In this document: in pieces, positions 1-64,000 of the stretch
Position numbering within the stretch: position 1 is the stretch's first letter
How the letters are laid out: the number at the start of each line of letters is the position of its first letter
From: Synechococcus sp. SB0662_bin_14
GTDB taxonomy: Bacteria > Cyanobacteriota > Cyanobacteriia > PCC-6307 > Cyanobiaceae
Assembly: GCA_009840445.1 (NCBI GenBank)
Contig: VXNS01000082.1
Location: forward strand, 1-64,000
Direction of reading: 5' to 3'
Length of the DNA stretch: 64,000 nucleotides
Notes under the pieces: model-generated
Database searches by the model: none
What the model saw: the letters and a program-made list of their open reading frames with translations, nothing else
Told to the model about the DNA's origin: nothing
Position numbers and translations under genes: made by a program

Positions 1-68
1 AGGAAACCTCCTCCACAGATGCTGCCGTGGATCACTCCCTCGGACTTCGCTTCTCCTTCCTCTTCTGA
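1..68 (+). CDS. C-terminal end of a beta-barrel (autotransporter-like) protein, partial
   Basis: The first 68 bases read in frame 3 as the end of a protein finishing DAAVDHSLGLRFSFLF and then TGA. The alternating pattern and terminal Phe are typical of the last strand of an outer-membrane beta-barrel. The same ending recurs at 18547 (SLGLRFSLLF, minus strand) and 14275 (SLGINFSLLF, minus strand), so this is a member of a repeated family. The rest of the gene lies before the window. Its substrate or role cannot be read from this fragment. No gene is seen in 69-125. Confidence 0.6.
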   Translation, partial: ETSSTDAAVDHSLGLRFSFLF

Positions 69-125
69 GGGTTGGCACACCACCCCCATCCGCACCGGCT
101 ATAACAGCCCCATGGGCGGCGCCCC

Positions 126-1919
126 TCAGCCGGCCAGGTTGAAGCTGTGGTGGACCGCCCGCAGGGCGGCTTCCCCATCCTCCTGCGCCACCACACAACT
201 GATGCGGATCTCACTGGTGGCAATCATGGCGATGTTGATGCCCGCATCCGCCAAGGCGCGGAACATGCGGCCAGCGGTACCGGCGGTACAGGGCATGCCC
301 GCCCCCACGGCGCTGACCCGGGCGATGGGTCCCCCCGGAATCAACTCCGCGCCCGGCCATTGCTGGAGCAGGGGAGCAAGGGCCTGGCGGGCCTGCTCCA
401 GGGCCTGGCGGGGCAAGGTGAAGGCCAGGTCTCTGGCGGCGCCCAAGGGGGTTTGGCGGGTGCATTCCGATTGCACGATGGTGTCCAGGCTGATGTTGTC
501 GTCGCTCAGGGCACGGCAGACCGCTGCGGCAGCGCCCGGCCAATCCGGCACCCCGTGGACCGACGCCTGGGCCTGACCACAATCCAGGGCCACGCCCCGC
601 ACGGCCGGGCTGCTGTCTTCGTCTTCACAGGGGATGGCCTCCAGATGCACCTGGGACGGCGTCAACGCAAACCGCTCCCGCAGCAAATCGAGGGCCTGGC
701 CAGCGGCCCTGTCCTCAATTACACAGCTCACCTTCACCTCACTGGTGGCGATCATCCGCAGGCTGATGCCCGCCTGCCCCAGGGTGGCAAACATACTGGC
801 TGCAACACCGGGCCGGGCCGTGATGCCGGCGCCCACCAGGCTCAGCTTGGCCAGTTCGGGATAGGCGGCCACAACGAAGGGTCGAGTCCCCCCCAGACGG
901 CCGCTCAAGGCGCTGACCACAGCATGGGCCCGCTCCAGATCCCGCCGCTCCAGGGTGAAGGCCATGTCGTTGCTGGCACCCTCATGGAGGGATTGCACAA
1001 TCAGGTCCACGTTGATGCCGGCCCCGGACAGCACCTCGGATAACCGGGCCGCCACCCCAGGACGATCCGGCACGTGGGAAAGGGCAACGAGCCCCTGGTG
1101 GCGCACCAACTCCAGTGCATCCACGGGTTTGCCCAATTCAAGCGCCGCGCCTGCCACCCGCTGGCGGCGGTTGCTGGTGAGGCAGGTGCCTGGGTGGTCA
1201 CTCAAACTGGAGCGCACCACCAGGGGCAAACCGTAATTGCGGGCAATTTCCACAGCCCGGGGATGAAGCACCGCCGCCCCAAGGCTGGCCAACTCCAGCA
1301 TCTCGTCACAACTGATGTGCTCCAGCAATTGGGCGCTGGGCACGATGCGGGGATCGGTGGTGAGCACCCCTTCCACGTCGGTGTAAATCTCACAGCACTT
1401 CGCCCCCAGGGCCGCTGCCAAGGCCACAGCGGAGGTGTCCGAGCCACCCCGCCCCAAGGTGGTGATTTCCAGGTTGCCGTTGGCGCTGGTGGCGGTCCCC
1501 TGAAAACCCGCCACCACCACCACGGCGCCCTCTGCCAGACAGGTGCGCACCCGCTCGGTGCGGATGTTCAGAATGCGGGCCCGGCCGTGGGCCGCCTCCG
1601 TGACAATTCCCACCTGCTGCCCCGTCATGGACACTGCTGCCACCCCCAACTCCTGCAGGGCCATGCTGAGCAGGGCAATGCTCACTTGCTCCCCACTGGC
1701 CAGCAGCATGTCCAGTTCCCGTTGCGGGGGATGACGGCTGATGGAGCGCGCCAATCGGGTGAGTTCATCGGTGGTTTTCCCCATGGCGGACACCACCACC
1801 ACCACGTCATCTCCAGCATGGCGTGTCTTGCGAACCCGCTCTGCAACGGCCTTGAGCCGTTCGAGAGAGCCCACGGAACTGCCACCGAATTTTTGCACCA
1901 GGAGCGCCATGGCTGCCAT
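126..1919 (-). CDS. lysC: Aspartate kinase with four ACT domains
   Basis: Phosphorylates L-aspartate in the first step of lysine, threonine and methionine synthesis in the cytoplasm. The 597-residue product opens with the amino-acid-kinase motif KFGGSSVGS and has a kinase domain to about residue 250. It then carries two tandem pairs of ACT regulatory domains (repeats containing ATSEVKVSCVIED and ATSEIRISCVVAQ), the long cyanobacterial form. ACT pairs normally bind lysine or threonine for feedback inhibition. The start could be the ATG at 1919 or the one at 1910 (MALLVQKFGG). It lies just downstream of holA on the same strand, with a 15-bp gap, so co-transcription is likely. Confidence 0.96.
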   Translation of the reverse strand: MAAMALLVQKFGGSSVGSLERLKAVAERVRKTRHAGDDVVVVVSAMGKTTDELTRLARSISRHPPQRELDMLLASGEQVSIALLSMALQELGVAAVSMTGQQVGIVTEAAHGRARILNIRTERVRTCLAEGAVVVVAGFQGTATSANGNLEITTLGRGGSDTSAVALAAALGAKCCEIYTDVEGVLTTDPRIVPSAQLLEHISCDEMLELASLGAAVLHPRAVEIARNYGLPLVVRSSLSDHPGTCLTSNRRQRVAGAALELGKPVDALELVRHQGLVALSHVPDRPGVAARLSEVLSGAGINVDLIVQSLHEGASNDMAFTLERRDLERAHAVVSALSGRLGGTRPFVVAAYPELAKLSLVGAGITARPGVAASMFATLGQAGISLRMIATSEVKVSCVIEDRAAGQALDLLRERFALTPSQVHLEAIPCEDEDSSPAVRGVALDCGQAQASVHGVPDWPGAAAAVCRALSDDNISLDTIVQSECTRQTPLGAARDLAFTLPRQALEQARQALAPLLQQWPGAELIPGGPIARVSAVGAGMPCTAGTAGRMFRALADAGINIAMIATSEIRISCVVAQEDGEAALRAVHHSFNLAG

Positions 1920-1934
1920 CTGTTGATGGGGTGA

Positions 1935-2915
1935 TTATCCGCCCTGGCGCACCTGGGCCAAGGGGAGCAAGTGCTCCCGGAACGCCTGCCGGGGCGCCGT
2001 GCCCTGCTTGAGCGCCCATTCCAATTCCAGCAGGGCCGCCAGGAGTTGTTGCAGCCGCTGGGGCCGGCACCCCCGCACCTGCCGCTGCAACACATAGACT
2101 CGCTTGGGATTCCCGAAACCGGCAGCCTTGGCAATGGCCTGGGCATCCTTCTCCCCTGCCGCAGTCATCAACGCTACCCACAGCCAGCCCCGCACCTGGC
2201 TCACCAGGCTGGCCTGAATGCGCAGGGCGGGTTCGTTGGCCCGGAGCAGCTCATCCAGCAGATGCAGGGCGGTGGGCACCTGGTTGTGGAGCAGGGCCTC
2301 GCCAACCTGCAAGCTGGTCTGGCTGGTGGCGCCCACCAGGGCCGCCACTGCCGCTGCCGTGACGGGTTTGCCGTCGCTGTAGAGGTGGAGCTTCTCCAGT
2401 TCTCCCGCCAAACGGCCACTGTCGCTGCCCACCGCCTCCGCCAGCGCCGCTTCCGCCACAGGCTCCATGGTGAGTCCGGCGGCCTTGGCGGCCCGCTGCA
2501 CCATCTGTCGCTGCCCACGGCTGTCCCACACCGCTGGCCGGGGAAACGCTTGCACCGTGGCCGCTTTCTGGAGAAGCTTTGTGGATTTCAAGCGGCCGTC
2601 CGGCTTGTTGACAGAGGTGAGCAGCAGGTGGCAGTTGGGGGGGATCCGGGGCAGGGTGGCGGTGAGCGCCACCAGCAGCTCCGGCGGGCACCGCTCACAA
2701 AAGGGACTGTTGGCCACGTGAACCAACCGCTCGCCACCGCCAAAGGGGGCCATGCGCACAGTGGTCAACGCCAGAGTTGCTGCATCCTCCTGCCGTCCGT
2801 CCAGCCGTTGCAGGTTGAAGCTTTCCCATGCGGGATCCAGCACCTTTTGAGCCAGGGCTGCTACAGCGTGCTCCAGCGCTGTGGTGTCATCACCCCAGTA
2901 GACATGCACCGGCAT
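1935..2915 (-). CDS. holA: DNA polymerase III delta subunit
   Basis: Clamp-loader delta subunit, which opens the beta sliding clamp during replication. The roughly 326-residue protein matches the HolA family across its length: an N-terminal Rossmann-like region starting MPVHVYWGDDT, a middle AAA+-like domain lacking a Walker A motif, and a C-terminal helical collar domain. The ATG at 2915 is preferred over one five codons upstream (2930). It overlaps the ATG of cobH on the opposite strand, so both genes start within the same CATG. lysC follows on the same strand. Confidence 0.9.
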   Translation of the reverse strand: MPVHVYWGDDTTALEHAVAALAQKVLDPAWESFNLQRLDGRQEDAATLALTTVRMAPFGGGERLVHVANSPFCERCPPELLVALTATLPRIPPNCHLLLTSVNKPDGRLKSTKLLQKAATVQAFPRPAVWDSRGQRQMVQRAAKAAGLTMEPVAEAALAEAVGSDSGRLAGELEKLHLYSDGKPVTAAAVAALVGATSQTSLQVGEALLHNQVPTALHLLDELLRANEPALRIQASLVSQVRGWLWVALMTAAGEKDAQAIAKAAGFGNPKRVYVLQRQVRGCRPQRLQQLLAALLELEWALKQGTAPRQAFREHLLPLAQVRQGG

Positions 2916-3540
2916 GGAACCATCCCCCATCGATCACCCGATTTTGACGGAGAGCCTGGCGCTGATCCGGCAGCGCCTTCCCCCCACCGGGCTCCACGGT
3001 GTGCAACAGGACGTACTGGTGCGGCTGATCCACAGCAGCGGGGATTGGCGCCTGGCTACAGCATTGCGCTGCCCCGCTGCCGCCTGTGGGCAGGCCATGG
3101 CCGCCCTGGCCCGTGGCGCACCCGTTCTTACCGACACCGCCATGGCGGCCGCGGCAGTGACCCCCATGGCCCGGCGCACTTTTGCCAATCCCGTGATCAA
3201 CGGCCTGGGCTGGGCGCCCGAGGCAGCCCCCCCTGGGCAAACCCGCACCGCCCTGGGCCTGGCCGTTGCTGTGCAGCACCACCCCCACAGCGTGGTGGTG
3301 ATCGGCAGCGCCCCCACGGCCCTGCTCCACCTGCTGGCCTTGGGACGGCAAGGCCGGATTGAACCGCCGGTGCTGGTGGTGGGGATGCCGGTGGGCTTTG
3401 TGGGGGTGCGGGAAGCCAAGACGGCGCTGGCCCGTAGCGGCTGGCCCCAGGTGCGCCTGGAAGGGAGCCGGGGTGGGGCCGGCCTGGCGGCAGCGGTGGT
3501 CAATGCCCTGCTGCGCCGGGCTTGGCTGGATTCTCAATAA
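2914..3540 (+). CDS. cobH: Precorrin-8X methylmutase
   Basis: Moves the C-11 methyl group to C-12 to make hydrogenobyrinic/cobyrinic acid in B12 synthesis. The 208-residue protein has the CbiC/CobH features: the N-terminal helix DHPILTESLALI, the core segment VLTDTAMAAAAV with the family's D-(S/T) motif, the NPVINGLGWAPEA-like loop, and the C-terminal GMPVGFVGVREAK motif with the conserved Gly-Phe-Val. Its ATG at 2914 overlaps the opposite ATG of holA. cobK at 58878 belongs to the same pathway. This is the last recognisable core gene before the accessory island. Confidence 0.93.
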   Translation: MEPSPIDHPILTESLALIRQRLPPTGLHGVQQDVLVRLIHSSGDWRLATALRCPAAACGQAMAALARGAPVLTDTAMAAAAVTPMARRTFANPVINGLGWAPEAAPPGQTRTALGLAVAVQHHPHSVVVIGSAPTALLHLLALGRQGRIEPPVLVVGMPVGFVGVREAKTALARSGWPQVRLEGSRGGAGLAAAVVNALLRRAWLDSQ

Positions 3541-3595
3541 GGCGTTGATCGTTGAGTTAAAATCATGCCCGTTAGATGGAGTCAACAAAGGCACC

Positions 3596-4659
3596 ATGGG
3601 AATTTTGCAGTGTGGCTCCCGTTTCGCGGGAAACGTGTTCCTATTTGCAGCGCTTGTATTCGCCATCCCCTTTGCAGCGCAAGCTGATCCGGCCGGATAT
3701 AAAACCTTCTCAAGGTTCGCGCCCCACCACGGACAGGATGTGGAGGGAGGAATTTGGTATCCAGCGTTCGGATCAGGCCGTGAGACGACGATCTCTGAAA
3801 ACGCGGCATTCTACGGCGTGACCGTCTCCGAAGACGCCCCGATGGCCGATGGTGGCCATCCGCTGGTGCTGCTGAGTCATGGTCTCGGTGGCCATTTCTA
3901 CTCACTTGCATGGCTGGCCGCTGGTCTTGCCGAGCGTGGAGCCATCGTGATTGCCGTCAACCATCCCAACTCTACACTTTTGGAGATTTTGACATTGAGA
4001 CAGCGCTTGATCACTGGACACGGGTTCAGGATCTGAGCCTCGTGCTCGACAGAGCCTTTGACGACCCGGACATCGCCCCCCATGTGGACCCGGACCGCAT
4101 CATGGCAGCCGGTTTCTCCTACGGCGGCTGGACAGCACTCTCGGCGGGAGGACTGCGTGGTGATCTTGGTGGCTTTGCGATCTACTGCAAGTTGGCTTTG
4201 CGACCCGACAATCAGGCCATTTCCACCTTTTGTCAGGATCTTGCCCGGGCAAAGGTCGATATTCCTGCGCTTTCGGCAGAGGCATGGGCTGCATCCTACG
4301 CAGACCACAGGATCACCCATGTTGCAGCCATCGATCCAGGCCTGACCTGGGGGCTGGATGCGACCCATACCACCGACCTGGTCAGTCACGTGACCCTTGT
4401 CGGACTGGGAAAAGACAGCGACCGGCTTATGGCAGCCGACTTTGACGCCAGTGGTTTTGCGGCGTTATTGCCTGATGCGGACATCTTGCACCTCTCGCCA
4501 GCATTTCATTTCTCCGCCTTGCCACTCTGCAAGCCCAATGCGGCGGTGATCCTGGAAGAAGAAGGGGACGATCCAGTCTGTACTGATCCTGTCGGCACTG
4601 ACCGCGCCGCCCTGCACTCGGTGATTGTCGACAAGCTGGCTACCGACCTGGCTCTCTGA
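3596..4659 (+). pseudogene. Secreted alpha/beta hydrolase (dienelactone hydrolase/PAF-acetylhydrolase type), frameshifted
   Basis: The first frame (ATG 3596) gives a signal peptide ending FAAQA, then a hydrolase N-terminus with the oxyanion motif LLSHGLGGHFYS. After AVNHPNST it leaves frame. The second frame resumes at about 3972 with TFGDFDIETALDHW, carries the nucleophile elbow GFSYGG, and runs to TGA at 4659. Both halves fit one protein of about 350 residues, so a single net frameshift lies at about 3971-3984, beside a short T run. Catalytic Ser, Asp and His would be split across the frames. The type resembles alphaproteobacterial periplasmic hydrolases, suggesting transfer. It may be truly dead or a sequence error. 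Confidence 0.8.
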
Positions 4660-4684
4660 CACCCAACAGTGCCGATCCCCAGCC

Positions 4685-4732
4685 ATGAAGCGATTGGGTG
4701 CGTCTAATCGCCTCACCCTGTGAAGCGATTAG
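4685..4732. promoter_or_regulatory. Palindromic operator-like site before the Fic gene
   Basis: CTAATCGCCTCAC (4704-4716) and GTGAAGCGATTAG (4720-4732) are inverted repeats of 13 bases with one mismatch and a 3-base spacer. A further direct half-site ATGAAGCGATTGG lies at 4685-4697. The palindrome ends 9 bases before the Fic ATG at 4742, so a bound protein would block initiation, or an RNA hairpin would cover the ribosome site. The Fic protein itself ends in a winged helix-turn-helix, making it a plausible autoregulator. That regulation is inference. Confidence 0.6.
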
Positions 4733-4741
4733 CATCACACC

Positions 4742-5902
4742 ATGGACAGCGCACCCAGCGGCAGTTGGATTTGGGAGCAGCCCCAGTGGCCACGGTTTCG
4801 CTGGGAGCACCAGCAATTGCACCCTGGACTGACAGCAGCAAATCAGGCCCGGCAACACCTGCTGGCCAAGCTGGAGGCTCTGGATCCATCCCTTCAACAG
4901 GAGGCTGCCGCTTCCCTGCTGAGCCGCGAGGGTCTGAACACCACCGCCATTGAAGGGGAAACGCTAGATCCCGCCATGGTGCGCTCCTCCCTGGCCCGCC
5001 GTTTGCAGCTCCCTCTGCAGTCTGGCCAGCCTCAGCCCTCAGCCCAGGTGGAAGGCCTGGTGGACTTGCTCATGGCCGCTACTACCCAGCTCTCAGCGCC
5101 CCTCACCGTAGAACGGCTCAACGGCTGGCATCGGCAACTGTTTCAAGGCGGCGCCTCCAGCCTGCGCTCTGTTCCCGTTGGCGTGTTGCGTAGTGGGTCC
5201 GTGCCAATGCAGGTGGTGTCTGGCGCCATCGGCCGGGAGCGGGTTCACTTTGAAGCACCACCAAGCTGTGGACTGCCCGGGATGCTGGCGGTGTTTCTCC
5301 ACTGGTTCAACACCCCACCGCAAGATCTCCATCCCCTGCTGCGCTCCGGGGTGACCCACCTGTGGTTTGTCACCCTTCACCCCTACGAAGACGGCAATGG
5401 CCGCCTGGGCCGGGCATTAACGGAACGGGTGCTGGCGCAAGCCAGCCTGGCGGAGGTCAACACCTCCCCCCTGGTGATTCATGCGCTCGGTCTGTCCAGC
5501 CAACTCTTGCGCCAACGACAGGCTTATTACCAGATGTTGGAGGCCGCCCAGCGAGGCAACCTGGACATTACCCCTTGGCTGGGCTGGTTCCTGGAGCAGG
5601 TGAGGGCTGCCGCCGTGGCCAATGTGGCTGTTGTGGAAGCTGTCAAAGCCAAAGCCCTGTTCTGGTGGATCCACCGCACCAACGACTTCAATCCACGGCA
5701 ACGGAAGCTGCTGAACCGCCTCTGGGATGCTGAGCCCGAAGGATTTCAGGGGGATCTCACCATACGTAAGGCCGTTGGCCTCACCCGCGTGAGCCGAGCC
5801 ACCGCTTATCGGGATTTGAGTGACTTGGTGAAGAAGGGAGCCTTGGTTCCCTGTGGACGGGGGCGGAGCGGGGCTTATCGGTTGGTGTTGCGGCAGGGGT
5901 GA
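4742..5902 (+). CDS. Fic family protein (class II) with C-terminal winged HTH
   Basis: Fic enzymes transfer AMP or other nucleotides to protein hydroxyls. The 386-residue product has a DUF4172-like N-terminal region and a Fic core with the complete motif HPYEDGNGRLGR at about residues 210-222; the catalytic His is present. An inhibitory-helix motif TTAIEGE near residue 66 matches (S/T)xxxE(G/N), so it is a class II, self-inhibited Fic. The last 60 residues (IRKAVGLTRVSRATAYRDL) form a winged HTH. The target is unknown; many such proteins act in toxin-antitoxin-like or stress circuits. No antitoxin partner is seen, consistent with built-in inhibition. It follows a palindromic site and sits in an accessory island. 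Confidence 0.9.
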   Translation: MDSAPSGSWIWEQPQWPRFRWEHQQLHPGLTAANQARQHLLAKLEALDPSLQQEAAASLLSREGLNTTAIEGETLDPAMVRSSLARRLQLPLQSGQPQPSAQVEGLVDLLMAATTQLSAPLTVERLNGWHRQLFQGGASSLRSVPVGVLRSGSVPMQVVSGAIGRERVHFEAPPSCGLPGMLAVFLHWFNTPPQDLHPLLRSGVTHLWFVTLHPYEDGNGRLGRALTERVLAQASLAEVNTSPLVIHALGLSSQLLRQRQAYYQMLEAAQRGNLDITPWLGWFLEQVRAAAVANVAVVEAVKAKALFWWIHRTNDFNPRQRKLLNRLWDAEPEGFQGDLTIRKAVGLTRVSRATAYRDLSDLVKKGALVPCGRGRSGAYRLVLRQG

Positions 5903-6041
5903 TGGGGATGATCCAGTCTGCAACAGCCTTGACGGCGCCGACCGCGTCACAGAGAATCAAGGTTATCCCTGTTCCCTGAAGCGTAGTCCCCTCTGTTAGA
6001 GCCTATTATTCCTCTTCAGTTGAACGTGGTAAAGTTCCTCA

Positions 6042-6653
6042 ATGGACAGAATTTTCCTCTATTGGGACAACTCGAATATCTTTATCAGTGCTCAGGACTT
6101 GGCCGCAGAGCGGGAAGGTTGGGGCGCCCGTAGCCGGGTCCGCATCCATTTCCCCACCATGATCCGGCTGGCTCGCCGGCAACGGCCCATCGGGCGCGCT
6201 CTGGCGGTGGGGTCGGTTCCGCCACAGTTGCGGAGCGTCTGGAACGAACTTGAGGCTGAGGGGATTGAGGTGCAACTCTTTGAGCGGGGCAAGCTGGGGG
6301 GGCAAGAGCAGGAGGTGGATCAGGCGCTGCAGACCGCCATGCTGCGTGATGCCCTGGACAACAACGGCGACCCTGGCACGGCAGTGCTTCTCAGTGGCGA
6401 CGGGGCTGGTTTTGACGATGGCTGCGGGTTTCATGCTGACCTGGAGCGGATGCACAGGAAGGGATGGCGAATTGAAATTCTGGCCTGGCGTCACAGTTGC
6501 AATCACCGCATGAGGAAGTGGGCTGAGGAGAAGGGCCGCTTCATTGCTCTGGACGATTTTTATTCTTGTGTGACCTATTTAGAGGAGCCCCAACCTGGCC
6601 AACCCTGGGCAGAGCCCCGAGCGCCGCAGCCGTTGCCTGCTCTGGAGTTCTGA
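6042..6653 (+). CDS. NYN domain (PIN-like) ribonuclease-type protein
   Basis: The 203-residue product starts MDRIFLYWDNSNIFISAQDL, the typical N-terminus of the LabA/NYN family, with the first acidic metal ligand in YWDNSN. Further acidic residues occur in QEVDQALQTAMLRDAL and LLSGDGAGFD, so the predicted active site of this PIN-like nuclease fold is intact. NYN proteins generally cleave or bind RNA; the substrate here is unknown. No signal peptide or membrane segment is present. It lies between the Fic gene and a decayed DUF2306 gene. Some NYN nucleases act in defence or RNA decay, but the sequence does not decide between these. Confidence 0.82.
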   Translation: MDRIFLYWDNSNIFISAQDLAAEREGWGARSRVRIHFPTMIRLARRQRPIGRALAVGSVPPQLRSVWNELEAEGIEVQLFERGKLGGQEQEVDQALQTAMLRDALDNNGDPGTAVLLSGDGAGFDDGCGFHADLERMHRKGWRIEILAWRHSCNHRMRKWAEEKGRFIALDDFYSCVTYLEEPQPGQPWAEPRAPQPLPALEF

Positions 6654-6665
6654 TCCGCACCCACG

Positions 6666-7030
6666 TCAGTACCCCAGGACCCGGCCAGAAAACGGGCCGG
6701 CGCCAGGGCTGCCGTTCCTGCTGCGATGGCGCCAACCATGACCCCCTTCATCGAATTGGCATGGCCTCGTATGTTGCCCTTCCGAATGTCTACTATGCCC
6801 CAGCCCATAGAGATCAAGGTCCAGAGGGCAAGGCCATGGAGCCAACTCCATCCCCCTGGGGGTGAACGCGGTGAATCAGGAAGGAAGACAGGGTGGCACA
6901 CAGCATCAGCCCCATCCATACCCGACCCATCAACTGGTGCAACTGTGTGCCCTTCGCCAGCAGCAGGCTCACCAGGCCTAGCCCGATTGCCGTCAAGGCT
7001 TGTGGTGAGGTGGAACCAGATGATGGCCAT
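6666..7030 (-). pseudogene. DUF2306 membrane protein, multiply frameshifted
   Basis: Pieces of one small membrane protein are spread over frames. MAIIWFHLTT begins at 7030. ALTAIGLGLVSLLL...KGTQLHQLMGRVWMGLML continues in a second frame from about 7000 to 6860. WLHGLALWTLISMGWG...GNIRGH returns to the first frame. The order and motifs (KGT.LH...GR.W, the conserved His, R.G.IR.H) match DUF2306. Shifts lie at about 6996-7004 and 6852-6862 (C5/G5 runs). A third, at about 6685, would restore the short ending GRVLGY. Function of the family is unknown. It converges on the NYN gene with a 12-bp gap. Confidence 0.72.
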
Positions 7031-7116
7031 GGAGACCTGAAAAGACCAAGCAAGGGAAGTGTAAGAGGTTGCTGCGGGCGTCAGGCTAAAGTGTTGATCG
7101 TTGGGTCGTTAGTTCT

Positions 7117-8235
7117 ATGGCGTGGGCATTCCGCAGGAGAATCAAGGTCATCCCTGGCGTCACCATCAACCTCAGCAAGAGCGGCATCAGCACCAGCGTT
7201 GGGGTCAGAGGCGCATCCCTGACTTTCAAGTCGGATGGGGTCTATCGGAACTTGGGTCTCCCAGGCACAGGCATCTACAGCAGGGAGAAGGTTGGTGCAT
7301 ACGGGAGGCAAGGGGCGGGCAAGGCAACGGCCGCCCCAACGCTAGAGCCTGCTCAGGCGTCACCCGACTATTCCTTCAGGAGTGCAGACCCTGTCCAGGT
7401 CACCAGTGAAAGTCTACTGGGTCTCCAGCGGGCAGTGATCGACGCCAGGAAACAGAGGCAGGAGTTGGTGAAGGACGCTGCCTCCATCCAGCAGTCACTG
7501 GCCTCCCTGAACTGGGTTGCCCTGCTCTGCAAGATCTGCCTGATCTACTTCCTTGTCGCCCTCATCAGGAAGAGATTTCAGTCAGGCATCAAAGCAAGAG
7601 GGGAGGCGCTTCAAGAGGTTGAGCAAGCCATCGAGAACTCATCAGTCAGTCTTGCTATCGCCATGGACGATGACTGTCGTGCTGCCTTCAGGGCAGTTCA
7701 GAGCACTTTTGACAGATTGTCCAATTGCCAGTTCATATGGGACCTCACCTCTGCCAGCAACGTGGATCAGGTACGGTCCAGATCTGCAACATCCATCAGT
7801 TTTGACAGGTCTCTCACCAAGTGCCAACGCAAGGCGCTGTCTGGCATCACGTCTCCTGAGCTGCCCCTCGTCTTTCTGAATCGCAATGGGGCAGACATTT
7901 ACATCTACCCGGGGTTTTTCGTCATGGACGACTCCCTGGCAAGGCTGGGGATCCTGGATATGAAGGAACTGGAAGTGGATTACACACCCAATCGCTTCAT
8001 CGAGAAAGAGGCCATCCCCCAGGACAGCAAGAGGGTTGGCCAGGTGTGGGAAAAGTCCAATAAGGACGGCAGCAGGGATAGGCGTTACTCGGAGAATCGG
8101 CAGTGGCTCGTCATGGAGTATGGAGAAGTCACCTTCAGATCTGGATCAGGTATCCATGAGAAATACCTGTTCAGCGATGCCGAGGCAGCAGAAAGCTTTG
8201 TCGATTTGCTTGTGAAATTTAAGAATCTGATTTAA
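7117..8235 (+). CDS. DUF4236 domain protein
   Basis: The 372-residue product begins MAWAFRRRIKVIPGVTINLS, followed by SKSGISTSVGVRGASLTF and GLPGTGIYSREK, the diagnostic DUF4236 N-terminal domain (residues 1-60). A hydrophobic stretch at about residues 130-150 (WVALLCKICLIYFLVALI) may be a membrane segment, preceded by a short coiled-coil-like region. The C-terminal 200 residues are unrecognised but contain ordered, non-repetitive sequence. Function of DUF4236 proteins is unknown; they are often accessory. Its last 17 bases overlap the end of the K+ channel gene on the other strand. Confidence 0.8.
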   Translation: MAWAFRRRIKVIPGVTINLSKSGISTSVGVRGASLTFKSDGVYRNLGLPGTGIYSREKVGAYGRQGAGKATAAPTLEPAQASPDYSFRSADPVQVTSESLLGLQRAVIDARKQRQELVKDAASIQQSLASLNWVALLCKICLIYFLVALIRKRFQSGIKARGEALQEVEQAIENSSVSLAIAMDDDCRAAFRAVQSTFDRLSNCQFIWDLTSASNVDQVRSRSATSISFDRSLTKCQRKALSGITSPELPLVFLNRNGADIYIYPGFFVMDDSLARLGILDMKELEVDYTPNRFIEKEAIPQDSKRVGQVWEKSNKDGSRDRRYSENRQWLVMEYGEVTFRSGSGIHEKYLFSDAEAAESFVDLLVKFKNLI

Positions 8236-8986
8236 AATCCGCTTCTTTTGCCGCGTTGCTAAAACCCGATGAAATAATGCCAATCGGTATTGCAATAACC
8301 GCAATACCGAGCAGGGCGGTGATTGAGGCAACCGCTTTGCCTGCTGGGGTGACGGGATAGACATCCCCGTATCCGATAGTGGTCACCGTAATCAGAGACC
8401 ACCACAGACATCTTGAGATCGAGCCAAACTGATCCTTTTGAGCGCCCCCTTCAGCAAGATACATGAGAACACTGCTTATGAAAATAACTGTGCCAGTATA
8501 AATTGTAGAGATTGTGAGTTCGTTTTTATTTGACGTGATTGCGTAATGAAATCGCTTAATGCTCTCCCTGAATCTGTTCGATCTTCCCAGTCTGCCAATG
8601 CGAACGAGTCGAACGAGTCGAAACACAGAAGTGCCATAGAATTCTACCGGGGTGATCATCCCGATAAGTGTGGGAGCAATAGCAATCAAGTCTATAATTG
8701 CCAGTGGAGAGAGAGCGTATTTGATAACACCTGAGACACCTCTACTGTTGCCAGGTTTCAGAGGGGCGATCCAAAGGCGTGCCAGATATTCAACCGCAAA
8801 GACAACTGAAATGACAATGTCCAGAGTTCTCAGTAAAGACAGGTGCCGAGAACTGATCCCCGGCTCCGACTCCAATACCGCAAGGACGATTGAGGCAACG
8901 ATCAGCAAGTCTATTGCCTTGTTCAGGTATGTTGGCTTGCCTTGCGGATCGTCCTCTCCCAGCAGAGCCAAAACTTTGCGACGCAT
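8219..8986 (-). CDS. Voltage-gated potassium channel, six-TM Kv type
   Basis: The selectivity filter TVTTIGYGDVYPVT and a following pore-lining helix identify a K+ channel. S1-S3 hydrophobic segments precede an arginine-rich S4 (FRLVRLVRIGRLGRSNRF), so a voltage sensor is present. The ATG at 8986 (MRRKVLALLGEDD) is chosen over a GTG eight codons upstream. At about 255 residues it lacks a C-terminal RCK or cyclic-nucleotide domain. The end runs 17 bases into the end of the convergent DUF4236 gene. It belongs to the accessory island before apcD and is AT-richer than flanking core genes, suggesting acquisition. Confidence 0.93.
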   Translation of the reverse strand: MRRKVLALLGEDDPQGKPTYLNKAIDLLIVASIVLAVLESEPGISSRHLSLLRTLDIVISVVFAVEYLARLWIAPLKPGNSRGVSGVIKYALSPLAIIDLIAIAPTLIGMITPVEFYGTSVFRLVRLVRIGRLGRSNRFRESIKRFHYAITSNKNELTISTIYTGTVIFISSVLMYLAEGGAQKDQFGSISRCLWWSLITVTTIGYGDVYPVTPAGKAVASITALLGIAVIAIPIGIISSGFSNAAKEADFKSDS

Positions 8987-9097
8987 GATGCTCACCGATG
9001 GAGTTCTCACAAAAACCCGAATCTAGTGAGATGTCAGGCACCTTGAGGGGGCCACAATCGACAACCCCCAAGCACCCAGGCAAGACAAAACGTCAAG

Positions 9098-9592
9098 TCA
9101 CGCCAAGGTTTCCATCCCCTGAACCATGAAGTCAAAGTAGGGCGCCGCCATGTTGGCGTCTTCGGTGGAGAGGAGGGACAGGGACGCCTCTTTCAACGTC
9201 ACCATGGCATCCACCATGCCCGCCATGGGCACCTGGAGGGCGTTGTACATTTCCCGGGCGCCGATCAGGCCCACCTGCTCGATGTAGTCGGTGCTGGCGG
9301 CCAGGATGCCGTAGGTGACCAGGCGCAGGTACCAACTGTAGTCCCGCAGGCACTGGGCCCGCTGCTTCTGGCCAAAGGCGTTGCCCCCCGGCTGCACGTA
9401 CTCGGGACGCTGCTGGAACAACTGGCGCGAGGCCTTCTCGATGATCTTGCGCTCGTTGCTGGTGAGCAGGTCCGCCACCCTGGCCCGATCAGCGCCTTGA
9501 TTGAGGTAGGCCACAATGGAGGTGAGTTCGCCACCGGTGGGGTAGCGCAACTCATCATCGGCCGTCAGGATCACGTCCCGCACAAGGCTCAT
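9098..9592 (-). CDS. apcD: Allophycocyanin alpha-B subunit
   Basis: A terminal energy emitter of the phycobilisome core, passing excitation toward the photosystems. The 164-residue protein starts MSLVRDVILTADDELRYPT and contains the chromophore site QRAQCLRDYSWYLRLV, with the phycocyanobilin-binding Cys near residue 80. The ending EASLSLLSTEDANMAAPYFD fits ApcD more closely than ApcA or ApcB. The ATG at 9592 is chosen from the family start; the open frame extends further upstream without similarity. It stands alone, not in an apcAB operon, as usual for apcD. pheT ends upstream of it on the same strand. Confidence 0.93.
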   Translation of the reverse strand: MSLVRDVILTADDELRYPTGGELTSIVAYLNQGADRARVADLLTSNERKIIEKASRQLFQQRPEYVQPGGNAFGQKQRAQCLRDYSWYLRLVTYGILAASTDYIEQVGLIGAREMYNALQVPMAGMVDAMVTLKEASLSLLSTEDANMAAPYFDFMVQGMETLA

Positions 9593-9716
9593 GGCACCCA
9601 ATGGAAGGACCATCAAGCTATCCCCACGCAGGCCTGGCATTGGGGGTGCCGTGTCAAGGTGTATGCAAGGTGTAATACAACAGAAGCAGGGCACAGCCAG
9701 GGGAAGGCGCCCCTGC

Positions 9717-12125
9717 TCAGGCCCGCCGCTGCGCCTGGAAGCGCTCCTCCAGGGTGGACAGCACGGTGGCGAGGGCAGTTTCCACCTGGGCATCGGTGAG
9801 GGTCTGCTCCCCCCGGAACACCAGCCGGAAGGCATGGCTACAGGCGCCGGGTGCCAGGTCGCCCCCGTCAAAACGGCTCAGGTAGTGGACCGCTTCCAGC
9901 AGGGGTTCACCTGCAGCGCGGATGGCGTCCATCAGGGCGCCGCTGCCAACGGCTTGGCCCACCACCACCGCCAGATCCCTCTCCGCGGCAGGCATCAGGG
10001 AGAAGGGTTGGAAGCGGGGCGCCGGGCCATGGTGCTGCTCAGCGGCCGCCAGCAGTGGCATCAGGTCCGATTCCAACAGGAACACGTCCTCCGGCAAGTC
10101 CCAGGATTTGGTCACCCTGGGGTGTACCTGGCCAAACCAGCCCACAAAGGCTCCTCCCGGTAGCGTCAGGGCCACCGAGCGGCCAGGGTGCAACAAGGGT
10201 TCAACCCCCTCGGGCGCCGCCATGGGCTGGCGCTGCAACCGGATCCCCAGGCTCACCAGAACCCGCTCCATCCCCCCCATGGCCTGGTGAAAGTCCAGGG
10301 GAGCCGCCTTGCCACCGTCACACCAGAGGGAATGTTGCTGTTGGCCGCAGAGCACCGCCCCCAGCTTCTGCTGCTCCCGTTGGGGGCCAACGGTGGAAAA
10401 CACCTTGCCCACCTCGAAACCCCACAGTCCCCCGTTTCCCTGCTGGGCATTGCTTTGGGCGGCACGCAGCAGGCCGGTGTACAGCACGGTTCTCAGGCAA
10501 CCGTGGTCGCTCACCAGGGGATTGGCCAGGGCCAGAGCGCCAGGACCGCCCTGGTCGAGGCTCATGTGGCAGAGTTCCTGCAAGCCTGTGGCAATCAGCC
10601 GTTGGCGAAGCTGGTGGAGGAGATTCTGCTGGCGGCTGCGCCCACCAGGGGCCAGGGGCGTGGGCAGGGCGGCGCTGAAGCGGTCATAGCCCACAAGACG
10701 GGCCACCTCTTCAATCAGGTCCACCTCCCGGCAAAGATCCTGGCAGCGGCTGGGGGGAACGGTCACCAACCAGCCCTCGTCCGTGGGGGCGAGATCACAA
10801 CCCAGGGCACGGAGACAGCCCTCAACCGTGCCGTCCTGCACAGGCGCGCCGTCGGCCATGGGCCCCAGAAGGCGATGGATGGCCCGACGACGCAGGGGCG
10901 CCTGCCGCTCCACCAGCACACCCGGATGGCAGGCCACCTGCCGCTCCACACAGTTGCCTCCGCAGAGTTGCTCCAGCAGGGCCACGGCCCGGTCCGCTGC
11001 CGCCAGGGTTGCCTGGGGGGCCACACCCCGCTCGAAGCGGGAGGAGGACTCACTGCGCAGCCCCGCCAGCCGGGCCGAGCGGCGCACAGCGGTGGGGTCG
11101 AACACCGCTGCCTCAAGGAGGATGTGACGGGTCCGGGGGGTGATCTGGGTGGGGGCTCCCCCCATCACCCCGGCCAGGGCCACGGGTCCTGCGGCATCAG
11201 CCACCACCAGGTGGCCGGTTGCCAGGGAAAGCTGTTGCCCGTCCAGGGTGTGCAGGTCTTCTCCTGGCTGGGCAAAGCGCACATGAACGGCCGAGGCGCC
11301 GCCGGCCACCCGCTCCCCGTCGAAGGCATGCATGGGTTGACCGGTCTCCAGCATCACCAGGTTGGTGATGTCCACGGCGGTGTTGATGCTGCGCAGTCCC
11401 GCCCGTTCCAGCCGCCGCTGGAGCCACAGGGGTGAGGGGCCGATGGTGACGTTCTCCACCACACTCAAGGAGAAAAGGCGACACCCCTGGGCAAAGCGGT
11501 TGAGGTCCATGGCGGTGGCCGTCCGCGGCGGCGCCGTGGGGGGGCTGACCGCTTCGCCACACAGGGCCGCCACCTCCCTGGCGATGCCCACCATGGACAG
11601 GCCGTCCGGTCGGTTGGCGGTCACCGCCACGTCCAGGATCACGTCATCCAGCCCCAGGAGGGGGGCCACCGCCGCACCTGGTGTGAGCGCGCCCACGGGC
11701 GACTGGTCCTCCAGGACACAGATGCCGGCGCTGTGCTCCTCCTGCCCCAACTCCGCCAGGGAGCAGATCATGCCCTCGCTGTCCACACCCCGCAAGCTGG
11801 TGCGCTGGATGGTCAGGTCAACGGCAGGCAAACGGGAACCAACAGGGGCCACCGGCACGTGGATCCGGGCACGCACGTTGGACGCGCCACAGACGATTTG
11901 CAGGGGCTGGGGGCCGCCCACGTCCACCCGACACAGTCTGAGTTTGTCGGCATCGGGGTGGGGTGCGCAGTCCAATACCTTGCCCACAACAACGCCAGCC
12001 AAGGGTTTGCCGACCTCAAGGACGTCCTCCACCTCAAGGCCGGCAATGCTCAGGCGTTCAGCCAACAGGGCCACAGGCCAGGGACAGTCCACCAACTCCT
12101 GAAGCCACTGCAGCGAAACTCGCAT
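9717..12125 (-). CDS. pheT: Phenylalanyl-tRNA synthetase beta subunit
   Basis: Large subunit of the alpha2-beta2 enzyme that charges tRNA-Phe; it holds the editing and tRNA-binding modules. The 802 residues show the N-terminal MRVSLQWLQELVDCPWP start, a tRNA-binding EMAP-like domain (VVGKVLDCAPHPDADKLRLC), the B3/B4 editing domain, B5, and the C-terminal ferredoxin-fold anticodon-binding domain (FRLVFRGEQTLTDAQV). The length is normal and uninterrupted. No pheS is in the window, as is common in cyanobacteria where the two genes are separated. The start is the ATG at 12125; rpmG lies divergently upstream. Confidence 0.97.
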   Translation of the reverse strand: MRVSLQWLQELVDCPWPVALLAERLSIAGLEVEDVLEVGKPLAGVVVGKVLDCAPHPDADKLRLCRVDVGGPQPLQIVCGASNVRARIHVPVAPVGSRLPAVDLTIQRTSLRGVDSEGMICSLAELGQEEHSAGICVLEDQSPVGALTPGAAVAPLLGLDDVILDVAVTANRPDGLSMVGIAREVAALCGEAVSPPTAPPRTATAMDLNRFAQGCRLFSLSVVENVTIGPSPLWLQRRLERAGLRSINTAVDITNLVMLETGQPMHAFDGERVAGGASAVHVRFAQPGEDLHTLDGQQLSLATGHLVVADAAGPVALAGVMGGAPTQITPRTRHILLEAAVFDPTAVRRSARLAGLRSESSSRFERGVAPQATLAAADRAVALLEQLCGGNCVERQVACHPGVLVERQAPLRRRAIHRLLGPMADGAPVQDGTVEGCLRALGCDLAPTDEGWLVTVPPSRCQDLCREVDLIEEVARLVGYDRFSAALPTPLAPGGRSRQQNLLHQLRQRLIATGLQELCHMSLDQGGPGALALANPLVSDHGCLRTVLYTGLLRAAQSNAQQGNGGLWGFEVGKVFSTVGPQREQQKLGAVLCGQQQHSLWCDGGKAAPLDFHQAMGGMERVLVSLGIRLQRQPMAAPEGVEPLLHPGRSVALTLPGGAFVGWFGQVHPRVTKSWDLPEDVFLLESDLMPLLAAAEQHHGPAPRFQPFSLMPAAERDLAVVVGQAVGSGALMDAIRAAGEPLLEAVHYLSRFDGGDLAPGACSHAFRLVFRGEQTLTDAQVETALATVLSTLEERFQAQRRA

Positions 12126-12289
12126 TGTCCAGTTCTTAATAGACCAGCAGCGTCGATCCTACGCAGCCAGGTCCCTCTCCACACGTACGAGACCTGGTTC
12201 AAGGTGGGTTGCCACCGGCCAGGGGCAGAACAAGGTAAAGTAAGCAGCTTGTGCAACTACTGCTCAGCAGTGGAGTAACGTCCTAACCC

Positions 12290-12484
12290 ATGGCCAAAAA
12301 CAAGGGCGTCCGCATCGTGATCACCCTGGAGTGCACGGAATGCCGGTCCAATCCCACGAAACGCTCCAACGGCGTGTCCCGTTACACGTCACAGAAGAAC
12401 CGCCGCAACACCTCGGAGCGGCTTGAGGTGAACAAGTTCTGTCCCCACTGCAACAAGCACACGGTCCATAAGGAAATCAAGTGA
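12290..12484 (+). CDS. rpmG: 50S ribosomal protein L33
   Basis: A 64-residue basic protein of the large ribosomal subunit. It begins [18 protein letters not shown] and keeps the two CxxC zinc-ribbon pairs, in ECTEC and KFCPHCNKH, so it is the zinc-containing (C+) form. It forms a cluster with rpsR 60 bases downstream, as in other cyanobacteria. pheT is divergent, with about 160 bases between them that presumably hold both promoters. Confidence 0.97.
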
Positions 12485-12544
12485 GGGGCCTGAACAGCGC
12501 CTCCCGTCTTCTGTTTTCCTTGAACATTCTTCCCTCCTGCCCCC

Positions 12545-12763
12545 ATGGCTCCCCGCTACCGCAAACGTCTCTCTCCCATCAAACCTGGCGATCCCATCGA
12601 TTACAAAGATGTGGACCTCCTGAAAAAGTTCCTTACCGAGCAGGGCAAGATCCTGCCACGGCGCATGACAGGACTCACCGCTCATCAGCAGAGGAATCTC
12701 ACCACGGCGGTGAAACGGGCCCGTATCATGGCGCTGCTTCCCTTTACCAACACCGACGGCTGA
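12545..12763 (+). CDS. rpsR: 30S ribosomal protein S18
   Basis: A 72-residue ribosomal protein binding in the platform of the small subunit near S6. The core pattern [20 protein letters not shown] followed by [20 protein letters not shown] is diagnostic. It lies directly after rpmG and 19 bases before the RNase gene, consistent with one transcript. Confidence 0.97.
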
Positions 12764-12782
12764 GGGCAGACGGCTGAGGCAA

Positions 12783-14114
12783 GTGAACCGCCCCCGACCC
12801 GCACAGCGCCAACCCGTACGGCAGCAACCAGTCAGGGGTTTCCCGCCAGCCCTGCGGGATCCTCTGGCACGCTTACGTTCCCTGGCCAGTCAGCCATGCC
12901 CGGGTGACGAAGATCGGCAGGATTTAACAGGCCTGGCCAGTCTCAGCATCGACGATGCCGGCACCATCGAGGTGGACGATGCCCTGGCATTGGAACCCCG
13001 CGCCGCAGGAGGCTGGCGCTTGTGGATTCACGTGGCTGATCCAACGGCGTTGCTCTCCGTCACCAACCCCCTCACCATGGAAGCCTGCCGTCGGGGGTGC
13101 AGCGCCTATCTGAGTCATGGCGCCATGCCCATGTTCCCGGAGTCCTTGGCCCAGGGGGTGTTCAGCCTGCGGCCGGGGCAGCGTTGTCGTGCCCTCAGCT
13201 TCTGGGTGGACCTGGACGAGGACGGCCATGCCATGGCCGAGGGCTGGACCCCAAGCTGGGTGCGGCTGTGTACAGCCGTCACCTACAACGACGTGGACGA
13301 CCTGCTGAGCATGGCTCCACCGGAAGAAGACAACCTGCTGGAGTTGCACCGCATCACCCGGCAACTGAATCAAGGGCGCCGTGCGACTGGCGCCCTGTGC
13401 CTGGAGCAGCCCGAGGCCCGTTTCCGTCCCATGGCGGGCGGGTCCGTTGCCCTTGAGGTGCTGGAGCCCACACCGGCCAGGCAACTGGTGGCGGAGTGCA
13501 TGGTGTTGGCCGGACAAATTGCCGGCCGCTACGGGCAACGCCATGACTTGCCTTTGCCCTACCGGGGCCAGACGGCCAGCCCTTTGCCGTCTCCACAGGA
13601 GTTGGCGACCCTCTCCCCCGGAGCCGTGCGCAACGGCGCCCTGAAGGCCTGTCTCCAGCGCAGCAGCACGGGCACCCGTCCCCAACCCCACTTTGCTCTG
13701 GGGGCGCCGGTGTACGTACAGGTGACCTCACCCATTCGCCGGTTCACGGACTTCCTGGCCCATCTTCAACTGAAGGCCCACTGCTGCCGGGAGTCGGTCC
13801 TGACGGAGCCGGACCTGCAGCATTGGCTGGACCAGGCCCTGGCCGGAGCCCAGGAAGCAGGACAGCGGGCCAAGCAGGACCGCCTCTATTGGTTGCAAAG
13901 CTGGCTGCAGCAGGAGCGCGGCCCCTGGGCGGGCTGTTTTGTGCGGTGGCTGCGGGAGTCCGAGGGGCTGGGCTTGGTGTGGTGTGAGGACATGGCCTTG
14001 GAGTTGGTATGCAACTGTCCTTCCCGGAGCCGTCCTGACGACCCGCTGACTGTCAGCCTGCTGGAGGTGAATCCCGAGCGGGGTCTGTTGCGTCTCAAAG
14101 CCCAAGCTGTCTGA
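12783..14114 (+). CDS. RNB-domain exoribonuclease (RNase II/R family)
   Basis: A 3'-to-5' exoribonuclease that degrades RNA processively. The catalytic RNB domain is clear: LASLSIDDAGTIEVDDALAL carries the conserved Asp residues, followed by LWIHVADPTALL, and YVQVTSPIRRFTDFLAHLQL near the end holds the second conserved block. The 443-residue product lacks the N-terminal cold-shock domains and has at most a short C-terminal S1-like part, matching the short cyanobacterial RNase II type. The start is a GTG at 12783, 19 bases after rpsR, so it is probably the third gene of the ribosomal operon. Confidence 0.9.
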   Translation: MNRPRPAQRQPVRQQPVRGFPPALRDPLARLRSLASQPCPGDEDRQDLTGLASLSIDDAGTIEVDDALALEPRAAGGWRLWIHVADPTALLSVTNPLTMEACRRGCSAYLSHGAMPMFPESLAQGVFSLRPGQRCRALSFWVDLDEDGHAMAEGWTPSWVRLCTAVTYNDVDDLLSMAPPEEDNLLELHRITRQLNQGRRATGALCLEQPEARFRPMAGGSVALEVLEPTPARQLVAECMVLAGQIAGRYGQRHDLPLPYRGQTASPLPSPQELATLSPGAVRNGALKACLQRSSTGTRPQPHFALGAPVYVQVTSPIRRFTDFLAHLQLKAHCCRESVLTEPDLQHWLDQALAGAQEAGQRAKQDRLYWLQSWLQQERGPWAGCFVRWLRESEGLGLVWCEDMALELVCNCPSRSRPDDPLTVSLLEVNPERGLLRLKAQAV

Positions 14115-14274
14115 GAGCCTGAAGACAAAGTCGGGGCCAGCCAGGGTAGGGGTATGCCGGCTCATTCACCGCCATGACAGGAGCCAACAGCGAATTGGAG
14201 CGATGAAGACGAGTGTGCCGAACAGAGGCCGAGGCCACCTAAGAGACTGTGAAGAAACCCCCTCCTTCAAGCCT

Positions 14275-14610
14275 TCAGAAGAGGAGAGAGAAGTTGATTC
14301 CGAGGGAATGGTCTACGGGGGTATCCGGGGAGGAGCGTTGCTGCCGTTGGCCTTCCAGGGAAAGTTGCCAGACTTGAGCAGTGTGACCAGGTTGGTCGGC
14401 ATAGGGCCTCAAAGCCCAGAGGAGACGGTAGGAGGTGGTATCTGAAGCCAGCGCCAGCCCGATGCCCGGCGTCATGGTGAGGCGGTTGCTGAAGGTGGGG
14501 AGGCCGTAGGTGAGAGTGGCTTCAAAGTGTTGGACGCCGTTGCGCTGTGGATCAGCATCCAGCACCTGGATAGCGGTGGGATTGAGCAGTGCATCCAAGC
14601 CGCTGTGTTT
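14275..14610 (-). pseudogene. C-terminal beta-barrel fragment (second family copy)
   Basis: About 105 residues on the minus strand read as several barrel strands: HFEATLTYGLPTFSNRLTMT, TPGIGLALASDTTSYRLLWA, LRPYADQPGHTAQVWQLSLE and the final VDHSLGINFSLLF ending in Phe. The last 60 codons are closely similar to 18547-18690 and, at the very end, to 1-68. There is no proper start: the frame enters at a TTG beside an AT-rich ORF. It is the cut-off 3' end of a larger autotransporter-like gene, probably left by recombination. The bases between the RNase gene and this fragment hold nothing recognised. Confidence 0.65.
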
Positions 14611-14612
14611 GA

Positions 14613-14885
14613 TTATGGTTTTGTTGTATTTTCTTCGTCATCATCAAAAATAGAGTATGAAGGTATGCCACCTGGTAGTATCTTTTTAATGTTCCTTCTC
14701 TTACTATTACGGGTTTTAAACAAATATATCAAGCAAATTATTGTGAATATGACCATGGTTATTGGCCAAGCTAAGGATAACCACATTAGAGTGGGAAGTA
14801 CAAGAGGATTGTAGTATTTATCATAATCAGATAGAATCACAATCAAGAGACCATAGGCAGAGATAAGGATCAGTGCGTGTATCAT
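14613..14885 (-). CDS. Small two-helix membrane protein, hypothetical
   Basis: A 90-residue ORF starting MIHALILISAYGLLIVILSD with a second hydrophobic segment (LPTLMWLSLAWPITMVIFTI) and a charged tail (KTRNSKRRNIKK... IFDDDEEN). The ATG begins one base after the dxs stop (TGA-A-ATG), so translation could be coupled. The ORF is strikingly AT-rich against its surroundings, which suggests recent acquisition. In related cyanobacteria small photosystem genes such as psaK can follow dxs, but this protein does not look like PsaK. Whether it is expressed is unknown; the coherent membrane topology argues for a real gene. Confidence 0.5.
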   Translation of the reverse strand: MIHALILISAYGLLIVILSDYDKYYNPLVLPTLMWLSLAWPITMVIFTIICLIYLFKTRNSKRRNIKKILPGGIPSYSIFDDDEENTTKP

Positions 14886-14886
14886 T

Positions 14887-16824
14887 TCAAATGGGGGCCA
14901 TGGCCCGTTGGCGTTTGGCCTTGACCGCTGGCGCAAACCCCTGAAGCGCCAGTTTGTTCAGAATGGCGTCCGTCATTTGGGGAGCGGTCAGCCCCAGATC
15001 CTGGAGGCTTTCCTGAGGTTTGGCGTGATCCACCAGCCGATCCGGGATACCGAAACGTTGCACCGGCACCAGGCAGTCGTTGTCTTGCAACAACTCCAGA
15101 ACAGCCCCGCCAAAGCCCCCCAGAAGGGTGCCCTCCTCCATGGTGACCACCCGGCCACAGCGTTGCGCCAACGGCACCAGCAGGCCTTGATCCATGGGGC
15201 GCAGGAAGCGGGCGTTGACCACCGCGGCACGGATGCCCTGCTCCTGCAGCAGGCCAGCGGTGTCCATGGCCGGCTTCACCATGGTCCCGTAGGCCACGAT
15301 CAGCAGATCGTCCCCTGCCGCCAACTGCTCCCCACAGCCCATCTCCAGGGGCTGCCAGCCGTCCTCCAGCAGGGGCACCCCCACACCGTTGCCCCGGGGA
15401 ATCCGCATGGCCACAGGGCCGTCATGGGCCAGGGCGGTCACCAACATGCGCTGCAGCTCCCCTTCGTCCTTGGGGGCCATCACCGTGAAATTGGGTACGG
15501 CCCGCAGGTAGCTGATGTCGTACTGGCCTTGATGGGTGGGGCCGTCAGCGCCCACCACACCGGCGCGATCCAGCACAAACACCACCGGCAATTTCTGGAT
15601 GCCCACGTCGTGGATCACCTGGTCGTAGGCCCGCTGAAGGAAGGTGCTGTAAATGGCCACCACGGGTCGTAGCCCCTCGGCGGCCATACCGGCGGACAGG
15701 GTCACCGCATGTTGTTCGGCAATGCCCACGTCAACATATTGATCCGGTAAGGCTTTCTGCAGCAGGTCCAGTCCCGTTCCCGTGGCCATGGCCGCCGTGA
15801 TGCCCACCACCCGGGGGTTGTGCTCGGCGATGCGCACCAGGGTGGAGCCGAACACCTTGGAAAAGCTGGGGGGTTTGGGCTTGGTGCTGGGCTTTGCCTT
15901 GCCGCTGGCCAGATCAAAGCTGGACTGGGCATGGTAGCCCACCTTGTCCGCCTCGGCGTAGGCATAGCCCTTCCCCTTTGTGGTGGCCACGTGGACCATC
16001 ACGGGACCCTCGCAGTTGTGGGCCGCCGTGAAGGTGTGGATCATGGCGGAGATGTCGTGCCCGTCGATGGGGCCCATATAGGTGAGGCCCAACTCTTCAA
16101 ACACCGCCCCCACCTTGGGCACGGCCAATCGCTTCATGCCCTCCTTGATGCGGCTCAACTCCGGCGGAAGCTCCCCCCCCAGGAAGGGGAGGTGGCGCAC
16201 GCTTTCCTCCATGGAGTCACTGAGGAACTGAATGGGCGGGCTCAGCCGCAGCTTGTTCAAGTAGCCCGACAACGCCCCCACCGGTGGCGAGATGGACATG
16301 TCGTTGTCGTTGAGCACCACCAGTAGCCTGGTTTTGGGCAGATGACCGGCGTGGTTGATGGCCTCCAGGGCCATGCCCCCCGTCAGGGCGCCGTCACCGA
16401 TGACCGCCACACACTTGTGGTCCTCCCTCTTGCGATCCCGGGCCAGGGCCATGCCCAGGGCCGCGGAGATGGAGGTGGAAGCATGGCCCGCCCCAAAGTG
16501 GTCAAAGGGGCTTTCACTGCGCTTCAGGTAGCCGGCAACGCCGTTTTTCTGCCGCAGGGTGTGGAAGCGGTGATAGCGGCCGGTGATCAACTTGTGGGGA
16601 TAGGCCTGGTGGCCCACGTCCCAGCACACCCGGTCCCGATCCAGGTCCAGGGTTTGATAGAGGGCCAGAGTAAGCTCCACAACCCCCAGACCAGGACCCA
16701 GGTGTCCACCGCTGGTGGACACGGTTTGCAGATGCTTCTCGCGAATCTGCCGTGCAATCTGCTCCAGCTCCGGGACGGTCAGCCCATGGAGCTGGTTGGG
16801 GTGTTGCAACTGGCTGATGTGCAT
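14887..16824 (-). CDS. dxs: 1-deoxy-D-xylulose-5-phosphate synthase
   Basis: A thiamine-diphosphate enzyme joining pyruvate and glyceraldehyde-3-phosphate, the entry step of the MEP isoprenoid route feeding carotenoids, phytol and quinones. The 645-residue protein shows [20 protein letters not shown] near the N-terminus, the ThDP site [18 protein letters not shown], a transketolase pyrimidine domain ([18 protein letters not shown]) and a C-terminal transketolase domain. The length is typical and the frame intact. It diverges from the TM0106-type nuclease gene by under 90 bases. Confidence 0.98.
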
Positions 16825-16910
16825 CCCGAAGGTGTCTCTTGGAGCAATCTAAGGTGGCCTGGCGGGAGTTGCCGGGTTGTCGGTATGGATTCTTGAAGGG
16901 CCATGGCCTG

Positions 16911-18419
16911 GTGATCAGCGATCGGCTGCTGCGCAGTTGGCTGCGTTGCCCCCGCAAGGCCTGGCAAGACCTCCATGGGGACCCCACCCAGCGGGCCTGG
17001 CATCCCCAGCGGGCCGTTCAGTTGGGGCAGGAGCAGCAGTGCCTCAGCCGTTACGGCGCCCGCCGTGGCCTGACCATGGCGCGGGGCGCCGCAGAAGCCT
17101 TCCAGGGCGCAGCGGCTATCCAGGGCCTGCGACTTCTGGCCCGGGAGGAACACCTCCAGCTAAGAGGACGGGCGCCCCTCCTGTTGCGCCGTGACGCCGA
17201 GAGCCGCCTGGGACCATGGAGCTACGTGCCGCTGCTGGTGCGCACAGGCCACTTCATCAACCGTGAACAACGACTGTGTCTGGCCTTTTTGGGCCGTCTC
17301 CTGCGGGCGTTTCAAGGGCGGTGTCCCTCCCATGGCCTGATGTTGAGCACTGGGGGGGACTGCCAACAGGTGTCGTTGGACCCGCTGCAGCCCCAGCTTG
17401 ACGAGCTGCTGGCGGAGATGGCGCTGGGGCTGAGCCAACCCCACGCCCCGGATTTGATTGCAGAGCGCAAACGCTGCGCCATCTGCTGTTGGCGGCAGCC
17501 CTGCAATGCCCACGCCGCCGCCAGTGGCCACCTGGGAGACGTGAGTGGCGTGGGGGCGGGCCGCCGCCGCCAGTTGATCCGGTTGCGGATCCACAACGTT
17601 GCGGAGTTGGCCCGAAGCGACCCGGACTGGCTGGGGCAGGCGCTGGCTCAACAGGGGCACCCCAGCCAGGCGGACCACCACAACGCCTTGGCCGCCGCCC
17701 TGGTGCTCCAGGCCCGGAGCCAGCAGAGCCAACGGGTCCAGCGCCGCCCCGGCGGCGCCCCATCGGCCCGGAGCAGCCTGACGGCACGGCTTCATCGCGC
17801 TCCAGGGGTGCTCTTCTACGACATCGAGGCGGACCCCGACGCCCGCGAGAACTACCTCCACGGCTTTTTGATCCAGACCCGACAGGATCCAGGCGCACCG
17901 TTGGACTTGACGCCGGACCCAACAGGCCCTTCCCCACGCCACCATCCCATCCTCTGTTTGCCCCACCATGGGGATGAGCGCTGCTGGCAGCGCATCCATC
18001 GTCTGCTGCGCCGTTTTCCGGGCTGGCCCCTGCTGCACTACGGGGAGACGGAGCGGGTTGAGCTGCTGCGCCTGGCCCACCGGGTGGGCACCGGCACAGA
18101 CTTACGGGAGGAGTTGAAACAACGCCTCGTTGATGTCCACCAGTTGGTGCGTCAGCAATGGGTGCTGCCCCTCAGCAGCTACGGCCTCAAGAGTGTGGCC
18201 ACCTGGCTGGGGTTTCGTTGGCGCCATCCCAACGGGGAGGGGGCACGGGCCGTGTTGTGGTGGCGTCACTGGCGGCGCCATGGTCATCGGCATGACCTGC
18301 GCCGCATCCTGGATTACAATCAGGACGACTGCCAGGCCACCCGTGTGGTGGTGGCCTGGCTTTTGGCCCAGGAGCAGGCCCCATGCCCTAAGCTGGTTGG
18401 CGACGCCGTGGGGGCCTAG
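16911..18419 (+). CDS. RecB-family nuclease, TM0106 type
   Basis: The 502-residue protein combines a RecB/Cas4-like N-terminal half (VISDRLLRSWLRCPRKAW at the start; cysteine cluster KRCAICCWRQPC near residue 195, a likely Fe-S site) with a C-terminal DEDD-type exonuclease-like half (VLFYDIEADPDARENYLHGF; late motif LDYNQDDCQAT). This arrangement is the 'putative RecB nuclease, TM0106 family' widespread in cyanobacteria. Its DNA substrate and pathway are not established. The GTG at 16911 aligns with the family start; an upstream TTG/ATG extension is unlikely. The final codons GTG GGG GCC TAG lie inside the tRNA at 18410. Confidence 0.85.
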   Translation: MISDRLLRSWLRCPRKAWQDLHGDPTQRAWHPQRAVQLGQEQQCLSRYGARRGLTMARGAAEAFQGAAAIQGLRLLAREEHLQLRGRAPLLLRRDAESRLGPWSYVPLLVRTGHFINREQRLCLAFLGRLLRAFQGRCPSHGLMLSTGGDCQQVSLDPLQPQLDELLAEMALGLSQPHAPDLIAERKRCAICCWRQPCNAHAAASGHLGDVSGVGAGRRRQLIRLRIHNVAELARSDPDWLGQALAQQGHPSQADHHNALAAALVLQARSQQSQRVQRRPGGAPSARSSLTARLHRAPGVLFYDIEADPDARENYLHGFLIQTRQDPGAPLDLTPDPTGPSPRHHPILCLPHHGDERCWQRIHRLLRRFPGWPLLHYGETERVELLRLAHRVGTGTDLREELKQRLVDVHQLVRQQWVLPLSSYGLKSVATWLGFRWRHPNGEGARAVLWWRHWRRHGHRHDLRRILDYNQDDCQATRVVVAWLLAQEQAPCPKLVGDAVGA

Positions 18420-18482
18420 CAATCTGGTGAATGCAGCGGACTCATAATCCGCCTTAGGCGAGTTCGATTCTCGCGGCCCCCA
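18410..18482 (+). tRNA. tRNA with anticodon CAU, probably tRNA-Ile2
   Basis: A 73-base cloverleaf: acceptor GGGGGCC/GGCCCCC with discriminator A, anticodon arm GCGGA-CTCATAA-TCCGC, and T arm GCGAG-TTCGATT-CTCGC. The CAU anticodon fits initiator Met, elongator Met or lysidine-modified Ile2. The ACTCATAAT loop and short D arm resemble plastid trnI-CAU more than the elongator tRNA, so Ile2 is favoured. CCA is not encoded. The first 10 bases overlap the end of the nuclease gene, whose TAG stop (18417-18419) falls at tRNA positions 8-10. Confidence 0.9.
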
Positions 18483-18546
18483 CTCCCACATTTCAGGGTC
18501 AGGAACCGTTGGGGGCGATGGGGGCGCCAAGTCTCCCGTAGGTAAG

Positions 18547-19589
18547 TCAGAAGAGGAGAGAGAAGCGGAGCCCAAGGGAATGATCCACGGCAGCGTCTGC
18601 GGAGGAGGTTTCCTGCTGTTGGCCTTCGAGGGAGAGTTCCCAGTCCTCAGCAGTGTGACCAGGTTGATCGGCATAGGGCCTCAAAGCTCAGAGGAGGCGA
18701 AGGGAGATTATCCGCAGTTGTAGTTGAATTATTTCCGGCTAATTGTACTCTATGACTGGTGAACGTGTTTGTTTTGTAGGTGATGTCGGTAGGGGAATCA
18801 GTCCACCTATCTACTATAGTATTCGGTATGGAGAAGGAGGGCGTTGCATCCGTGGTGGTCGGATCGTCATCGCTCACTGCCACGGTGGCCGTAGCGGTGC
18901 TGCCCACCGTGTAGCCGTTGCCGGTGTTCACCGTGACCGAGACGGAGCCGTCCGCCTCGTCGGTGCTGTCATCCACCGTGGCCACGCTATAGGTGGCGGT
19001 GCCGCTGCTGGGGATGGTCACGGTCTTGCTACCCGTGGCCCCTGCTGCTTGCGTAGTCCCCAGTCTGTGCCACGGTGAGGGCAGCAGCAGGGGCGGGATT
19101 GGCGGTGAGGGTGAAGCCGCCGCTGTGTCCTCGTTGATGCCAGAGCCCGCTGTGATGGCGACCGTGGGCGTCAGATGAACCACCACCGATTCAATGTCGT
19201 CCGTTTCGTAGCCCTTGTTGATTGAAAAAGATACTGATGATAAACCAAGTTGGAAGAGGATTGGTTTAGAATATCTCGCGGATCTATATGTGTATCCTCT
19301 CTGAGTCAAGAACTTGTCTATCCGAAACTGTATACTACTTTCTCTTCTTTGTCCTGGTCCTGAGGAATAGGCATACGTCACCTCAATCTTTTCGTCCGCA
19401 GATCCAATGATGGCTTCCCCCTGATAAACCCTTGTTTTCAATGGATAGACAGGACTCGGCGGACGCCTGCTCGACACCGAATGCAAGAAGGAGGGCGACT
19501 GCCGCCAATGGCAATGGCCAGGCCAGCCTTGAGGCGGTCATTGGGAAACGGACCACCACTTTAGATACCCCCACCATATGCCCGGGCAC
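18547..19589 (-). pseudogene. Decayed surface protein: signal peptide, Calx-beta-like repeat, barrel end
   Basis: Reading down the minus strand: a signal peptide (LPLAAVALLLAFGVEQASA) from a start near 19541; a shift at the C5 run near 19417; then GEAIIGSADEKIEVTYAYSS and further beta-rich sequence. A Calx-beta-like repeat follows (GFTLTANPAPAAALTVAQTG in one frame, TVTIPSSGTATYSVATVDD and DEADGSVSVTVNTGNGYTVG in another), which needs two more shifts at about 19130 and 19045. The end, RPYADQPGHTAEDWELSLEG and SLGLRFSLLF, is again out of frame. At least four lesions make it a pseudogene. The barrel part is too short, so internal deletion is likely. The intact ancestor was probably an exported adhesin or autotransporter. 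Confidence 0.75.
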
Positions 19590-19852
19590 AACACCAGCCA
19601 GCCAGAATTCTAGCTGGACCAGATAGTCAGAAAACTCGATCCAGGCTCTAACTTTACCTGGCAGACCATGCCCCTCTGTTATCTATGCTATGTAAAGGGG
19701 AGAATTTATCCGCAATCCAACACCATGTGGCAGTGACGCAACAACAGGTGGAAATCTCGAAGAATAGGGAGATGAGGGATTGCCGGGAGCCGGGCGGATG
19801 CTTGATCACGTGGAACCCATGGTGGAGGTGGCCCATGGCTTCCCCACCCCCC
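19590..19852. other. Spacer without recognised gene
   Basis: These 263 bases separate the pdhC stop from the signal peptide of the decayed surface gene. Short frames exist on both strands but none shows a family motif, signal peptide or repeat. It may contain the promoter of the decayed gene. Confidence 0.5.
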
Positions 19853-21220
19853 TCAGAGAGCCAGGGATTCGGGGCGCGTCTCCAGCAGCTTGGCAAGGTC
19901 TTTGAGGAAGGCGGCGGCATGGGCACCGTAGATCACCCGATGGTCGGCGGTGAGATTCACCTGCATTTGCCGCTGAATGGCCATGGCGTTGCCTCCGGTG
20001 ACGGCCACCACCGGACGGGAGGCCGCCACCGCCAGGATGGCGCCGGTGTCGGGGGGCAGTATGGCGGCAAAGCGATCCACACCGAACATGCCCAGGTTGG
20101 AGAGGGTAAAGGTGCCGCCGCTGTAGTCCTCCGGCTGAAGCTGCTTGCTGCGGGCCCGTTTCACCAGGTCGGCCCAGGTGCGGGACAGGGAATAGAGGTC
20201 CGTGCGCTCCGCATGTCGCAGCACAGGGGTGATCAACCCGCCGTCCTCCATGGCCACGGCCACGGCCACGTGGATACCGGCGCCAAAACGCATCCCTTCC
20301 GGGGTGTAGGCACTGTTCAACTGGGGATGGGCGGCCAGGGTGACGGCAACAGCCTTCACCAGCAGGGCCGTCATGGTGACCCCCCTGGGCTTCACCTGCT
20401 TGTAGAACGCTTCCAGCGGGTCGGTGGTGATGGTGTAGCCCACCTGGAAGCAGGGGGCGTCGAGGCTGGCGGTCATGTTGCGGTTGACCGCCTGCTGGGC
20501 TGTGGTGAACGCCGCCGCCTGCCCTGGGGCGGCCTTGGCCAGTGCGGGGGCCGGTGCTGTCGGGGTTGAGGTTGCTGCGGCTCCAGCGGGCGCCGGCGCG
20601 GCAGGCTTGGGGCGCTCCTCCTGGGCCACTGCGGTGGAGAGCGGTTGCCCAGCCGCACGTTCCACGTCGTTGGCGATGATGCGGCCATGGGGACCACTGC
20701 CCTGCAGGCTCTCCAGTGCCACCCCCAACCGCTTGGCCAAGGCCTTGGCGCGAGGGCTGGCGATGATGCGACCTCTAGAGACCGATGCAGGGGCCGGTGT
20801 AGCCGCAGAAGTCGGTACGGTTGCCGGCGCGCTGGCGGTTGGGGTCACCGCCGCGTCCGCCGCGGGGGGCGTTTCTGCTGCCGCTGCTGGGGGCGTGCTC
20901 TCGGCAGGAGGCTGGCTTGCCGCCGCCTCAGTGCCACGGGCCACGGCACCACGGGCCTTGGCCTCCTCCACCTCCGCTGCAGTGTCTGCCACCAGCGCCA
21001 GGGTTTCCCCCACAGGGGCGCTGCTCCCCGCTGGCAGAAGCACCGTGGCCAGGGTGCCACTGTGGAAACACTCCACGTCCATATCAGCCTTATCAGACTC
21101 CACCACCAGCACCGCTTCCCCCTTCTTCACCTCGTCTCCAGGCTGTTTCAGCCAGGACACGATCTTCCCCTCGCTCATGGTTGAGCTCAGAGCCGGCATG
21201 AAGATCTCATGAATGGCCAT
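19853..21220 (-). CDS. pdhC: Dihydrolipoamide acetyltransferase (pyruvate dehydrogenase E2)
   Basis: Transfers the acetyl group to CoA in the pyruvate dehydrogenase complex. The 455-residue protein has one N-terminal lipoyl domain with the lipoylated Lys in ESDKADMDVE. A long Ala/Pro/Thr linker follows (about residues 80-155), then the E3-binding peripheral subunit domain (ASPRAKALAKRLGVALESLQ). The catalytic domain ends with the active-site block LTADHRVIYGAHAAAFLKDL. The frame is complete. In relatives this gene lies near ilvA and dxs, as here. Confidence 0.96.
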   Translation of the reverse strand: MAIHEIFMPALSSTMSEGKIVSWLKQPGDEVKKGEAVLVVESDKADMDVECFHSGTLATVLLPAGSSAPVGETLALVADTAAEVEEAKARGAVARGTEAAASQPPAESTPPAAAAETPPAADAAVTPTASAPATVPTSAATPAPASVSRGRIIASPRAKALAKRLGVALESLQGSGPHGRIIANDVERAAGQPLSTAVAQEERPKPAAPAPAGAAATSTPTAPAPALAKAAPGQAAAFTTAQQAVNRNMTASLDAPCFQVGYTITTDPLEAFYKQVKPRGVTMTALLVKAVAVTLAAHPQLNSAYTPEGMRFGAGIHVAVAVAMEDGGLITPVLRHAERTDLYSLSRTWADLVKRARSKQLQPEDYSGGTFTLSNLGMFGVDRFAAILPPDTGAILAVAASRPVVAVTGGNAMAIQRQMQVNLTADHRVIYGAHAAAFLKDLAKLLETRPESLAL

Positions 21221-21287
21221 TCACTGCCCGATTTTCGCAGTGGCCTATCCTAATCCCTCCCCAGAGCCGGTGCTCTGCCCGCATCCT

Positions 21288-21854
21288 TCAGGTGGTGGGC
21301 TCCTGACCCGGTTCCTGTGTTGGCGGCCTGATGGTGTAGGTGCGGTGAAACTTCTCGGTGAGGGTGAGCCAATAGGAGCGCCCGTCCTGTTCCCGGCGCC
21401 GCGCAACGAACCCCTGGGCCATGAGTTCCTTGATATGGTCATAGGCTCCCGAACCACGCATGTCCACCAGCACCGCTTGGCGGATGGGTTGCTTGAGGGC
21501 AATGGCGGCCAGGGTGCGCAGGGTGGCGGCGCACAGGTCGAGGGGCACCAGCGTATGGACCAAATCCGCCAAATCCGCCTGCAGTTGCAGGCTGTATCCG
21601 TCCCCGTCCTGGCGAATTTCCAGGGCGGTCTCCCGGTGGGCGTAGTCCGCCATCAGGATCATCAAGGCCGTGGAGGCCTCCTCCGAGGAGCAGCCAGCCA
21701 GTTGGGCCAACTCCTTGAGCATCACGGCGCGACCCTTCAGATAGAGAATGGCCTCCAGTCGGGCCGGGAGAGACAGGGCTGCCGCCGCCACTGCTCCCGC
21801 AGAACCTTCTGCTTCAGCCGAGGAAGAGTTGGTAGGCTTGGTTGCCGGTTTCAT
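21288..21854 (-). CDS. scpB: Segregation and condensation protein B
   Basis: A winged-helix kleisin-associated subunit of the SMC-ScpAB condensin that compacts and segregates chromosomes. The 188 residues contain LPARLEAILYLKGRAVMLKE, the central DGYSLQLQADLADLV block and the second wHTH (RGSGAYDHIKELMAQGFVAR), matching ScpB. The start is taken at ATG 21854 (MKPATKPTNSS), which overlaps the end of ilvA by 41 bases in another frame; an earlier start would overlap even more. No scpA is in the window. Confidence 0.87.
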   Translation of the reverse strand: MKPATKPTNSSSAEAEGSAGAVAAAALSLPARLEAILYLKGRAVMLKELAQLAGCSSEEASTALMILMADYAHRETALEIRQDGDGYSLQLQADLADLVHTLVPLDLCAATLRTLAAIALKQPIRQAVLVDMRGSGAYDHIKELMAQGFVARRREQDGRSYWLTLTEKFHRTYTIRPPTQEPGQEPTT

Positions 21855-23349
21855 CCCAATAGCGATACCCCAGGGTTTGCAGAAAAGCCCGCCAGTCCTG
21901 CCGCTCTGTTTCAGGCACCTGCACGGCCACCACAATACGGCCATAGTCTGCCCCCTGGTTGCGGTAGTGGAACATGCTCAGGTTCCAGTTGGGTCGCATG
22001 TGGGACACAAAGTGCATGAGGGCGCCGGGCCGCTCGGGAAACTCGAAGCGGTAGAGCAACTCGCCGCTGGCTGCCGGGCAGCGACCCCCCACCATGTGGC
22101 GGATATGCACTTTTGAGAGTTCGTCGTCGCTGAGATTCACCGTGGCAAAGCCGCCCTCCTGCAACCGCCGCACCAGCGCATCGGTGTCCTTGTGACCGTG
22201 TACCTCCACGCCAATGAAGATATGGGCCTGTTCCGGGTCGGCCATGCGGTAGCTGAACTCCGTCAGGTTGTGGTTGCCCAGCATGGTGCAGAACCGCAGC
22301 AGGCTGCCGGGGCGCTCCGGAATGGTGACGGCCAGCAAGGCTTCCCGCTCGGCACCCAACTCCGCCCGCTCCGCCACAAAACGCAACCGGTCGAAGTTCA
22401 TGTTGGCGCCACAGGCCACGGCCACCAACTGCTGATTGCGCCGCCCCCGGTTGATCACGTCCTGCTTGAGCCCGGCAACGGCCAGGGCGCCGGAAGGCTC
22501 CAGCACGGAGCGGGTGTCTTCAAACACGTCCTTGATGGCTGCACAGATGGCGTCGGTGTCCACGAGCACCATGTGGTCCACGTATTGGCGGCAGAGACGA
22601 AAGGTTTCCTCCCCCACTTGGCGCACCGCCACGCCGTCCGCAAAGACGCCCACCTGTTCAAGGCACACCCGCCGGCCAGCCGCCAGGGAGCGGGTCATAC
22701 TGTCCGAATCAACGGGTTCCACACCGATGATCTCCACTTCGGGCCACAGGGCTTTCACGTAGGCGGCAATGCCGCTGATCAATCCCCCTCCGCCTACGGC
22801 TACGTAAATGGCCGTGGGTGGCTGCGCCATCTGGCGCAGGATCTCCATGCCGATGGTGCCTTGCCCGGCAATCACCTCCGGATCGTCAAAGGCGTGAATG
22901 AAGCAAAGCCCCTGCTCCTCCACCAGCTTTCGGGCATGGTTGCACGCGTCGTCAAAGGAGCTGCCATAGAGCACCACCTCGGCCCCCAGACGGTCCACAC
23001 TGCGCACCTTGACCGCAGGAGTGGTGCCGGGCATCACAATCACGGCGCGGCAACCACGGCGCTGGGCCGCCAGGGCCACACCCTGGGCATGGTTCCCGGC
23101 ACTGGCCGTCACCACGCCCCGGCTGAGTTCTTCTGCCGACAACAACCGGATGCGGTTGTAGGCCCCCCGCAACTTGAAGGAAAACACCGACTGCAAGTCT
23201 TCCCGTTTGAACCACACCTGGTTGCCCAGGTCACGGCTCAGGTTCTTGGCCACCTCCAGAGGGCTTTCGATGGCCACGTCATACACCTGGGCCCGCAGAA
23301 TGCGCTCCAGGTAGCTGTGGTTTCGTGCCGGGAGTTCAGTGGAGTTCAC
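21814..23349 (-). CDS. ilvA: Threonine ammonia-lyase, biosynthetic
   Basis: A PLP enzyme deaminating threonine to 2-oxobutanoate, the first step to isoleucine. The 511-residue protein has the PLP lysine in VFSFKLRGAYN, the glycine-rich phosphate loop VAVGGGGLISGIAAYVK, and a C-terminal regulatory pair of ACT-like domains (ERPGSLLRFCTMLGNHNLTE and RPGALMHFVSHM), so it is the isoleucine-feedback-sensitive anabolic form. It overlaps scpB downstream by 41 bases and the amidohydrolase upstream by 14, indicating a compact operon. Confidence 0.97.
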   Translation of the reverse strand: MNSTELPARNHSYLERILRAQVYDVAIESPLEVAKNLSRDLGNQVWFKREDLQSVFSFKLRGAYNRIRLLSAEELSRGVVTASAGNHAQGVALAAQRRGCRAVIVMPGTTPAVKVRSVDRLGAEVVLYGSSFDDACNHARKLVEEQGLCFIHAFDDPEVIAGQGTIGMEILRQMAQPPTAIYVAVGGGGLISGIAAYVKALWPEVEIIGVEPVDSDSMTRSLAAGRRVCLEQVGVFADGVAVRQVGEETFRLCRQYVDHMVLVDTDAICAAIKDVFEDTRSVLEPSGALAVAGLKQDVINRGRRNQQLVAVACGANMNFDRLRFVAERAELGAEREALLAVTIPERPGSLLRFCTMLGNHNLTEFSYRMADPEQAHIFIGVEVHGHKDTDALVRRLQEGGFATVNLSDDELSKVHIRHMVGGRCPAASGELLYRFEFPERPGALMHFVSHMRPNWNLSMFHYRNQGADYGRIVVAVQVPETERQDWRAFLQTLGYRYWDETGNQAYQLFLG

Positions 23350-24763
23350 TCATCACCTCCCGCACCCGGTCCGCGAAACCGTGGGCCCGCTCCATCACCG
23401 CCGCCTCGTCCACGGTGAGGATCCGGCGATCCTGCACCACAATCCGCCCGTTCACAATGACCGTGGCCACGTCGCTGCCCCGGGCTGCGTACACCAAGTG
23501 GGAATAGACGTGGTAGAGGGGGGTCAGGCCGGGGCGTTGCATGTCCACAAGGACCACGTCAGCCCGTTTGCCCGGCTCCAGGGAGCCGATCTGGTCATGC
23601 AGGTTGAGCACCCGGGCGCCCCCCATGGTGGCCATGCGGAAGACCGTCTCCGCCGGTAGGGCGGCCGGGTCCCCCAACTGGAACTTCTGGATCTTGGCGG
23701 CGGCGTCCATCTCGTCGAACAGGTCCAGGTCGTTGTTGCTGGCGGGTCCGTCCGTCCCCAACCCCACGGGAATCCCCGCGGCCAGGGCCGCTGTTACCGG
23801 GGCCGCCTTGGGGATGCCCAACTTCATGTTGCTCTGTGGGTTGTGGGCAATGCCGGCGCCGCCGGCCGCGATGCGCTCCACGTCCTCGTCGGACAGGTAG
23901 ATGGAGTGGGCCAGCACGGTGCCGGGCCTGAGGGCGCCGATTGAATCCAGGGCCTCCACCACCCCCATGCCGGTTGCTTGTCGGGCAGTGGCGTCTTCAG
24001 AAGGATCCTCAAGGATATGAATCTGAAAGACGGCATCATGGGCCTCCGCCACCCGGAAGGCCGCCTCCACGGCGGAGAGGGGCGTGGTGTAGAGGGCGTG
24101 GGCGGAGACGGAAGGCACCAGGGTGGGGTGGTCCCGGTACTGCTCCATGAACACCGCCGCATCCTTGAGGGCAGCCTCCGGCGTGGGGAAGTCAGGGGTG
24201 GGGAAGCCCACCACTACAGGACCGGTGACGACACGAATTCCCGCATCAATGGTTGCCCGGGCCATCTGGTCACGGAAGTAGTACATATCCGTGAAAGTGG
24301 TTGTGCCGCTCTTCAGCATCTCGACCGAGGAGAGCAACGTTCCCCAGTACACGAAGTCCGGGGCCACCAGAGCAGCCTCGGCGGGGAAGATGTGGTCGTT
24401 CAACCAGGTCATGAGGGGAAGATCGTCCGCCATGCCCCGCAGGAGAGACATGGCCGCGTGGCCGTGGGTGTTCACCAGCCCCGGGATGACCACGTGCCCT
24501 GTCGCGTCAATGACCTGAACCTCAGCGGGGCGGGGCGCATCCGGCTTTAGCAGGGCGGCGATGCGGTCCCCCTCGATGAGCACGGCGCCCCCGTCCAGGA
24601 TGGTGCCTTCAGCATCCATGGTGACCACCATGCCGCCGTCAATGAGCAGGGGGCGGCCGGGTGCGGCGGGGCTGGCCGGGGCGGCGGCCACAGGATGGAC
24701 CTTCAGAAGGCCGGCCACAAACACCGGCAACAGGGGAAGAAGGCGGCGCAACATCAGCCACAA
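23336..24763 (-). CDS. Amidohydrolase of the MTA/SAH deaminase (TRZ/ATZ) family, apparently exported
   Basis: A metal-dependent hydrolase with the N-terminal metal motif VNTHGHAAMSLLRGMADDLP, the later HILEDPSEDATARQATG region and the TDGPASNNDLDLFDEMDAA block that holds the last metal Asp. This layout is that of S-adenosylhomocysteine/methylthioadenosine deaminases and related TRZ/ATZ enzymes. Unusually the N-terminus (MWLMLRRLLPLLPVFVAGLL followed by KVHPVAAAPAS) looks like a signal peptide or anchor, whereas most relatives are cytoplasmic. The exact substrate cannot be set from sequence. Its stop overlaps the start of ilvA by 14 bases. Confidence 0.88.
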   Translation of the reverse strand: MWLMLRRLLPLLPVFVAGLLKVHPVAAAPASPAAPGRPLLIDGGMVVTMDAEGTILDGGAVLIEGDRIAALLKPDAPRPAEVQVIDATGHVVIPGLVNTHGHAAMSLLRGMADDLPLMTWLNDHIFPAEAALVAPDFVYWGTLLSSVEMLKSGTTTFTDMYYFRDQMARATIDAGIRVVTGPVVVGFPTPDFPTPEAALKDAAVFMEQYRDHPTLVPSVSAHALYTTPLSAVEAAFRVAEAHDAVFQIHILEDPSEDATARQATGMGVVEALDSIGALRPGTVLAHSIYLSDEDVERIAAGGAGIAHNPQSNMKLGIPKAAPVTAALAAGIPVGLGTDGPASNNDLDLFDEMDAAAKIQKFQLGDPAALPAETVFRMATMGGARVLNLHDQIGSLEPGKRADVVLVDMQRPGLTPLYHVYSHLVYAARGSDVATVIVNGRIVVQDRRILTVDEAAVMERAHGFADRVREVMSELH

Positions 24764-24844
24764 GCGTGGGCGCTGGTCAAGACCCTAGCAGTGGCATAAC
24801 GTTGACCAACACCGGGGTGTGCCCCCGTCGCCGGCACCCCCCGA

Positions 24845-26743
24845 TCAAAGGCGGTCCAACCGCACCAGTTCGGCAAAGCTGGGGGAGAGGCTGCGCAACT
24901 CCTCGAAGCTGCCGGAGGCTTTGACGCAACCGTTGGCCAGTTCATGGATCCGGTCGCAGCGGGCCACGGTGGCCAGGCGGTGGGCGATGATCACCGTGGT
25001 GCATTGCCGACCCACCTGATCCAGGGCCTGAATGACGTCGCTCTCGGTGCGGTTGTCCAGTGCGCTGGTGGCTTCGTCCAGCAGCAAAAACCGGGCGCGA
25101 CGGTAGAAGGCCCGTGCCAGGGCGATGCGCTGCCGCTGACCACCGGAAAGCTGAACGCCGTTTTGACCGACGGGTGTCTGTAAACCCGAGGGAAGGCTGG
25201 CCACAAGTTCCGCCAACTGGGCGGCGGCGATGGCCTCCTGAACCCGGTCGTGGTCAATGGCCTCCTCCGCTACCCCGAAGGCCACGTTCTGCTCCATGGT
25301 GCCGTCCAGCAACTGGATCAACTGGGGCACGTGGGCGCAGCTCACCTGCCAGGCGGGCCGCTGCCGCCCACTCAGGGGTTGGCCGTCCAGTTCCAGACTA
25401 CCCCGTTGGGGATGGAGCAGGGCCAGCAGCACATGGCCCGCGGTGGTTTTACCACTGCCGGTGGCGCCCACCAGCGCCACCCGTGAACCCACGGGAATGG
25501 TGAGATTCAACTGCCGCAGCACCCAGCCTGAACCCTCCTGGCCATCTGCTGCCGCAGCGTTCCCGTGCTGGTGTCGTCCATAGCCGTACCACACGTCACG
25601 GAGCCCAATGGTGTGGCGGGGAAACACCGCCTCGGGGGAGGATACGCCAGGGGAGGCGAGGGTGAGACGCTGGCGGGGCAGGTTCAGCAACTCCACCACC
25701 TTGTTCACCATGGGCAGGCCGCCCCGCAACTGGATCAGTGAGGAGAACACGTCCTGAAGGGGGGGCATCAGCCGCAGCCCCGCCAGGGCCAGGGCCGCCA
25801 GGAAAGGAATCACCTGCCGCACCTGTTCCAGGTCGCCCCGCAGCAGCGGGGGAAGGGTGCCCAGTCCAAAAATGAGGGTAATGCCCAGAGGCTCCACCAG
25901 CAGGCGGGGGAGTTGGGGGAGGGTCTCCAGTTGCCATGCGTAGCGCCGGGCCTCACCCACGGACTGCACAAACTGTTGCTGGAAATAGGGCTCTTGCTGG
26001 GCCAGTTGAATGTCCCGCACAGAGTTGAGGGATTCCATCAGCAGACAGGTGGAGCGCTGGGCCAACTGGACCGTCTTCTGGCTGGCGCGGCGCAGGTAAG
26101 GGGTGAACACCAGGGAAATGGTCAGGTAGGCTGCCACCAGCAGGATCAACAGCCCTGTGGCCAGGCCCCGCCCCACCAGCAACACACCGGTGGAGACGCA
26201 CACCAGCGTCAGACAGGCCCCCACCAAGCGCAGCAACGGGTAGATCACCTGCACGGCGGTGGCTTTCACGTTGCCGATGATCAACTCGGTGAGGTCACCG
26301 GTTCTGGTGCTGAGGTGGTAGGTCAGCTCCTGGCCCATCACCTTGGCGTAGATCCGTGTGGAGAGGTCGTACCAGATGTGGGCCGACAGCTTTTGCTGAC
26401 TCACTTGCAACCCCAGCTTGCTCAGGGAGGCCAGCCAGACCAGCAGGGTGAACAGGCCCACCAGCCAGAGGGTCTGGTCATGGAGTCCTCCCCCGAACAC
26501 CTTGATGCCAGGCAGTTGGTTGGGGAGGGGAACATCCACCAGCGCCGCCGTGAGCCGTGCCAGCAGAACCACCATCACCAGGTCAACGAGACCGGCCACC
26601 CCGGAGAGCGCCAGCAGCGCCAGCAGGACAGGGCGGCGACGGCGCGGCAGGGTCCTCAGCAACTGGAGCAGTTGCCTGGCTGTGGCGCCTCTGGGCCACA
26701 GCGGCAGCCACGGAAGTCTGGGGGGTGGGGAAGAAGACGGCAA
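24845..26743 (-). CDS. ABC transporter, fused membrane and ATPase domains
   Basis: A 632-residue half-transporter of the exporter type: six predicted helices in residues 40-330, then an ATPase with Walker A VGATGSGKTTAGH, signature LSGGQRQRIALARAFY, Walker B FLLLDEATSALD and the H-loop IIAHRLATVARC. Such proteins dimerise in the inner membrane and export lipids, peptides or polysaccharide precursors; the substrate is not determinable here. No adjacent peptide substrate or outer-membrane partner is seen. It lies 30 bases downstream of ridA on the same strand. Confidence 0.93.
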   Translation of the reverse strand: MPSSSPPPRLPWLPLWPRGATARQLLQLLRTLPRRRRPVLLALLALSGVAGLVDLVMVVLLARLTAALVDVPLPNQLPGIKVFGGGLHDQTLWLVGLFTLLVWLASLSKLGLQVSQQKLSAHIWYDLSTRIYAKVMGQELTYHLSTRTGDLTELIIGNVKATAVQVIYPLLRLVGACLTLVCVSTGVLLVGRGLATGLLILLVAAYLTISLVFTPYLRRASQKTVQLAQRSTCLLMESLNSVRDIQLAQQEPYFQQQFVQSVGEARRYAWQLETLPQLPRLLVEPLGITLIFGLGTLPPLLRGDLEQVRQVIPFLAALALAGLRLMPPLQDVFSSLIQLRGGLPMVNKVVELLNLPRQRLTLASPGVSSPEAVFPRHTIGLRDVWYGYGRHQHGNAAAADGQEGSGWVLRQLNLTIPVGSRVALVGATGSGKTTAGHVLLALLHPQRGSLELDGQPLSGRQRPAWQVSCAHVPQLIQLLDGTMEQNVAFGVAEEAIDHDRVQEAIAAAQLAELVASLPSGLQTPVGQNGVQLSGGQRQRIALARAFYRRARFLLLDEATSALDNRTESDVIQALDQVGRQCTTVIIAHRLATVARCDRIHELANGCVKASGSFEELRSLSPSFAELVRLDRL

Positions 26744-26773
26744 GAGATCAGTCCCCTGTGCCAGCGGCCGGCG

Positions 26774-27172
26774 TTAGTAGGGAAACACGAGAACGGCAAT
26801 GGCATCCACTTCCACCCGGGCCCCCTTGGGGAGCGCCGCCACCTGGACACAGGCCCGCGCCGGCAGGACCCCTGTGCCGAACATCTCCCCATAAAGCCTG
26901 TTCACCAAGGCAAAGTGCCCCAGATCGGTGAGATAGATGGTGGTGCGCACCACATGGCCAGGGGTGGCCCCTGCGGCTTTGAGCACTGCCTTCAGGTTGT
27001 GAAGCGCCTGGGTGGTCTCCGCCTCCACGTCGTCGGGGAGTCCCACCATGGCGCCGGTTTGAGGATCCAGGCCAATCTGGCCCGAGCAGTAGATGGTATT
27101 TCCTGCCCGCACGGCCTGGCTGTAGGGACCCACCGGAGCCGGTGCATCGGGGGTGAAAACGGCCTCTGCCAT
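26774..27172 (-). CDS. ridA: RidA family enamine/imine deaminase
   Basis: Hydrolyses reactive 2-aminoacrylate-type enamines made by PLP enzymes such as IlvA. The 132-residue protein has the family landmarks PDAPAPVGPYSQAVRAGNTI, YCSGQIGLDPQTG, the active-site Arg in LPARACVQVAALPKGARVEV and the C-terminal EVDAIAV. Its position in the ilvA neighbourhood fits its known metabolic link with threonine dehydratase, though several genes lie between. Confidence 0.93.
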   Translation of the reverse strand: MAEAVFTPDAPAPVGPYSQAVRAGNTIYCSGQIGLDPQTGAMVGLPDDVEAETTQALHNLKAVLKAAGATPGHVVRTTIYLTDLGHFALVNRLYGEMFGTGVLPARACVQVAALPKGARVEVDAIAVLVFPY

Positions 27173-27239
27173 CGTGGGGATTGTCAGCGCAGATTCCAGA
27201 CTGCCAGATGGGTATGCCTCCGTGCCGGAAGGGGGTGCT

Positions 27240-28907
27240 CTACAGGGCGATGGGCTCCATCCCGCTCACCACGGGCGCCACGGCAGTCAACTCCAACTCC
27301 GGGTGATCCCCGTGGAGTTGCTGAAGATTCCAACTGTTCTTGAAGAGCAGCACGGGACGATTCCAGGAATCCCGCACGGCTTTGCAGTTGAACAGTCGTC
27401 CCAGGGCCTCCAGGGCGGGCCAGCCCCCGGTCACCCAGCGGGCCGTGGTGAACCCCAGGGGCTCCAGGCGGGTGGGGACGCCGTAGTCGTGTTCCAGGCG
27501 GTGCTGCACCACCTCCAACTGCAACTGACCCACAGCCGCCAGGATGGGGTTGCGCTTGCCGGGATCCGTGTCGTAGAGAATCTGCACAGCCCCCTCTTCC
27601 CGCAACGCGTTCACCCCCTTGCGAAACCCCTTAAAGGCGGAGGGGTTGGGGTTATGGAGCCAACTGAAGATCTCGGGACTGAAACAGGGAATGCCTTCGT
27701 ATTCCACCTTTTGACCCTGGTAAAGGGTGTCGCCAATGGCAAACACACCGGGATTGTTCAGCCCGATCACGTCGCCGGGGTAGGCCCGATCCACGACGGA
27801 GCGGTCCTGGCCAAAAAGCTTTTGGGGTCGGGAGAGGCGAATGGCTTTGCCGCTGCGGGCATGGTGCGCCACCATGTCCCGCTCGAAGGCGCCGGAGCAG
27901 ACCCGCAAAAAAGCCACCCGGTCCCGGTGGCGTGGATCCATGTTGGCCTGCAACTTGAAGATGAAGCCACTGAACCGAGGGCTCAGCGGATCAATGCGCC
28001 CAGCGCTACTGGTGCGGGCCATGGGGGGAAGGGCCAGGTCCAGAAAGGCTTTCAGAAAAGGGTGGACGCCAAAATTGGTCATGGCCGAGCCAAAAAACAC
28101 CGGCGTCAGGTCCCCCTGATGGATGGCCTCCAGCGTCAAGTCCGCTCCAGCGCCGTCCAGCAACTCCAACTCCTCAAGAGCCTGCTGGAGCAGGTCCGCC
28201 TCCACCAACTCCGGCAGGCGGGGATCTTCCAGGCCCATTTCCAACTCCTCGGCTTGACGACCCCGCTCACCCCGCTGGAACAGAATTGCCCGGCGGCGAC
28301 GGCGATCAATGACGCCACGGAATTGATCGCCACTACCGATGGGCCAGTTCACCGGCCAGCACAGCAGCCCCAGCTCCTGCTCGATCTCGTCAACCAACTC
28401 CAGGGGTTCCCGCCCCGGCCGGTCCATCTTGTTGATGAAGGTGAACAGGGGAATGCGCCGCAGGCGGCACACCTCGAAAAGCTTGCGGGTCTGCGGCTCC
28501 AGGCCTTTGGCGGCATCCTCCAGCATGACCGCGTTGTCAGCCGCCGCCAGGGTGCGGTAGGTGTCTTCGGAAAAGTCCTGGTGGCCGGGGGTGTCCAGCA
28601 GATTGATGGTGTGGGGGCCGTAGTCGAACTGCAACACGGTGGAGGTGATGGAAATACCGCGCTGTTTCTCCAGCTCCATCCAGTCGGACGTCACCCGCCG
28701 TTGTTCCCCCCGTGTGCGCACAGCCCCCGCCTGCTGAATGGCGCCGCCGTAGAGCAGGAGCTTCTCCGTCAGCGTGGTCTTGCCGGCGTCCGGGTGGGAA
28801 ATGATGGCAAAGTTGCGCCGCCTGGCCACCGCCGCGGCCTGCTCCTGTTCCAAAGTCTCCCCGGTTGGGCGGATTGCACCGGTCTCACAACTGCGACTGC
28901 TGACCAC
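27240..28907 (-). CDS. prfC: Peptide chain release factor 3
   Basis: A translational GTPase that removes RF1/RF2 from the ribosome after termination. The 555-residue protein has the G1 loop [20 protein letters not shown], the switch region [16 protein letters not shown]3 [16 protein letters not shown] and G4 [15 protein letters not shown]. The RF3-specific middle and C-terminal domains complete it. The start is the ATG at 28907. It is divergent from nrdJ with 85 bases between; no cobalamin riboswitch fits in that gap. Confidence 0.96.
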
Positions 28908-28992
28908 AAATCTTCCTGGCGGGCATCTTCATATCTTCTACCTTGCCCCCATGAATGCCATGCCATAGCCTGGGCCTCCGACGCCTCTGCGG

Positions 28993-31359
28993 ATGGACAC
29001 AGCACCCTCTCCCACCTCCGGCAATGGTCCCGAGGACCGGTTGTCTTCCCCGCAAGCAGTTCGGCCCGGCACCGGCGTGAACCGGGGAGAGTTTCCAGAA
29101 ACGGCCCCGGCGGCCTATCCGGTTTTTTTCCGCACCTACAGCCGTACGCTGCCCCACCAGCGGGAAACCTGGTCTGACGTGACCAACCGCAGCCTGGCGG
29201 GGCTGGCCAAATTGGGACAACTGCGGCCGGACCAGGTGGAGTTGCTGCACCAGCAGCAGTTGCAGCTCAGGTCTTTACCGGCAGGGCGTTGGCTCTGGAT
29301 TGGCGGCACGGCATGGGTGGGCACACCGGAGAACTTTTCCGGGGCCTACAACTGCACGTCCACCAACCTGGTGGATTGGGAAGCCTTTGCCCTGATGATG
29401 GACCTGGCCATGATGGGCTGTGGCACCGGCGCCGTCATTGAACCCCGTCATATTCAACAACTCCCCCCCATCCTGAACCGCCTTCAGGTGGTCCAGGTGA
29501 CCCCCATCGGGCAATGCCCTCCCCGGGACCGCCAGGACACCACCACGCTCCGGATCCAGGGGTCCCATGTGTCCATCGCGGTGGGGGACAGCCGCCAGGG
29601 ATGGGTAGAGGCCTATCGCAGGCTGTTGTGTCTCGCCAGTGACGAGACGTTGACGGCGGCAGCACCCCTGCAGGTCACGGTGGACCTTTCCCACGTGCGC
29701 CCCGTTGGCGAGCCCCTCAAGGGCTTTGGCGGGGTGGCGAATCCCGTCAAGCTACAAGACCTCTTCCCTCGTGTGGCGGCCATTCTGAACGGAGCCTTGG
29801 GGCGCCAGCTCAATTCCGTGGAGTGCTGTCTGCTCATTGACGAGGCGGCAGTCACCATCGTGGCGGGCAACATTCGCCGTTCCGCAGGAATGCGCCAATT
29901 CGCCGCCCAGGACACCCTGGCGGCTGGGGCAAAAGACAACCTCTGGCAGCAAGGACCGGACGGCAGTTGGCGCATCGACCCCGAGCGGGATGCCCTGCGC
30001 ATGGCCAACCACACCCGGGTGTTTCATACACGTCCCACCATGGCGGTGATCGAGGATGCGGTGCGGCGTCAATACCACTCCGGTGAGGGGGCCATTCAAT
30101 TTGCTCCGGAGGCCGTCGCCCGTGCCAACGCCGACCTGCTGACCACAACCGAGTTGCATCAAGAGTTCCTTGACGTCTACTGCGACCAGGGGCCCCAGGA
30201 GGCTGGTGACTGGCTCCAGTTGAACCATGGACCGATCCGCGCCCAGGAGATGGAGCACCGCCTGGGCCGCTACGGGCTCAACCCCTGCGGGGAAATCATC
30301 GGTTCGGACTTCCATTGCAACCTCTCGGAGGTGCATCTCAACCTCATCTCTCCCCAGGACCGGCAAGGACAGGAAAAGGCCTTCCAGGCTGCTGCACTGG
30401 CGGCAGCGGTGCTGCTCAATCACCGCTTTACGGTGGAGCGCTACCAGCGCAGTCGTGAGATGGATCCCATCGTGGGGGTGAGTTTCACCGGTCTCTTCGA
30501 CTTCTTTGTCCACGCTTTCGGGACCCCATGGCTCCACTGGTGGCAAGAAGGACGCCCCCACCACGCTGCCGGTTGCCAGTTCCTGGATCAGGAAGCGGAC
30601 TATCTTCTCCGCTGGCGCCAAGTGGTGCAAAACACGGTGGAGGAGTATTGCACCAACCATGACCTCAAGGTTCCCAACCGCTGCACCACCGTTCAACCGG
30701 CCGGCACCAAGAGTCTGCTGACGGGGGCCAGTCCGGGGTGGCATCCGCCAAAGTCCCAGCGGTTTATCCGCCGCATCACCTTCCGCAAGAACGATCCCGT
30801 CGCCCTGGCCTGCATGGACTACGGCTATACAATCGTTCCCGCCCAAACCGATAAGGACGACCAAGGTCGCCTACTGGACGATCCTTTCGATCCCCGTTGC
30901 ACGGAATGGCTGGTGGAGATCCCCACGGCGGTGAGTTGGGCCAATCTGCCCGGGGCTGACCAGGTGGACCTGAGCCGGTTGTCCGCAACGGCCCAGTTCG
31001 ACTTCTACATGCAGGTGCAGCAATTTTACGTGGGACACAACACCAGCGCCACCATTGAGCTGCGGGAGGAGGAGATTGGCCCCCTCGCCCAGGTCATTCA
31101 CCAGACCATCCACACCGACGGCGGCTACATCTCCGCAGCGCTGCTGGCCCGGTTTGACGCCAACGCCACGTTTCCGCGCCTCCCCTTCGAGCCCATCAGC
31201 AAGGTGGTCTACGACCAACTCCATGCCGCCGTATTAACGCGTCGCCGCGAGGAGGATTTCTTCACCGCACTGCAACGGCACGACCACGGCGTCCAGACCG
31301 AGGCTGGCCCCATGGCCTGCGACTCGGACAAGTGCCTTCTGCCGGAGAGGGCGCCCTGA
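28993..31359 (+). CDS. nrdJ: Adenosylcobalamin-dependent ribonucleoside-triphosphate reductase (class II)
   Basis: Reduces ribonucleotides for DNA synthesis using coenzyme B12. The 788-residue monomeric type matches the Lactobacillus-like RTPR family: FSGAYNCTSTN (reducible Cys near 121), GLNPCGEIIG (active-site Cys and Glu near 430), the PAGTKSLLTGASPGWHPPKS motif and a C-terminal shuttle pair ACDSDKC near the end. All key cysteines are present. It depends on the B12 pathway represented here by cobH and cobK, and thioredoxin (trxA at 33373) is the likely reductant. A perfect 14-bp hairpin lies 12 bases after the stop. Confidence 0.96.
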   Translation: MDTAPSPTSGNGPEDRLSSPQAVRPGTGVNRGEFPETAPAAYPVFFRTYSRTLPHQRETWSDVTNRSLAGLAKLGQLRPDQVELLHQQQLQLRSLPAGRWLWIGGTAWVGTPENFSGAYNCTSTNLVDWEAFALMMDLAMMGCGTGAVIEPRHIQQLPPILNRLQVVQVTPIGQCPPRDRQDTTTLRIQGSHVSIAVGDSRQGWVEAYRRLLCLASDETLTAAAPLQVTVDLSHVRPVGEPLKGFGGVANPVKLQDLFPRVAAILNGALGRQLNSVECCLLIDEAAVTIVAGNIRRSAGMRQFAAQDTLAAGAKDNLWQQGPDGSWRIDPERDALRMANHTRVFHTRPTMAVIEDAVRRQYHSGEGAIQFAPEAVARANADLLTTTELHQEFLDVYCDQGPQEAGDWLQLNHGPIRAQEMEHRLGRYGLNPCGEIIGSDFHCNLSEVHLNLISPQDRQGQEKAFQAAALAAAVLLNHRFTVERYQRSREMDPIVGVSFTGLFDFFVHAFGTPWLHWWQEGRPHHAAGCQFLDQEADYLLRWRQVVQNTVEEYCTNHDLKVPNRCTTVQPAGTKSLLTGASPGWHPPKSQRFIRRITFRKNDPVALACMDYGYTIVPAQTDKDDQGRLLDDPFDPRCTEWLVEIPTAVSWANLPGADQVDLSRLSATAQFDFYMQVQQFYVGHNTSATIELREEEIGPLAQVIHQTIHTDGGYISAALLARFDANATFPRLPFEPISKVVYDQLHAAVLTRRREEDFFTALQRHDHGVQTEAGPMACDSDKCLLPERAP

Positions 31360-31370
31360 CGCCACCTCAG

Positions 31371-31410
31371 CAGCCGTGGGCTGGATGCAGCAGCAACCAG
31401 CCCACGGCTG
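31371..31410 (+). terminator. Hairpin after nrdJ, probable terminator
   Basis: CAGCCGTGGGCTGG (31371-31384) pairs perfectly with CCAGCCCACGGCTG (31397-31410) around a 12-base loop. It starts 12 bases after the nrdJ stop and precedes tRNA-Ser. There is no T tract, so termination by this stem alone is uncertain. Confidence 0.55.
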
Positions 31411-31450
31411 TGGCAGAATCCCATGGTCCTCTTGGACAGCACAACGGATA

Positions 31451-31535
<85 letters not shown>

Positions 31536-31961
31536 TTTTCTGCGGGAGTGAGCCAAGTGACGAGTTACAGCCAGTTGGCCCGGGTGAAGTCTGCTCGAAT
31601 CGCCAGCGGTTTACCCATATGGAGGTTATACAGATACATTATCTACCGATATAGATTACGTCACGGAAGATCCGTTTGTTGTCATGCGGAACAACCGAAC
31701 AGGAATCAGTTGCGCTGCACGACTGCGCTGTACGATAAGTACATGCTCGCAAGAACCACTCCCGGTTTCTGGTGTTCTGGAAACGTAGCGAGTCCAAAGG
31801 ACTTTGGGAGTCGGAGAAATTCACCGTTCGCCGGATACCGCCAGATGGACAACACTAGCCGGGGCGCGGAAGAGTGCGCCGGGCGGCTCGTACGCATGGC
31901 CGAAGGCCAGTCGGCCACATAACAAAAACCGGAGGATATGCAGCCCAAGGATGATCCCTGC
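31536..31961 (+). other. Intergenic region with possible decayed coding remnant
   Basis: These 426 bases after tRNA-Ser contain no intact gene. Two pieces on the plus strand look protein-like but lie in different frames: TDTLSTDIDYVTEDPFVVMR at about 31635-31692, and HSRFLVFWKRSESKGLWESE followed by KFTVRRIPPDGQH at about 31757-31854, ending at a stop. They could be one small protein with two or more frameshifts. The family is not recognised and the reading is tentative. Confidence 0.35.
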
Positions 31962-32141
31962 TCAGCCATGGAGCCGTTGCCACCACATGCCGGCCAACTG
32001 CCAGCTTGACCAGAGGAAGATCAGGAGGTAGAGCCAGTTGAGCCAGGCGGGGCGCTTCATGACCGGTGGGGGTTCCCACCACCAGCTTGCCATGGCTGGC
32101 GCCAGGCCCGCAGCAGGTTCGTTTGCCTTGATACGCTCCAT
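31962..32141 (-). CDS. Small tryptophan-rich single-helix protein, hypothetical
   Basis: A 59-codon ORF starting MERIKANEPAAGLAPAMASW, then WWEPPPVMKRPAWLNW and one hydrophobic helix (LYLLIFLWSSWQLAGMWW) ending QRLHG. The ten tryptophans and the clean N-terminal-soluble, C-terminal-membrane layout are unlikely by chance. It diverges from guaB3, with its ATG 20 bases from the guaB3 start. Function unknown; it could be a small thylakoid or inner-membrane subunit. Confidence 0.5.
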   Translation of the reverse strand: MERIKANEPAAGLAPAMASWWWEPPPVMKRPAWLNWLYLLIFLWSSWQLAGMWWQRLHG

Positions 32142-32161
32142 GGACTACCTCTGCACAACGC

Positions 32162-33325
32162 GTGGACATTCAGTTGAGCCAGGTTCGCCATGTGCGACGG
32201 GCCTACGGCATTGACGAGATCGCCCTGGCCCCTGGCGGCAGCACAGTGGATCCTTCTCTGGTGCAGAGCCATTGGACCCTGGGGGGCATTGAACGCCCCA
32301 TGCCCATCATTGCCAGCGCCATGGACAGCGTGGTGGACGGCCCCATGGCGGTGCAGTTGTCCCAACTGGGGGCCCTGGGGGTCCTGAATCTGGAGGGTCT
32401 GCAAGCCCGCTACGACGATCCCGGCACCGCTCTGGAGCGCATCGCCGCGGTGGAGGGGGACGGCTTTGTGGGCTTGATGCAGGAGTTATACAGCGCACCG
32501 ATTCGGGAAGACCTCGTCCTGGAGCGGGTGCGGGAGATCAAGGAGGCCGGGGGCGTTGCCGCAGTGAGCGCCACCCCGGCGGGGGCCATGGCCTTTGGTC
32601 GTGCCGTGGCCCGGGCGGGGGCGGACGTGTTCTTTGTCCAGGCCACGGTGGTCTCCACCCGCCACCAGAGCCCCCCCGGCCAGAACACCCTGGATCTCAA
32701 GGCGTTTTGCCAGGAGATGCCCGTGCCGGTGGTGCTGGGCAACTGCGTCACCTACGGGGTGTGCATGGAGCTCATCCAGGCTGGCGCCGCGGGGGTGATG
32801 GTGGGCATTGGTCCCGGCGCGGCCTGTACCTCCCGCGGTGTGCTGGGGGTGGGGGTTCCCCAGGCCACAGCCATTGCCGACTGTGCCGCCGCCCGGGATG
32901 ACGTGGAGCGCAGCGGTGGCCCCTACGTGCCCGTCATTGCCGACGGGGGCATCGTCACCGGTGGGGACGTTTGCAAGTGCATCGCCTGTGGCGCCGACGG
33001 GGTGATGATCGGTTCTCCCATCGCCCGGGCAGCGGAGGCGCCAGGGCGGGGGTTTCACTGGGGCATGGCCACCCCGTCGCCGGTGCTGCCCCGGGGCACC
33101 CGGATCCGGGTGGGCACCACGGGCAGCCTTGAACAGATTCTCCGTGGTCCTGCCCGGTTGGACGACGGCACCCACAACCTGATGGGGGCCCTGCACACCT
33201 CCATGGGCACCCTGGGAGCGCGCACCATCAAGGAGATGCATCAAGTGGAAATCGTTGTGGCCCCATCCCTGCTGAGCGAGGGAAAGGTGTATCAAAAAGC
33301 CCAACAGCTTGGCATGGGCCGCTGA
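32162..33325 (+). CDS. guaB3: GuaB3 family IMP dehydrogenase-like protein
   Basis: A TIM-barrel protein of the IMP dehydrogenase/GMP reductase superfamily. The 387 residues lack the CBS insertion of classical GuaB, and this shorter form is the GuaB3 type of cyanobacteria and actinobacteria. The phosphate-binding and active-site region reads [20 protein letters not shown], with the conserved Cys in AACTS, and [20 protein letters not shown] carries the second phosphate loop. It probably oxidises IMP to XMP in guanine nucleotide synthesis, though GuaB3 biochemistry is less settled. The start is a GTG at 32162. Confidence 0.93.
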
Positions 33326-33372
33326 AGGGGACCGTTTTCTGCTACGCTCGACGTTCCAAAATAATCAGCAAC

Positions 33373-33696
33373 ATGTCGAACGCCGCCCCAGTGACCGACG
33401 CCTCTTTCGAGGCAGACGTGCTTAAAAGCGAAGTTCCCGTGTTGGTGGACTTTTGGGCCCCCTGGTGTGGACCGTGCCGCATGGTGGCGCCCATCATTGA
33501 CGAGATTGCCGCTGAGTTGGATGGAAAGATCAAGGTGGTGAAGCTCAATACGGACGAGAATCCCTCTGTAGCCGGTCAACTGGGGATTCGCAGTATCCCC
33601 ACCCTGATGGTGTTCAAGGACGGTCAGCGGGTCGATACGGTGGTGGGAGCTGTTCCCAAGACCACCCTATCCAGCACCATTGCCAAATACCTCTGA
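33373..33696 (+). CDS. trxA: Thioredoxin
   Basis: A 107-residue disulfide reductant with the active site [19 protein letters not shown], buried Asp in VLVDFWA and the cis-Pro in [11 protein letters not shown]. It probably supplies electrons to Calvin-cycle enzymes, peroxiredoxins and the class II ribonucleotide reductase. It follows guaB3 by 47 bases, as commonly seen in marine Synechococcus, and overlaps the longest frame of the next gene. Confidence 0.97.
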
Positions 33697-34810
33697 TTTC
33701 CCTACCGCCCTGACGGACGGCCCATTGTCCGCTCCGGGTGCCCCCTGCGGTGGTTCGTCCCATGGTTCCGGCAGCGATGCCGTCCCGTTGCGTCAGCGTA
33801 TCCTGGCGTTGGCAGGCCAATTGGCGGACCACGGCCCTGGGGAGCTGGTGGAAGTGGTGTTGCGTCACTTGGTGGCCATCAACCAGACAACCCGGGAGCA
33901 GAGCGACTGGGTGTTTCTTGACGGGACCCTGTCCGATATCAGGGATGGGTTGAGTGTCTTCTGTCCCCACCGTTACCGCCGCAAGGTGGGGGTGGTGGGA
34001 TCCGCCCGGGTTGCTACCGGAGATGCCGTGTATCAGCAGGCGGTAGACCTGTCTCGGCAATTGGCGGCATCGGGCTTTGAGGTGATCACCGGGGCCGGGG
34101 GAGGGGTGATGGAAGCTGCCAACCGCGGCGCCGGACAAGATAAGAGCTACGGCCTCAACATTCACCTGCCCTTCGAGTTTGCTGCAAACCGCTACATCGA
34201 TCCCCAAAGCAAGCTGGTGGTCTTCCGCTATTTCTTCACCAGAAAACACTTCCTGCTACGGGAGAGCGATGCCCTGGTGGCCATGCCTGGAGGTGTGGGC
34301 ACGTTGGACGAGCTGTTCGAGGCCCTCACCTTGATCCAGACCGCCAAGACCGTTCCCGTTCCCGTGGTGCTGCTGGCCCCTGCCGGTGACGACTACTGGC
34401 AACACTGGAAGCGCTACATGGTGAAGTCCGTGGAGGAGCGGGGCATGGTGTCCCCCGCTGATGCCCAGATCTACGATCAGGTGGACTCCGTGGACGCTGC
34501 CGTGGGCGTCATCCGCCGTTTCTATCGGGTCTTCCGCAGTTGCCAGTTCCTGGGCGGGGAGCGCTTGCAACTTCTTCTCCATGGGGCGCCCACCGATGAG
34601 CAGTTGAAGGTCATGAACCATCTGTTCTCCGATCTGCTGCTGACGGGTGCCATTGAACCCTTCACCCACAGGAGCGAGCAGGGTGTCTATCCGGGCCTGC
34701 AGTTTGAATTTGATCACCGCTGCATGGGGCGCCTCTATGGGCTGATTCGTCACCTCAACGACCTGCCCATCGGGGCCACATCCCTGAACCATCCCGAACA
34801 GCGCCAATGA
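33680..34810 (+). CDS. LOG-like Rossmann-fold nucleotide-binding protein
   Basis: The central domain is of the 'lysine decarboxylase-like' LOG family, with [20 protein letters not shown], the loop [18 protein letters not shown] and the catalytic [19 protein letters not shown] (PGGxGTxxE). LOG proteins release bases from nucleoside monophosphates, in plants giving active cytokinins. At about 376 residues this is longer than minimal LOG, with an N-terminal helical extension and a C-terminal extension, as in cyanobacterial relatives. The longest frame starts at a TTG inside trxA; a later start is possible. It shares ATGA with hisH. Confidence 0.85.
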
Positions 34811-35454
34811 CCGCCGCCACGTCTCCCCTGCTGGGAATCGTTGACTACGGCATGGGGAATCTCCACTCCGTCACCAAATCCCTGCAACGGCTGGGGGGCC
34901 ACTGCCAGCGCCTTTGCAGTGGCGCTGATCTGCGCCGGTGGGAGGAGTCCGGTGGCGTGGCGTTGGTGTTGCCAGGGGTGGGCGCCTTTGATCCCGCCAT
35001 GACCCAACTGGCGGACCGTGACCTGATTCAACCCATTGGCTGTTGGGTCCGCCGGGACCGTCCCCTTCTGGGCATCTGCCTGGGGTTGCAATTGTTGTTC
35101 AGTGGCAGTGCCGAGGGCCGGCTGGCCGGGCTGAACCTAGTGCCGGGCATGGTGGAGCCCCTCAAGCCCACGGCGGATGAACCCGTTCCCCACATGGGCT
35201 GGCAACCGCTCGTCTCTGCCGACACTTGCCCCCTGTTTCCTGCAGACGAGGAGCAGTGGGTGTATTTCGTGCATTCCTACGGCGCCGTGCCTGAGGATGC
35301 CAACCTGGTGGCGGCCCAGGTGATGGTGGCCCGGCAACCGGTCACCGCGGCCATTGCCCATGGTGCGCTGGTGGCCACCCAGTTCCACCCGGAAAAGTCC
35401 GGCCCCTGTGGTCAGCGGATGCTGGCCCGCTGGTTGAAACACCTGCCTTGCTGA
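34807..35454 (+). CDS. hisH: Imidazole glycerol phosphate synthase, glutaminase subunit
   Basis: Supplies ammonia to HisF in histidine synthesis. The class I amidotransferase triad is present: Cys in LLGICLGLQLLFSGS, and His and Glu in ATQFHPEKSGPCG near the C-terminus. GIVDYGMGNLHSVTKSLQRL is the usual N-terminus. The 215-residue length is normal. The start codon overlaps the stop of the LOG-like gene (ATGA), suggesting translational coupling. No hisF is in the window. Confidence 0.96.
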   Translation: MTAATSPLLGIVDYGMGNLHSVTKSLQRLGGHCQRLCSGADLRRWEESGGVALVLPGVGAFDPAMTQLADRDLIQPIGCWVRRDRPLLGICLGLQLLFSGSAEGRLAGLNLVPGMVEPLKPTADEPVPHMGWQPLVSADTCPLFPADEEQWVYFVHSYGAVPEDANLVAAQVMVARQPVTAAIAHGALVATQFHPEKSGPCGQRMLARWLKHLPC

Positions 35455-35459
35455 GGGCC

Positions 35460-36047
35460 ATGCCGCACGGTGGTGGCCATGGAGGATTGCGCCTCAGTGA
35501 CGGGCGACGTCTACAGAGTCCACCGGGCGCTGTCACCCGCCCCACACCGGGGCGGGTGCGGCAATCGGTGTTTGACCTGCTGCGGGAGCAGGTAGAGGGA
35601 GCCCGCTGGCTGGACCTGTTCAGCGGCAGTGGGGCCATGGCTTGTGAAGCCCTGCTCCACGGCGCTGCCCACGTCACGGCGGTGGAGCGCCATGGCCGTG
35701 TCGCCGCCGTCACCCGCCACAATCTGGAGTTGGTCTGCCGTCCACCCCAAACCTTTGCCCTCCACCGTCGGGAGGTGCTGGCCTGGCTTCGCGCCTGGAA
35801 CCGGGCAACGGAACCACAACAGCCCTTTGCCTTGATCTATGCAGACCCCCCCTACAACGGGGGCCTCCATGAACCCGTGGCCATGGCCGTCGCCGCCTCG
35901 GGTGTCATGGCGCCAACAGGCCTGCTGCTGTTGGAATGCACAAGCCGCCAGCCTCCTGCAACCCTGCCCGGCTGGCAACTGGGCAGCCGCCACTGCTACG
36001 GGGGCACCACAGTGCTGCTGCTCCGACAGGCCACGGGTGCTACCTAG
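35460..36047 (+). CDS. rsmD: 16S rRNA (guanine966-N2)-methyltransferase
   Basis: Methylates G966 of 16S rRNA in the small subunit. The SAM-binding and catalytic motifs are clear: [39 protein letters not shown] (motif I) and [18 protein letters not shown] (the DPPY catalytic motif). The ATG at 35460 sits 5 bases after the hisH stop; a TTG at 35448 would overlap it. The last 4 bases overlap the end of petG on the other strand. Confidence 0.92.
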
Positions 36048-36160
36048 CCTCCGAACATTCCCCCCTGGCGGCGGTATTGGTTGTAGGCGCTCACGAAGAG
36101 GCCCAGGATGGTGATGGGCACCAAGCCCAGAACGATGCCACAGAGCAGGGGTTCAACCAT
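36044..36160 (-). CDS. petG: Cytochrome b6-f complex subunit 5
   Basis: A 38-residue single-helix subunit needed for assembly and stability of the thylakoid cytochrome b6-f complex. The sequence [20 protein letters not shown] followed by [14 protein letters not shown] is characteristic. The ATG at 36160 is chosen because it gives the exact family length; the frame is open for 23 more codons upstream without similarity. The tail overlaps rsmD by 4 bases. Confidence 0.96.
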
Positions 36161-36228
36161 GGGAGGTGGTGGATTGCAGAAGACTATAGGCGCAAGGCTG
36201 CCAACCCGGCCTTCCTTGTCCTTGGGCA

Positions 36229-36302
36229 CGCTCCCTGTTGGATTCGAACCAACGACCGACTGCTTAGAAGGCAGCTGCTCTGTCCAACTGAGCTAAGGGA
36301 GC
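36229..36302 (-). tRNA. tRNA-Arg (UCU)
   Basis: A 74-base cloverleaf on the minus strand: acceptor GCTCCCT/AGGGAGC with discriminator G, D arm GCTCAGTTGGACAGAGC, anticodon loop CTTCTAA (anticodon UCU) and T arm TTGGTTCGAATCCAA. CCA is not encoded. It sits between petG and the ABC-F gene. Confidence 0.96.
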
Positions 36303-36363
36303 TCGCCAGCAGGTTAAGCCCTTTTGTTGCTAAGATTGGCAGAATTGGATCGTTGGATTGTCT

Positions 36364-38121
36364 GTGTTACGTCTCGAGGGCGTCTCGAAGATGTACAGCA
36401 CCGGCGAGGTGCTCAAGGACGTGCATTGGGAGGTGAAGGCCGGCGAGCGCCTTGGCCTGGTGGGGGTCAACGGCGCCGGTAAGTCCACCCAGTTGCGCAT
36501 GATCGCCGGTTTGGAGGAGCCCACCACAGGGCAGGTGATTCACCCCGGTGGGCTGGTGATTGCCTACCTGCAACAGGAATTGGATCTGGACCCCCGGCAC
36601 AGTGTCCGCCAGGAGTTGTTTCGGGCGTTTGCGGAGACCAGTGGGGTGCTGGAGCGCCTTGACGTGGTGGAGCAGGCCATGGCCACAGCCACGGGACCTG
36701 CTCTGGATGAGCTAATCCAGGAGTTGGGGTCCCTGCAGCAACGCTTTGAAGCCCTGGACGGCTACAGCCTGGAGAGTCGGATTGAGCGAATCCTGCCTAC
36801 CATGGGATTTACGGTCACGGACCTGGAGCGGCCGGTGGGCCACTTCTCCGGTGGCTGGCAGATGCGCATCGGCTTGGCCCGCATCCTGCTGCAGGAGCCG
36901 GATCTGCTGCTGCTGGACGAGCCCACCAACCACCTGGACCTGGACACCATTGCCTGGCTGGAGGAGTATCTCCTGGGCCTGGAGTTGCCCATGGTGGTGG
37001 TCAGCCATGACCGGCAATTCCTGGATCGCCTCTGTAACCGCATCGTCGAGATCGAGCGGGGCATGGCCCGCACCTATCTGGGCAACTACAGCGATTTCGT
37101 GACCCAGAAACAACTGGAGCGCCAGGCTCAACAGGCGGCATTTGAGCGGCAGCAGAAGGAGTTGGCGGTGCAGCAGGCCTTTGTGGAGCGGTTCCGAGCC
37201 AGTGCCACCCGCAGCAGCCAGGCCAAGAGCCGGGAGCGGGCCATGGCCAAGGTGGAGCGGCTGGAGGCCACCGACAACCCCTTGGACGGGCCTCGGTTTT
37301 GTTTTCCCCCGGCGCCCCGCTCCGGCCAGCAGACGGCCCACGTTGAGGACCTCACCCACGTCTATGGGGACCGGATCCTCTTTCTCGGCGCCCATCTCCA
37401 CGTGGAGCGGGGGCAACGTATTGCCCTTGTGGGTCCCAACGGCGCTGGCAAATCCACCCTGCTGCGGTTGCTCATGGGCATGGAGCAGCCCACGGAAGGG
37501 ACAGCCCGGTTGGGCGCCCACCAAGTGATCCCTGGCTACTTTGCCCAGAACCAGGCAGAAGCTTTGGAGTCTCACATCACGGTGCTGGAAACCGTCACCC
37601 GGGTGGCGCCGGATTGGAGCCAAACCCGGATACGCACCATGCTGGGCCGCTTCGGCTTCACGGAAGACCAAGTGTTCAAGGGGGTGGCCCAACTCAGTGG
37701 TGGAGAAAAGGCGCGCCTCGCCCTGGCCAAGCTGCTGTTGACCCCTTGCAACCTGCTGCTACTGGACGAGCCCACCAACCACCTGGATCTTCCCGCCAAA
37801 GCCATGCTGGAGGAGGCTCTCCAGGCCTATGAAGGTGCGGCGCTGATCATCTCCCACGACCGCTACTTCATCCGTCGGACCGCCAACCGCATCGTGGAGC
37901 TGCGGGATGGGGAGTTGGTGCTCTACCAGGGGGACTACGCCTACTACTGCCAGAAGAAAGCGGAGGAGCGGGAGGCGGCCGCCGCCGCCGCTCGCGCCCG
38001 AGCTGCCCAGGAGAAAGCGGCAGCCAAGCGGGCCAAGGCAGCAGCCAAAGCCAGCGCCCGCAAGGCCAAGGCAGCGGGGCGCAGAGGTGCCGCTGCTCTG
38101 CGTGGTGCGCCTGGAAGCTGA
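36364..38121 (+). CDS. ABC-F family ATPase
   Basis: Two ABC ATPase domains in one soluble protein without membrane segments. Domain 1 has Walker A VGVNGAGKSTQLRM, signature FSGGWQMRIGLARI and Walker B LLLLDEPTNHLDLDTIAWLE. Domain 2 has VGPNGAGKSTLLRL, LSGGEKARLALAKL and LLLLDEPTNHLDLPAKAML. The linker between them is charged, as in EttA/Uup-type ribosome-binding factors, and the C-terminus is an Ala/Lys-rich tail (about residues 535-585). Proteins of this family act on stalled or initiating ribosomes. The GTG at 36364 (MLRLEGVSKMYSTGE) fits the family better than the TTG two codons earlier. Confidence 0.94.
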   Translation: MLRLEGVSKMYSTGEVLKDVHWEVKAGERLGLVGVNGAGKSTQLRMIAGLEEPTTGQVIHPGGLVIAYLQQELDLDPRHSVRQELFRAFAETSGVLERLDVVEQAMATATGPALDELIQELGSLQQRFEALDGYSLESRIERILPTMGFTVTDLERPVGHFSGGWQMRIGLARILLQEPDLLLLDEPTNHLDLDTIAWLEEYLLGLELPMVVVSHDRQFLDRLCNRIVEIERGMARTYLGNYSDFVTQKQLERQAQQAAFERQQKELAVQQAFVERFRASATRSSQAKSRERAMAKVERLEATDNPLDGPRFCFPPAPRSGQQTAHVEDLTHVYGDRILFLGAHLHVERGQRIALVGPNGAGKSTLLRLLMGMEQPTEGTARLGAHQVIPGYFAQNQAEALESHITVLETVTRVAPDWSQTRIRTMLGRFGFTEDQVFKGVAQLSGGEKARLALAKLLLTPCNLLLLDEPTNHLDLPAKAMLEEALQAYEGAALIISHDRYFIRRTANRIVELRDGELVLYQGDYAYYCQKKAEEREAAAAAARARAAQEKAAAKRAKAAAKASARKAKAAGRRGAAALRGAPGS

Positions 38122-38347
38122 GGTGGAGAAGGAGGTATCCAGCCCGTTGGCTGTACTTCGTGACTGGCCGTCTTCTGTTGTGCCCTGGAATTTACGGTTC
38201 CCCCAGGCCAGGGAGTGCTTTTCTGTCGGCCTTTCCTTGAAGAACTGCAAAAGCCCTGCCCCTGAACCCAGGATTTACTCCTTCCGTCTGCCAGGCTGCT
38301 GGGGGCCTTAACGAGGCCACTTCCTGATGATCCGTGGCACGATTCCG

Positions 38348-38725
38348 ATGAAGCGTCTTGGTACTTGGCTACTGGCGGCAGTGATGGCCATTGGGCTGCT
38401 CTGCACCATGGCGCCGAAGACCGCCTTGGCCGTTGAGCTGCGCAATGCCGCTGACGCCAAATTGGCGGAGCAACAAGCAGGTCTGGTGGACTTGAACAAT
38501 GCTTCCGTGCGGCGCTTCCAGCAGTTCCCCGGCATGTATCCCACCCTGGCGGGGAAAATTGTTATTGGCGGTCCCTATGAAAGCATTGACGACGTGCTCA
38601 ACCTGGATCTGACCCAGCGGCAGCAGGAGTTGTTCGAGAAGTACAAGGACAACTTCACCGTGACGGATCCCGAGGTGGCGCTGAACGTGGGTTTTGACCG
38701 CATCAACGACGGTCAATACCGCTGA
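38348..38725 (+). CDS. psbU: Photosystem II 12 kDa extrinsic protein
   Basis: A lumenal protein that stabilises the oxygen-evolving Mn cluster. A signal peptide (MKRLGTWLLAAVMAIGLLCT to APKTALA) precedes the mature helix-hairpin-helix fold: DLNNASVRRFQQFPGMYPTL, IVIGGPYESIDDVLNLDLTQ and FTVTDPEVALNVGFDRINDG. The ATG at 38348 is preferred; another lies seven codons earlier. The 205 bases between the ABC-F gene and psbU hold no recognised gene and probably include the psbU promoter. Its stop TGA overlaps a possible CTG start of nadB. Confidence 0.96.
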   Translation: MKRLGTWLLAAVMAIGLLCTMAPKTALAVELRNAADAKLAEQQAGLVDLNNASVRRFQQFPGMYPTLAGKIVIGGPYESIDDVLNLDLTQRQQELFEKYKDNFTVTDPEVALNVGFDRINDGQYR

Positions 38726-38760
38726 AGCCTGATTGCCCCGTCTTTGACCAGGCATGGGAC

Positions 38761-40380
38761 GTGGTGGTTGTGGGCAGTGGCGCGGCTGGCCTCATGGCCT
38801 GCCTAGCGCTGCCTGCCCGGCTCAACGTCCTCCTGCTCACCAAGGATTCCCGGGCCCGCTCCGCCAGCCGCTGGGCCCAGGGGGGCATCGCCGCAGCGCT
38901 GGGGCCGGACGACTCCACGGAAGCCCACTTCCACGACACCTTGGCGGCCGGCGCCGGTCTCTGTGAACCCCATGCGGTGCGGCTGCTGGTGGAGCAAGCG
39001 CCCCGCTGTGTGGAGCGGCTCCTGTCGTTGGGGGTGCGTTTTGACCGCCAAGGGGGACAGTTGAGCCGCACTCTCGAAGCGGCCCACAGCCAGCGGCGGG
39101 TGCTCCACGCAGCGGATCAAACCGGTCGGGCCATCGTGGACGTGCTCCAGGCCAGGGTGCGGGAACGGCCCCGTCTGCACCAGTACAACGACGCCGTGGT
39201 GTTGCAACTCTGGCGGGACGGCCAGCGTTGTTGTGGCCTGCAGCTCATGGCTGCGGGCGTGATCGGCTGGCTGCGGGCCGGGGCCGTGGTGTTGGCCAGT
39301 GGTGGCGGCTGCCGCCTGTTTGCCCAAACCACCAATCCCCCTCTCGCCAGTGGGGACGGGGTGGTGATGGCCTACCGCGCCGGGGCCGTGGTGCGGGATC
39401 TGGAGTTTGTGCAGTTTCACCCCACGGCGCTGATGATTCCGGGAGTGCCCCACTTCCTCATCAGTGAAGCAGCCCGTGGGGAAGGGGCTGTGCTCCACAA
39501 CCTGGACGGCAGTGATCCCGTGGCGGCCGTGGGGGGCGGCAACCTGGCCAGCCGTGACCAGGTGAGCCGTGCCCTGGCTGAGCACATGGTGCGCCGTGGG
39601 GATGCCCACGTGTTGCTGGATTTGCGCCCCATTGGCCGGGAGCGCCTGCTGCGGCAATTTCCCGCCATCCTGGAACGCTGCCGTGCCTGGGGCATTGACC
39701 CCCTCACCATGCCGGTCCCCGTGGCCCCGGCTGCCCACTACTGGATGGGCGGGGTGGAGACCGATCTCCAGGCCCGCACCACGGTGCCAGGGCTCTACGC
39801 CCTGGGGGAGGTGGCCAGCAGCGGCGTCCACGGCGCCAATCGCCTGGCCAGCAACTCCTTGATGGAATGCCTGGTCTGCGCCCACCAACTGGAGCAGGGG
39901 GATTTGGATCTGGATCCCGGCCCCTGCGCCGTTCCCGTCCACCGTCCCGCCGCTCCTGTTGCGGTGACCAGCTCATCCATGGTGGCTGCCCGGGACATCA
40001 GCCGCCGGATTCGTAATCTCTGCTGGACCATGGCGGGGGTCAATCGCCGAGAAGACGCCATGGCCATGGCCCAGCAGCAACTCCAGGCGCTGGCCCATGG
40101 ATTGGACCACAGGCCGGAGCTGGCCTGGCTCAAGAGCAGTGCTCCCGGTGACCGGCACCCCGTCCTGCCCCAGGCCATGGGACTTCTGCGCCGTTGGGTG
40201 GAGGTGGAACACCTCTGTGCCCTGGGGCTGTTGCTGTTGGAGGCAGCCCGCTTCCGCCGTGAAAGCCGGGGTGGTCACCACCGCCTGGATCACCCTGCTC
40301 AACAGCCCTTCTGGCGCCGCCACAGCCGCCAGCAACAGGGCCGGGCCATCAGCAGTCGCCCTGTGGGTATTGAAGACTGA
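38761..40380 (+). CDS. nadB: L-aspartate oxidase
   Basis: Flavoenzyme oxidising aspartate to iminoaspartate, the first step of NAD synthesis. The FAD fold opens VVVGSGAAGLMACLALPARL; SRWAQGGIAAALGPDDSTEA, QFHPTALMIPG and YALGEVASSGVHGANRLASN are conserved blocks, and the C-terminal helical domain (RDISRRIRNLCWTMAG) is present. The GTG at 38761 clips the first beta strand. The frame is open back to 38698, where the only better candidate is a CTG at 38722 in a CTGA overlap with the psbU stop, so the true start is uncertain. Confidence 0.94.
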   Translation: MVVVGSGAAGLMACLALPARLNVLLLTKDSRARSASRWAQGGIAAALGPDDSTEAHFHDTLAAGAGLCEPHAVRLLVEQAPRCVERLLSLGVRFDRQGGQLSRTLEAAHSQRRVLHAADQTGRAIVDVLQARVRERPRLHQYNDAVVLQLWRDGQRCCGLQLMAAGVIGWLRAGAVVLASGGGCRLFAQTTNPPLASGDGVVMAYRAGAVVRDLEFVQFHPTALMIPGVPHFLISEAARGEGAVLHNLDGSDPVAAVGGGNLASRDQVSRALAEHMVRRGDAHVLLDLRPIGRERLLRQFPAILERCRAWGIDPLTMPVPVAPAAHYWMGGVETDLQARTTVPGLYALGEVASSGVHGANRLASNSLMECLVCAHQLEQGDLDLDPGPCAVPVHRPAAPVAVTSSSMVAARDISRRIRNLCWTMAGVNRREDAMAMAQQQLQALAHGLDHRPELAWLKSSAPGDRHPVLPQAMGLLRRWVEVEHLCALGLLLLEAARFRRESRGGHHRLDHPAQQPFWRRHSRQQQGRAISSRPVGIED

Positions 40381-40390
40381 CGGGAGGAAG

Positions 40391-41359
40391 TCAACGGGAC
40401 GAACTACTGGATGTGGAGGGCTGAGAGGGCAGGGTGGGGAACAGACGCTCCCCTGTGTAACCGGAAAGGTCCGCCAACTCCTCTGGATTCTTGATCCCCG
40501 GCGTGAGCAATGCTCCGTCAATTTCCCAGGTGGGATAGGACTGAATCTCCTTCGCCTCGCAACGCTGGGGCTCTGCGTTGTAGCCGTCCCGGGCACACTC
40601 CACAATGGCCAGTTCCTTGGCGGCCTCCTTACCGAACAACTCCTTCTGTGTGCGGCAGGCGGGGCACCACCAGGCTGTGTAGATCACGGCGCCGCCGGCC
40701 GTCAGGTGCTCAGCCAAGGCAATCTGGGCCTCGCTGCTGGGGGTGGTGATGGCAGGTGGCCGTTTGCCGTCCGGGTTGGCTGCCTGACGACTGGGATCAC
40801 TAGCCTGGATCCAGGCAAAGGAGGCCACCGCCACCACCAGAGCGACGATCAACGCCCGGAACACCTGCGCCCCCACGTCGTCCCACCGGTGACCCAGCAG
40901 AGCAATGAAGAACAACAGCACCGACAGGATGGCGGAGAGCAGACAGAAGAAGCAAAAGGCCTGAATCACCACCACCATCAACCCCACCAGGCTGAGGCTG
41001 AATACGGCCATGGCCAGGCACAGGGGAATGAGCAACGGCCACGTGCCGCGGTTGACCTGCCAGCGGCTTTGCTTGGGCGTCACCAGGGGCGCCACCGCCA
41101 ACGCCAGCACCGTGGCATAGGCCAGAAAGCCGAACAGCGCCAAGGGCTGTCCCAACACCGTGGCCCAGGGGCTGTTGAGCACGATGTCGCACCCGTCCCC
41201 GGTAACGGGGCAGGCCAAATCCGGCACCACCTGCCACCGTTTGAGGGTGATGAGTCCTGTGTCAACAGCCCCGATGGAGGCCAAAACAGCCATGGCCAGA
41301 CGAGGCCATCGGTCCACAGACTCGTTGCGGTTACGCCGGATCAGCCGTGAACTGCCCAT
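40391..41359 (-). CDS. Vitamin K epoxide reductase fused to thioredoxin-like domain
   Basis: Forms disulfides in exported proteins using quinone as electron acceptor; cyanobacterial versions support photosystem II assembly. The 322 residues carry an N-terminal VKOR domain with several helices, the loop Cys pair in DLACPVTGDGCDIVLNS, the membrane redox motif AFCFFCLLSAILS and, after a linker, a thioredoxin-like domain with WWCPACRTQKELFG, followed by SYPTWEIDGALLTPG with its cis-Pro. All redox cysteines are present. It ends 10 bases from nadB (convergent) and begins near a strong hairpin. Confidence 0.95.
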   Translation of the reverse strand: MGSSRLIRRNRNESVDRWPRLAMAVLASIGAVDTGLITLKRWQVVPDLACPVTGDGCDIVLNSPWATVLGQPLALFGFLAYATVLALAVAPLVTPKQSRWQVNRGTWPLLIPLCLAMAVFSLSLVGLMVVVIQAFCFFCLLSAILSVLLFFIALLGHRWDDVGAQVFRALIVALVVAVASFAWIQASDPSRQAANPDGKRPPAITTPSSEAQIALAEHLTAGGAVIYTAWWCPACRTQKELFGKEAAKELAIVECARDGYNAEPQRCEAKEIQSYPTWEIDGALLTPGIKNPEELADLSGYTGERLFPTLPSQPSTSSSSSR

Positions 41360-41376
41360 TCAAGCTCCGTAGTGGT

Positions 41377-41408
41377 GTTCCCCCATCCTGACACCAGGAT
41401 GGGGGAAC
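41377..41408. promoter_or_regulatory. Perfect 14-bp hairpin between divergent genes
   Basis: GTTCCCCCATCCTG (41377-41390) and CAGGATGGGGGAAC (41395-41408) are exact inverse complements around ACAC. It lies 17 bases upstream of the VKOR start and 50 bases upstream of the His-rich gene on the other side. No T tract follows on either strand and no gene ends here, so it is not an ordinary terminator. It could be an operator or a 5'-leader RNA hairpin. Confidence 0.55.
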
Positions 41409-41458
41409 GAATGGCACAATGATTAGAAGGTCACTTTTCCTCAGCTCCACACCCTTTG

Positions 41459-41737
41459 ATGACCACGCAACCACCCACCCGTTGCCAACAGGCAGCCCTG
41501 CTGTTCGCTGGCGTTAGCTGCGGCATCCTGGCTCTCGGCAGTTGGTCTCCCGACGCATCTGCCCATCCCCATGCCCCCGGCGGCGCCGTCGTTCCCCACA
41601 CCCATGGGGAGACCACCCACCCCCGATCCAGTGACCAGTTTGCCAATCCAGCCCTGTGGCTGGCCGGGTTGGGCTGTGCCATGTTGACTGTCCCTGCGGC
41701 CCGTTACTGGAAATCCCAAGGGCAGCCTCAAGGCTGA
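41459..41737 (+). CDS. Small histidine-rich membrane protein, hypothetical
   Basis: A 92-residue ORF starting at ATG 41459 with an N-terminal hydrophobic segment (AALLFAGVSCGILALGSW) that may be a signal peptide ending near DASA. A short extracytoplasmic stretch with many histidines follows (HPHAPGGAVVPHTHGETTH) and then a second hydrophobic helix (NPALWLAGLGCAMLTVPAAR). The histidines could bind metal; this is inference. No family is recognised. It is divergent from VKOR and its end overlaps the btpA end by 10 bases. Confidence 0.6.
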   Translation: MTTQPPTRCQQAALLFAGVSCGILALGSWSPDASAHPHAPGGAVVPHTHGETTHPRSSDQFANPALWLAGLGCAMLTVPAARYWKSQGQPQG

Positions 41738-42549
41738 AACCGGCCCCGCAACTGTGCAACCCGCTGGGGATCCACCGGATTGCACAGTCGACCGTCCTGT
41801 TTGAGCGCTGAAGCCACGATCACCCCGTCACAAAGGGGACTCAAGTGGTCTGCGGTGGCTGGTCCGAAGCCGCTGCCAACGAGCACGGGCGCTCCCTTGG
41901 CGGCATGGCGGGCCTGCTGCAGGATCTCCGGCTCCACTGGAGTTCCCGTGCTGTCCCCTGACACGATCACCCCATCGGCGCCACCCCGCTCCAGGGTGTC
42001 CTGCACCGCGATGCCCACCGGCAAGGGGGTCAGGGGCAAGGCGTGCTTCACCAGCACGTCCGCCAACACGGCCACATCATCGGCAGCCAGCAGACGGCGC
42101 TGACGCAGAAGCTGGGCAGCACACCCCTGGATCAGGCCCTGGTCGGTCACCATGGCTCCGCTCAGCACGTTCACCCGGACAAACCGCGCCCCACTGGCCA
42201 CGGCCACGGCCAGGGCGGCAGCGCCGTCGTTGCGCAGCACGTTGATGCCCACCGGCAAGGGAACTGCCCGCACCACGGTGGTGGCAATGCGCCCCATGGC
42301 GGCGATGGTCTCCGGTGGTACTTGACCGGGGAAAAAGGGATGATCCCCAAAGTTTTCCACCAGCACCGCGGTGGCCCCGCCACCGGCATAGGCCCGGGCA
42401 TCGGCCAAAGCCCAGGCTTCCACCGCAGCCATGTCCCCTCCCCAGCCCGGGGCGCCCGGCAACGGGGGCAGGTGGATTACGCCGATCAACGGCCGCTGGT
42501 TCCCGAAGAGTTGGCGCCAGCGGGCCGTTCGCGGATGATTGGGATCCAT
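41728..42549 (-). CDS. btpA: BtpA family protein (photosystem I biogenesis type)
   Basis: A TIM-barrel family named for Synechocystis BtpA, which stabilises the photosystem I reaction centre proteins. The 273-residue product starts MDPNHPRTARWRQLF and shows GVIHLPPLPGAPGWGGDM, GGATAVLVENFGDHPFFPGQ and DGVIVSGDSTGTPVEPEIL, all conserved in the family. The biochemical activity remains unclear. The ATG at 42549 is chosen; the frame is open upstream without similarity. It is divergent from rimO by 57 bases. Confidence 0.9.
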   Translation of the reverse strand: MDPNHPRTARWRQLFGNQRPLIGVIHLPPLPGAPGWGGDMAAVEAWALADARAYAGGGATAVLVENFGDHPFFPGQVPPETIAAMGRIATTVVRAVPLPVGINVLRNDGAAALAVAVASGARFVRVNVLSGAMVTDQGLIQGCAAQLLRQRRLLAADDVAVLADVLVKHALPLTPLPVGIAVQDTLERGGADGVIVSGDSTGTPVEPEILQQARHAAKGAPVLVGSGFGPATADHLSPLCDGVIVASALKQDGRLCNPVDPQRVAQLRGRFQP

Positions 42550-42606
42550 CTCTAAAGCACCGGCCGGGGTGAGGGACCATGATGGCAGCACTACTCTGCC
42601 AGCCCC

Positions 42607-43986
42607 TTGCCCGCTTCCAATCCTCTCCTGCTTGCACCTGATACCCCGGCCCGATCCCATGGCAAACGTCCCACGGTGGCCTTTGCCCATCTGGGCTGCG
42701 AGAAAAACCGGGTGGACAGTGAGCATATGCTGGGGCTACTGGATGCCGCCGGCTACAGGGTGAGCAGTGACGAAACCGCCGCCGATCTGGTGGTGGTGAA
42801 CACCTGCAGCTTTATCGAGGAGGCCCGCCAGGAGTCGGTGCGCACCCTGGTGCGGTTGGCGGAGGAGGGGAAGCAGTTGATCATTGCCGGTTGTCTGGCT
42901 CAACACTTCCAGGCGGAGTTGCTGGAGGCCCTGCCCGAGGCGCGGGCCGTGGTGGGCAGTGGCGACTATCAACACATTGTCTCCGTGTTGGAGCGGGTGA
43001 TGACAGGGGAGCGGGTCCGGCAGGTGAGTGCCGTGCCCACCTTCCTGGCCGATGAACACCTGCCCCGCCAGCGCACCACCGCCAATGCCGTGGCCTATTT
43101 GAAGGTGGCGGAGGGCTGCGACTACCGCTGCGCCTTTTGCATCATTCCCCACCTGCGGGGCAACCAGCGCTCCCGATCCATGGAATCCATCCGGGCCGAG
43201 GCGCAGCAACTGGCGGAGCAGGGGGTGCAGGAGTTGATCCTCATCAGCCAGATCACCACCAACTACGGCCGCGACCGCTACGGCAAGCCCATGCTGGCGG
43301 AGTTGTTGCGGCTGCTGGGCACCGTGGCGATTCCCTGGATTCGGGTCCACTATGCCTATCCCACCGGCCTGACGCCCCAGGTGCTGGCGGCGTTCCGGGA
43401 GACCCCCAACGTGCTGCCCTATCTGGATCTTCCTTTGCAGCACAGCCATCCGCAGATTCTCAGGGCCATGAATCGCCCCTGGCAGGCGGACGTGAACGGC
43501 GCGCTGCTGGATCGCCTGCGCCGGCAATTGCCGGATGCCACCATCCGCACCACCCTCATTGTGGGGTTCCCCGGGGAAACGGAGGCCCACTTTTCCCACC
43601 TGGAGGCGTTTGTCCAGCGGCAGCAGTTTGACCACGTGGGGGTGTTCACGTTTTCTCCAGAGGAGGGCACCCCTGCCGCAACTCTGCCCAATCCCGTGCC
43701 CCACGACGTGGCCCAGGCGCGCCGGGACCGGCTCATGCAACTCCAGCAACCCATTGCCCAGCAGCGCAATCAAGCCTGGGTGGGGCGTGTTGTGCCCGTG
43801 TTGGTGGAGGAGGAAGACCCTGGCACCGGTGAACTCCGTGGCCGTTGCAGCCGCTTTGCGCCGGAGGTGGACGGGGTGGTCCATCTGCAGGGGCCGGGCC
43901 GGGTGGGCAACCTGGTGCAGGCCCGCATCACCGCTGCCCATCTCTACGACCTGGAAGCCACAACGGTGGACCATGCCGGCCCTTGA
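42607..43986 (+). CDS. rimO: Ribosomal protein S12 methylthiotransferase
   Basis: A radical-SAM enzyme adding a methylthio group to an aspartate of ribosomal protein S12. The N-terminal domain has the three cluster cysteines ([41 protein letters not shown]), the radical-SAM motif is [20 protein letters not shown], and a C-terminal TRAM domain ends the 459-residue protein. The likely start is a TTG at 42607, since no ATG or GTG upstream of the first conserved cysteine is in frame except a late GTG. RimO is favoured over MiaB by length and motif spacing. Confidence 0.92.
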
Positions 43987-44013
43987 GATCACGCTGTTCC
44001 GGGACCCACGGCG

Positions 44014-44283
44014 GTGAACCGTCCCTCCTGGGCTGAACTCGTCCGGGTGTTCCTGCCCATTGGCCTGCTGGGTTTTGGCGGCCCCCAGGCCCACATGGCC
44101 CTGATGAGGGAGCAGGTGGTCCAGCAACGCCAGTGGGTGAGTGCCCAGGCCTTTGCCGAGGGGGTGGCCCTGTGCGAGGCCCTGCCCGGACCCGCCTCCA
44201 GTCAACTGGCCATGGTGCTGGGCTGGCGCTGGCGCGGCGCCTGGGGAGGCCTGGTAAGCGGATTCTGTTTCCTGCTCCCCGGG
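44014..44283 (+). pseudogene. Chromate transporter (ChrA) N-terminal fragment
   Basis: From GTG 44014 the first 90 codons match the N-terminus of ChrA: FLPIGLLGFGGPQAHMALMR, the block GVALCEALPGPASSQLAMVL and GWRWRGAWGGLVSGFCFLLP. The similarity stops abruptly at about 44283, where the frame runs antisense through a small gene on the other strand. About three quarters of a normal transporter (roughly 390 residues) is missing. The break point marks a deletion or insertion junction. Confidence 0.75.
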
Positions 44284-44316
44284 CCCGGGTTTGGTTATGA
44301 CGCTTCTGTTCTGAAC

Positions 44317-44424
44317 TCAGATCAGCTTGATGCCCCGCAGCAGCTTGAACATGACCACGGCACCGGCCAGGCCCGCAGCCATGAAGATCAGATAAAAGGC
44401 AACGCCCACGGTGTGCTCAGGCAA
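44317..44424 (-). CDS. Tiny single-helix thylakoid-type subunit (PetL/NdhP-like)
   Basis: A 35-codon ORF: MPEHTVGVAFYLIFMAAGLA, GAVVMFKLLRGIKLI. One hydrophobic helix followed by a basic end R-x-x-K-L-I resembles PetL of the cytochrome b6-f complex and other small photosynthetic subunits. The start is a TTG at 44424, forced by an in-frame TGA two codons upstream (an ATT lies between). Which complex it joins cannot be decided here. It lies antisense to the nonsense tail of the chrA fragment. Confidence 0.5.
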   Translation of the reverse strand: MPEHTVGVAFYLIFMAAGLAGAVVMFKLLRGIKLI

Positions 44425-44462
44425 AATTCAATTCCCATTCTAGGGGGATGCAGCCCCACACC

Positions 44463-44846
44463 TCAATCCTGGACATACTCATGGCCGCTCTCAAGGCAGG
44501 CCTCGGCCCGCTGCAACTCACGGCCCAGATACAGGGCATGGTCCAGGCGGCCCACAGGGCATGGATCCGCCTCTTCCACCAGGCGAATGCCCACCTCCTT
44601 GGCGGAACACCCCCGGTAGGTGGCCACAGGCTGACGGGGCGCCCCATCACGACACGCCAACACCTCCCCCGTCTCCGGATCCGCGGCAAGGCCCTGGTCG
44701 TTAATGACGTTGCTGTAGTGTTCAGCAACAATGTGGCCAGCGTCCCGATCCAGAGAGATCAGGAAGTAGCCGGAAGGATCAAGGGCAATCGCACGGCGGG
44801 AGAGATGATCGTCATGGCGCCGCCGCTCTTGGGGAGTCATGGCCAT
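44463..44846 (-). CDS. DUF4346 family protein
   Basis: A 127-residue soluble protein with HLSRRAIALDPSGYFLISLD, HYSNVINDQGLAADPETGEV and RLDHALYLGRELQRAEACLE, the conserved pattern of DUF4346. The domain occurs alone in cyanobacteria and fused to pterin-related enzymes elsewhere. Function unknown. It may be transcribed with the PetL-like ORF downstream and the FemAB-like gene upstream, all on the minus strand with small gaps. Confidence 0.82.
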   Translation of the reverse strand: MAMTPQERRRHDDHLSRRAIALDPSGYFLISLDRDAGHIVAEHYSNVINDQGLAADPETGEVLACRDGAPRQPVATYRGCSAKEVGIRLVEEADPCPVGRLDHALYLGRELQRAEACLESGHEYVQD

Positions 44847-44873
44847 GGCCCCATCTTAAATCGGCAAGGGCAA

Positions 44874-46037
44874 TCAGGACGGGGAGTGTAAAGGCATCCG
44901 GGCATTCAAGTCGTTGATTTGTTCCATCAAACGGCGGTTGGCTTGGGGTAGCCAGGCCCGCAACAGTTGATCCAGGGTGGGATCAAACCAGCGGTGCAGA
45001 CAGGCAAACGGTTCCGCCCGGAAGCCCCGCCGCTGTTTGTGACTCCCTCCCGCGCCAGGGTCGAATTGCTGGATTCCCTGCCCAATGCCCCATGCAATCG
45101 GGGTGTAGTAGCAGGTTTCAAAATGGAGACCGTTCACCTCCACGTCACTGCCCCAGTAACGGCCCCAAAGCTGGTGACCGTTGCGCAGACAGAGGCTCAT
45201 GGCCACCGGCGCCAGGGGATCCCCTTCATGGGCACTGAAGAGCACCAGATGGCGCCGTAGCCGTTGTTCCGCCAACCGGAAAAAGTCTTCCGTCAGGTAT
45301 TTGCTGCCCCAGGGACCCCAGCGGGCACAGTGGGCAGTGTAGAAGCCATGCATCTGCTGCAACATGCCCGGGGGAATCTCGTCTCCCGCCATGGGTGTGA
45401 GGCTGATGCCCGCCTGGGCAACAGCGCGGCGCTCCCGCTTGATGTTGCGCCGTTGATTGGCGTTAAAGCCGGCCAGGTAATCCGCAAAACGATCTTCCCC
45501 GTTGCGGCGCCATTCGCTGCGCAGTTGCAGCCAAGTGGCACAACCGGCTTGCTCGGCCAGCGCCGCCCAATCCGCCGCGGCATAGAGAAAGTTGGCGCTG
45601 AGGATGCCGTTGCGTCGGCAGAAATCATCCACCAGCTTGAACATGAGTTGGGTGATGCTTCGCTGGTCTTCACCGGGCGTCATGAAGAAGCGATAACCCA
45701 TGGCAGGTGTGAGGGGACTCATGCCCAGCAGCTTGGGGTAGTAGTCCAGCCCCAATTGTCCCGCCACCTGGTCAAAGGCCTGGTCAAAGACAAATTCCCC
45801 ATAGCTGTGGGCTTTGAGATAGAGGGGCGCCACCGCAATCAACTTCTGCCGACGCCAGAGGCTGAGGTGGCAACTCTGCCAACCATGGCGGGGGGCGATG
45901 GTGCCGGAGATCTCCAGGCAATGGAGCCAATCCCAGGAAAAGTGGGGCAGACCGTGGGGCGCCGCCAGGGCCTGCCAGGCGGCTTGTGGGATCTCGGCAA
46001 TGGATCGATGCCAGCGGGCTTGCAAATCCGCCCCCAT
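44874..46037 (-). CDS. FemAB-like acyltransferase family protein (DUF482)
   Basis: The 387-residue product matches the DUF482/FemAB-like N-acyltransferase fold: PHFSWDWLHCLEISGTIAPR, the loop LLGMSPLTPAMGYRFF, the strongly conserved FNANQRRNIKRERRAVAQAG and the C-terminal LHFETCYYTPIAWGI and FDPGAGGSHKQRRGF. Members are thought to transfer aminoacyl or acyl groups to cell-envelope or small-molecule acceptors, but the substrate is not known. No signal peptide is seen. It diverges from the NSS transporter by under 50 bases. Confidence 0.88.
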   Translation of the reverse strand: MGADLQARWHRSIAEIPQAAWQALAAPHGLPHFSWDWLHCLEISGTIAPRHGWQSCHLSLWRRQKLIAVAPLYLKAHSYGEFVFDQAFDQVAGQLGLDYYPKLLGMSPLTPAMGYRFFMTPGEDQRSITQLMFKLVDDFCRRNGILSANFLYAAADWAALAEQAGCATWLQLRSEWRRNGEDRFADYLAGFNANQRRNIKRERRAVAQAGISLTPMAGDEIPPGMLQQMHGFYTAHCARWGPWGSKYLTEDFFRLAEQRLRRHLVLFSAHEGDPLAPVAMSLCLRNGHQLWGRYWGSDVEVNGLHFETCYYTPIAWGIGQGIQQFDPGAGGSHKQRRGFRAEPFACLHRWFDPTLDQLLRAWLPQANRRLMEQINDLNARMPLHSPS

Positions 46038-46081
46038 GAGGCCTCATTCCGTTGTGTGTACATTGTGACGCTGCTGGATGG

Positions 46082-47458
46082 ATGGGGATGGCCGGTCTTG
46101 AGAATTCCAACTCCGCCCCGTCAGCCAGTGCCCAGCAGAGCTGGGGCTCCTCCCTGGGCTTTGTGCTGGCTGCAGCGGGCAGCGCCATTGGCCTGGGCAA
46201 TCTCTGGGGACTGACCTACCGGGTTGCCCTTGGGGGAGGCATGGCCTTTCTTGTGCTCTACCTGGTGGCCGTTGTGCTGCTGGGCTTCCCGTTGTTGTTG
46301 GCGGAGTTGGTGCTGGGGCGCCATACACGACGCTCGCCCCTGCTGGCCACCGTGGCGGTGGGCGGTCCGTCCTGGCGGCCGCTGGGCTGGCTTTTCCCCC
46401 TCGGCAGCGCCCTGATCCTCGGGTACTATGCCGTCATTACCGCCTGGGTGGGACGGGCCTTGCTGGCGGTGCTCCAGGGCCATGTCCCCACGGACCAGGC
46501 CAGTGCCGATGCCTTCTTTCTCAAGCTGAGCGGGGGATGGGCCGAGGCTGTGGCCTACGGGCTGGTGTTGGCGCTGACCGCGGCTGTGGTAGCCACAGGG
46601 GTGCAACAGGGGATTGAGCGGCTGAGCCGCTGGTCCATGCCGGCCCTGCTGATGTTGCTCACGGGGTTGCTGATCTGGTCTGCCTCCCTTGCGGACGCAC
46701 CTGCAAGATATGAAGAGGTGCTGCTCCACTGGCGCTGGTCCGACTGGTTGGATCCCCATATCCTGCGGCAAGCCTTTAGCCAGGCGTTTTTCTCCCTGGG
46801 CCTGGGCAGCGGCGCCATGCTGGCCTATGCGTCCCATCTGGGGCAGCGTGAGCCATTGCCCCAACAGGCGGCCATCATCACGGCCCTGGACACGGCCGTT
46901 GGTCTCCTGGCGGTGTTCATCGTCGTGCCCCTGATGAGCACCGCTGCAGTGGGACAGCACGACGGCACCGGCGCGGTGGGCACCCTGTTCGTAGCCATCC
47001 CCCTGGGCTTTGCCTCCCTGGGCAGTGCAGGTCCGCTGCTGATGGCGGCGTTCTTCTTTCTGGCCAGCATTGCCGCCGTCACCTCGGCCGTCTCCTTGCT
47101 GGAGGTGCCTGTTGCCGTGGTGATGGACCGCCTGGGCTGGGGGCGAGCAGTGACCACCTGGAGCACCGTGGCGGTGGTGGCCCTCCTGGGGCTGCCCGCC
47201 TTACTGCGTACGGACCTGCTGATGGCCAGCCATGACCTGTTTGGCGGGGTGGTGTTGATCGGCAGTGGATTGCTGCTGAGTCTGCTGATGGGCTGGGTGG
47301 CGCCTCAACAGTTGAGGGAGGACCTGTCCCAACTCCCACCGCCCCTGCTGCGGGTGCTGCTGCTCGCCCTGCGCTGGCTGGCGCCCCTACTGCTTGGGGG
47401 AGTGCTGGCGCTGTCCTGCGTAGAGATCGTTCAGCCGAAGATCTCTCTCTGGCTGTGA
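46082..47458 (+). CDS. Sodium-dependent transporter, NSS/SNF family
   Basis: A Na+-coupled symporter of the neurotransmitter:sodium family, usually for amino acids. The signature AAAGSAIGLGNLWGLTYRVA lies in TM1, with the unwound glycine-rich turn that binds Na+. About eleven hydrophobic helices follow in the roughly 458 residues, with WLFPLGSALILGYYAVITAW in the TM3 region. Bacterial members often have 11 instead of 12 helices, as here. Start: ATG at 46082 or 46088. It begins an accessory stretch. Confidence 0.9.
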   Translation: MGMAGLENSNSAPSASAQQSWGSSLGFVLAAAGSAIGLGNLWGLTYRVALGGGMAFLVLYLVAVVLLGFPLLLAELVLGRHTRRSPLLATVAVGGPSWRPLGWLFPLGSALILGYYAVITAWVGRALLAVLQGHVPTDQASADAFFLKLSGGWAEAVAYGLVLALTAAVVATGVQQGIERLSRWSMPALLMLLTGLLIWSASLADAPARYEEVLLHWRWSDWLDPHILRQAFSQAFFSLGLGSGAMLAYASHLGQREPLPQQAAIITALDTAVGLLAVFIVVPLMSTAAVGQHDGTGAVGTLFVAIPLGFASLGSAGPLLMAAFFFLASIAAVTSAVSLLEVPVAVVMDRLGWGRAVTTWSTVAVVALLGLPALLRTDLLMASHDLFGGVVLIGSGLLLSLLMGWVAPQQLREDLSQLPPPLLRVLLLALRWLAPLLLGGVLALSCVEIVQPKISLWL

Positions 47459-47695
47459 CCGTTTGCTGGAATCCATCACCAAGCGCAACAGCGCCCCGTC
47501 CCCACGTAACCGCAGCATGGTTGTTGTTCGTGCGTCTGGTGTTCAGTGTCGAGGACGTGGCCTGCCCACAGGGGTAAGACTTGACCAGGCGGCGTGGCAA
47601 AAGGAACGCAGACGGGAACTCAACCGCACGGCATCCTGCTCCGGTTGACTCCGACACGCAGGAACTCCTGACCATGTCCTGGATCGAGGGCCACC
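47459..47695. other. Spacer without recognised gene
   Basis: These 237 bases between the transporter stop and the GNAT remnant contain short frames only. None has a motif or a good start site. Confidence 0.5.
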
Positions 47696-48159
47696 ATGGA
47701 ATACACCAATCCGACCGGCTCAGCAGTCGGACATTCCGGCGATCAAGTCCGTGACGAAAGACGCCGATCTTTTTCCGTCAGACATGCTGGAGGACATGAT
47801 CGCGGGCTACATTGGGCAGACCAATCGCGACATCTGGTTTGTCTCGGTTGCGGACAGGCAGGTGGTCGGGTTCGGCTTTTGCCAACCGGAGCGCATGATG
47901 AGCGGCACCTGGAACCTCCTTGCCATCGGCATCCTCACCAGCTACCGGGGACGTGGCATTGGCAGGTCGATGACGGGGTATCTGGAGAATCGCCTTCGCT
48001 TGGACAGGCAACGGATTCTTATCGTCGAGACCATGGGAACGCCGGAATTCAGGCAAACCCGAGCCTTCTATAACGCCACTGGCTTATACCAAGGAGGCTC
48101 GTATTCGCGAGTTCTACGAGGCCGGTGCAGACAAGATCGTCTACTGGAAGCATCTGTGA
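47696..48159 (+). pseudogene. GNAT acetyltransferase, frameshifted
   Basis: The main frame gives the N-terminal strand and helix TPIRPAQQSDIPAIKSVTKD, then DLFPSDMLEDMIAGY and the acetyl-CoA loop ILTSYRGRGIGRSMTGYLEN, and ETMGTPEFRQTRAFYNATGL. The expected ending ARIREFYEAGADKIVYWKHL is in another frame, so a shift lies at about 48092-48098. The natural ATG (47696) is also out of frame with the body, indicating a second shift at about 47700-47707. Without them it would be a normal acetyltransferase of about 155 residues; the substrate is unknown. Confidence 0.78.
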
Positions 48160-48361
48160 TACCGACAGCAATGCAACGACAGGCCCTGCAACGTACACTG
48201 CACCCACCAAAGCTGGCCTGGCTCGGAGGAAGAGATCTCCCCTGGTGAGGGGGGGAGACCCCAGGAGAGGTTCAGGAGGAGGAAGTATAGACGGTTTGTT
48301 CTGGCTGATCTGCTGTCTTTCTGGCGGCCACAATCATCTTCTGGTTATGAGTCGCCCTGAG

Positions 48362-48610
48362 TCTAGAACTGCCTGTCGACAAGGACGCTCTCCACCAGGC
48401 GATCCCACTTTCTCGCCAAGGGCTTTCAGGTTGGAGCATAGTTCCCTCATGTCTTGCCGCTGCCGCTCCTCCATGGCCTTCATGTCGCCCCGCAGCAACA
48501 TGAACAGGCCAAAGCCGATGACGGCGCCAGAGGGCAGCCACTCACTCGATAAACCGGAGTGTGGTTCAATCGAAGACGGAGAAGAGGGCTGTTCGGATCC
48601 AAACGCTGAA
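48362..48610 (-). pseudogene. Small membrane/coiled-coil protein, frameshifted
   Basis: The minus strand reads SSEWLPSGAVIGFGLFMLLR, then a heptad-like RGDMKAMEERQRQDMRELCS and NLKALGEKV. It then leaves frame at a CCC run (48403-48405); the alternative frame continues DRLVESVLVDRQF and stops. Together this makes a membrane-anchored coiled-coil protein like the small anchor/coiled-coil proteins with repeated 'LEGEK-V-DRLVE' endings. The start is unclear. It may be a pseudogene or a single-base error. Confidence 0.55.
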
Positions 48611-49409
48611 GCGTAGTTCCGGCTGTATCGTGGAGCGACCTCAGACAAGCCAGTCAACGGGATGTTCAGGTTCTTTCCCGCAAAGCCAGCAGGTGATAAC
48701 CCGGCTTTCCCGCGACCGTTCATTGATCTTCCACCAGGGTATTTCACTCCCGGGTTATGTCAGAGTGTGAACGGGATTGGTCACAACCTTCCTGAACGCT
48801 CTCCAGAGGAATTGCTTCCCCTGTGGAAATCCCTTGTCCAGCAGGTCCGCAGTGCAGGTCTGGTCCTTGGTACTCACGCTGACTTGCCACCAGAGCGTCG
48901 TCGTTGAATTGTCGCTGCGCGGTCACGGGCGTCCAAGGGCGAGAGCGTCTTTTCGTAGCGCCCTTCGGCCCTGGCTGTTTCTACAGGTTTTGGGCCGGGA
49001 GGAGCGGTTCCGCTTTCCGTTCTCGTTGTTTGAGGACGGTATGCAAGTGGGGGATGGATGGGCTGATCTTGACCGGTCACCGGTCACTCAGGCCTTGGAA
49101 ATGTACGTGGGGTACAGAACAGGAACCGTGTCCGCCTGCAGAAACAGTGGGTGCGTAGGCCTGGCCAGTCCAGTTTTGGCCCAAGCGCCAAAGTTCGACC
49201 CGTATTGCTTTCAGCTTGTCTGGCAAATCACCGCTTTGGCGGTGGTAGCGAGCACCATCATTTCCCCACGCACCCACAACTGCAATGGAGATTGCCGAAC
49301 ACCCCTGCTGCGGCCAGGCCAAACCTGGTCAGAGATTCTTCATAACCCCAATTCTGGAGAATCTCAGGAGAGACCTGGGATGTTGGGCATAAGGCTGGGG
49401 ATGCCGACT
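48611..49409. other. Gene-poor stretch beside the IS remnant
   Basis: About 800 bases without a recognised gene. Several overlapping frames of 60-100 codons (for example one containing LPERSPEELLPLWKSLVQQV near 48790-48850) lack known motifs and clear starts. No tRNA, CRISPR array or long repeat was seen. It is probably scrambled remnant DNA next to the decayed transposase. Confidence 0.5.
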
Positions 49410-50117
49410 TTACCCATTTTGACCTTGGTTTGTGCCAGGGTGGTTACCGCTAGGCAAGAGAATATGGAAAAGGACGGTGGCGGGAGAGCGGTGGCGAGTG
49501 TACTCCAGTCCCATGTTGGATTTGGGCTTATCAAAGAGAGTTTCCATGATGGATCGTTTGCCCAACAGCACTTTGTCCAGCAGTGGCATCAGGTGGTTCT
49601 TCATGTTGCGGCGAATGCCGGTGATCAAGTGGAGCCCCCGCTGCCAGAGGCGCTCCAGCAGCGACTGGGGAAGATAACCCTTATCAGCGAAGATCTTCCC
49701 TTGTAGAGCAGCACCCATGGCTTCCAACGGCTTGCGGTTGATCCCTACGTTATGACAGACCGCCAGCTTGGTGCTGTCGGCAAAGTAGATGCCGGTTTCC
49801 TGGCCGCGGAAATAGTGAAGCAGGAGGCAAAAGGGCAGCAACAGCCCAGGCTTCAGGCTCACACACCGGCCATAGCTGGGGAGTTCGCCAAAGCAATTCC
49901 GATACTCTTGGGTGAGGCCATAGCGCCAGAAATACTTGAAATCCTTATAGGCCGAGACGTGAAACAGCACCATGATGAACAGCATCTCGCCCAGGGAGAG
50001 CTTGCCACCACGTCGGCGCTGACGTTCAAAGGGGATCAAGTGGTGACGCTCCCACTCCTCAACCAGCTTGGCAAAAACATCGAGACAGCAGAACAAGGCA
50101 ATGGTAAAATCCGTCAT
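49410..50117 (-). mobile_element. IS982-family transposase, internally deleted
   Basis: The N-terminal two thirds match IS982 transposases: MTDFTIALFCCLDVFAKLVE, ELPSYGRCVSLKPGLLLPFC and the catalytic block GIYFADSTKLAVCHN. The frame then jumps directly to INRKPLEAMGAALQGKIFAD and [13 protein letters not shown], skipping the usual KGF-LH segment (roughly 40-60 residues). A later part reads [24 protein letters not shown], with a degraded ending. The element should be immobile. Convincing terminal inverted repeats were not found. Confidence 0.85.
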
Positions 50118-50372
50118 GAGGGGGCCTTCCGTTTGTGTGGTACAGGTGGATCCCCAATCAGGTCATGCCTGACATGGGAACCTCACCCTCACCCCACGGC
50201 AAGGTCTGGACAGCCTGAACACCAGGTCGCAGCAGGACTCCTTTCCCCTATCTTCCCTCTCCCCATCAGGCTTCCCCAAGCCACGAGCCAGGGCAGAAAG
50301 AGGCTTCCCCTGCTTTCCCTTATCCAGAACTCGGGTTAAGTAAGATCCCTGCCTATCCACTTGCATCCGGCC
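50118..50372. other. Spacer between IS remnant and chlM
   Basis: These 255 bases contain no recognised gene. They probably include the outer end of the insertion sequence and the chlM promoter; neither is defined by a clear motif. Confidence 0.45.
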
Positions 50373-51089
50373 ATGGTCCCATCCAGCCCCAGCACCACCA
50401 CCGGCAACGAGAAAGAGGTGGTGCGCGCCTATTTCAACGGGACCGGTTTTGAGCGCTGGCGCCGCATCTACAGCGACACCCAGGAGGTGAACAGGGTGCA
50501 GGAGCACATCCGCCACGGCCACAACAAAACCGTTGCCGCCGTGCTGCATTGGCTTGAGGAAGATGGCGACGTCAAGACCCGCAGCTTCTGTGATGCCGGC
50601 TGTGGCGTGGGTTCCCTCACCCTGCCCCTGGCGGCCATGGGCGCCAGGGGGATTACCGCCAGCGACCTGTCCGAAGCCATGCTGTCCGAAGCGCAACGGC
50701 GGGCCGTTGCCGCCGGTATCAGCACTGAGCAGGTGCGGTTTCACGTGGCTGATTTGGAGGCCTTGCGGGGTGAATTCCACACGGTTGTCTGCCTGGACGT
50801 GTTCATCCATTACCCCCAACAGGCAGCGGAGGCCATGGTGCGCCACCTGGCCAGCCTGAGTCGGAATCGTCTGATCGTCAGCTTTGCTCCGTACAGTCTG
50901 TCCCTGTCCCTGCTCAAAGCCGTCGGCAGCATGTTCCCCGGCGCCAGCAAGGTGACCCGGGCCTACACCCTGAAGGAATCCGGCATTGTGGCCGCCGCCG
51001 CCGCCGCCGGATTTCAGCCCACCGGTCGTCATCTGTTTTGCAGTGCGCCGTTTTACTTCTCACGGCTGCTGGAATTTCAGCGGTGTTAA
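50373..51089 (+). CDS. chlM: Magnesium protoporphyrin IX methyltransferase
   Basis: Methylates the propionate of Mg-protoporphyrin IX, an early committed step to chlorophyll. The 238-residue protein has [20 protein letters not shown], the SAM motif [20 protein letters not shown] and [20 protein letters not shown], all typical of ChlM. The ATG at 50373 is preferred over an upstream TTG. It converges on hemC with stops sharing two bases, so two tetrapyrrole genes lie tail to tail. Confidence 0.96.
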
Positions 51090-52069
51090 TGGGTCGCCTC
51101 AGCGCGTACAGTGGCAAAGATCTCCTCCAGGACGGCCGCGGCGCCCTGATCTTTGAGGGCCAGGGCCAGTTGTCGGCCCACCGCCTCGGGGGTGTGACGG
51201 GGGCCGTGGCATTGGTCCCGGATCAGGGTCTGGCCGTCCAGGCTGGCCACCATGCCGGTGAGCGCCACGGTCTCGCCGTTGATGGCGCTGTTGACCCCGA
51301 TGGGCACCTGGCATCCCCCCTCCAACTCCCGCAGAAAGGCCCGTTCCGCCAGGCAGCGGTCCCGGGTGTCGTCATGGTTCAGAACACGGATCTGCTCCAG
51401 CACCTCCTGGTTGTCGGCCACACACTCAATGCCAAGGGCCCCCTGCCCCACCGCGTGGAGGGAAATCTCGGGGGCAATCACCTGGTGGATGCGACCGGCC
51501 AGCCCCAACCGCTCCAACCCCGCCGCCGCCAGAACGAGTCCGTCGTACAGACCGGCATCCAACTTCTCCAGCCGGGTCAGCACGTTGCCCCGAACGTCCT
51601 TGAACACCAAGTGGGGATAGTGGTGGCGTAACTGGGCCAGACGGCGCAGTGAACTGGTGCCAATGCGGCTGCCCTCCGGCAGGGTCTCCAGCCGATAGCC
51701 CTTGAAACGCCCATTGACCGCCAGCACGTCGGCGGGATCTTCCCTTGTCGTGATGCAGCCCAGCATCAACCCCTCCGGCAGGGCCGTCGGTAGATCCTTG
51801 AGGGAGTGGACAGCAATCTCGGCCCGCCCCAACAACATCTGGGCTTCCAACTCCTTGGTGAACAGGCCCTTATCGCCAATTTTGGCCAGGGCCACGTCCA
51901 ACACCTTGTCCCCCTGGGTGGCCATGGCCTCCACCGACACCCGTAATCCCGGATGGGCCTTTTCCAGTTCCGCCTTGACCCAGTTTGTCTGCACCATGGC
52001 CAACTGGCTGCGGCGGGAGGCAATGCGGAGGCAGGGGGCTTGGCTCACCGGAGAGAGGGGTGCGGGCAA
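51086..52069 (-). CDS. hemC: Hydroxymethylbilane synthase (porphobilinogen deaminase)
   Basis: Joins four porphobilinogens into hydroxymethylbilane, common to haem, chlorophyll, bilin and B12 routes. Conserved blocks include [58 protein letters not shown] and the cofactor-binding Cys region [20 protein letters not shown]. The longest frame starts at TTG 52069; a GTG at 52048 ([15 protein letters not shown]) is an equally good start. About 320 residues is normal. Confidence 0.96.
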
Positions 52070-52113
52070 CGCCTCTCAGCATAGGCTGCCCACTTGACGT
52101 GCCCTGCGTTCCC

Positions 52114-53943
52114 CTACTTGATGTATTCCTTGAGGACGCCGTTCCGATTGGGGTGGCGCAGCTTGCGCAGAGCCTTGGCCTCAATCTGACGAATCCGCTC
52201 CCGGGTCACCTCAAAGATCTGGCCAATGTCTTCAAGGGTTTTCATGCGGCCATCATCCAGGCCGTAACGCAGGCGCAACACGTCCCGTTCCCGGGGACTC
52301 AAGGTGGCCAACACACTCTCCAGGTCCTCCCGCAGCAGGTTCTTGGCCACGTCCTGGTCGGGATTCTCGGTGCCGGACTCGATAAAGTCCCCGAGACGAG
52401 AATCCTCCTCCTTGCCAATGGGTGTTTCCAAGGAGATGGGCAACTGGGCGCTCTTGGCGATGAAGCGCAGCTTCTCGATGGTCATCTCCATGCGTTCGGC
52501 AATTTCCTCTTCACTGGGTTTGCGACCCAATTCCTGGCTCAGGGTTTTGGTGCTCTTTTTGATGCGAGAGATGGTTTCGTAGAGATGGACGGGCAGGCGG
52601 ATGGTGCGGGATTGATCGGCGATGGCGCGGGTGATGGCCTGGCGGATCCACCAGGTGGCATAGGTGGAAAACTTGTAACCCTTCTCGTGGTCGAATTTTT
52701 CCGCCGCCCGCACCAGACCCAGGCTTCCTTCTTGAATCAAGTCCTGGAAGGAGAGGCCGCGGTTCATGTACTTCTTCGCAATGGACACCACCAAGCGCAG
52801 GTTCGACTGCACCATCTTCTCCTTGGCCCGCCGTCCCAGCTTCAGACGCCTCTTGAAGCTGCGATAGGGCATGGAAACCTGCTCGGCCCACTCGCTGACA
52901 GAGGGGTAGCGCTCGTTTTCATTGAAGTAGGTCTCCGCTTCCTGCTCCAGGTACAGCAGGTCCGCAATTTTCCGCGCCAACTCAATTTCCTCGTCCGGGC
53001 GCAAGAGGCGAATACGGCCGATTTCCTGGAGGTAGACGCGAATGGAGTCTTCCGTGTACACCCCCTTTGCGCCCGCCCTGACAGGCTGGGCAGCATGACG
53101 GGAACGCTTTTGCGCTCCCGGGGCTGTTTTGGCGTTCGCTGCGCCGCCGCTGCCGGAACGGGCTGCAGCGGTGAGGGATTGGGTTGCAGTGGGTGCGGCC
53201 TTGGTCTTTGCCGGGCTTTTCGTCTTTTGGGGATGATGGGACGGATCGGCCTGGGCAGCAGCAGGTTGTGGCCCCGCAGAGCACCGGTCCCTGGCGGGGG
53301 ACGGGTTGGCGGCCATGGGGTGCCGGGAATTGAGGGATTCCGGTTTCTGTTCCCTGGGCTCGCTGCATAATGATGGGACCACCTGTTGCCCGAGGGCGGG
53401 CTGTTGTACCGACCCGGCCTTTAACAAGGCAGCCTTTGCCCGCACCAGTCCTTTGGCGGTGAGGCAGATTTTGAACCGGGTTCCATTGGCTTGGGCAGTG
53501 GCTCTGAGTCTGCGCAGGATGGCCCTGAGGCGCGCCAGCCTCTGTTTGACGGCAGCGCTGGTCATGGCTTCGGCGCCGATTCCCTTGGCTGCAGCCGCCT
53601 CGCCCGCCGTCACTTGGTGAAGACCGGCTGCTGAATCCGAACCGTTGTTGCTAGCGCCATTGCTTGATCCACCGGAACCTGTTGCCGCAGAGGATGGAAG
53701 CATGGGCGCCAGCCAACTGGCGGTGTGCTGCTGGACGTTGAGGGACCTCTGAGGCAACGCTTCCGACAACGACTGTCCAGACTGGAGAAACTGTGGGGAC
53801 TGCAGCAGCCTGTCTTTCGTGTCTTTCGTGGTCATTGAGACAGAAGGGAGGCCCTTGGGCGTCTGCTGAGCGCTGGTTGTGCGTTCCGCACAGCCTGCTT
53901 TTGCGGCAAGTGGACTCATGGGCAAGAAACCTGGGGGGGACAT
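52114..53943 (-). CDS. rpoD: Primary sigma factor, group 1, with long low-complexity N-terminus
   Basis: Directs RNA polymerase to housekeeping promoters. The C-terminal 320 residues hold regions 1.2 ([20 protein letters not shown]), 2 ([20 protein letters not shown]), 3 and 4 ([40 protein letters not shown]) and end VLKEYIK, diagnostic of cyanobacterial SigA. The first roughly 290 residues are Ala/Gln/Lys-rich with an Arg-rich stretch ([20 protein letters not shown]), longer than usual. ATG 53943 is chosen; ATG 53835 or TTG 53973 are alternatives. Confidence 0.95.
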
Positions 53944-54279
53944 GAACAAGCCACAACGGCTCCAGGCCGCCAAGACGTCTTCAACTGCGGCTGATTCCTG
54001 CCGAGGCAGGACGCAGAAGGCATGGCGTAGGAAGAGTGACTTATTGGATTGACCGGCTGGTTTGTGGGAAGGCTTAGGTGATCAACGCCAACGCAGAGTG
54101 ACGTGGGAGGTCAGTTCAAGGGTCAGGAAGGGCTTCCAGATAAAAGACCAGTGGTCTCATCTCTCCTGAGGCAAGCGACTGACCGCGCTTCACCTGATTT
54201 GGCAAGGGCCAAGATGCCATCATGCTAGACAACTCCTTAGGTCTCTGCAACTCCGTTTCTGGCGTCTGCTTCTCCCCCC
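53944..54279. other. Intergenic region between divergent rpoD and priA
   Basis: About 335 bases expected to carry both promoters. A small CTGCCGAGGCAG inverted repeat at about 53998-54009 is the only structure noticed. No small ORF or RNA gene was recognised. Confidence 0.5.
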
Positions 54280-56550
54280 TTGCTGGACGTGTTGGTGGAG
54301 ATGGGTCAGGGGACCCTGCTGCTCACCTACGTCAACAACCCCACTGAATCCGTTGAGACTGGTGACCTGGTGTGGGTACCCGTGCGGCAACGTCTCCATG
54401 CCGGCCTGGTGATGGCAGAGCGCCCGGAGCCTCCTTCCGGGGTGTCCAGGGAGCAGTTGCAAACCGTTAAGAAGCTGATTCTGAAGGGCGCCTTCAGCAG
54501 GAGTTGGCGGCAACTCGTTGGCTGGTGCGCCGAGCACACCCACACCTCCTTGCTTCAGGTTCTGCGCACGGCCCTGCCACCAGGGTTGCCGGGCCAACCG
54601 GATGGAGACCACAAACCCCGCAAAGGTCGGCGTCAGCTCTGGGTCCAACGGCCGCCACACCCCTGTGCTCAACAGGACGTGACAGCACGTCAACAACACC
54701 TGCTCCATTGTCTGGATCGCCATGGCCCACAAGGCTGCTGGCTGAAGGACCTTCTGCAAGACAGTGGCTGTAGCCGTGCGCCGGTGGAGAACCTTGCCGG
54801 GGCAGGCCTGCTGACGCTGGAAAGCCGTTATCACCTGGACATCCGCCATCACGTGGCTCCACAGCAGCCCCAACTCCAGCCATCCGGCTCCGGTAATCCC
54901 CCAGAGACCCCACAACGACTCACCCCTGGTCAGGCCCAGGTTCTGGCCTCCTTAACCACACCCACCGGACTGCTGCCCACCGGACAGGAAAGGGAGGTCT
55001 TGTTGTGGGGCATCACCGGCTCGGGCAAAACGGAGGTCTATCTCCAGGCAGCAGCCTCCTGGCTGGCCCAGGGCCGGGACGTGCTCATGCTGTGTCCGGA
55101 AATTGGCCTGATTCCCCAGCTTCTGGATCGCTGCCGCCGCCGCTTCCCTGACCGTGTGCTCTCCTACTCCAGCCACCTGAGCGACGGGGAACGGCGCCGA
55201 ACCTGGGAGCACTGCCGCCATGGTGGCCCCTGGCTGGTGGTGGGGACCCGCTCCGCCGTGTTTCTGCCCCTGGCGCGGCTGGGCCTGGTGGTGCTGGACG
55301 AGGAGCACGACCCGTCCTACAAGCAGGAGGCCCCCATGCCCTGCTACCACGCCCGTGACGTGGCCCGCTACCGGGCCCGGCAGGATGGGGCATGCCTCCT
55401 GCTGGGCAGCGCCACCCCCAGCCTGGAGAGTTGGCGCCGATGCCAGGCTGGCCCGTGCCGGTTGCTACGGCTTAAGGAGCGGGTGGCCGGCGGCCAACTC
55501 CCCCCGATTCGGGTGGTGGACATGCGACAGGAATTGGCTACAGGGCAACGCACGGCCATCAGCAGGCCCCTGCGGGACCGGCTGGAGGCCATCCGTGATC
55601 GCGGTGAGCAGGCTGTTGTGTTTGTGCCGCGTCGGGGGTACAGCCCGTTTCTGAATTGCCGCAGTTGTGGGGAAGCAGTGATGTGTCCCCATTGTGCGTT
55701 GGCCCTCACGGTGCATCGTCATCACGGCCCCAGCGCCCGGCAGGACGTCCTGCGCTGCCATTGGTGCAACCACCGGCAACCGTTGCAGGATCGCTGCCAC
55801 CACTGCGGCTCCACAGCGTTCAAACCCTTCGGGATCGGCACCCAGCGGGTGGTGGAACTGTTGCAGCAGCAACTCCCTGACCTGCGCCTCTTGCGCTACG
55901 ACCACGACACCACCCGGGGCAAGGACGGCCACCGGCGCGTCCTGGAGCAGTTTGCCCACCACCAGGCGGACGTGCTGGTGGGCACCCAGATGCTGGCCAA
56001 GGGCATGGATCTCCCCAACGTGACCATGGCGGTGGTGCTGGCGGCGGACGGTTTGATGTATCGCCCGGATCTCCGGGCGCAGGAGCAGGCGTTGCAAGTC
56101 TTTTTCCAGTTGGCGGGCCGGGCCGGCAGGGGCACGAAACCCGGCGAGGTGCTGGTGCAGACCTATAACCCGGAGCACGTGGTGGTGCGCAGCCTGGTGG
56201 AGGGCTGCTATGACCGCTTCCTCAACCAGGAGATGGAGAGCCGGCGGCGCCACGGCTTGGCGCCCTATGTCCGCGCCTGTCTACTGCGCCTCAGCGGCGC
56301 CAGTGCCCGCACCACTGCCAACGGGGCAGCATGTCTGGCATCCCACTTGAGTCCCCGGTTGCGGCACCGGGGATGGACCGTGGTGGGTCCGGCGCCAGCC
56401 CCCGTGGCCCGTGTGGCCCAGCGCAGTCGCTGGCAGTTGTTGCTCCACGGACCGGAAGGTCCTTTGCCCTTCCCGTCAGGACAAGAACTGCGGGCGGTGC
56501 TGCCCCGTGGCGTGGATCTGACCATTGACCCCGACCCCATACATCTCTGA
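54280..56550 (+). CDS. priA: Primosomal protein N' (replication restart helicase)
   Basis: A DEAH-type helicase that reloads the replisome at stalled forks. The 756-residue protein has Walker A GITGSGKTEVYLQAAAS, Walker B VVLDEEHDPSYKQEAPMPCY, the paired zinc cysteines (NCRSCGEAVMCPHCALAL and LRCHWCNHRQPLQDRCHHCG) and helicase motifs V/VI (LVGTQMLAKGMDLPNVTM, FFQLAGRAGRGTKPGEV). The N-terminal DNA-binding region is present. The start is uncertain: TTG 54280 or GTG 54289. Confidence 0.95.
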   Translation: MLDVLVEMGQGTLLLTYVNNPTESVETGDLVWVPVRQRLHAGLVMAERPEPPSGVSREQLQTVKKLILKGAFSRSWRQLVGWCAEHTHTSLLQVLRTALPPGLPGQPDGDHKPRKGRRQLWVQRPPHPCAQQDVTARQQHLLHCLDRHGPQGCWLKDLLQDSGCSRAPVENLAGAGLLTLESRYHLDIRHHVAPQQPQLQPSGSGNPPETPQRLTPGQAQVLASLTTPTGLLPTGQEREVLLWGITGSGKTEVYLQAAASWLAQGRDVLMLCPEIGLIPQLLDRCRRRFPDRVLSYSSHLSDGERRRTWEHCRHGGPWLVVGTRSAVFLPLARLGLVVLDEEHDPSYKQEAPMPCYHARDVARYRARQDGACLLLGSATPSLESWRRCQAGPCRLLRLKERVAGGQLPPIRVVDMRQELATGQRTAISRPLRDRLEAIRDRGEQAVVFVPRRGYSPFLNCRSCGEAVMCPHCALALTVHRHHGPSARQDVLRCHWCNHRQPLQDRCHHCGSTAFKPFGIGTQRVVELLQQQLPDLRLLRYDHDTTRGKDGHRRVLEQFAHHQADVLVGTQMLAKGMDLPNVTMAVVLAADGLMYRPDLRAQEQALQVFFQLAGRAGRGTKPGEVLVQTYNPEHVVVRSLVEGCYDRFLNQEMESRRRHGLAPYVRACLLRLSGASARTTANGAACLASHLSPRLRHRGWTVVGPAPAPVARVAQRSRWQLLLHGPEGPLPFPSGQELRAVLPRGVDLTIDPDPIHL

Positions 56551-56561
56551 GACAGGATGGG

Positions 56562-57434
56562 TTAGCCGGAGATCATGGTGCCAATGCCGGCATCCGTGAA
56601 AATTTCCTGCAGCAGGACATGGGGAACCCGTCCATCCAGGATGTGGGCGGAGCGCACACCCTGGGCCAGGGCACGGATGCAACACTCCGTTTTTGGGGCC
56701 ATTCCTCCACTGACCACCCCGGCGGCCATGAGGGTACGGGCCTCGCCGATGGTGAGATGCTCCAGCAACGTGCCGGCCACACCCGGTTGGCGCAAGATTC
56801 CAGGCGTATCGGTGAGCAGGATCAGCTTTTCCGCGTGGAGCGCTGCTGCAACTTCTCCGGCCACAATGTCGGCGTTGATGTTGTGGGACACACCGGAGGG
56901 ATCCGCAGCCACGCTGGAGATCACCGGGATATAGCCCTGCTCCAGCAAGGGCATCAGCAGACCGGGATTCACCCGCTCCACTTCACCCACCAAGCCGATG
57001 GAGCCGTTGTCGTAGGTACGGGCCTGCACCAGTTGGCCGTCACTGCCGGACAGGCCCACCGCCAGGCCGCCTTGATGGTTGATGCCGTTGACAATTTGCT
57101 TGTTGACCCGACCCACAAGCACCATCTCCACCACATCCATGGTCTCCGCACTGGTCACCCGCAGTCCAGCGTGGAACTCCGGCTCAATGGCCAGCTTGGC
57201 CAGCCAGGTGTTGATCTCCGGGCCACCCCCGTGGACCATCACGGGGCGGAGGCCGACACACGCCAGAAGGGTGATATCGCGGAACACAGCCTGGCGCAGG
57301 TGCTCCTGCACCAGGGCGGCGCCACCATACTTGATCACCACGGTGCGCCCGGCAAAGCGCTGGATGTAAGGCAGGGCCTCGGATAGCACCTGCACCCGCG
57401 TGAGGTCAGGGGTGACGGGCGAAGACGGGTCCAT
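56562..57434 (-). CDS. argB: Acetylglutamate kinase
   Basis: Second step of arginine synthesis; in cyanobacteria it is the target of the nitrogen regulator PII. The 290-residue protein shows [20 protein letters not shown], the acetylglutamate loop [40 protein letters not shown] and the C-terminal [20 protein letters not shown]. The ATG at 57434 ([15 protein letters not shown]) avoids overlap with the upstream gene. It follows the DUF2854 gene by 11 bases on the same strand. Confidence 0.96.
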
Positions 57435-57445
57435 GGCAACTCGTT

Positions 57446-57988
57446 TCAGCAACTGAGCAGTTGCACCTCAATGCAGTGGGGATCAACCACCACCACCGCC
57501 GCCTCAAGGCCGGGGCCAAAGAAGCGGGTCAGGCGATCCCTCTTGTCAAGCCAGGCCTGACTCTCCTCGTCGGAACCCAGTTGAAAGCGCATGGTGAGTT
57601 GATAGCGGCCATGCACATCATCTTCCCTGAGCCCTGTCAACTGCGGCGGCTTGTCCCGACTCCAAAGCTTGAGGGCCTCCAGGGAACTCTCCAGGTGGGC
57701 CTTCTGGCCGTAGCGCCAGCGCCGCACGTCCTTTACCAGGCGCCGCTGCACTTCCGTTGCCACGGTTTGGCGCAACGTCCGGCTTGGGGCGTCCGGCGGT
57801 TGCAGCCAGGGAACAGGCGGCAACTCCGACGACTTCAGGGCCAGGCCGCCCAGGAGCACGGGAATACCGGCGAAGAGGCCCACCAGGTTGAGAGTTGGGT
57901 GATCCGTGGCATAGGCAACCAGGCCAAACACGGCCAGGGACGTGCCTGAAACGGTGATCCAGCTTCCTGGGGAAAGTAAAGAACCCAT
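57446..57988 (-). CDS. DUF2854 membrane protein
   Basis: A 180-residue cyanobacteria/plastid family protein. Two hydrophobic helices lie near the N-terminus (ISGT-type [20 protein letters not shown] and [20 protein letters not shown]), followed by a soluble region with [19 protein letters not shown]. The end [18 protein letters not shown] is typical. Relatives are found in thylakoid-bearing organisms and the function is not established. It probably shares a transcript with argB. Confidence 0.87.
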
Positions 57989-58075
57989 GGAGCAATTTCA
58001 AAAGCTGTCGTTCAGCATGGTGGATGGGTGAAGCCGCTGCGCCTCCACCCACCGTTCAACGTCGGTTACCATCCC

Positions 58076-58276
58076 ATGGCCACCAACAGCAACATGCCGG
58101 ATCAGGAATCGGGGCAGGTCTCTGCCCTCATCCAAGCCCTTCAGGAGGACCGCCGCTGGCTGCTGCGCCACCTGGACGAGGGGTGCTGGAGCACGTTCCG
58201 CCTGGACCTGGCTGCCCTGGAACGGGAGCTGGGCCAACTCCTGGAGCTCTGTGAAGCCCAGGTGGAGTCCGGCTGA
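58076..58276 (+). CDS. Small conserved-type hypothetical protein
   Basis: A 66-residue soluble, acidic, helical protein: ESGQVSALIQALQEDRRWLL, RHLDEGCWSTFRLDLAALER, ELGQLLELCEAQVESG. The ATG at 58076 is chosen over an upstream one in the same frame. It looks like a small cyanobacterial helical protein, without an assigned function. It converges on ssb with 21 bases between stops and diverges from the DUF2854 gene. Confidence 0.65.
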   Translation: MATNSNMPDQESGQVSALIQALQEDRRWLLRHLDEGCWSTFRLDLAALERELGQLLELCEAQVESG

Positions 58277-58297
58277 CGGACCAACGGCGCCGAATGG

Positions 58298-58693
58298 TCA
58301 GAAGGGAATGTCGTCCTCGGGGTTGAGATCCGACGTGGAATCCGGCACCAGGGGCTGCGCCGCCGCTGGTATGCCTGTTGGGGGGGACTGCTGGAGCGGA
58401 TGGAGGCGACTAAGAGTGAGTTCCGCCTGCTTGTGCATCCCGACGCCGTCGGGACGGGGCGTGCTGCGCATCGTGAGGCGCCCCTCCAGAAGCACCTTCC
58501 GGCCCGGTTGGGCCTGCTGCTCCATGGTTGTGGCCAGGTCCCGCCAGGCGGTGACCTTCAAGGTGGGCTGTGGGTCACCCTCCCGCAGCGGGTCAAAGCA
58601 CACCACCATATCCGCCACGGGGACCTGGTCCCCCTGGGTGTAACGCAGCTTGGGGGCCTCCTGCACAACGGCTTCCAGAAAGCAATGGTTCAT
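58298..58693 (-). CDS. ssb: Single-stranded DNA-binding protein
   Basis: OB-fold protein protecting single-stranded DNA. The 131 residues start MNHCFLEAVVQEAPKLRYTQ, contain KVTAWRDLATTMEQQAQPGR and KVLLEGRLTMRSTPR, and end in the acidic partner-binding tip LNPEDDIPF. Cyanobacteria commonly carry such a short SSB alongside others. The ATG is at 58693. It diverges from cobK. Confidence 0.9.
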   Translation of the reverse strand: MNHCFLEAVVQEAPKLRYTQGDQVPVADMVVCFDPLREGDPQPTLKVTAWRDLATTMEQQAQPGRKVLLEGRLTMRSTPRPDGVGMHKQAELTLSRLHPLQQSPPTGIPAAAQPLVPDSTSDLNPEDDIPF

Positions 58694-58877
58694 GACGATT
58701 GTTCCTCCTTGAAGAACTGGACAGTGATCTGTGCAACGGGGCAAGCCACCGTTGGCTCAGGTCAAGGGAACACCCACGGATGTGCCCTTGGCGCCAAGGC
58801 GCGTGCCTGGTCTCAGGTTTCCCCTCTGGCGGTGGTTCAACCCTAATTCCTCGATTCTCGTGCCCCGATTCCCTGTG

Positions 58878-59726
58878 ATGGTCCCTCCCTGGAGCCGCCG
58901 CGGCTGGATCTGGCTGGTGGCAGGTACGGAGGACGGCGTCTGGGCAGCCCGGCAATTGCTGGCGCTGGCGGTGCCTGTTCGGGTCCAGGTGGTGAGCCCA
59001 AGGGCCTGCCGGGCCTATGGATCGTTGACCACCAACCCGGCCTTCCAGTGCCGGGCCATGGCCATGGGTCCAGGGGACGTTCACCAGGTGCTGACCGGTC
59101 CGGCGCCGCCAGCGCTGGTGGTGGATGCCACCCATCCCTTTGCCCTGAGGATCACCCGGACGCTCCACACCGCCTGCAGCGCCGTAGCCGTCCCTTACCT
59201 GCGCTTCCAGCGTCCTCAACTCCCACCAGGGGCAGCCACCGTGGTGGACCGCCTGGAGGCGGTGCAGAACTTGGGCCAAGGTTCCTCACTCCTGGCGGCC
59301 ATCGGCTCCCGCAGCCTGGTGCCCCTGGTGGGTTGGCACGGGCCGCGGCGCACCGCCGCCCGTATCCTGCCCACGGCAACGGCCCTGCAACAAGCCCTCG
59401 CGGCGGGCTTGCCGCCTGAGCGCATCGCCCCCCTGCAGCCCATCGGCGCCGGCCATAATGGGGAGACGCACCTGCCTCCCGATCCCGCCACGTCCCTGGA
59501 AGCAGCCCTCTGTCGACGCTGGACCGTTGACGTGGTGTTGGCGCGCCAATCGGGAGGAACGCCCGAGCGCCAATGGCACCGGGTTTGTGCCGCCTTGGGG
59601 GTATCGCTCTGGCTACTGCGGCGGCCACAGGAGCCTGGCCCCATGGCTGTCTGCACCAGGGAGACCTTGTCCCAACGGGTCCGGGACTGTCTCCGGAAAA
59701 CGTGGTCGGCGCAGCGGGAGCGGTGA
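58878..59726 (+). CDS. cobK: Precorrin-6A reductase
   Basis: Reduces precorrin-6A in B12 synthesis using NAD(P)H. The 282-residue protein begins MVPPWSRRGWIWLVAGTEDG, with the nucleotide-binding start, followed by VVDATHPFALRITRTLHTAC, VPYLRFQRPQLPPG and the C-terminal DVVLARQSGGTPE motif with conserved Ser-Gly-Gly. The ATG at 58878 is chosen from the family; the frame is open 49 codons upstream but that stretch is antisense to the ssb promoter. It shares the pathway with cobH at 2914 and ends next to the NTF2-like gene. Confidence 0.9.
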   Translation: MVPPWSRRGWIWLVAGTEDGVWAARQLLALAVPVRVQVVSPRACRAYGSLTTNPAFQCRAMAMGPGDVHQVLTGPAPPALVVDATHPFALRITRTLHTACSAVAVPYLRFQRPQLPPGAATVVDRLEAVQNLGQGSSLLAAIGSRSLVPLVGWHGPRRTAARILPTATALQQALAAGLPPERIAPLQPIGAGHNGETHLPPDPATSLEAALCRRWTVDVVLARQSGGTPERQWHRVCAALGVSLWLLRRPQEPGPMAVCTRETLSQRVRDCLRKTWSAQRER

Positions 59727-60263
59727 CTATTCAGGGCTGTAGGGAATCGATGAATGATGGAGATTGATCTTCAAGTCACCATCGACAAGAACGTAGCCAA
59801 AGCTGTACTCCGCCTTTGTCTCGTTACCGTCCGGGTCTGTGAAGTAGTAGTTGCCCATGGCCATCGCGGAAGTGTCGTCGGTGTAGATGTTGTTGTTCTC
59901 CCAGCGAACATCGGTCCAGCCCGAGATCGCGAACCCCTTGTCTTCCGTTCCCTCTTGCCCGATGAAGTAGCTCAGAGCTTCGTTAAACGTCTCACGGAAC
60001 TGATCTTCCGCGGCCAGGGTCGGCTTGAACATGACGTTGGTCTCGCCATAGGCATAGAGGTCATCAATGTGTTGCGTCGCACGGGCGGCGTAGTCGCCGC
60101 CATCGGCATGAACCTTGGCGATCGCGACAATGCCCTCGCCCCAGGTCTTCTGCGCATCAATAACAGCCTGTTCAGAGATCGGTTCCGCTGCGGCTGACGT
60201 GGCAATGGCGGCAAGGGCGAGGCCGGAGGCCGCGGTCAGAACACGATGCAGTTGGATCTTCAT
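59727..60263 (-). CDS. Secreted NTF2/SnoaL-like protein, probably acquired from Alphaproteobacteria
   Basis: A 178-residue protein with a clear signal peptide (HRVLTAASGLALAAIATSAA then AEPISEQ) and a mature part resembling periplasmic SnoaL-like proteins that are often labelled phosphoribosyl-AMP cyclohydrolase in Rhodobacterales: DAQKTWGEGIVAIAKVHADG, DLYAYGETNVMFKPTLAAED and GYVLVDGDLKINLHHSSIPY. No catalytic role is established. It is somewhat AT-richer than its core neighbours and sits between cobK and cutA, where no relative is expected. Confidence 0.78.
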   Translation of the reverse strand: MKIQLHRVLTAASGLALAAIATSAAAEPISEQAVIDAQKTWGEGIVAIAKVHADGGDYAARATQHIDDLYAYGETNVMFKPTLAAEDQFRETFNEALSYFIGQEGTEDKGFAISGWTDVRWENNNIYTDDTSAMAMGNYYFTDPDGNETKAEYSFGYVLVDGDLKINLHHSSIPYSPE

Positions 60264-60322
60264 GAAGGGTTTCCTCTCTTTCTCGGGATCCCCGAGATCG
60301 CGGGTAAAGGAGTCCGGCTACA

Positions 60323-60538
60323 CTAGTTGCTTCGCGCAGCCACGTCAATGGCCGCGAACCGTCGCGCCAAGCGGGCGGGCGGAATGACGCTGGACCCGTC
60401 GTTGAACACACCCGACGCCGGTGGCGCTAACGGCCCCGCAAGGTCCGGTTGATCCGCCAGGGCCATATCAAACGCCGCCAACGTGAAATCCAGCTTGGCG
60501 TCTTCTGGCGGCCATGATGTTGGGCAACCGCCTTCCAA
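60323..60538 (-). pseudogene. Fragment of an unrecognised coding sequence
   Basis: A minus-strand frame ends with LDFTLAAFDMALADQPDLAG, PLAPPASGVFNDGSSVIPPA and RLARRFAAIDVAARSN before a stop. It reads like the C-terminus of an alphaproteobacterial protein but begins abruptly at the cutA boundary, with no plausible start. The family is not recognised. It lies directly upstream of the secreted NTF2-like gene and may have arrived with it. Confidence 0.4.
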
Positions 60539-60540
60539 CC

Positions 60541-60852
60541 ATGCGCTTGGTGCTCACCACCTGCGTCGATCAGGCCAGCGCTGATCAATTGGCCCGCCAC
60601 CTGCTGGAGCAACGTCTCGCGGCCTGCGTCAGCCTGCTGCCCACCACCTCCTACTACCACTGGCAGGGGGAACTCCAGCACGAGCGGGAAGTGCAACTGG
60701 TCATCAAGACCAGCGCCGACCAACTGTCCAATCTGCTGGAGACGCTAACCCGTCACCACAGCTACGAGGTGCCCGAGCTCGTGGTGCTGGAGGCCAGTGC
60801 TGCCGGACCCTATGGCGCCTGGCTGCGGAATACGGTGGGGATCCCCCCCTGA
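60541..60852 (+). CDS. cutA: CutA1 family protein
   Basis: A trimeric PII-like-fold protein named for divalent-cation tolerance; its actual role is debated. The 103 residues include RLVLTTCVDQASADQLARHL, LAACVSLLPTTSYYHWQGEL, QLVIKTSADQLSNLLETLT and HSYEVPELVVLEAS, all characteristic. The ATG at 60541 gives the usual length; the frame is open nine codons upstream. Confidence 0.94.
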   Translation: MRLVLTTCVDQASADQLARHLLEQRLAACVSLLPTTSYYHWQGELQHEREVQLVIKTSADQLSNLLETLTRHHSYEVPELVVLEASAAGPYGAWLRNTVGIPP

Positions 60853-60879
60853 TGCCTAAGCCTGCCCATGCCACTGCCC

Positions 60880-61899
60880 TCAGTGGGGCGCCAGGGCCAA
60901 CCGAGGCAGTTCCCGGTGGAGAAGGCGGCGCAGGGAGACGGCTGGCCGGGGGCCCAGGTGACTGATCACCTCGCCGGCGGCCAGGGAGCCAATCCGGCCA
61001 CAGTCCTCCAGGGACAGGTGACGGGTGACCCCGTGGAGGAAACCGGCTGCATAGAGATCACCTGCCCCTGTGGTGTCCACCACGCCCGTCAGCGAGTGAG
61101 GGGGGATGGTATGGACCAGCCCGTCTCCAAGGACCAAGGAGCCCTGGGCGCCGCAGGTGAGGGCCGCAACGAGAGGCCGATGCCGCAAATGTTCCACGGC
61201 ATCGGCAATGGTGTCCACCTGAAGGAGGGCCGTGATCTCCACCGTGTTGGCAAAGAGGATGTCCACGTGTTCCGCGAGCATGGCGCGGAAGTCTTCCCGG
61301 TGGCGCTCCACGCAAAAACCGTCGGACAGGCTCAATGCCACCAGGCCGCCTGCTTGTCGGGCCAGGGCGGCGGCGCGTCGGAAGGCGGCCTTGGCGCCGG
61401 GGTCGTCAAACAGGTAGCCCTCCAGGTACAGCACCTTGGCCTGCCGGATTAACCGGGGGTCCAGATCAGCCTCCCCCAGATGACGGGAACAACCCGGATC
61501 CGCTGCCATGGTGCGTTCGGCGTCCGGGGTGATCAGCACCAGACAGCGACCCGTTGCCGCACCGCTGGGGAAGGGGGGTGTGGGGTAGGCCACACCGACG
61601 GCGGTGATGTCATGGCGGAACGTGCGCCCCAGGGGATCATCACAAACCCGCCCGATGAAACCGGTGGAGCTACCCAGGCTTGCCAGTCCGGCCACGGTGT
61701 TGGCGGCGGACCCACCGGAGGTTTCCAACTCCGGCTCCAGGGTGTTGTAGAGCGCTTCCACCTGGGCATGATTCAGGAGGACCGTGCCGCCTTTGGGCAG
61801 GCCATGGCGCTGTAGCACCTCTTCTTGCACCCGCACCAGGACATCAACGATGGCATGACCAACGGCCACCACGTCGTGGCTCTTGTCGGGACGGGGCAT
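60880..61899 (-). CDS. PfkB family carbohydrate/adenosine kinase
   Basis: A ribokinase-fold sugar or nucleoside kinase. The N-terminal region has VAVGHAIVDVLVRVQEE and the motif LETSGGSAANTVAGLASLGS; the C-terminal signature LTGVVDTTGAGDLYAAGFLH contains the catalytic Asp in DTTGAGD. The general layout is like adenosine kinase-type cyanobacterial PfkB proteins, but the substrate is not fixed. The ATG at 61899 is preferred; a TTG at 61917 would overlap the purA stop. It is probably cotranscribed with purA. Confidence 0.9.
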   Translation of the reverse strand: MPRPDKSHDVVAVGHAIVDVLVRVQEEVLQRHGLPKGGTVLLNHAQVEALYNTLEPELETSGGSAANTVAGLASLGSSTGFIGRVCDDPLGRTFRHDITAVGVAYPTPPFPSGAATGRCLVLITPDAERTMAADPGCSRHLGEADLDPRLIRQAKVLYLEGYLFDDPGAKAAFRRAAALARQAGGLVALSLSDGFCVERHREDFRAMLAEHVDILFANTVEITALLQVDTIADAVEHLRHRPLVAALTCGAQGSLVLGDGLVHTIPPHSLTGVVDTTGAGDLYAAGFLHGVTRHLSLEDCGRIGSLAAGEVISHLGPRPAVSLRRLLHRELPRLALAPH

Positions 61900-61913
61900 C
61901 ACCACGGGGCAGG

Positions 61914-63266
<1,353 letters not shown>

Positions 63267-63303
63267 TTATTGGGGATCTCAGGGCATGGCCACTCCAGGG
63301 GCT

Positions 63304-63705
63304 TCAAGCGCCACGCACCACGCTCAACTCGGCCACCTTCCACTCTTTTTGGAGACGGTTGCGAAGTTTCTCGGGAACGGGACGGTTCTCGAAGTTGGCG
63401 TAGTGGCCGGCCAGGCCGTTGACGGCGGTCTGCATGGTGGTGAACGAGCCGAGCGCCTTGACGCGGGGATCGCGGCGGTAGCGGGAGATGTAATCGTTCA
63501 TCAGGTCACGGCTCTCGCGCTCCACTTGCCGGTAGCCGGGGTCCTCCACGGAAACCTCCACCGCTTGACGCAACTCCGCGATCACCGCGATGGTGTCGTC
63601 CACGTAGTTGCCGGTGAGGCCATGGACATCTGCGCCGCTGCAACCTGCCAAGGTGACCACCATGGCCAGCAGCGCGGCAACAAGACGTAAAACAACTTTG
63701 GCCAT
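63304..63705 (-). CDS. psb27: Photosystem II assembly lipoprotein Psb27
   Basis: A lumenal lipoprotein that binds CP43 during photosystem II assembly and repair and prevents premature Mn-cluster loading. The 133-residue precursor has a lipoprotein signal (LVAALLAMVVTLAGCSG, lipobox LAGC) and the four-helix core with TGNYVDDTIAVIAELRQAVE, SRDLMNDYISRYRRDPRVKA and ENRPVPEKLRNRLQKEWKVA. It is in the same direction as proS and purA, with small gaps, as seen in other picocyanobacteria. Confidence 0.96.
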   Translation of the reverse strand: MAKVVLRLVAALLAMVVTLAGCSGADVHGLTGNYVDDTIAVIAELRQAVEVSVEDPGYRQVERESRDLMNDYISRYRRDPRVKALGSFTTMQTAVNGLAGHYANFENRPVPEKLRNRLQKEWKVAELSVVRGA

Positions 63706-63739
63706 GGCGACAAACGGGTGTGCTGACAGTCAGGGCAGT

Positions 63740-64000
63740 CTAAACCCCTGTCTCCGGCAAGCCCCCCCGCCGTTGCCGCTGCAACTGGGGAACGAGATGG
63801 GGCAGGAGTTGGGAGGCGTTCATTTGCAGAACGTCTTTTGCAGAGCGCGCCTTGAGTTCAACGTGACCGCGGGTCGCATTCCGTCCCACCACCACTCGCC
63901 AGGAAATTCCCAACAGGTCGGCATCTTTAAACTTCACACCGGCCCGCTCCATGCGGTCATCCAGGAGCACGTCCACCCCGGCAGCCCGCAACTCTCCATA
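63740..64000 (-). CDS. proS: Prolyl-tRNA synthetase, C-terminal part
   Basis: The end of a coding sequence continuing beyond the window. [40 protein letters not shown] and the ending of the HGTP anticodon-binding domain ([15 protein letters not shown]) match the C-terminus of bacterial ProS. The frame is open to the last base. Psb27 follows 34 bases downstream. Confidence 0.92.

What the first reader, a model, noticed from the sequence alone, without database searches (positions are those of the whole stretch)
4685..4741. Palindromic operator-like site abutting the Fic start
A 13-base inverted repeat with one mismatch (GTGAAGCGATTAG) and an additional direct half-site sit immediately before the ATG of a Fic gene whose protein ends in a winged HTH. 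Position and geometry suggest autorepression by the Fic protein's own DNA-binding domain, coupling enzyme level to promoter occupancy.
Basis: partly seen in the sequence, partly recalled or inferred. Interest (0 to 1): 0.6.

Follow-up and report, generated by a model that had tools for sequence, protein, structure and literature searches.

The report
Self-operator of a DNA-binding Fic enzyme
The repeat before this Fic gene in a sponge-symbiont cyanobacterium is a real promoter-overlapping operator, and relatives across many phyla carry similar arrays whose letters track the DNA-reading helix of the Fic protein itself, so the enzyme most probably shuts off its own gene.

Summary
The repeat is real: three ~10-bp half-sites (TGAAGCGATT; +,-,+) at 4686-4695, 4706-4715 and 4721-4730, overlapping a TAGCAT -10-like box six bases before the ATG of a DUF4172-Fic-wHTH gene (4742-5902) in a Ca. 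Synechococcus spongiarum-like genome. The palindrome alone is only weakly unusual. The footprint is not: picocyanobacterial orthologs keep the sites, spacing and -10, and the same half-site precedes 40-50% identical Fic genes in several other phyla. In other lineages the half-site differs, and the change follows the recognition helix: 94 of 94 scored loci obey 'helix [RK]A..[FYW] <=> TGAAG' (rule refined after seeing data; five changes on the tree, all concordant, only two on well-supported branches). A prediction noted before fetching held-out plasmid genes held: helix QDT/ADT gives TGCGG, 5 of 5. A second noted prediction failed in its one aromatic test case. Most likely the Fic protein binds its own promoter and represses it, as shown for CccR. 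Binding and repression are inferred, not measured. New beyond CccR: an array with a fixed ~19-bp convergent pair and helical-turn spacing between pairs, and a candidate specific DNA ligand for the CbFic2 branch, for which only random DNA was tested.

The parts
4686..4695 (+). half-site 1, TGAAGCGATT
   Evidence: sequence; conserved upstream of orthologs
4706..4715 (-). half-site 2, TGAGGCGATT (one mismatch to sites 1 and 3)
   Evidence: convergent with site 1 at 20 bp start-to-start (19-20 in nearly all relatives)
4721..4730 (+). half-site 3, TGAAGCGATT; divergent from site 2 at 15 bp
4730..4735 (+). TAGCAT, -10-like box (TANNNT) overlapping half-site 3, exactly 6 nt before ATG; suggests a leaderless transcript
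   Evidence: TANNNT at the same place in 17 of 18 picocyanobacterial relatives; L015 has CAGGTT; transcription start not measured
4742..5902 (+). fic gene, 386 aa: DUF4172, Fic (HPYEDGNGRLGR from H213; inhibitory T67xxxE71G72), C-terminal wHTH
   Evidence: Pfam, AlphaFold model pLDDT 88.7, best structural match 8CIL, motif check
5795..5833 (+). recognition helix of the wHTH (residues 352-364); residues 352, 353 and 356 are the top-ranked predictors of half-site positions 6, 3 and 4
   Evidence: model helix H352-364; whole-protein column scan

Best explanation
The array is the operator of the Fic gene itself. The C-terminal winged HTH of the Fic protein reads TGAAGCGATT half-sites; a dimer sits on the convergent pair 1+2 and a further subunit or dimer on site 3, covering the promoter and repressing the gene (negative autoregulation). 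Shown by computation: the array, its conservation, its overlap with promoter-like boxes, and its match to the protein's recognition helix. Inferred: physical binding, dimer arrangement, repression, and possible DNA-induced change of AMPylation state as reported for the relative CbFic2.
For: Sites, spacing and the box before ATG are kept in picocyanobacterial orthologs at about 57-61% protein identity and above. The same half-site precedes 40-51% identical Fic genes in Omnitrophota, Elusimicrobia, WOR-1, Nitrospirae, delta- and betaproteobacterial contigs. The blind caller gave at most 1 shuffle in 40 reaching the score in 73 of 92 rows (a few rows are duplicate copies of one locus) and at most 1 in 60 in 17 of 23 held-out plasmid loci. 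Predictions were noted before fetching: QDT/ADT helices gave TGCGG in 5 of 5 strict cases (2 of 2 SDT/PDT as well), none of the other 16. Of all protein columns, recognition-helix residues 353, 356 and 352 best predict half-site positions 3, 4 and 6. Partial Mantel r 0.44 given Fic-domain distance, 0 of 2000 permutations. Helix class and site class agree in 94 of 94 loci, with 5 changes of each on the tree. In most non-cyanobacterial relatives of the TGAAG class TATAAT overlaps the second half-site and a TTG-type -35 box lies 17 bp upstream, the layout of a repressor site. In 300 family genomes all 13 pattern matches with at most 1 mismatch lie at Fic loci or remnants. Precedent: CccR.
Against: No binding or expression data. 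The helix-site correlation is partly phylogenetic: only two concordant changes stand on well-supported branches, too few for a sign test, and single-residue tests had 1-2 such pairs. The 94/94 rule was refined after the data were seen and on loci that passed an array score. Pre-noted prediction P2 (aromatic h6 gives TGAA) failed in its only held-out aromatic case, L124 (QDTAYRD, TGCGG). For half-site positions 5 and 7-9 the best predictor columns lie in the Fic domain or outside the recognition helix, as expected of clade history. Some homologs (L131, L101, L103) have no convincing array.
Confidence: 0.82

Rival explanations
1. A different transcription factor of the host binds the array and regulates fic.
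For: Nothing here shows directly which protein binds; any wHTH regulator could in principle read such repeats.
Against: The same half-site accompanies Fic genes in unrelated phyla, and its variants track the Fic protein's own helix; good matches in 300 family genomes lie only at Fic loci.
Confidence: 0.07
2. The Fic protein binds its array but activates or has no effect on transcription, the array serving mainly as a storage or switching site for the enzyme.
For: For CbFic2, DNA binding induces dimerisation and shifts activity towards deAMPylation.
Against: The sites overlap the -10 box and the -35/-10 spacer, the layout of a repressor; CccR represses.
Confidence: 0.09
3. The inverted repeat acts as an RNA hairpin (terminator, attenuator or translation control).
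For: In some relatives the last pair lies in the likely 5' leader next to a Shine-Dalgarno-like GGAG.
Against: A -10-like box six bases before ATG would put the cyanobacterial array upstream of the transcript; half-sites keep letter identity including the direct copy, rather than compensatory pairing.
Confidence: 0.02

Closest known systems
CccR of Yersinia pseudotuberculosis (PMC9755527)
   Same: Fic enzyme with C-terminal HTH, class II inhibitory helix, binds two inverted half-sites near -35/-10 of its own promoter and represses it.
   Different: Two half-sites with a 26-bp spacer (AGATAATCAT-N26-ATGATAATCT) instead of three or four at about 19-20 and 15 or 25-26 bp steps; reported as a secreted effector. 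CccR sequence not fetched or aligned here.
CbFic2 of Coxiella burnetii (PDB 8CIL, PMC10628234)
   Same: Closest solved structure (E 1.4e-87; Foldseek rank 1), same DUF4172-Fic-wHTH layout, DNA binding through the wHTH.
   Different: Only random DNA was tested by the authors and no specific site or autoregulation is described; studied as a histone-modifying enzyme.
SoFic / EcSofic anti-phage Fic (PADLOC SoFic; PMC12249575)
   Same: PADLOC SoFic model matches the window protein (E 2.6e-43); dimer with a C-terminal domain that controls activity.
   Different: Far below NCBIfam's SoFic cut-off (52 against 550 bits); Foldseek TM about 0.58; no operator found in the passages read.

Membership tests
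Autorepressing Fic-HTH proteins (CccR type) | Fic domain plus C-terminal HTH in one protein | tested here: met
   Pfam and AlphaFold model
Autorepressing Fic-HTH proteins (CccR type) | inverted half-sites overlapping the gene's own promoter | tested here: met
   array and -10-like box; the promoter is predicted, not measured
Autorepressing Fic-HTH proteins (CccR type) | binding of the protein to the sites and repression of its promoter | not testable with these tools
   only indirect support from helix-site correlation
Class II Fic AMP transferases | Fic motif Hx[FY]x[DE]GNGRxxR and (S/T)xxxE(G/N) helix N-terminal to it | tested here: met
   HPYEDGNGRLGR from H213, T67-E71-G72
SoFic anti-phage defence | curated SoFic equivalog score | tested here: not met
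   NCBIfam NF046030 52 bits against a cut-off of 550; PADLOC model matches
SoFic anti-phage defence | protection against phage | not testable with these tools
   no phenotype data

The most novel reading that the evidence does not exclude
The operator array is also an allosteric ligand: Fic bound to its own promoter is held in a dimeric, deAMPylating state, so promoter occupancy sets both the amount and the activity of the enzyme; a phage region carrying a nearly exact copy of such an operator without a Fic gene (L176/L177) would then be a decoy or a hijacked control site.
Probability: 0.2. Interest if true: 0.8.

Novelty: new variant of a known kind. Interest (0 to 1): 0.62.

Why it matters
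The authors of CbFic2 left open whether proteins of this branch recognise a specific DNA sequence, and a search of the held literature found one autoregulation case (CccR). The arrays give concrete candidate binding sites for many Fic proteins at once and a helix-to-site rule that can be tested by simple binding assays.

Tried and rejected
One search covered the genome with a wrong 4-base spacer and is discarded in favour. A terminator or chance palindrome: chance is plausible for the palindrome alone but not for the conserved array. A wider regulon: half-site pairs elsewhere in the own genome are weak (one 3-mismatch match); single half-sites at 7988 and 16125 lie inside ORFs; the three lone half-sites on contigs C2, C9 and C85 were only read by eye. 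Repeated matches in genome G114 belong to a repeated sequence with overlapping ORFs and no Fic homology. Viral-contig matches L174 and L175: L175 lies inside an ORF; neither is near a Fic gene in the DNA held. Strict phylogenetic sign tests of single residues lacked power. A literature search for the half-site letters gave 21 papers; the ten listed are unrelated by title, and the other eleven were not looked at.

Full report
Observation. The inverted repeat is as described: CTAATCGCCTCAC and GTGAAGCGATTAG around a 3-bp loop at 4704-4732, plus a direct half-site at 4686-4695. By itself such a palindrome is only mildly unusual (four sites in the window against 1.1 per shuffle), but no shuffle in 1500 of the 110 bp upstream reached the three-copy score. 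The matching half-site pairs occur in the genome with at most 1 mismatch only here.

Context. [quoted passage not shown] The Fic motif HPYEDGNGRLGR and the inhibitory TxxxEG motif are present. The nearest named genome in genome contigs is Ca. Synechococcus spongiarum SP3 (90% identity). A second copy in the same genome (C80) is split over two frames, and in the 140 bp read upstream only one clear half-site copy is visible.

Footprint. Picocyanobacterial orthologs keep the +,-,+ half-sites at 20 and 15 bp and a TANNNT box exactly 6 bases before ATG; 17 of 18 aligned starts have the box, the exception being L015. The match to a -10 box directly before the start codon suggests a leaderless transcript; this is inference. 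In most non-cyanobacterial relatives with the same half-site, TATAAT overlaps the second half-site with a TTG-type -35 box 17 bp upstream.

Breadth. Fic genes at 40-51% identity in other phyla carry the same half-site, and more distant ones carry variants such as TGAGCCGATT, TGAGGCGATT and TGCGGAGATT. The caller, which knows nothing of the motif, scored above all but at most one of 40 shuffles in 73 of 92 rows; some rows are two copies of one locus fetched by different tools, so this is not 92 independent genes.

Geometry. Among adjacent called sites, convergent pairs are 18-20 bp apart start-to-start in 102 of 108 cases; divergent pairs cluster at 14-16 (38), 25-26 (18) and 35-36 (3). The caller ignores spacing. 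Steps of about 10.5 bp suggest neighbouring dimers on a fixed face of the helix; this is inference.

Recognition helix. Over all protein columns, residues 353, 356 and 352 rank first as predictors of half-site positions 3, 4 and 6; all lie at the start of the recognition helix in the model (H352-364). For positions 5 and 7-9 the first-ranked columns lie elsewhere in the protein. Partial Mantel correlation given Fic-domain distance is 0.44 with 0 of 2000 permutations as high. Three predictions were noted before fetching plasmid homologs. P1 (arrays) held in 17 of 23 by the caller. P3 (QDT/ADT gives TGCGG) held in 5 of 5 strict cases and 2 of 2 similar ones (SDT, PDT), with none among the other 16. 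P2 (aromatic h6 gives TGAA) failed in its only held-out aromatic case, L124. A rule refined afterwards (h2 R/K, h3 A, h6 aromatic <=> TGAAG) fits 94 of 94 loci that passed the array score; the tree needs five changes of each trait, with only two independent pairs on well-supported branches, both concordant. The correlation is therefore strong but partly shared ancestry.

Specificity. In 300 family genomes the 13 pattern matches with at most one mismatch lie at Fic loci or remnants; matches with 2-3 mismatches include many others, of which eight were fetched and showed no Fic homology. In viral contigs both matches to the divergent pair lie beside Fic genes.

Mechanism and precedent. CccR represses its own promoter through its HTH and palindromes near -35 and -10. 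CbFic2, the closest structure, binds random DNA, dimerises on it and shifts to deAMPylation; its authors call for work on a specific sequence. Its printed helix (TSRTTAYRE) resembles the window's SRATAYRD, so the TGAAG class of site is a prediction for it, untested here. Most likely, then, the window protein binds its own operator and represses its gene.

Limits. No binding, expression or transcription-start data. One literature library was searched; subscription journals are largely absent.

Noticed in passing
L177:3560-3620 and L176:1620-1680 (IMG/VR contigs, same region): Phage-like contigs (a terminase-like large protein and an HNH-like protein by eye) carry an intergenic copy of an Omnitrophota-type Fic operator (50 of 59 bases like L105's, one mismatch in the 45-bp core); no Fic gene was found in either record. 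A decoy, a remnant or a control site for another gene are all open; the records may be fragments.
   Followed up: partly
window 3359-4659: An alpha/beta-hydrolase-like reading frame (by eye) just upstream of fic appears split between two frames around 3910-4036: a frameshift or an assembly error.
   Followed up: no
G000:C80:660-1837 (L111): Second fic copy in the same genome, in two frames; only one clear half-site copy is visible in the 140 bp upstream, and sites 2 and 3 seem to be missing.
   Followed up: partly
G063:C130:833-857 and 1060-1084 (L186): Two operator-like pairs upstream of a broken fic copy, about 227 bp apart.
   Followed up: no
window 6042-6653: NYN-domain gene directly downstream of fic on the same strand; no array was looked for before it beyond the genome-wide pattern searches.
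   Followed up: no
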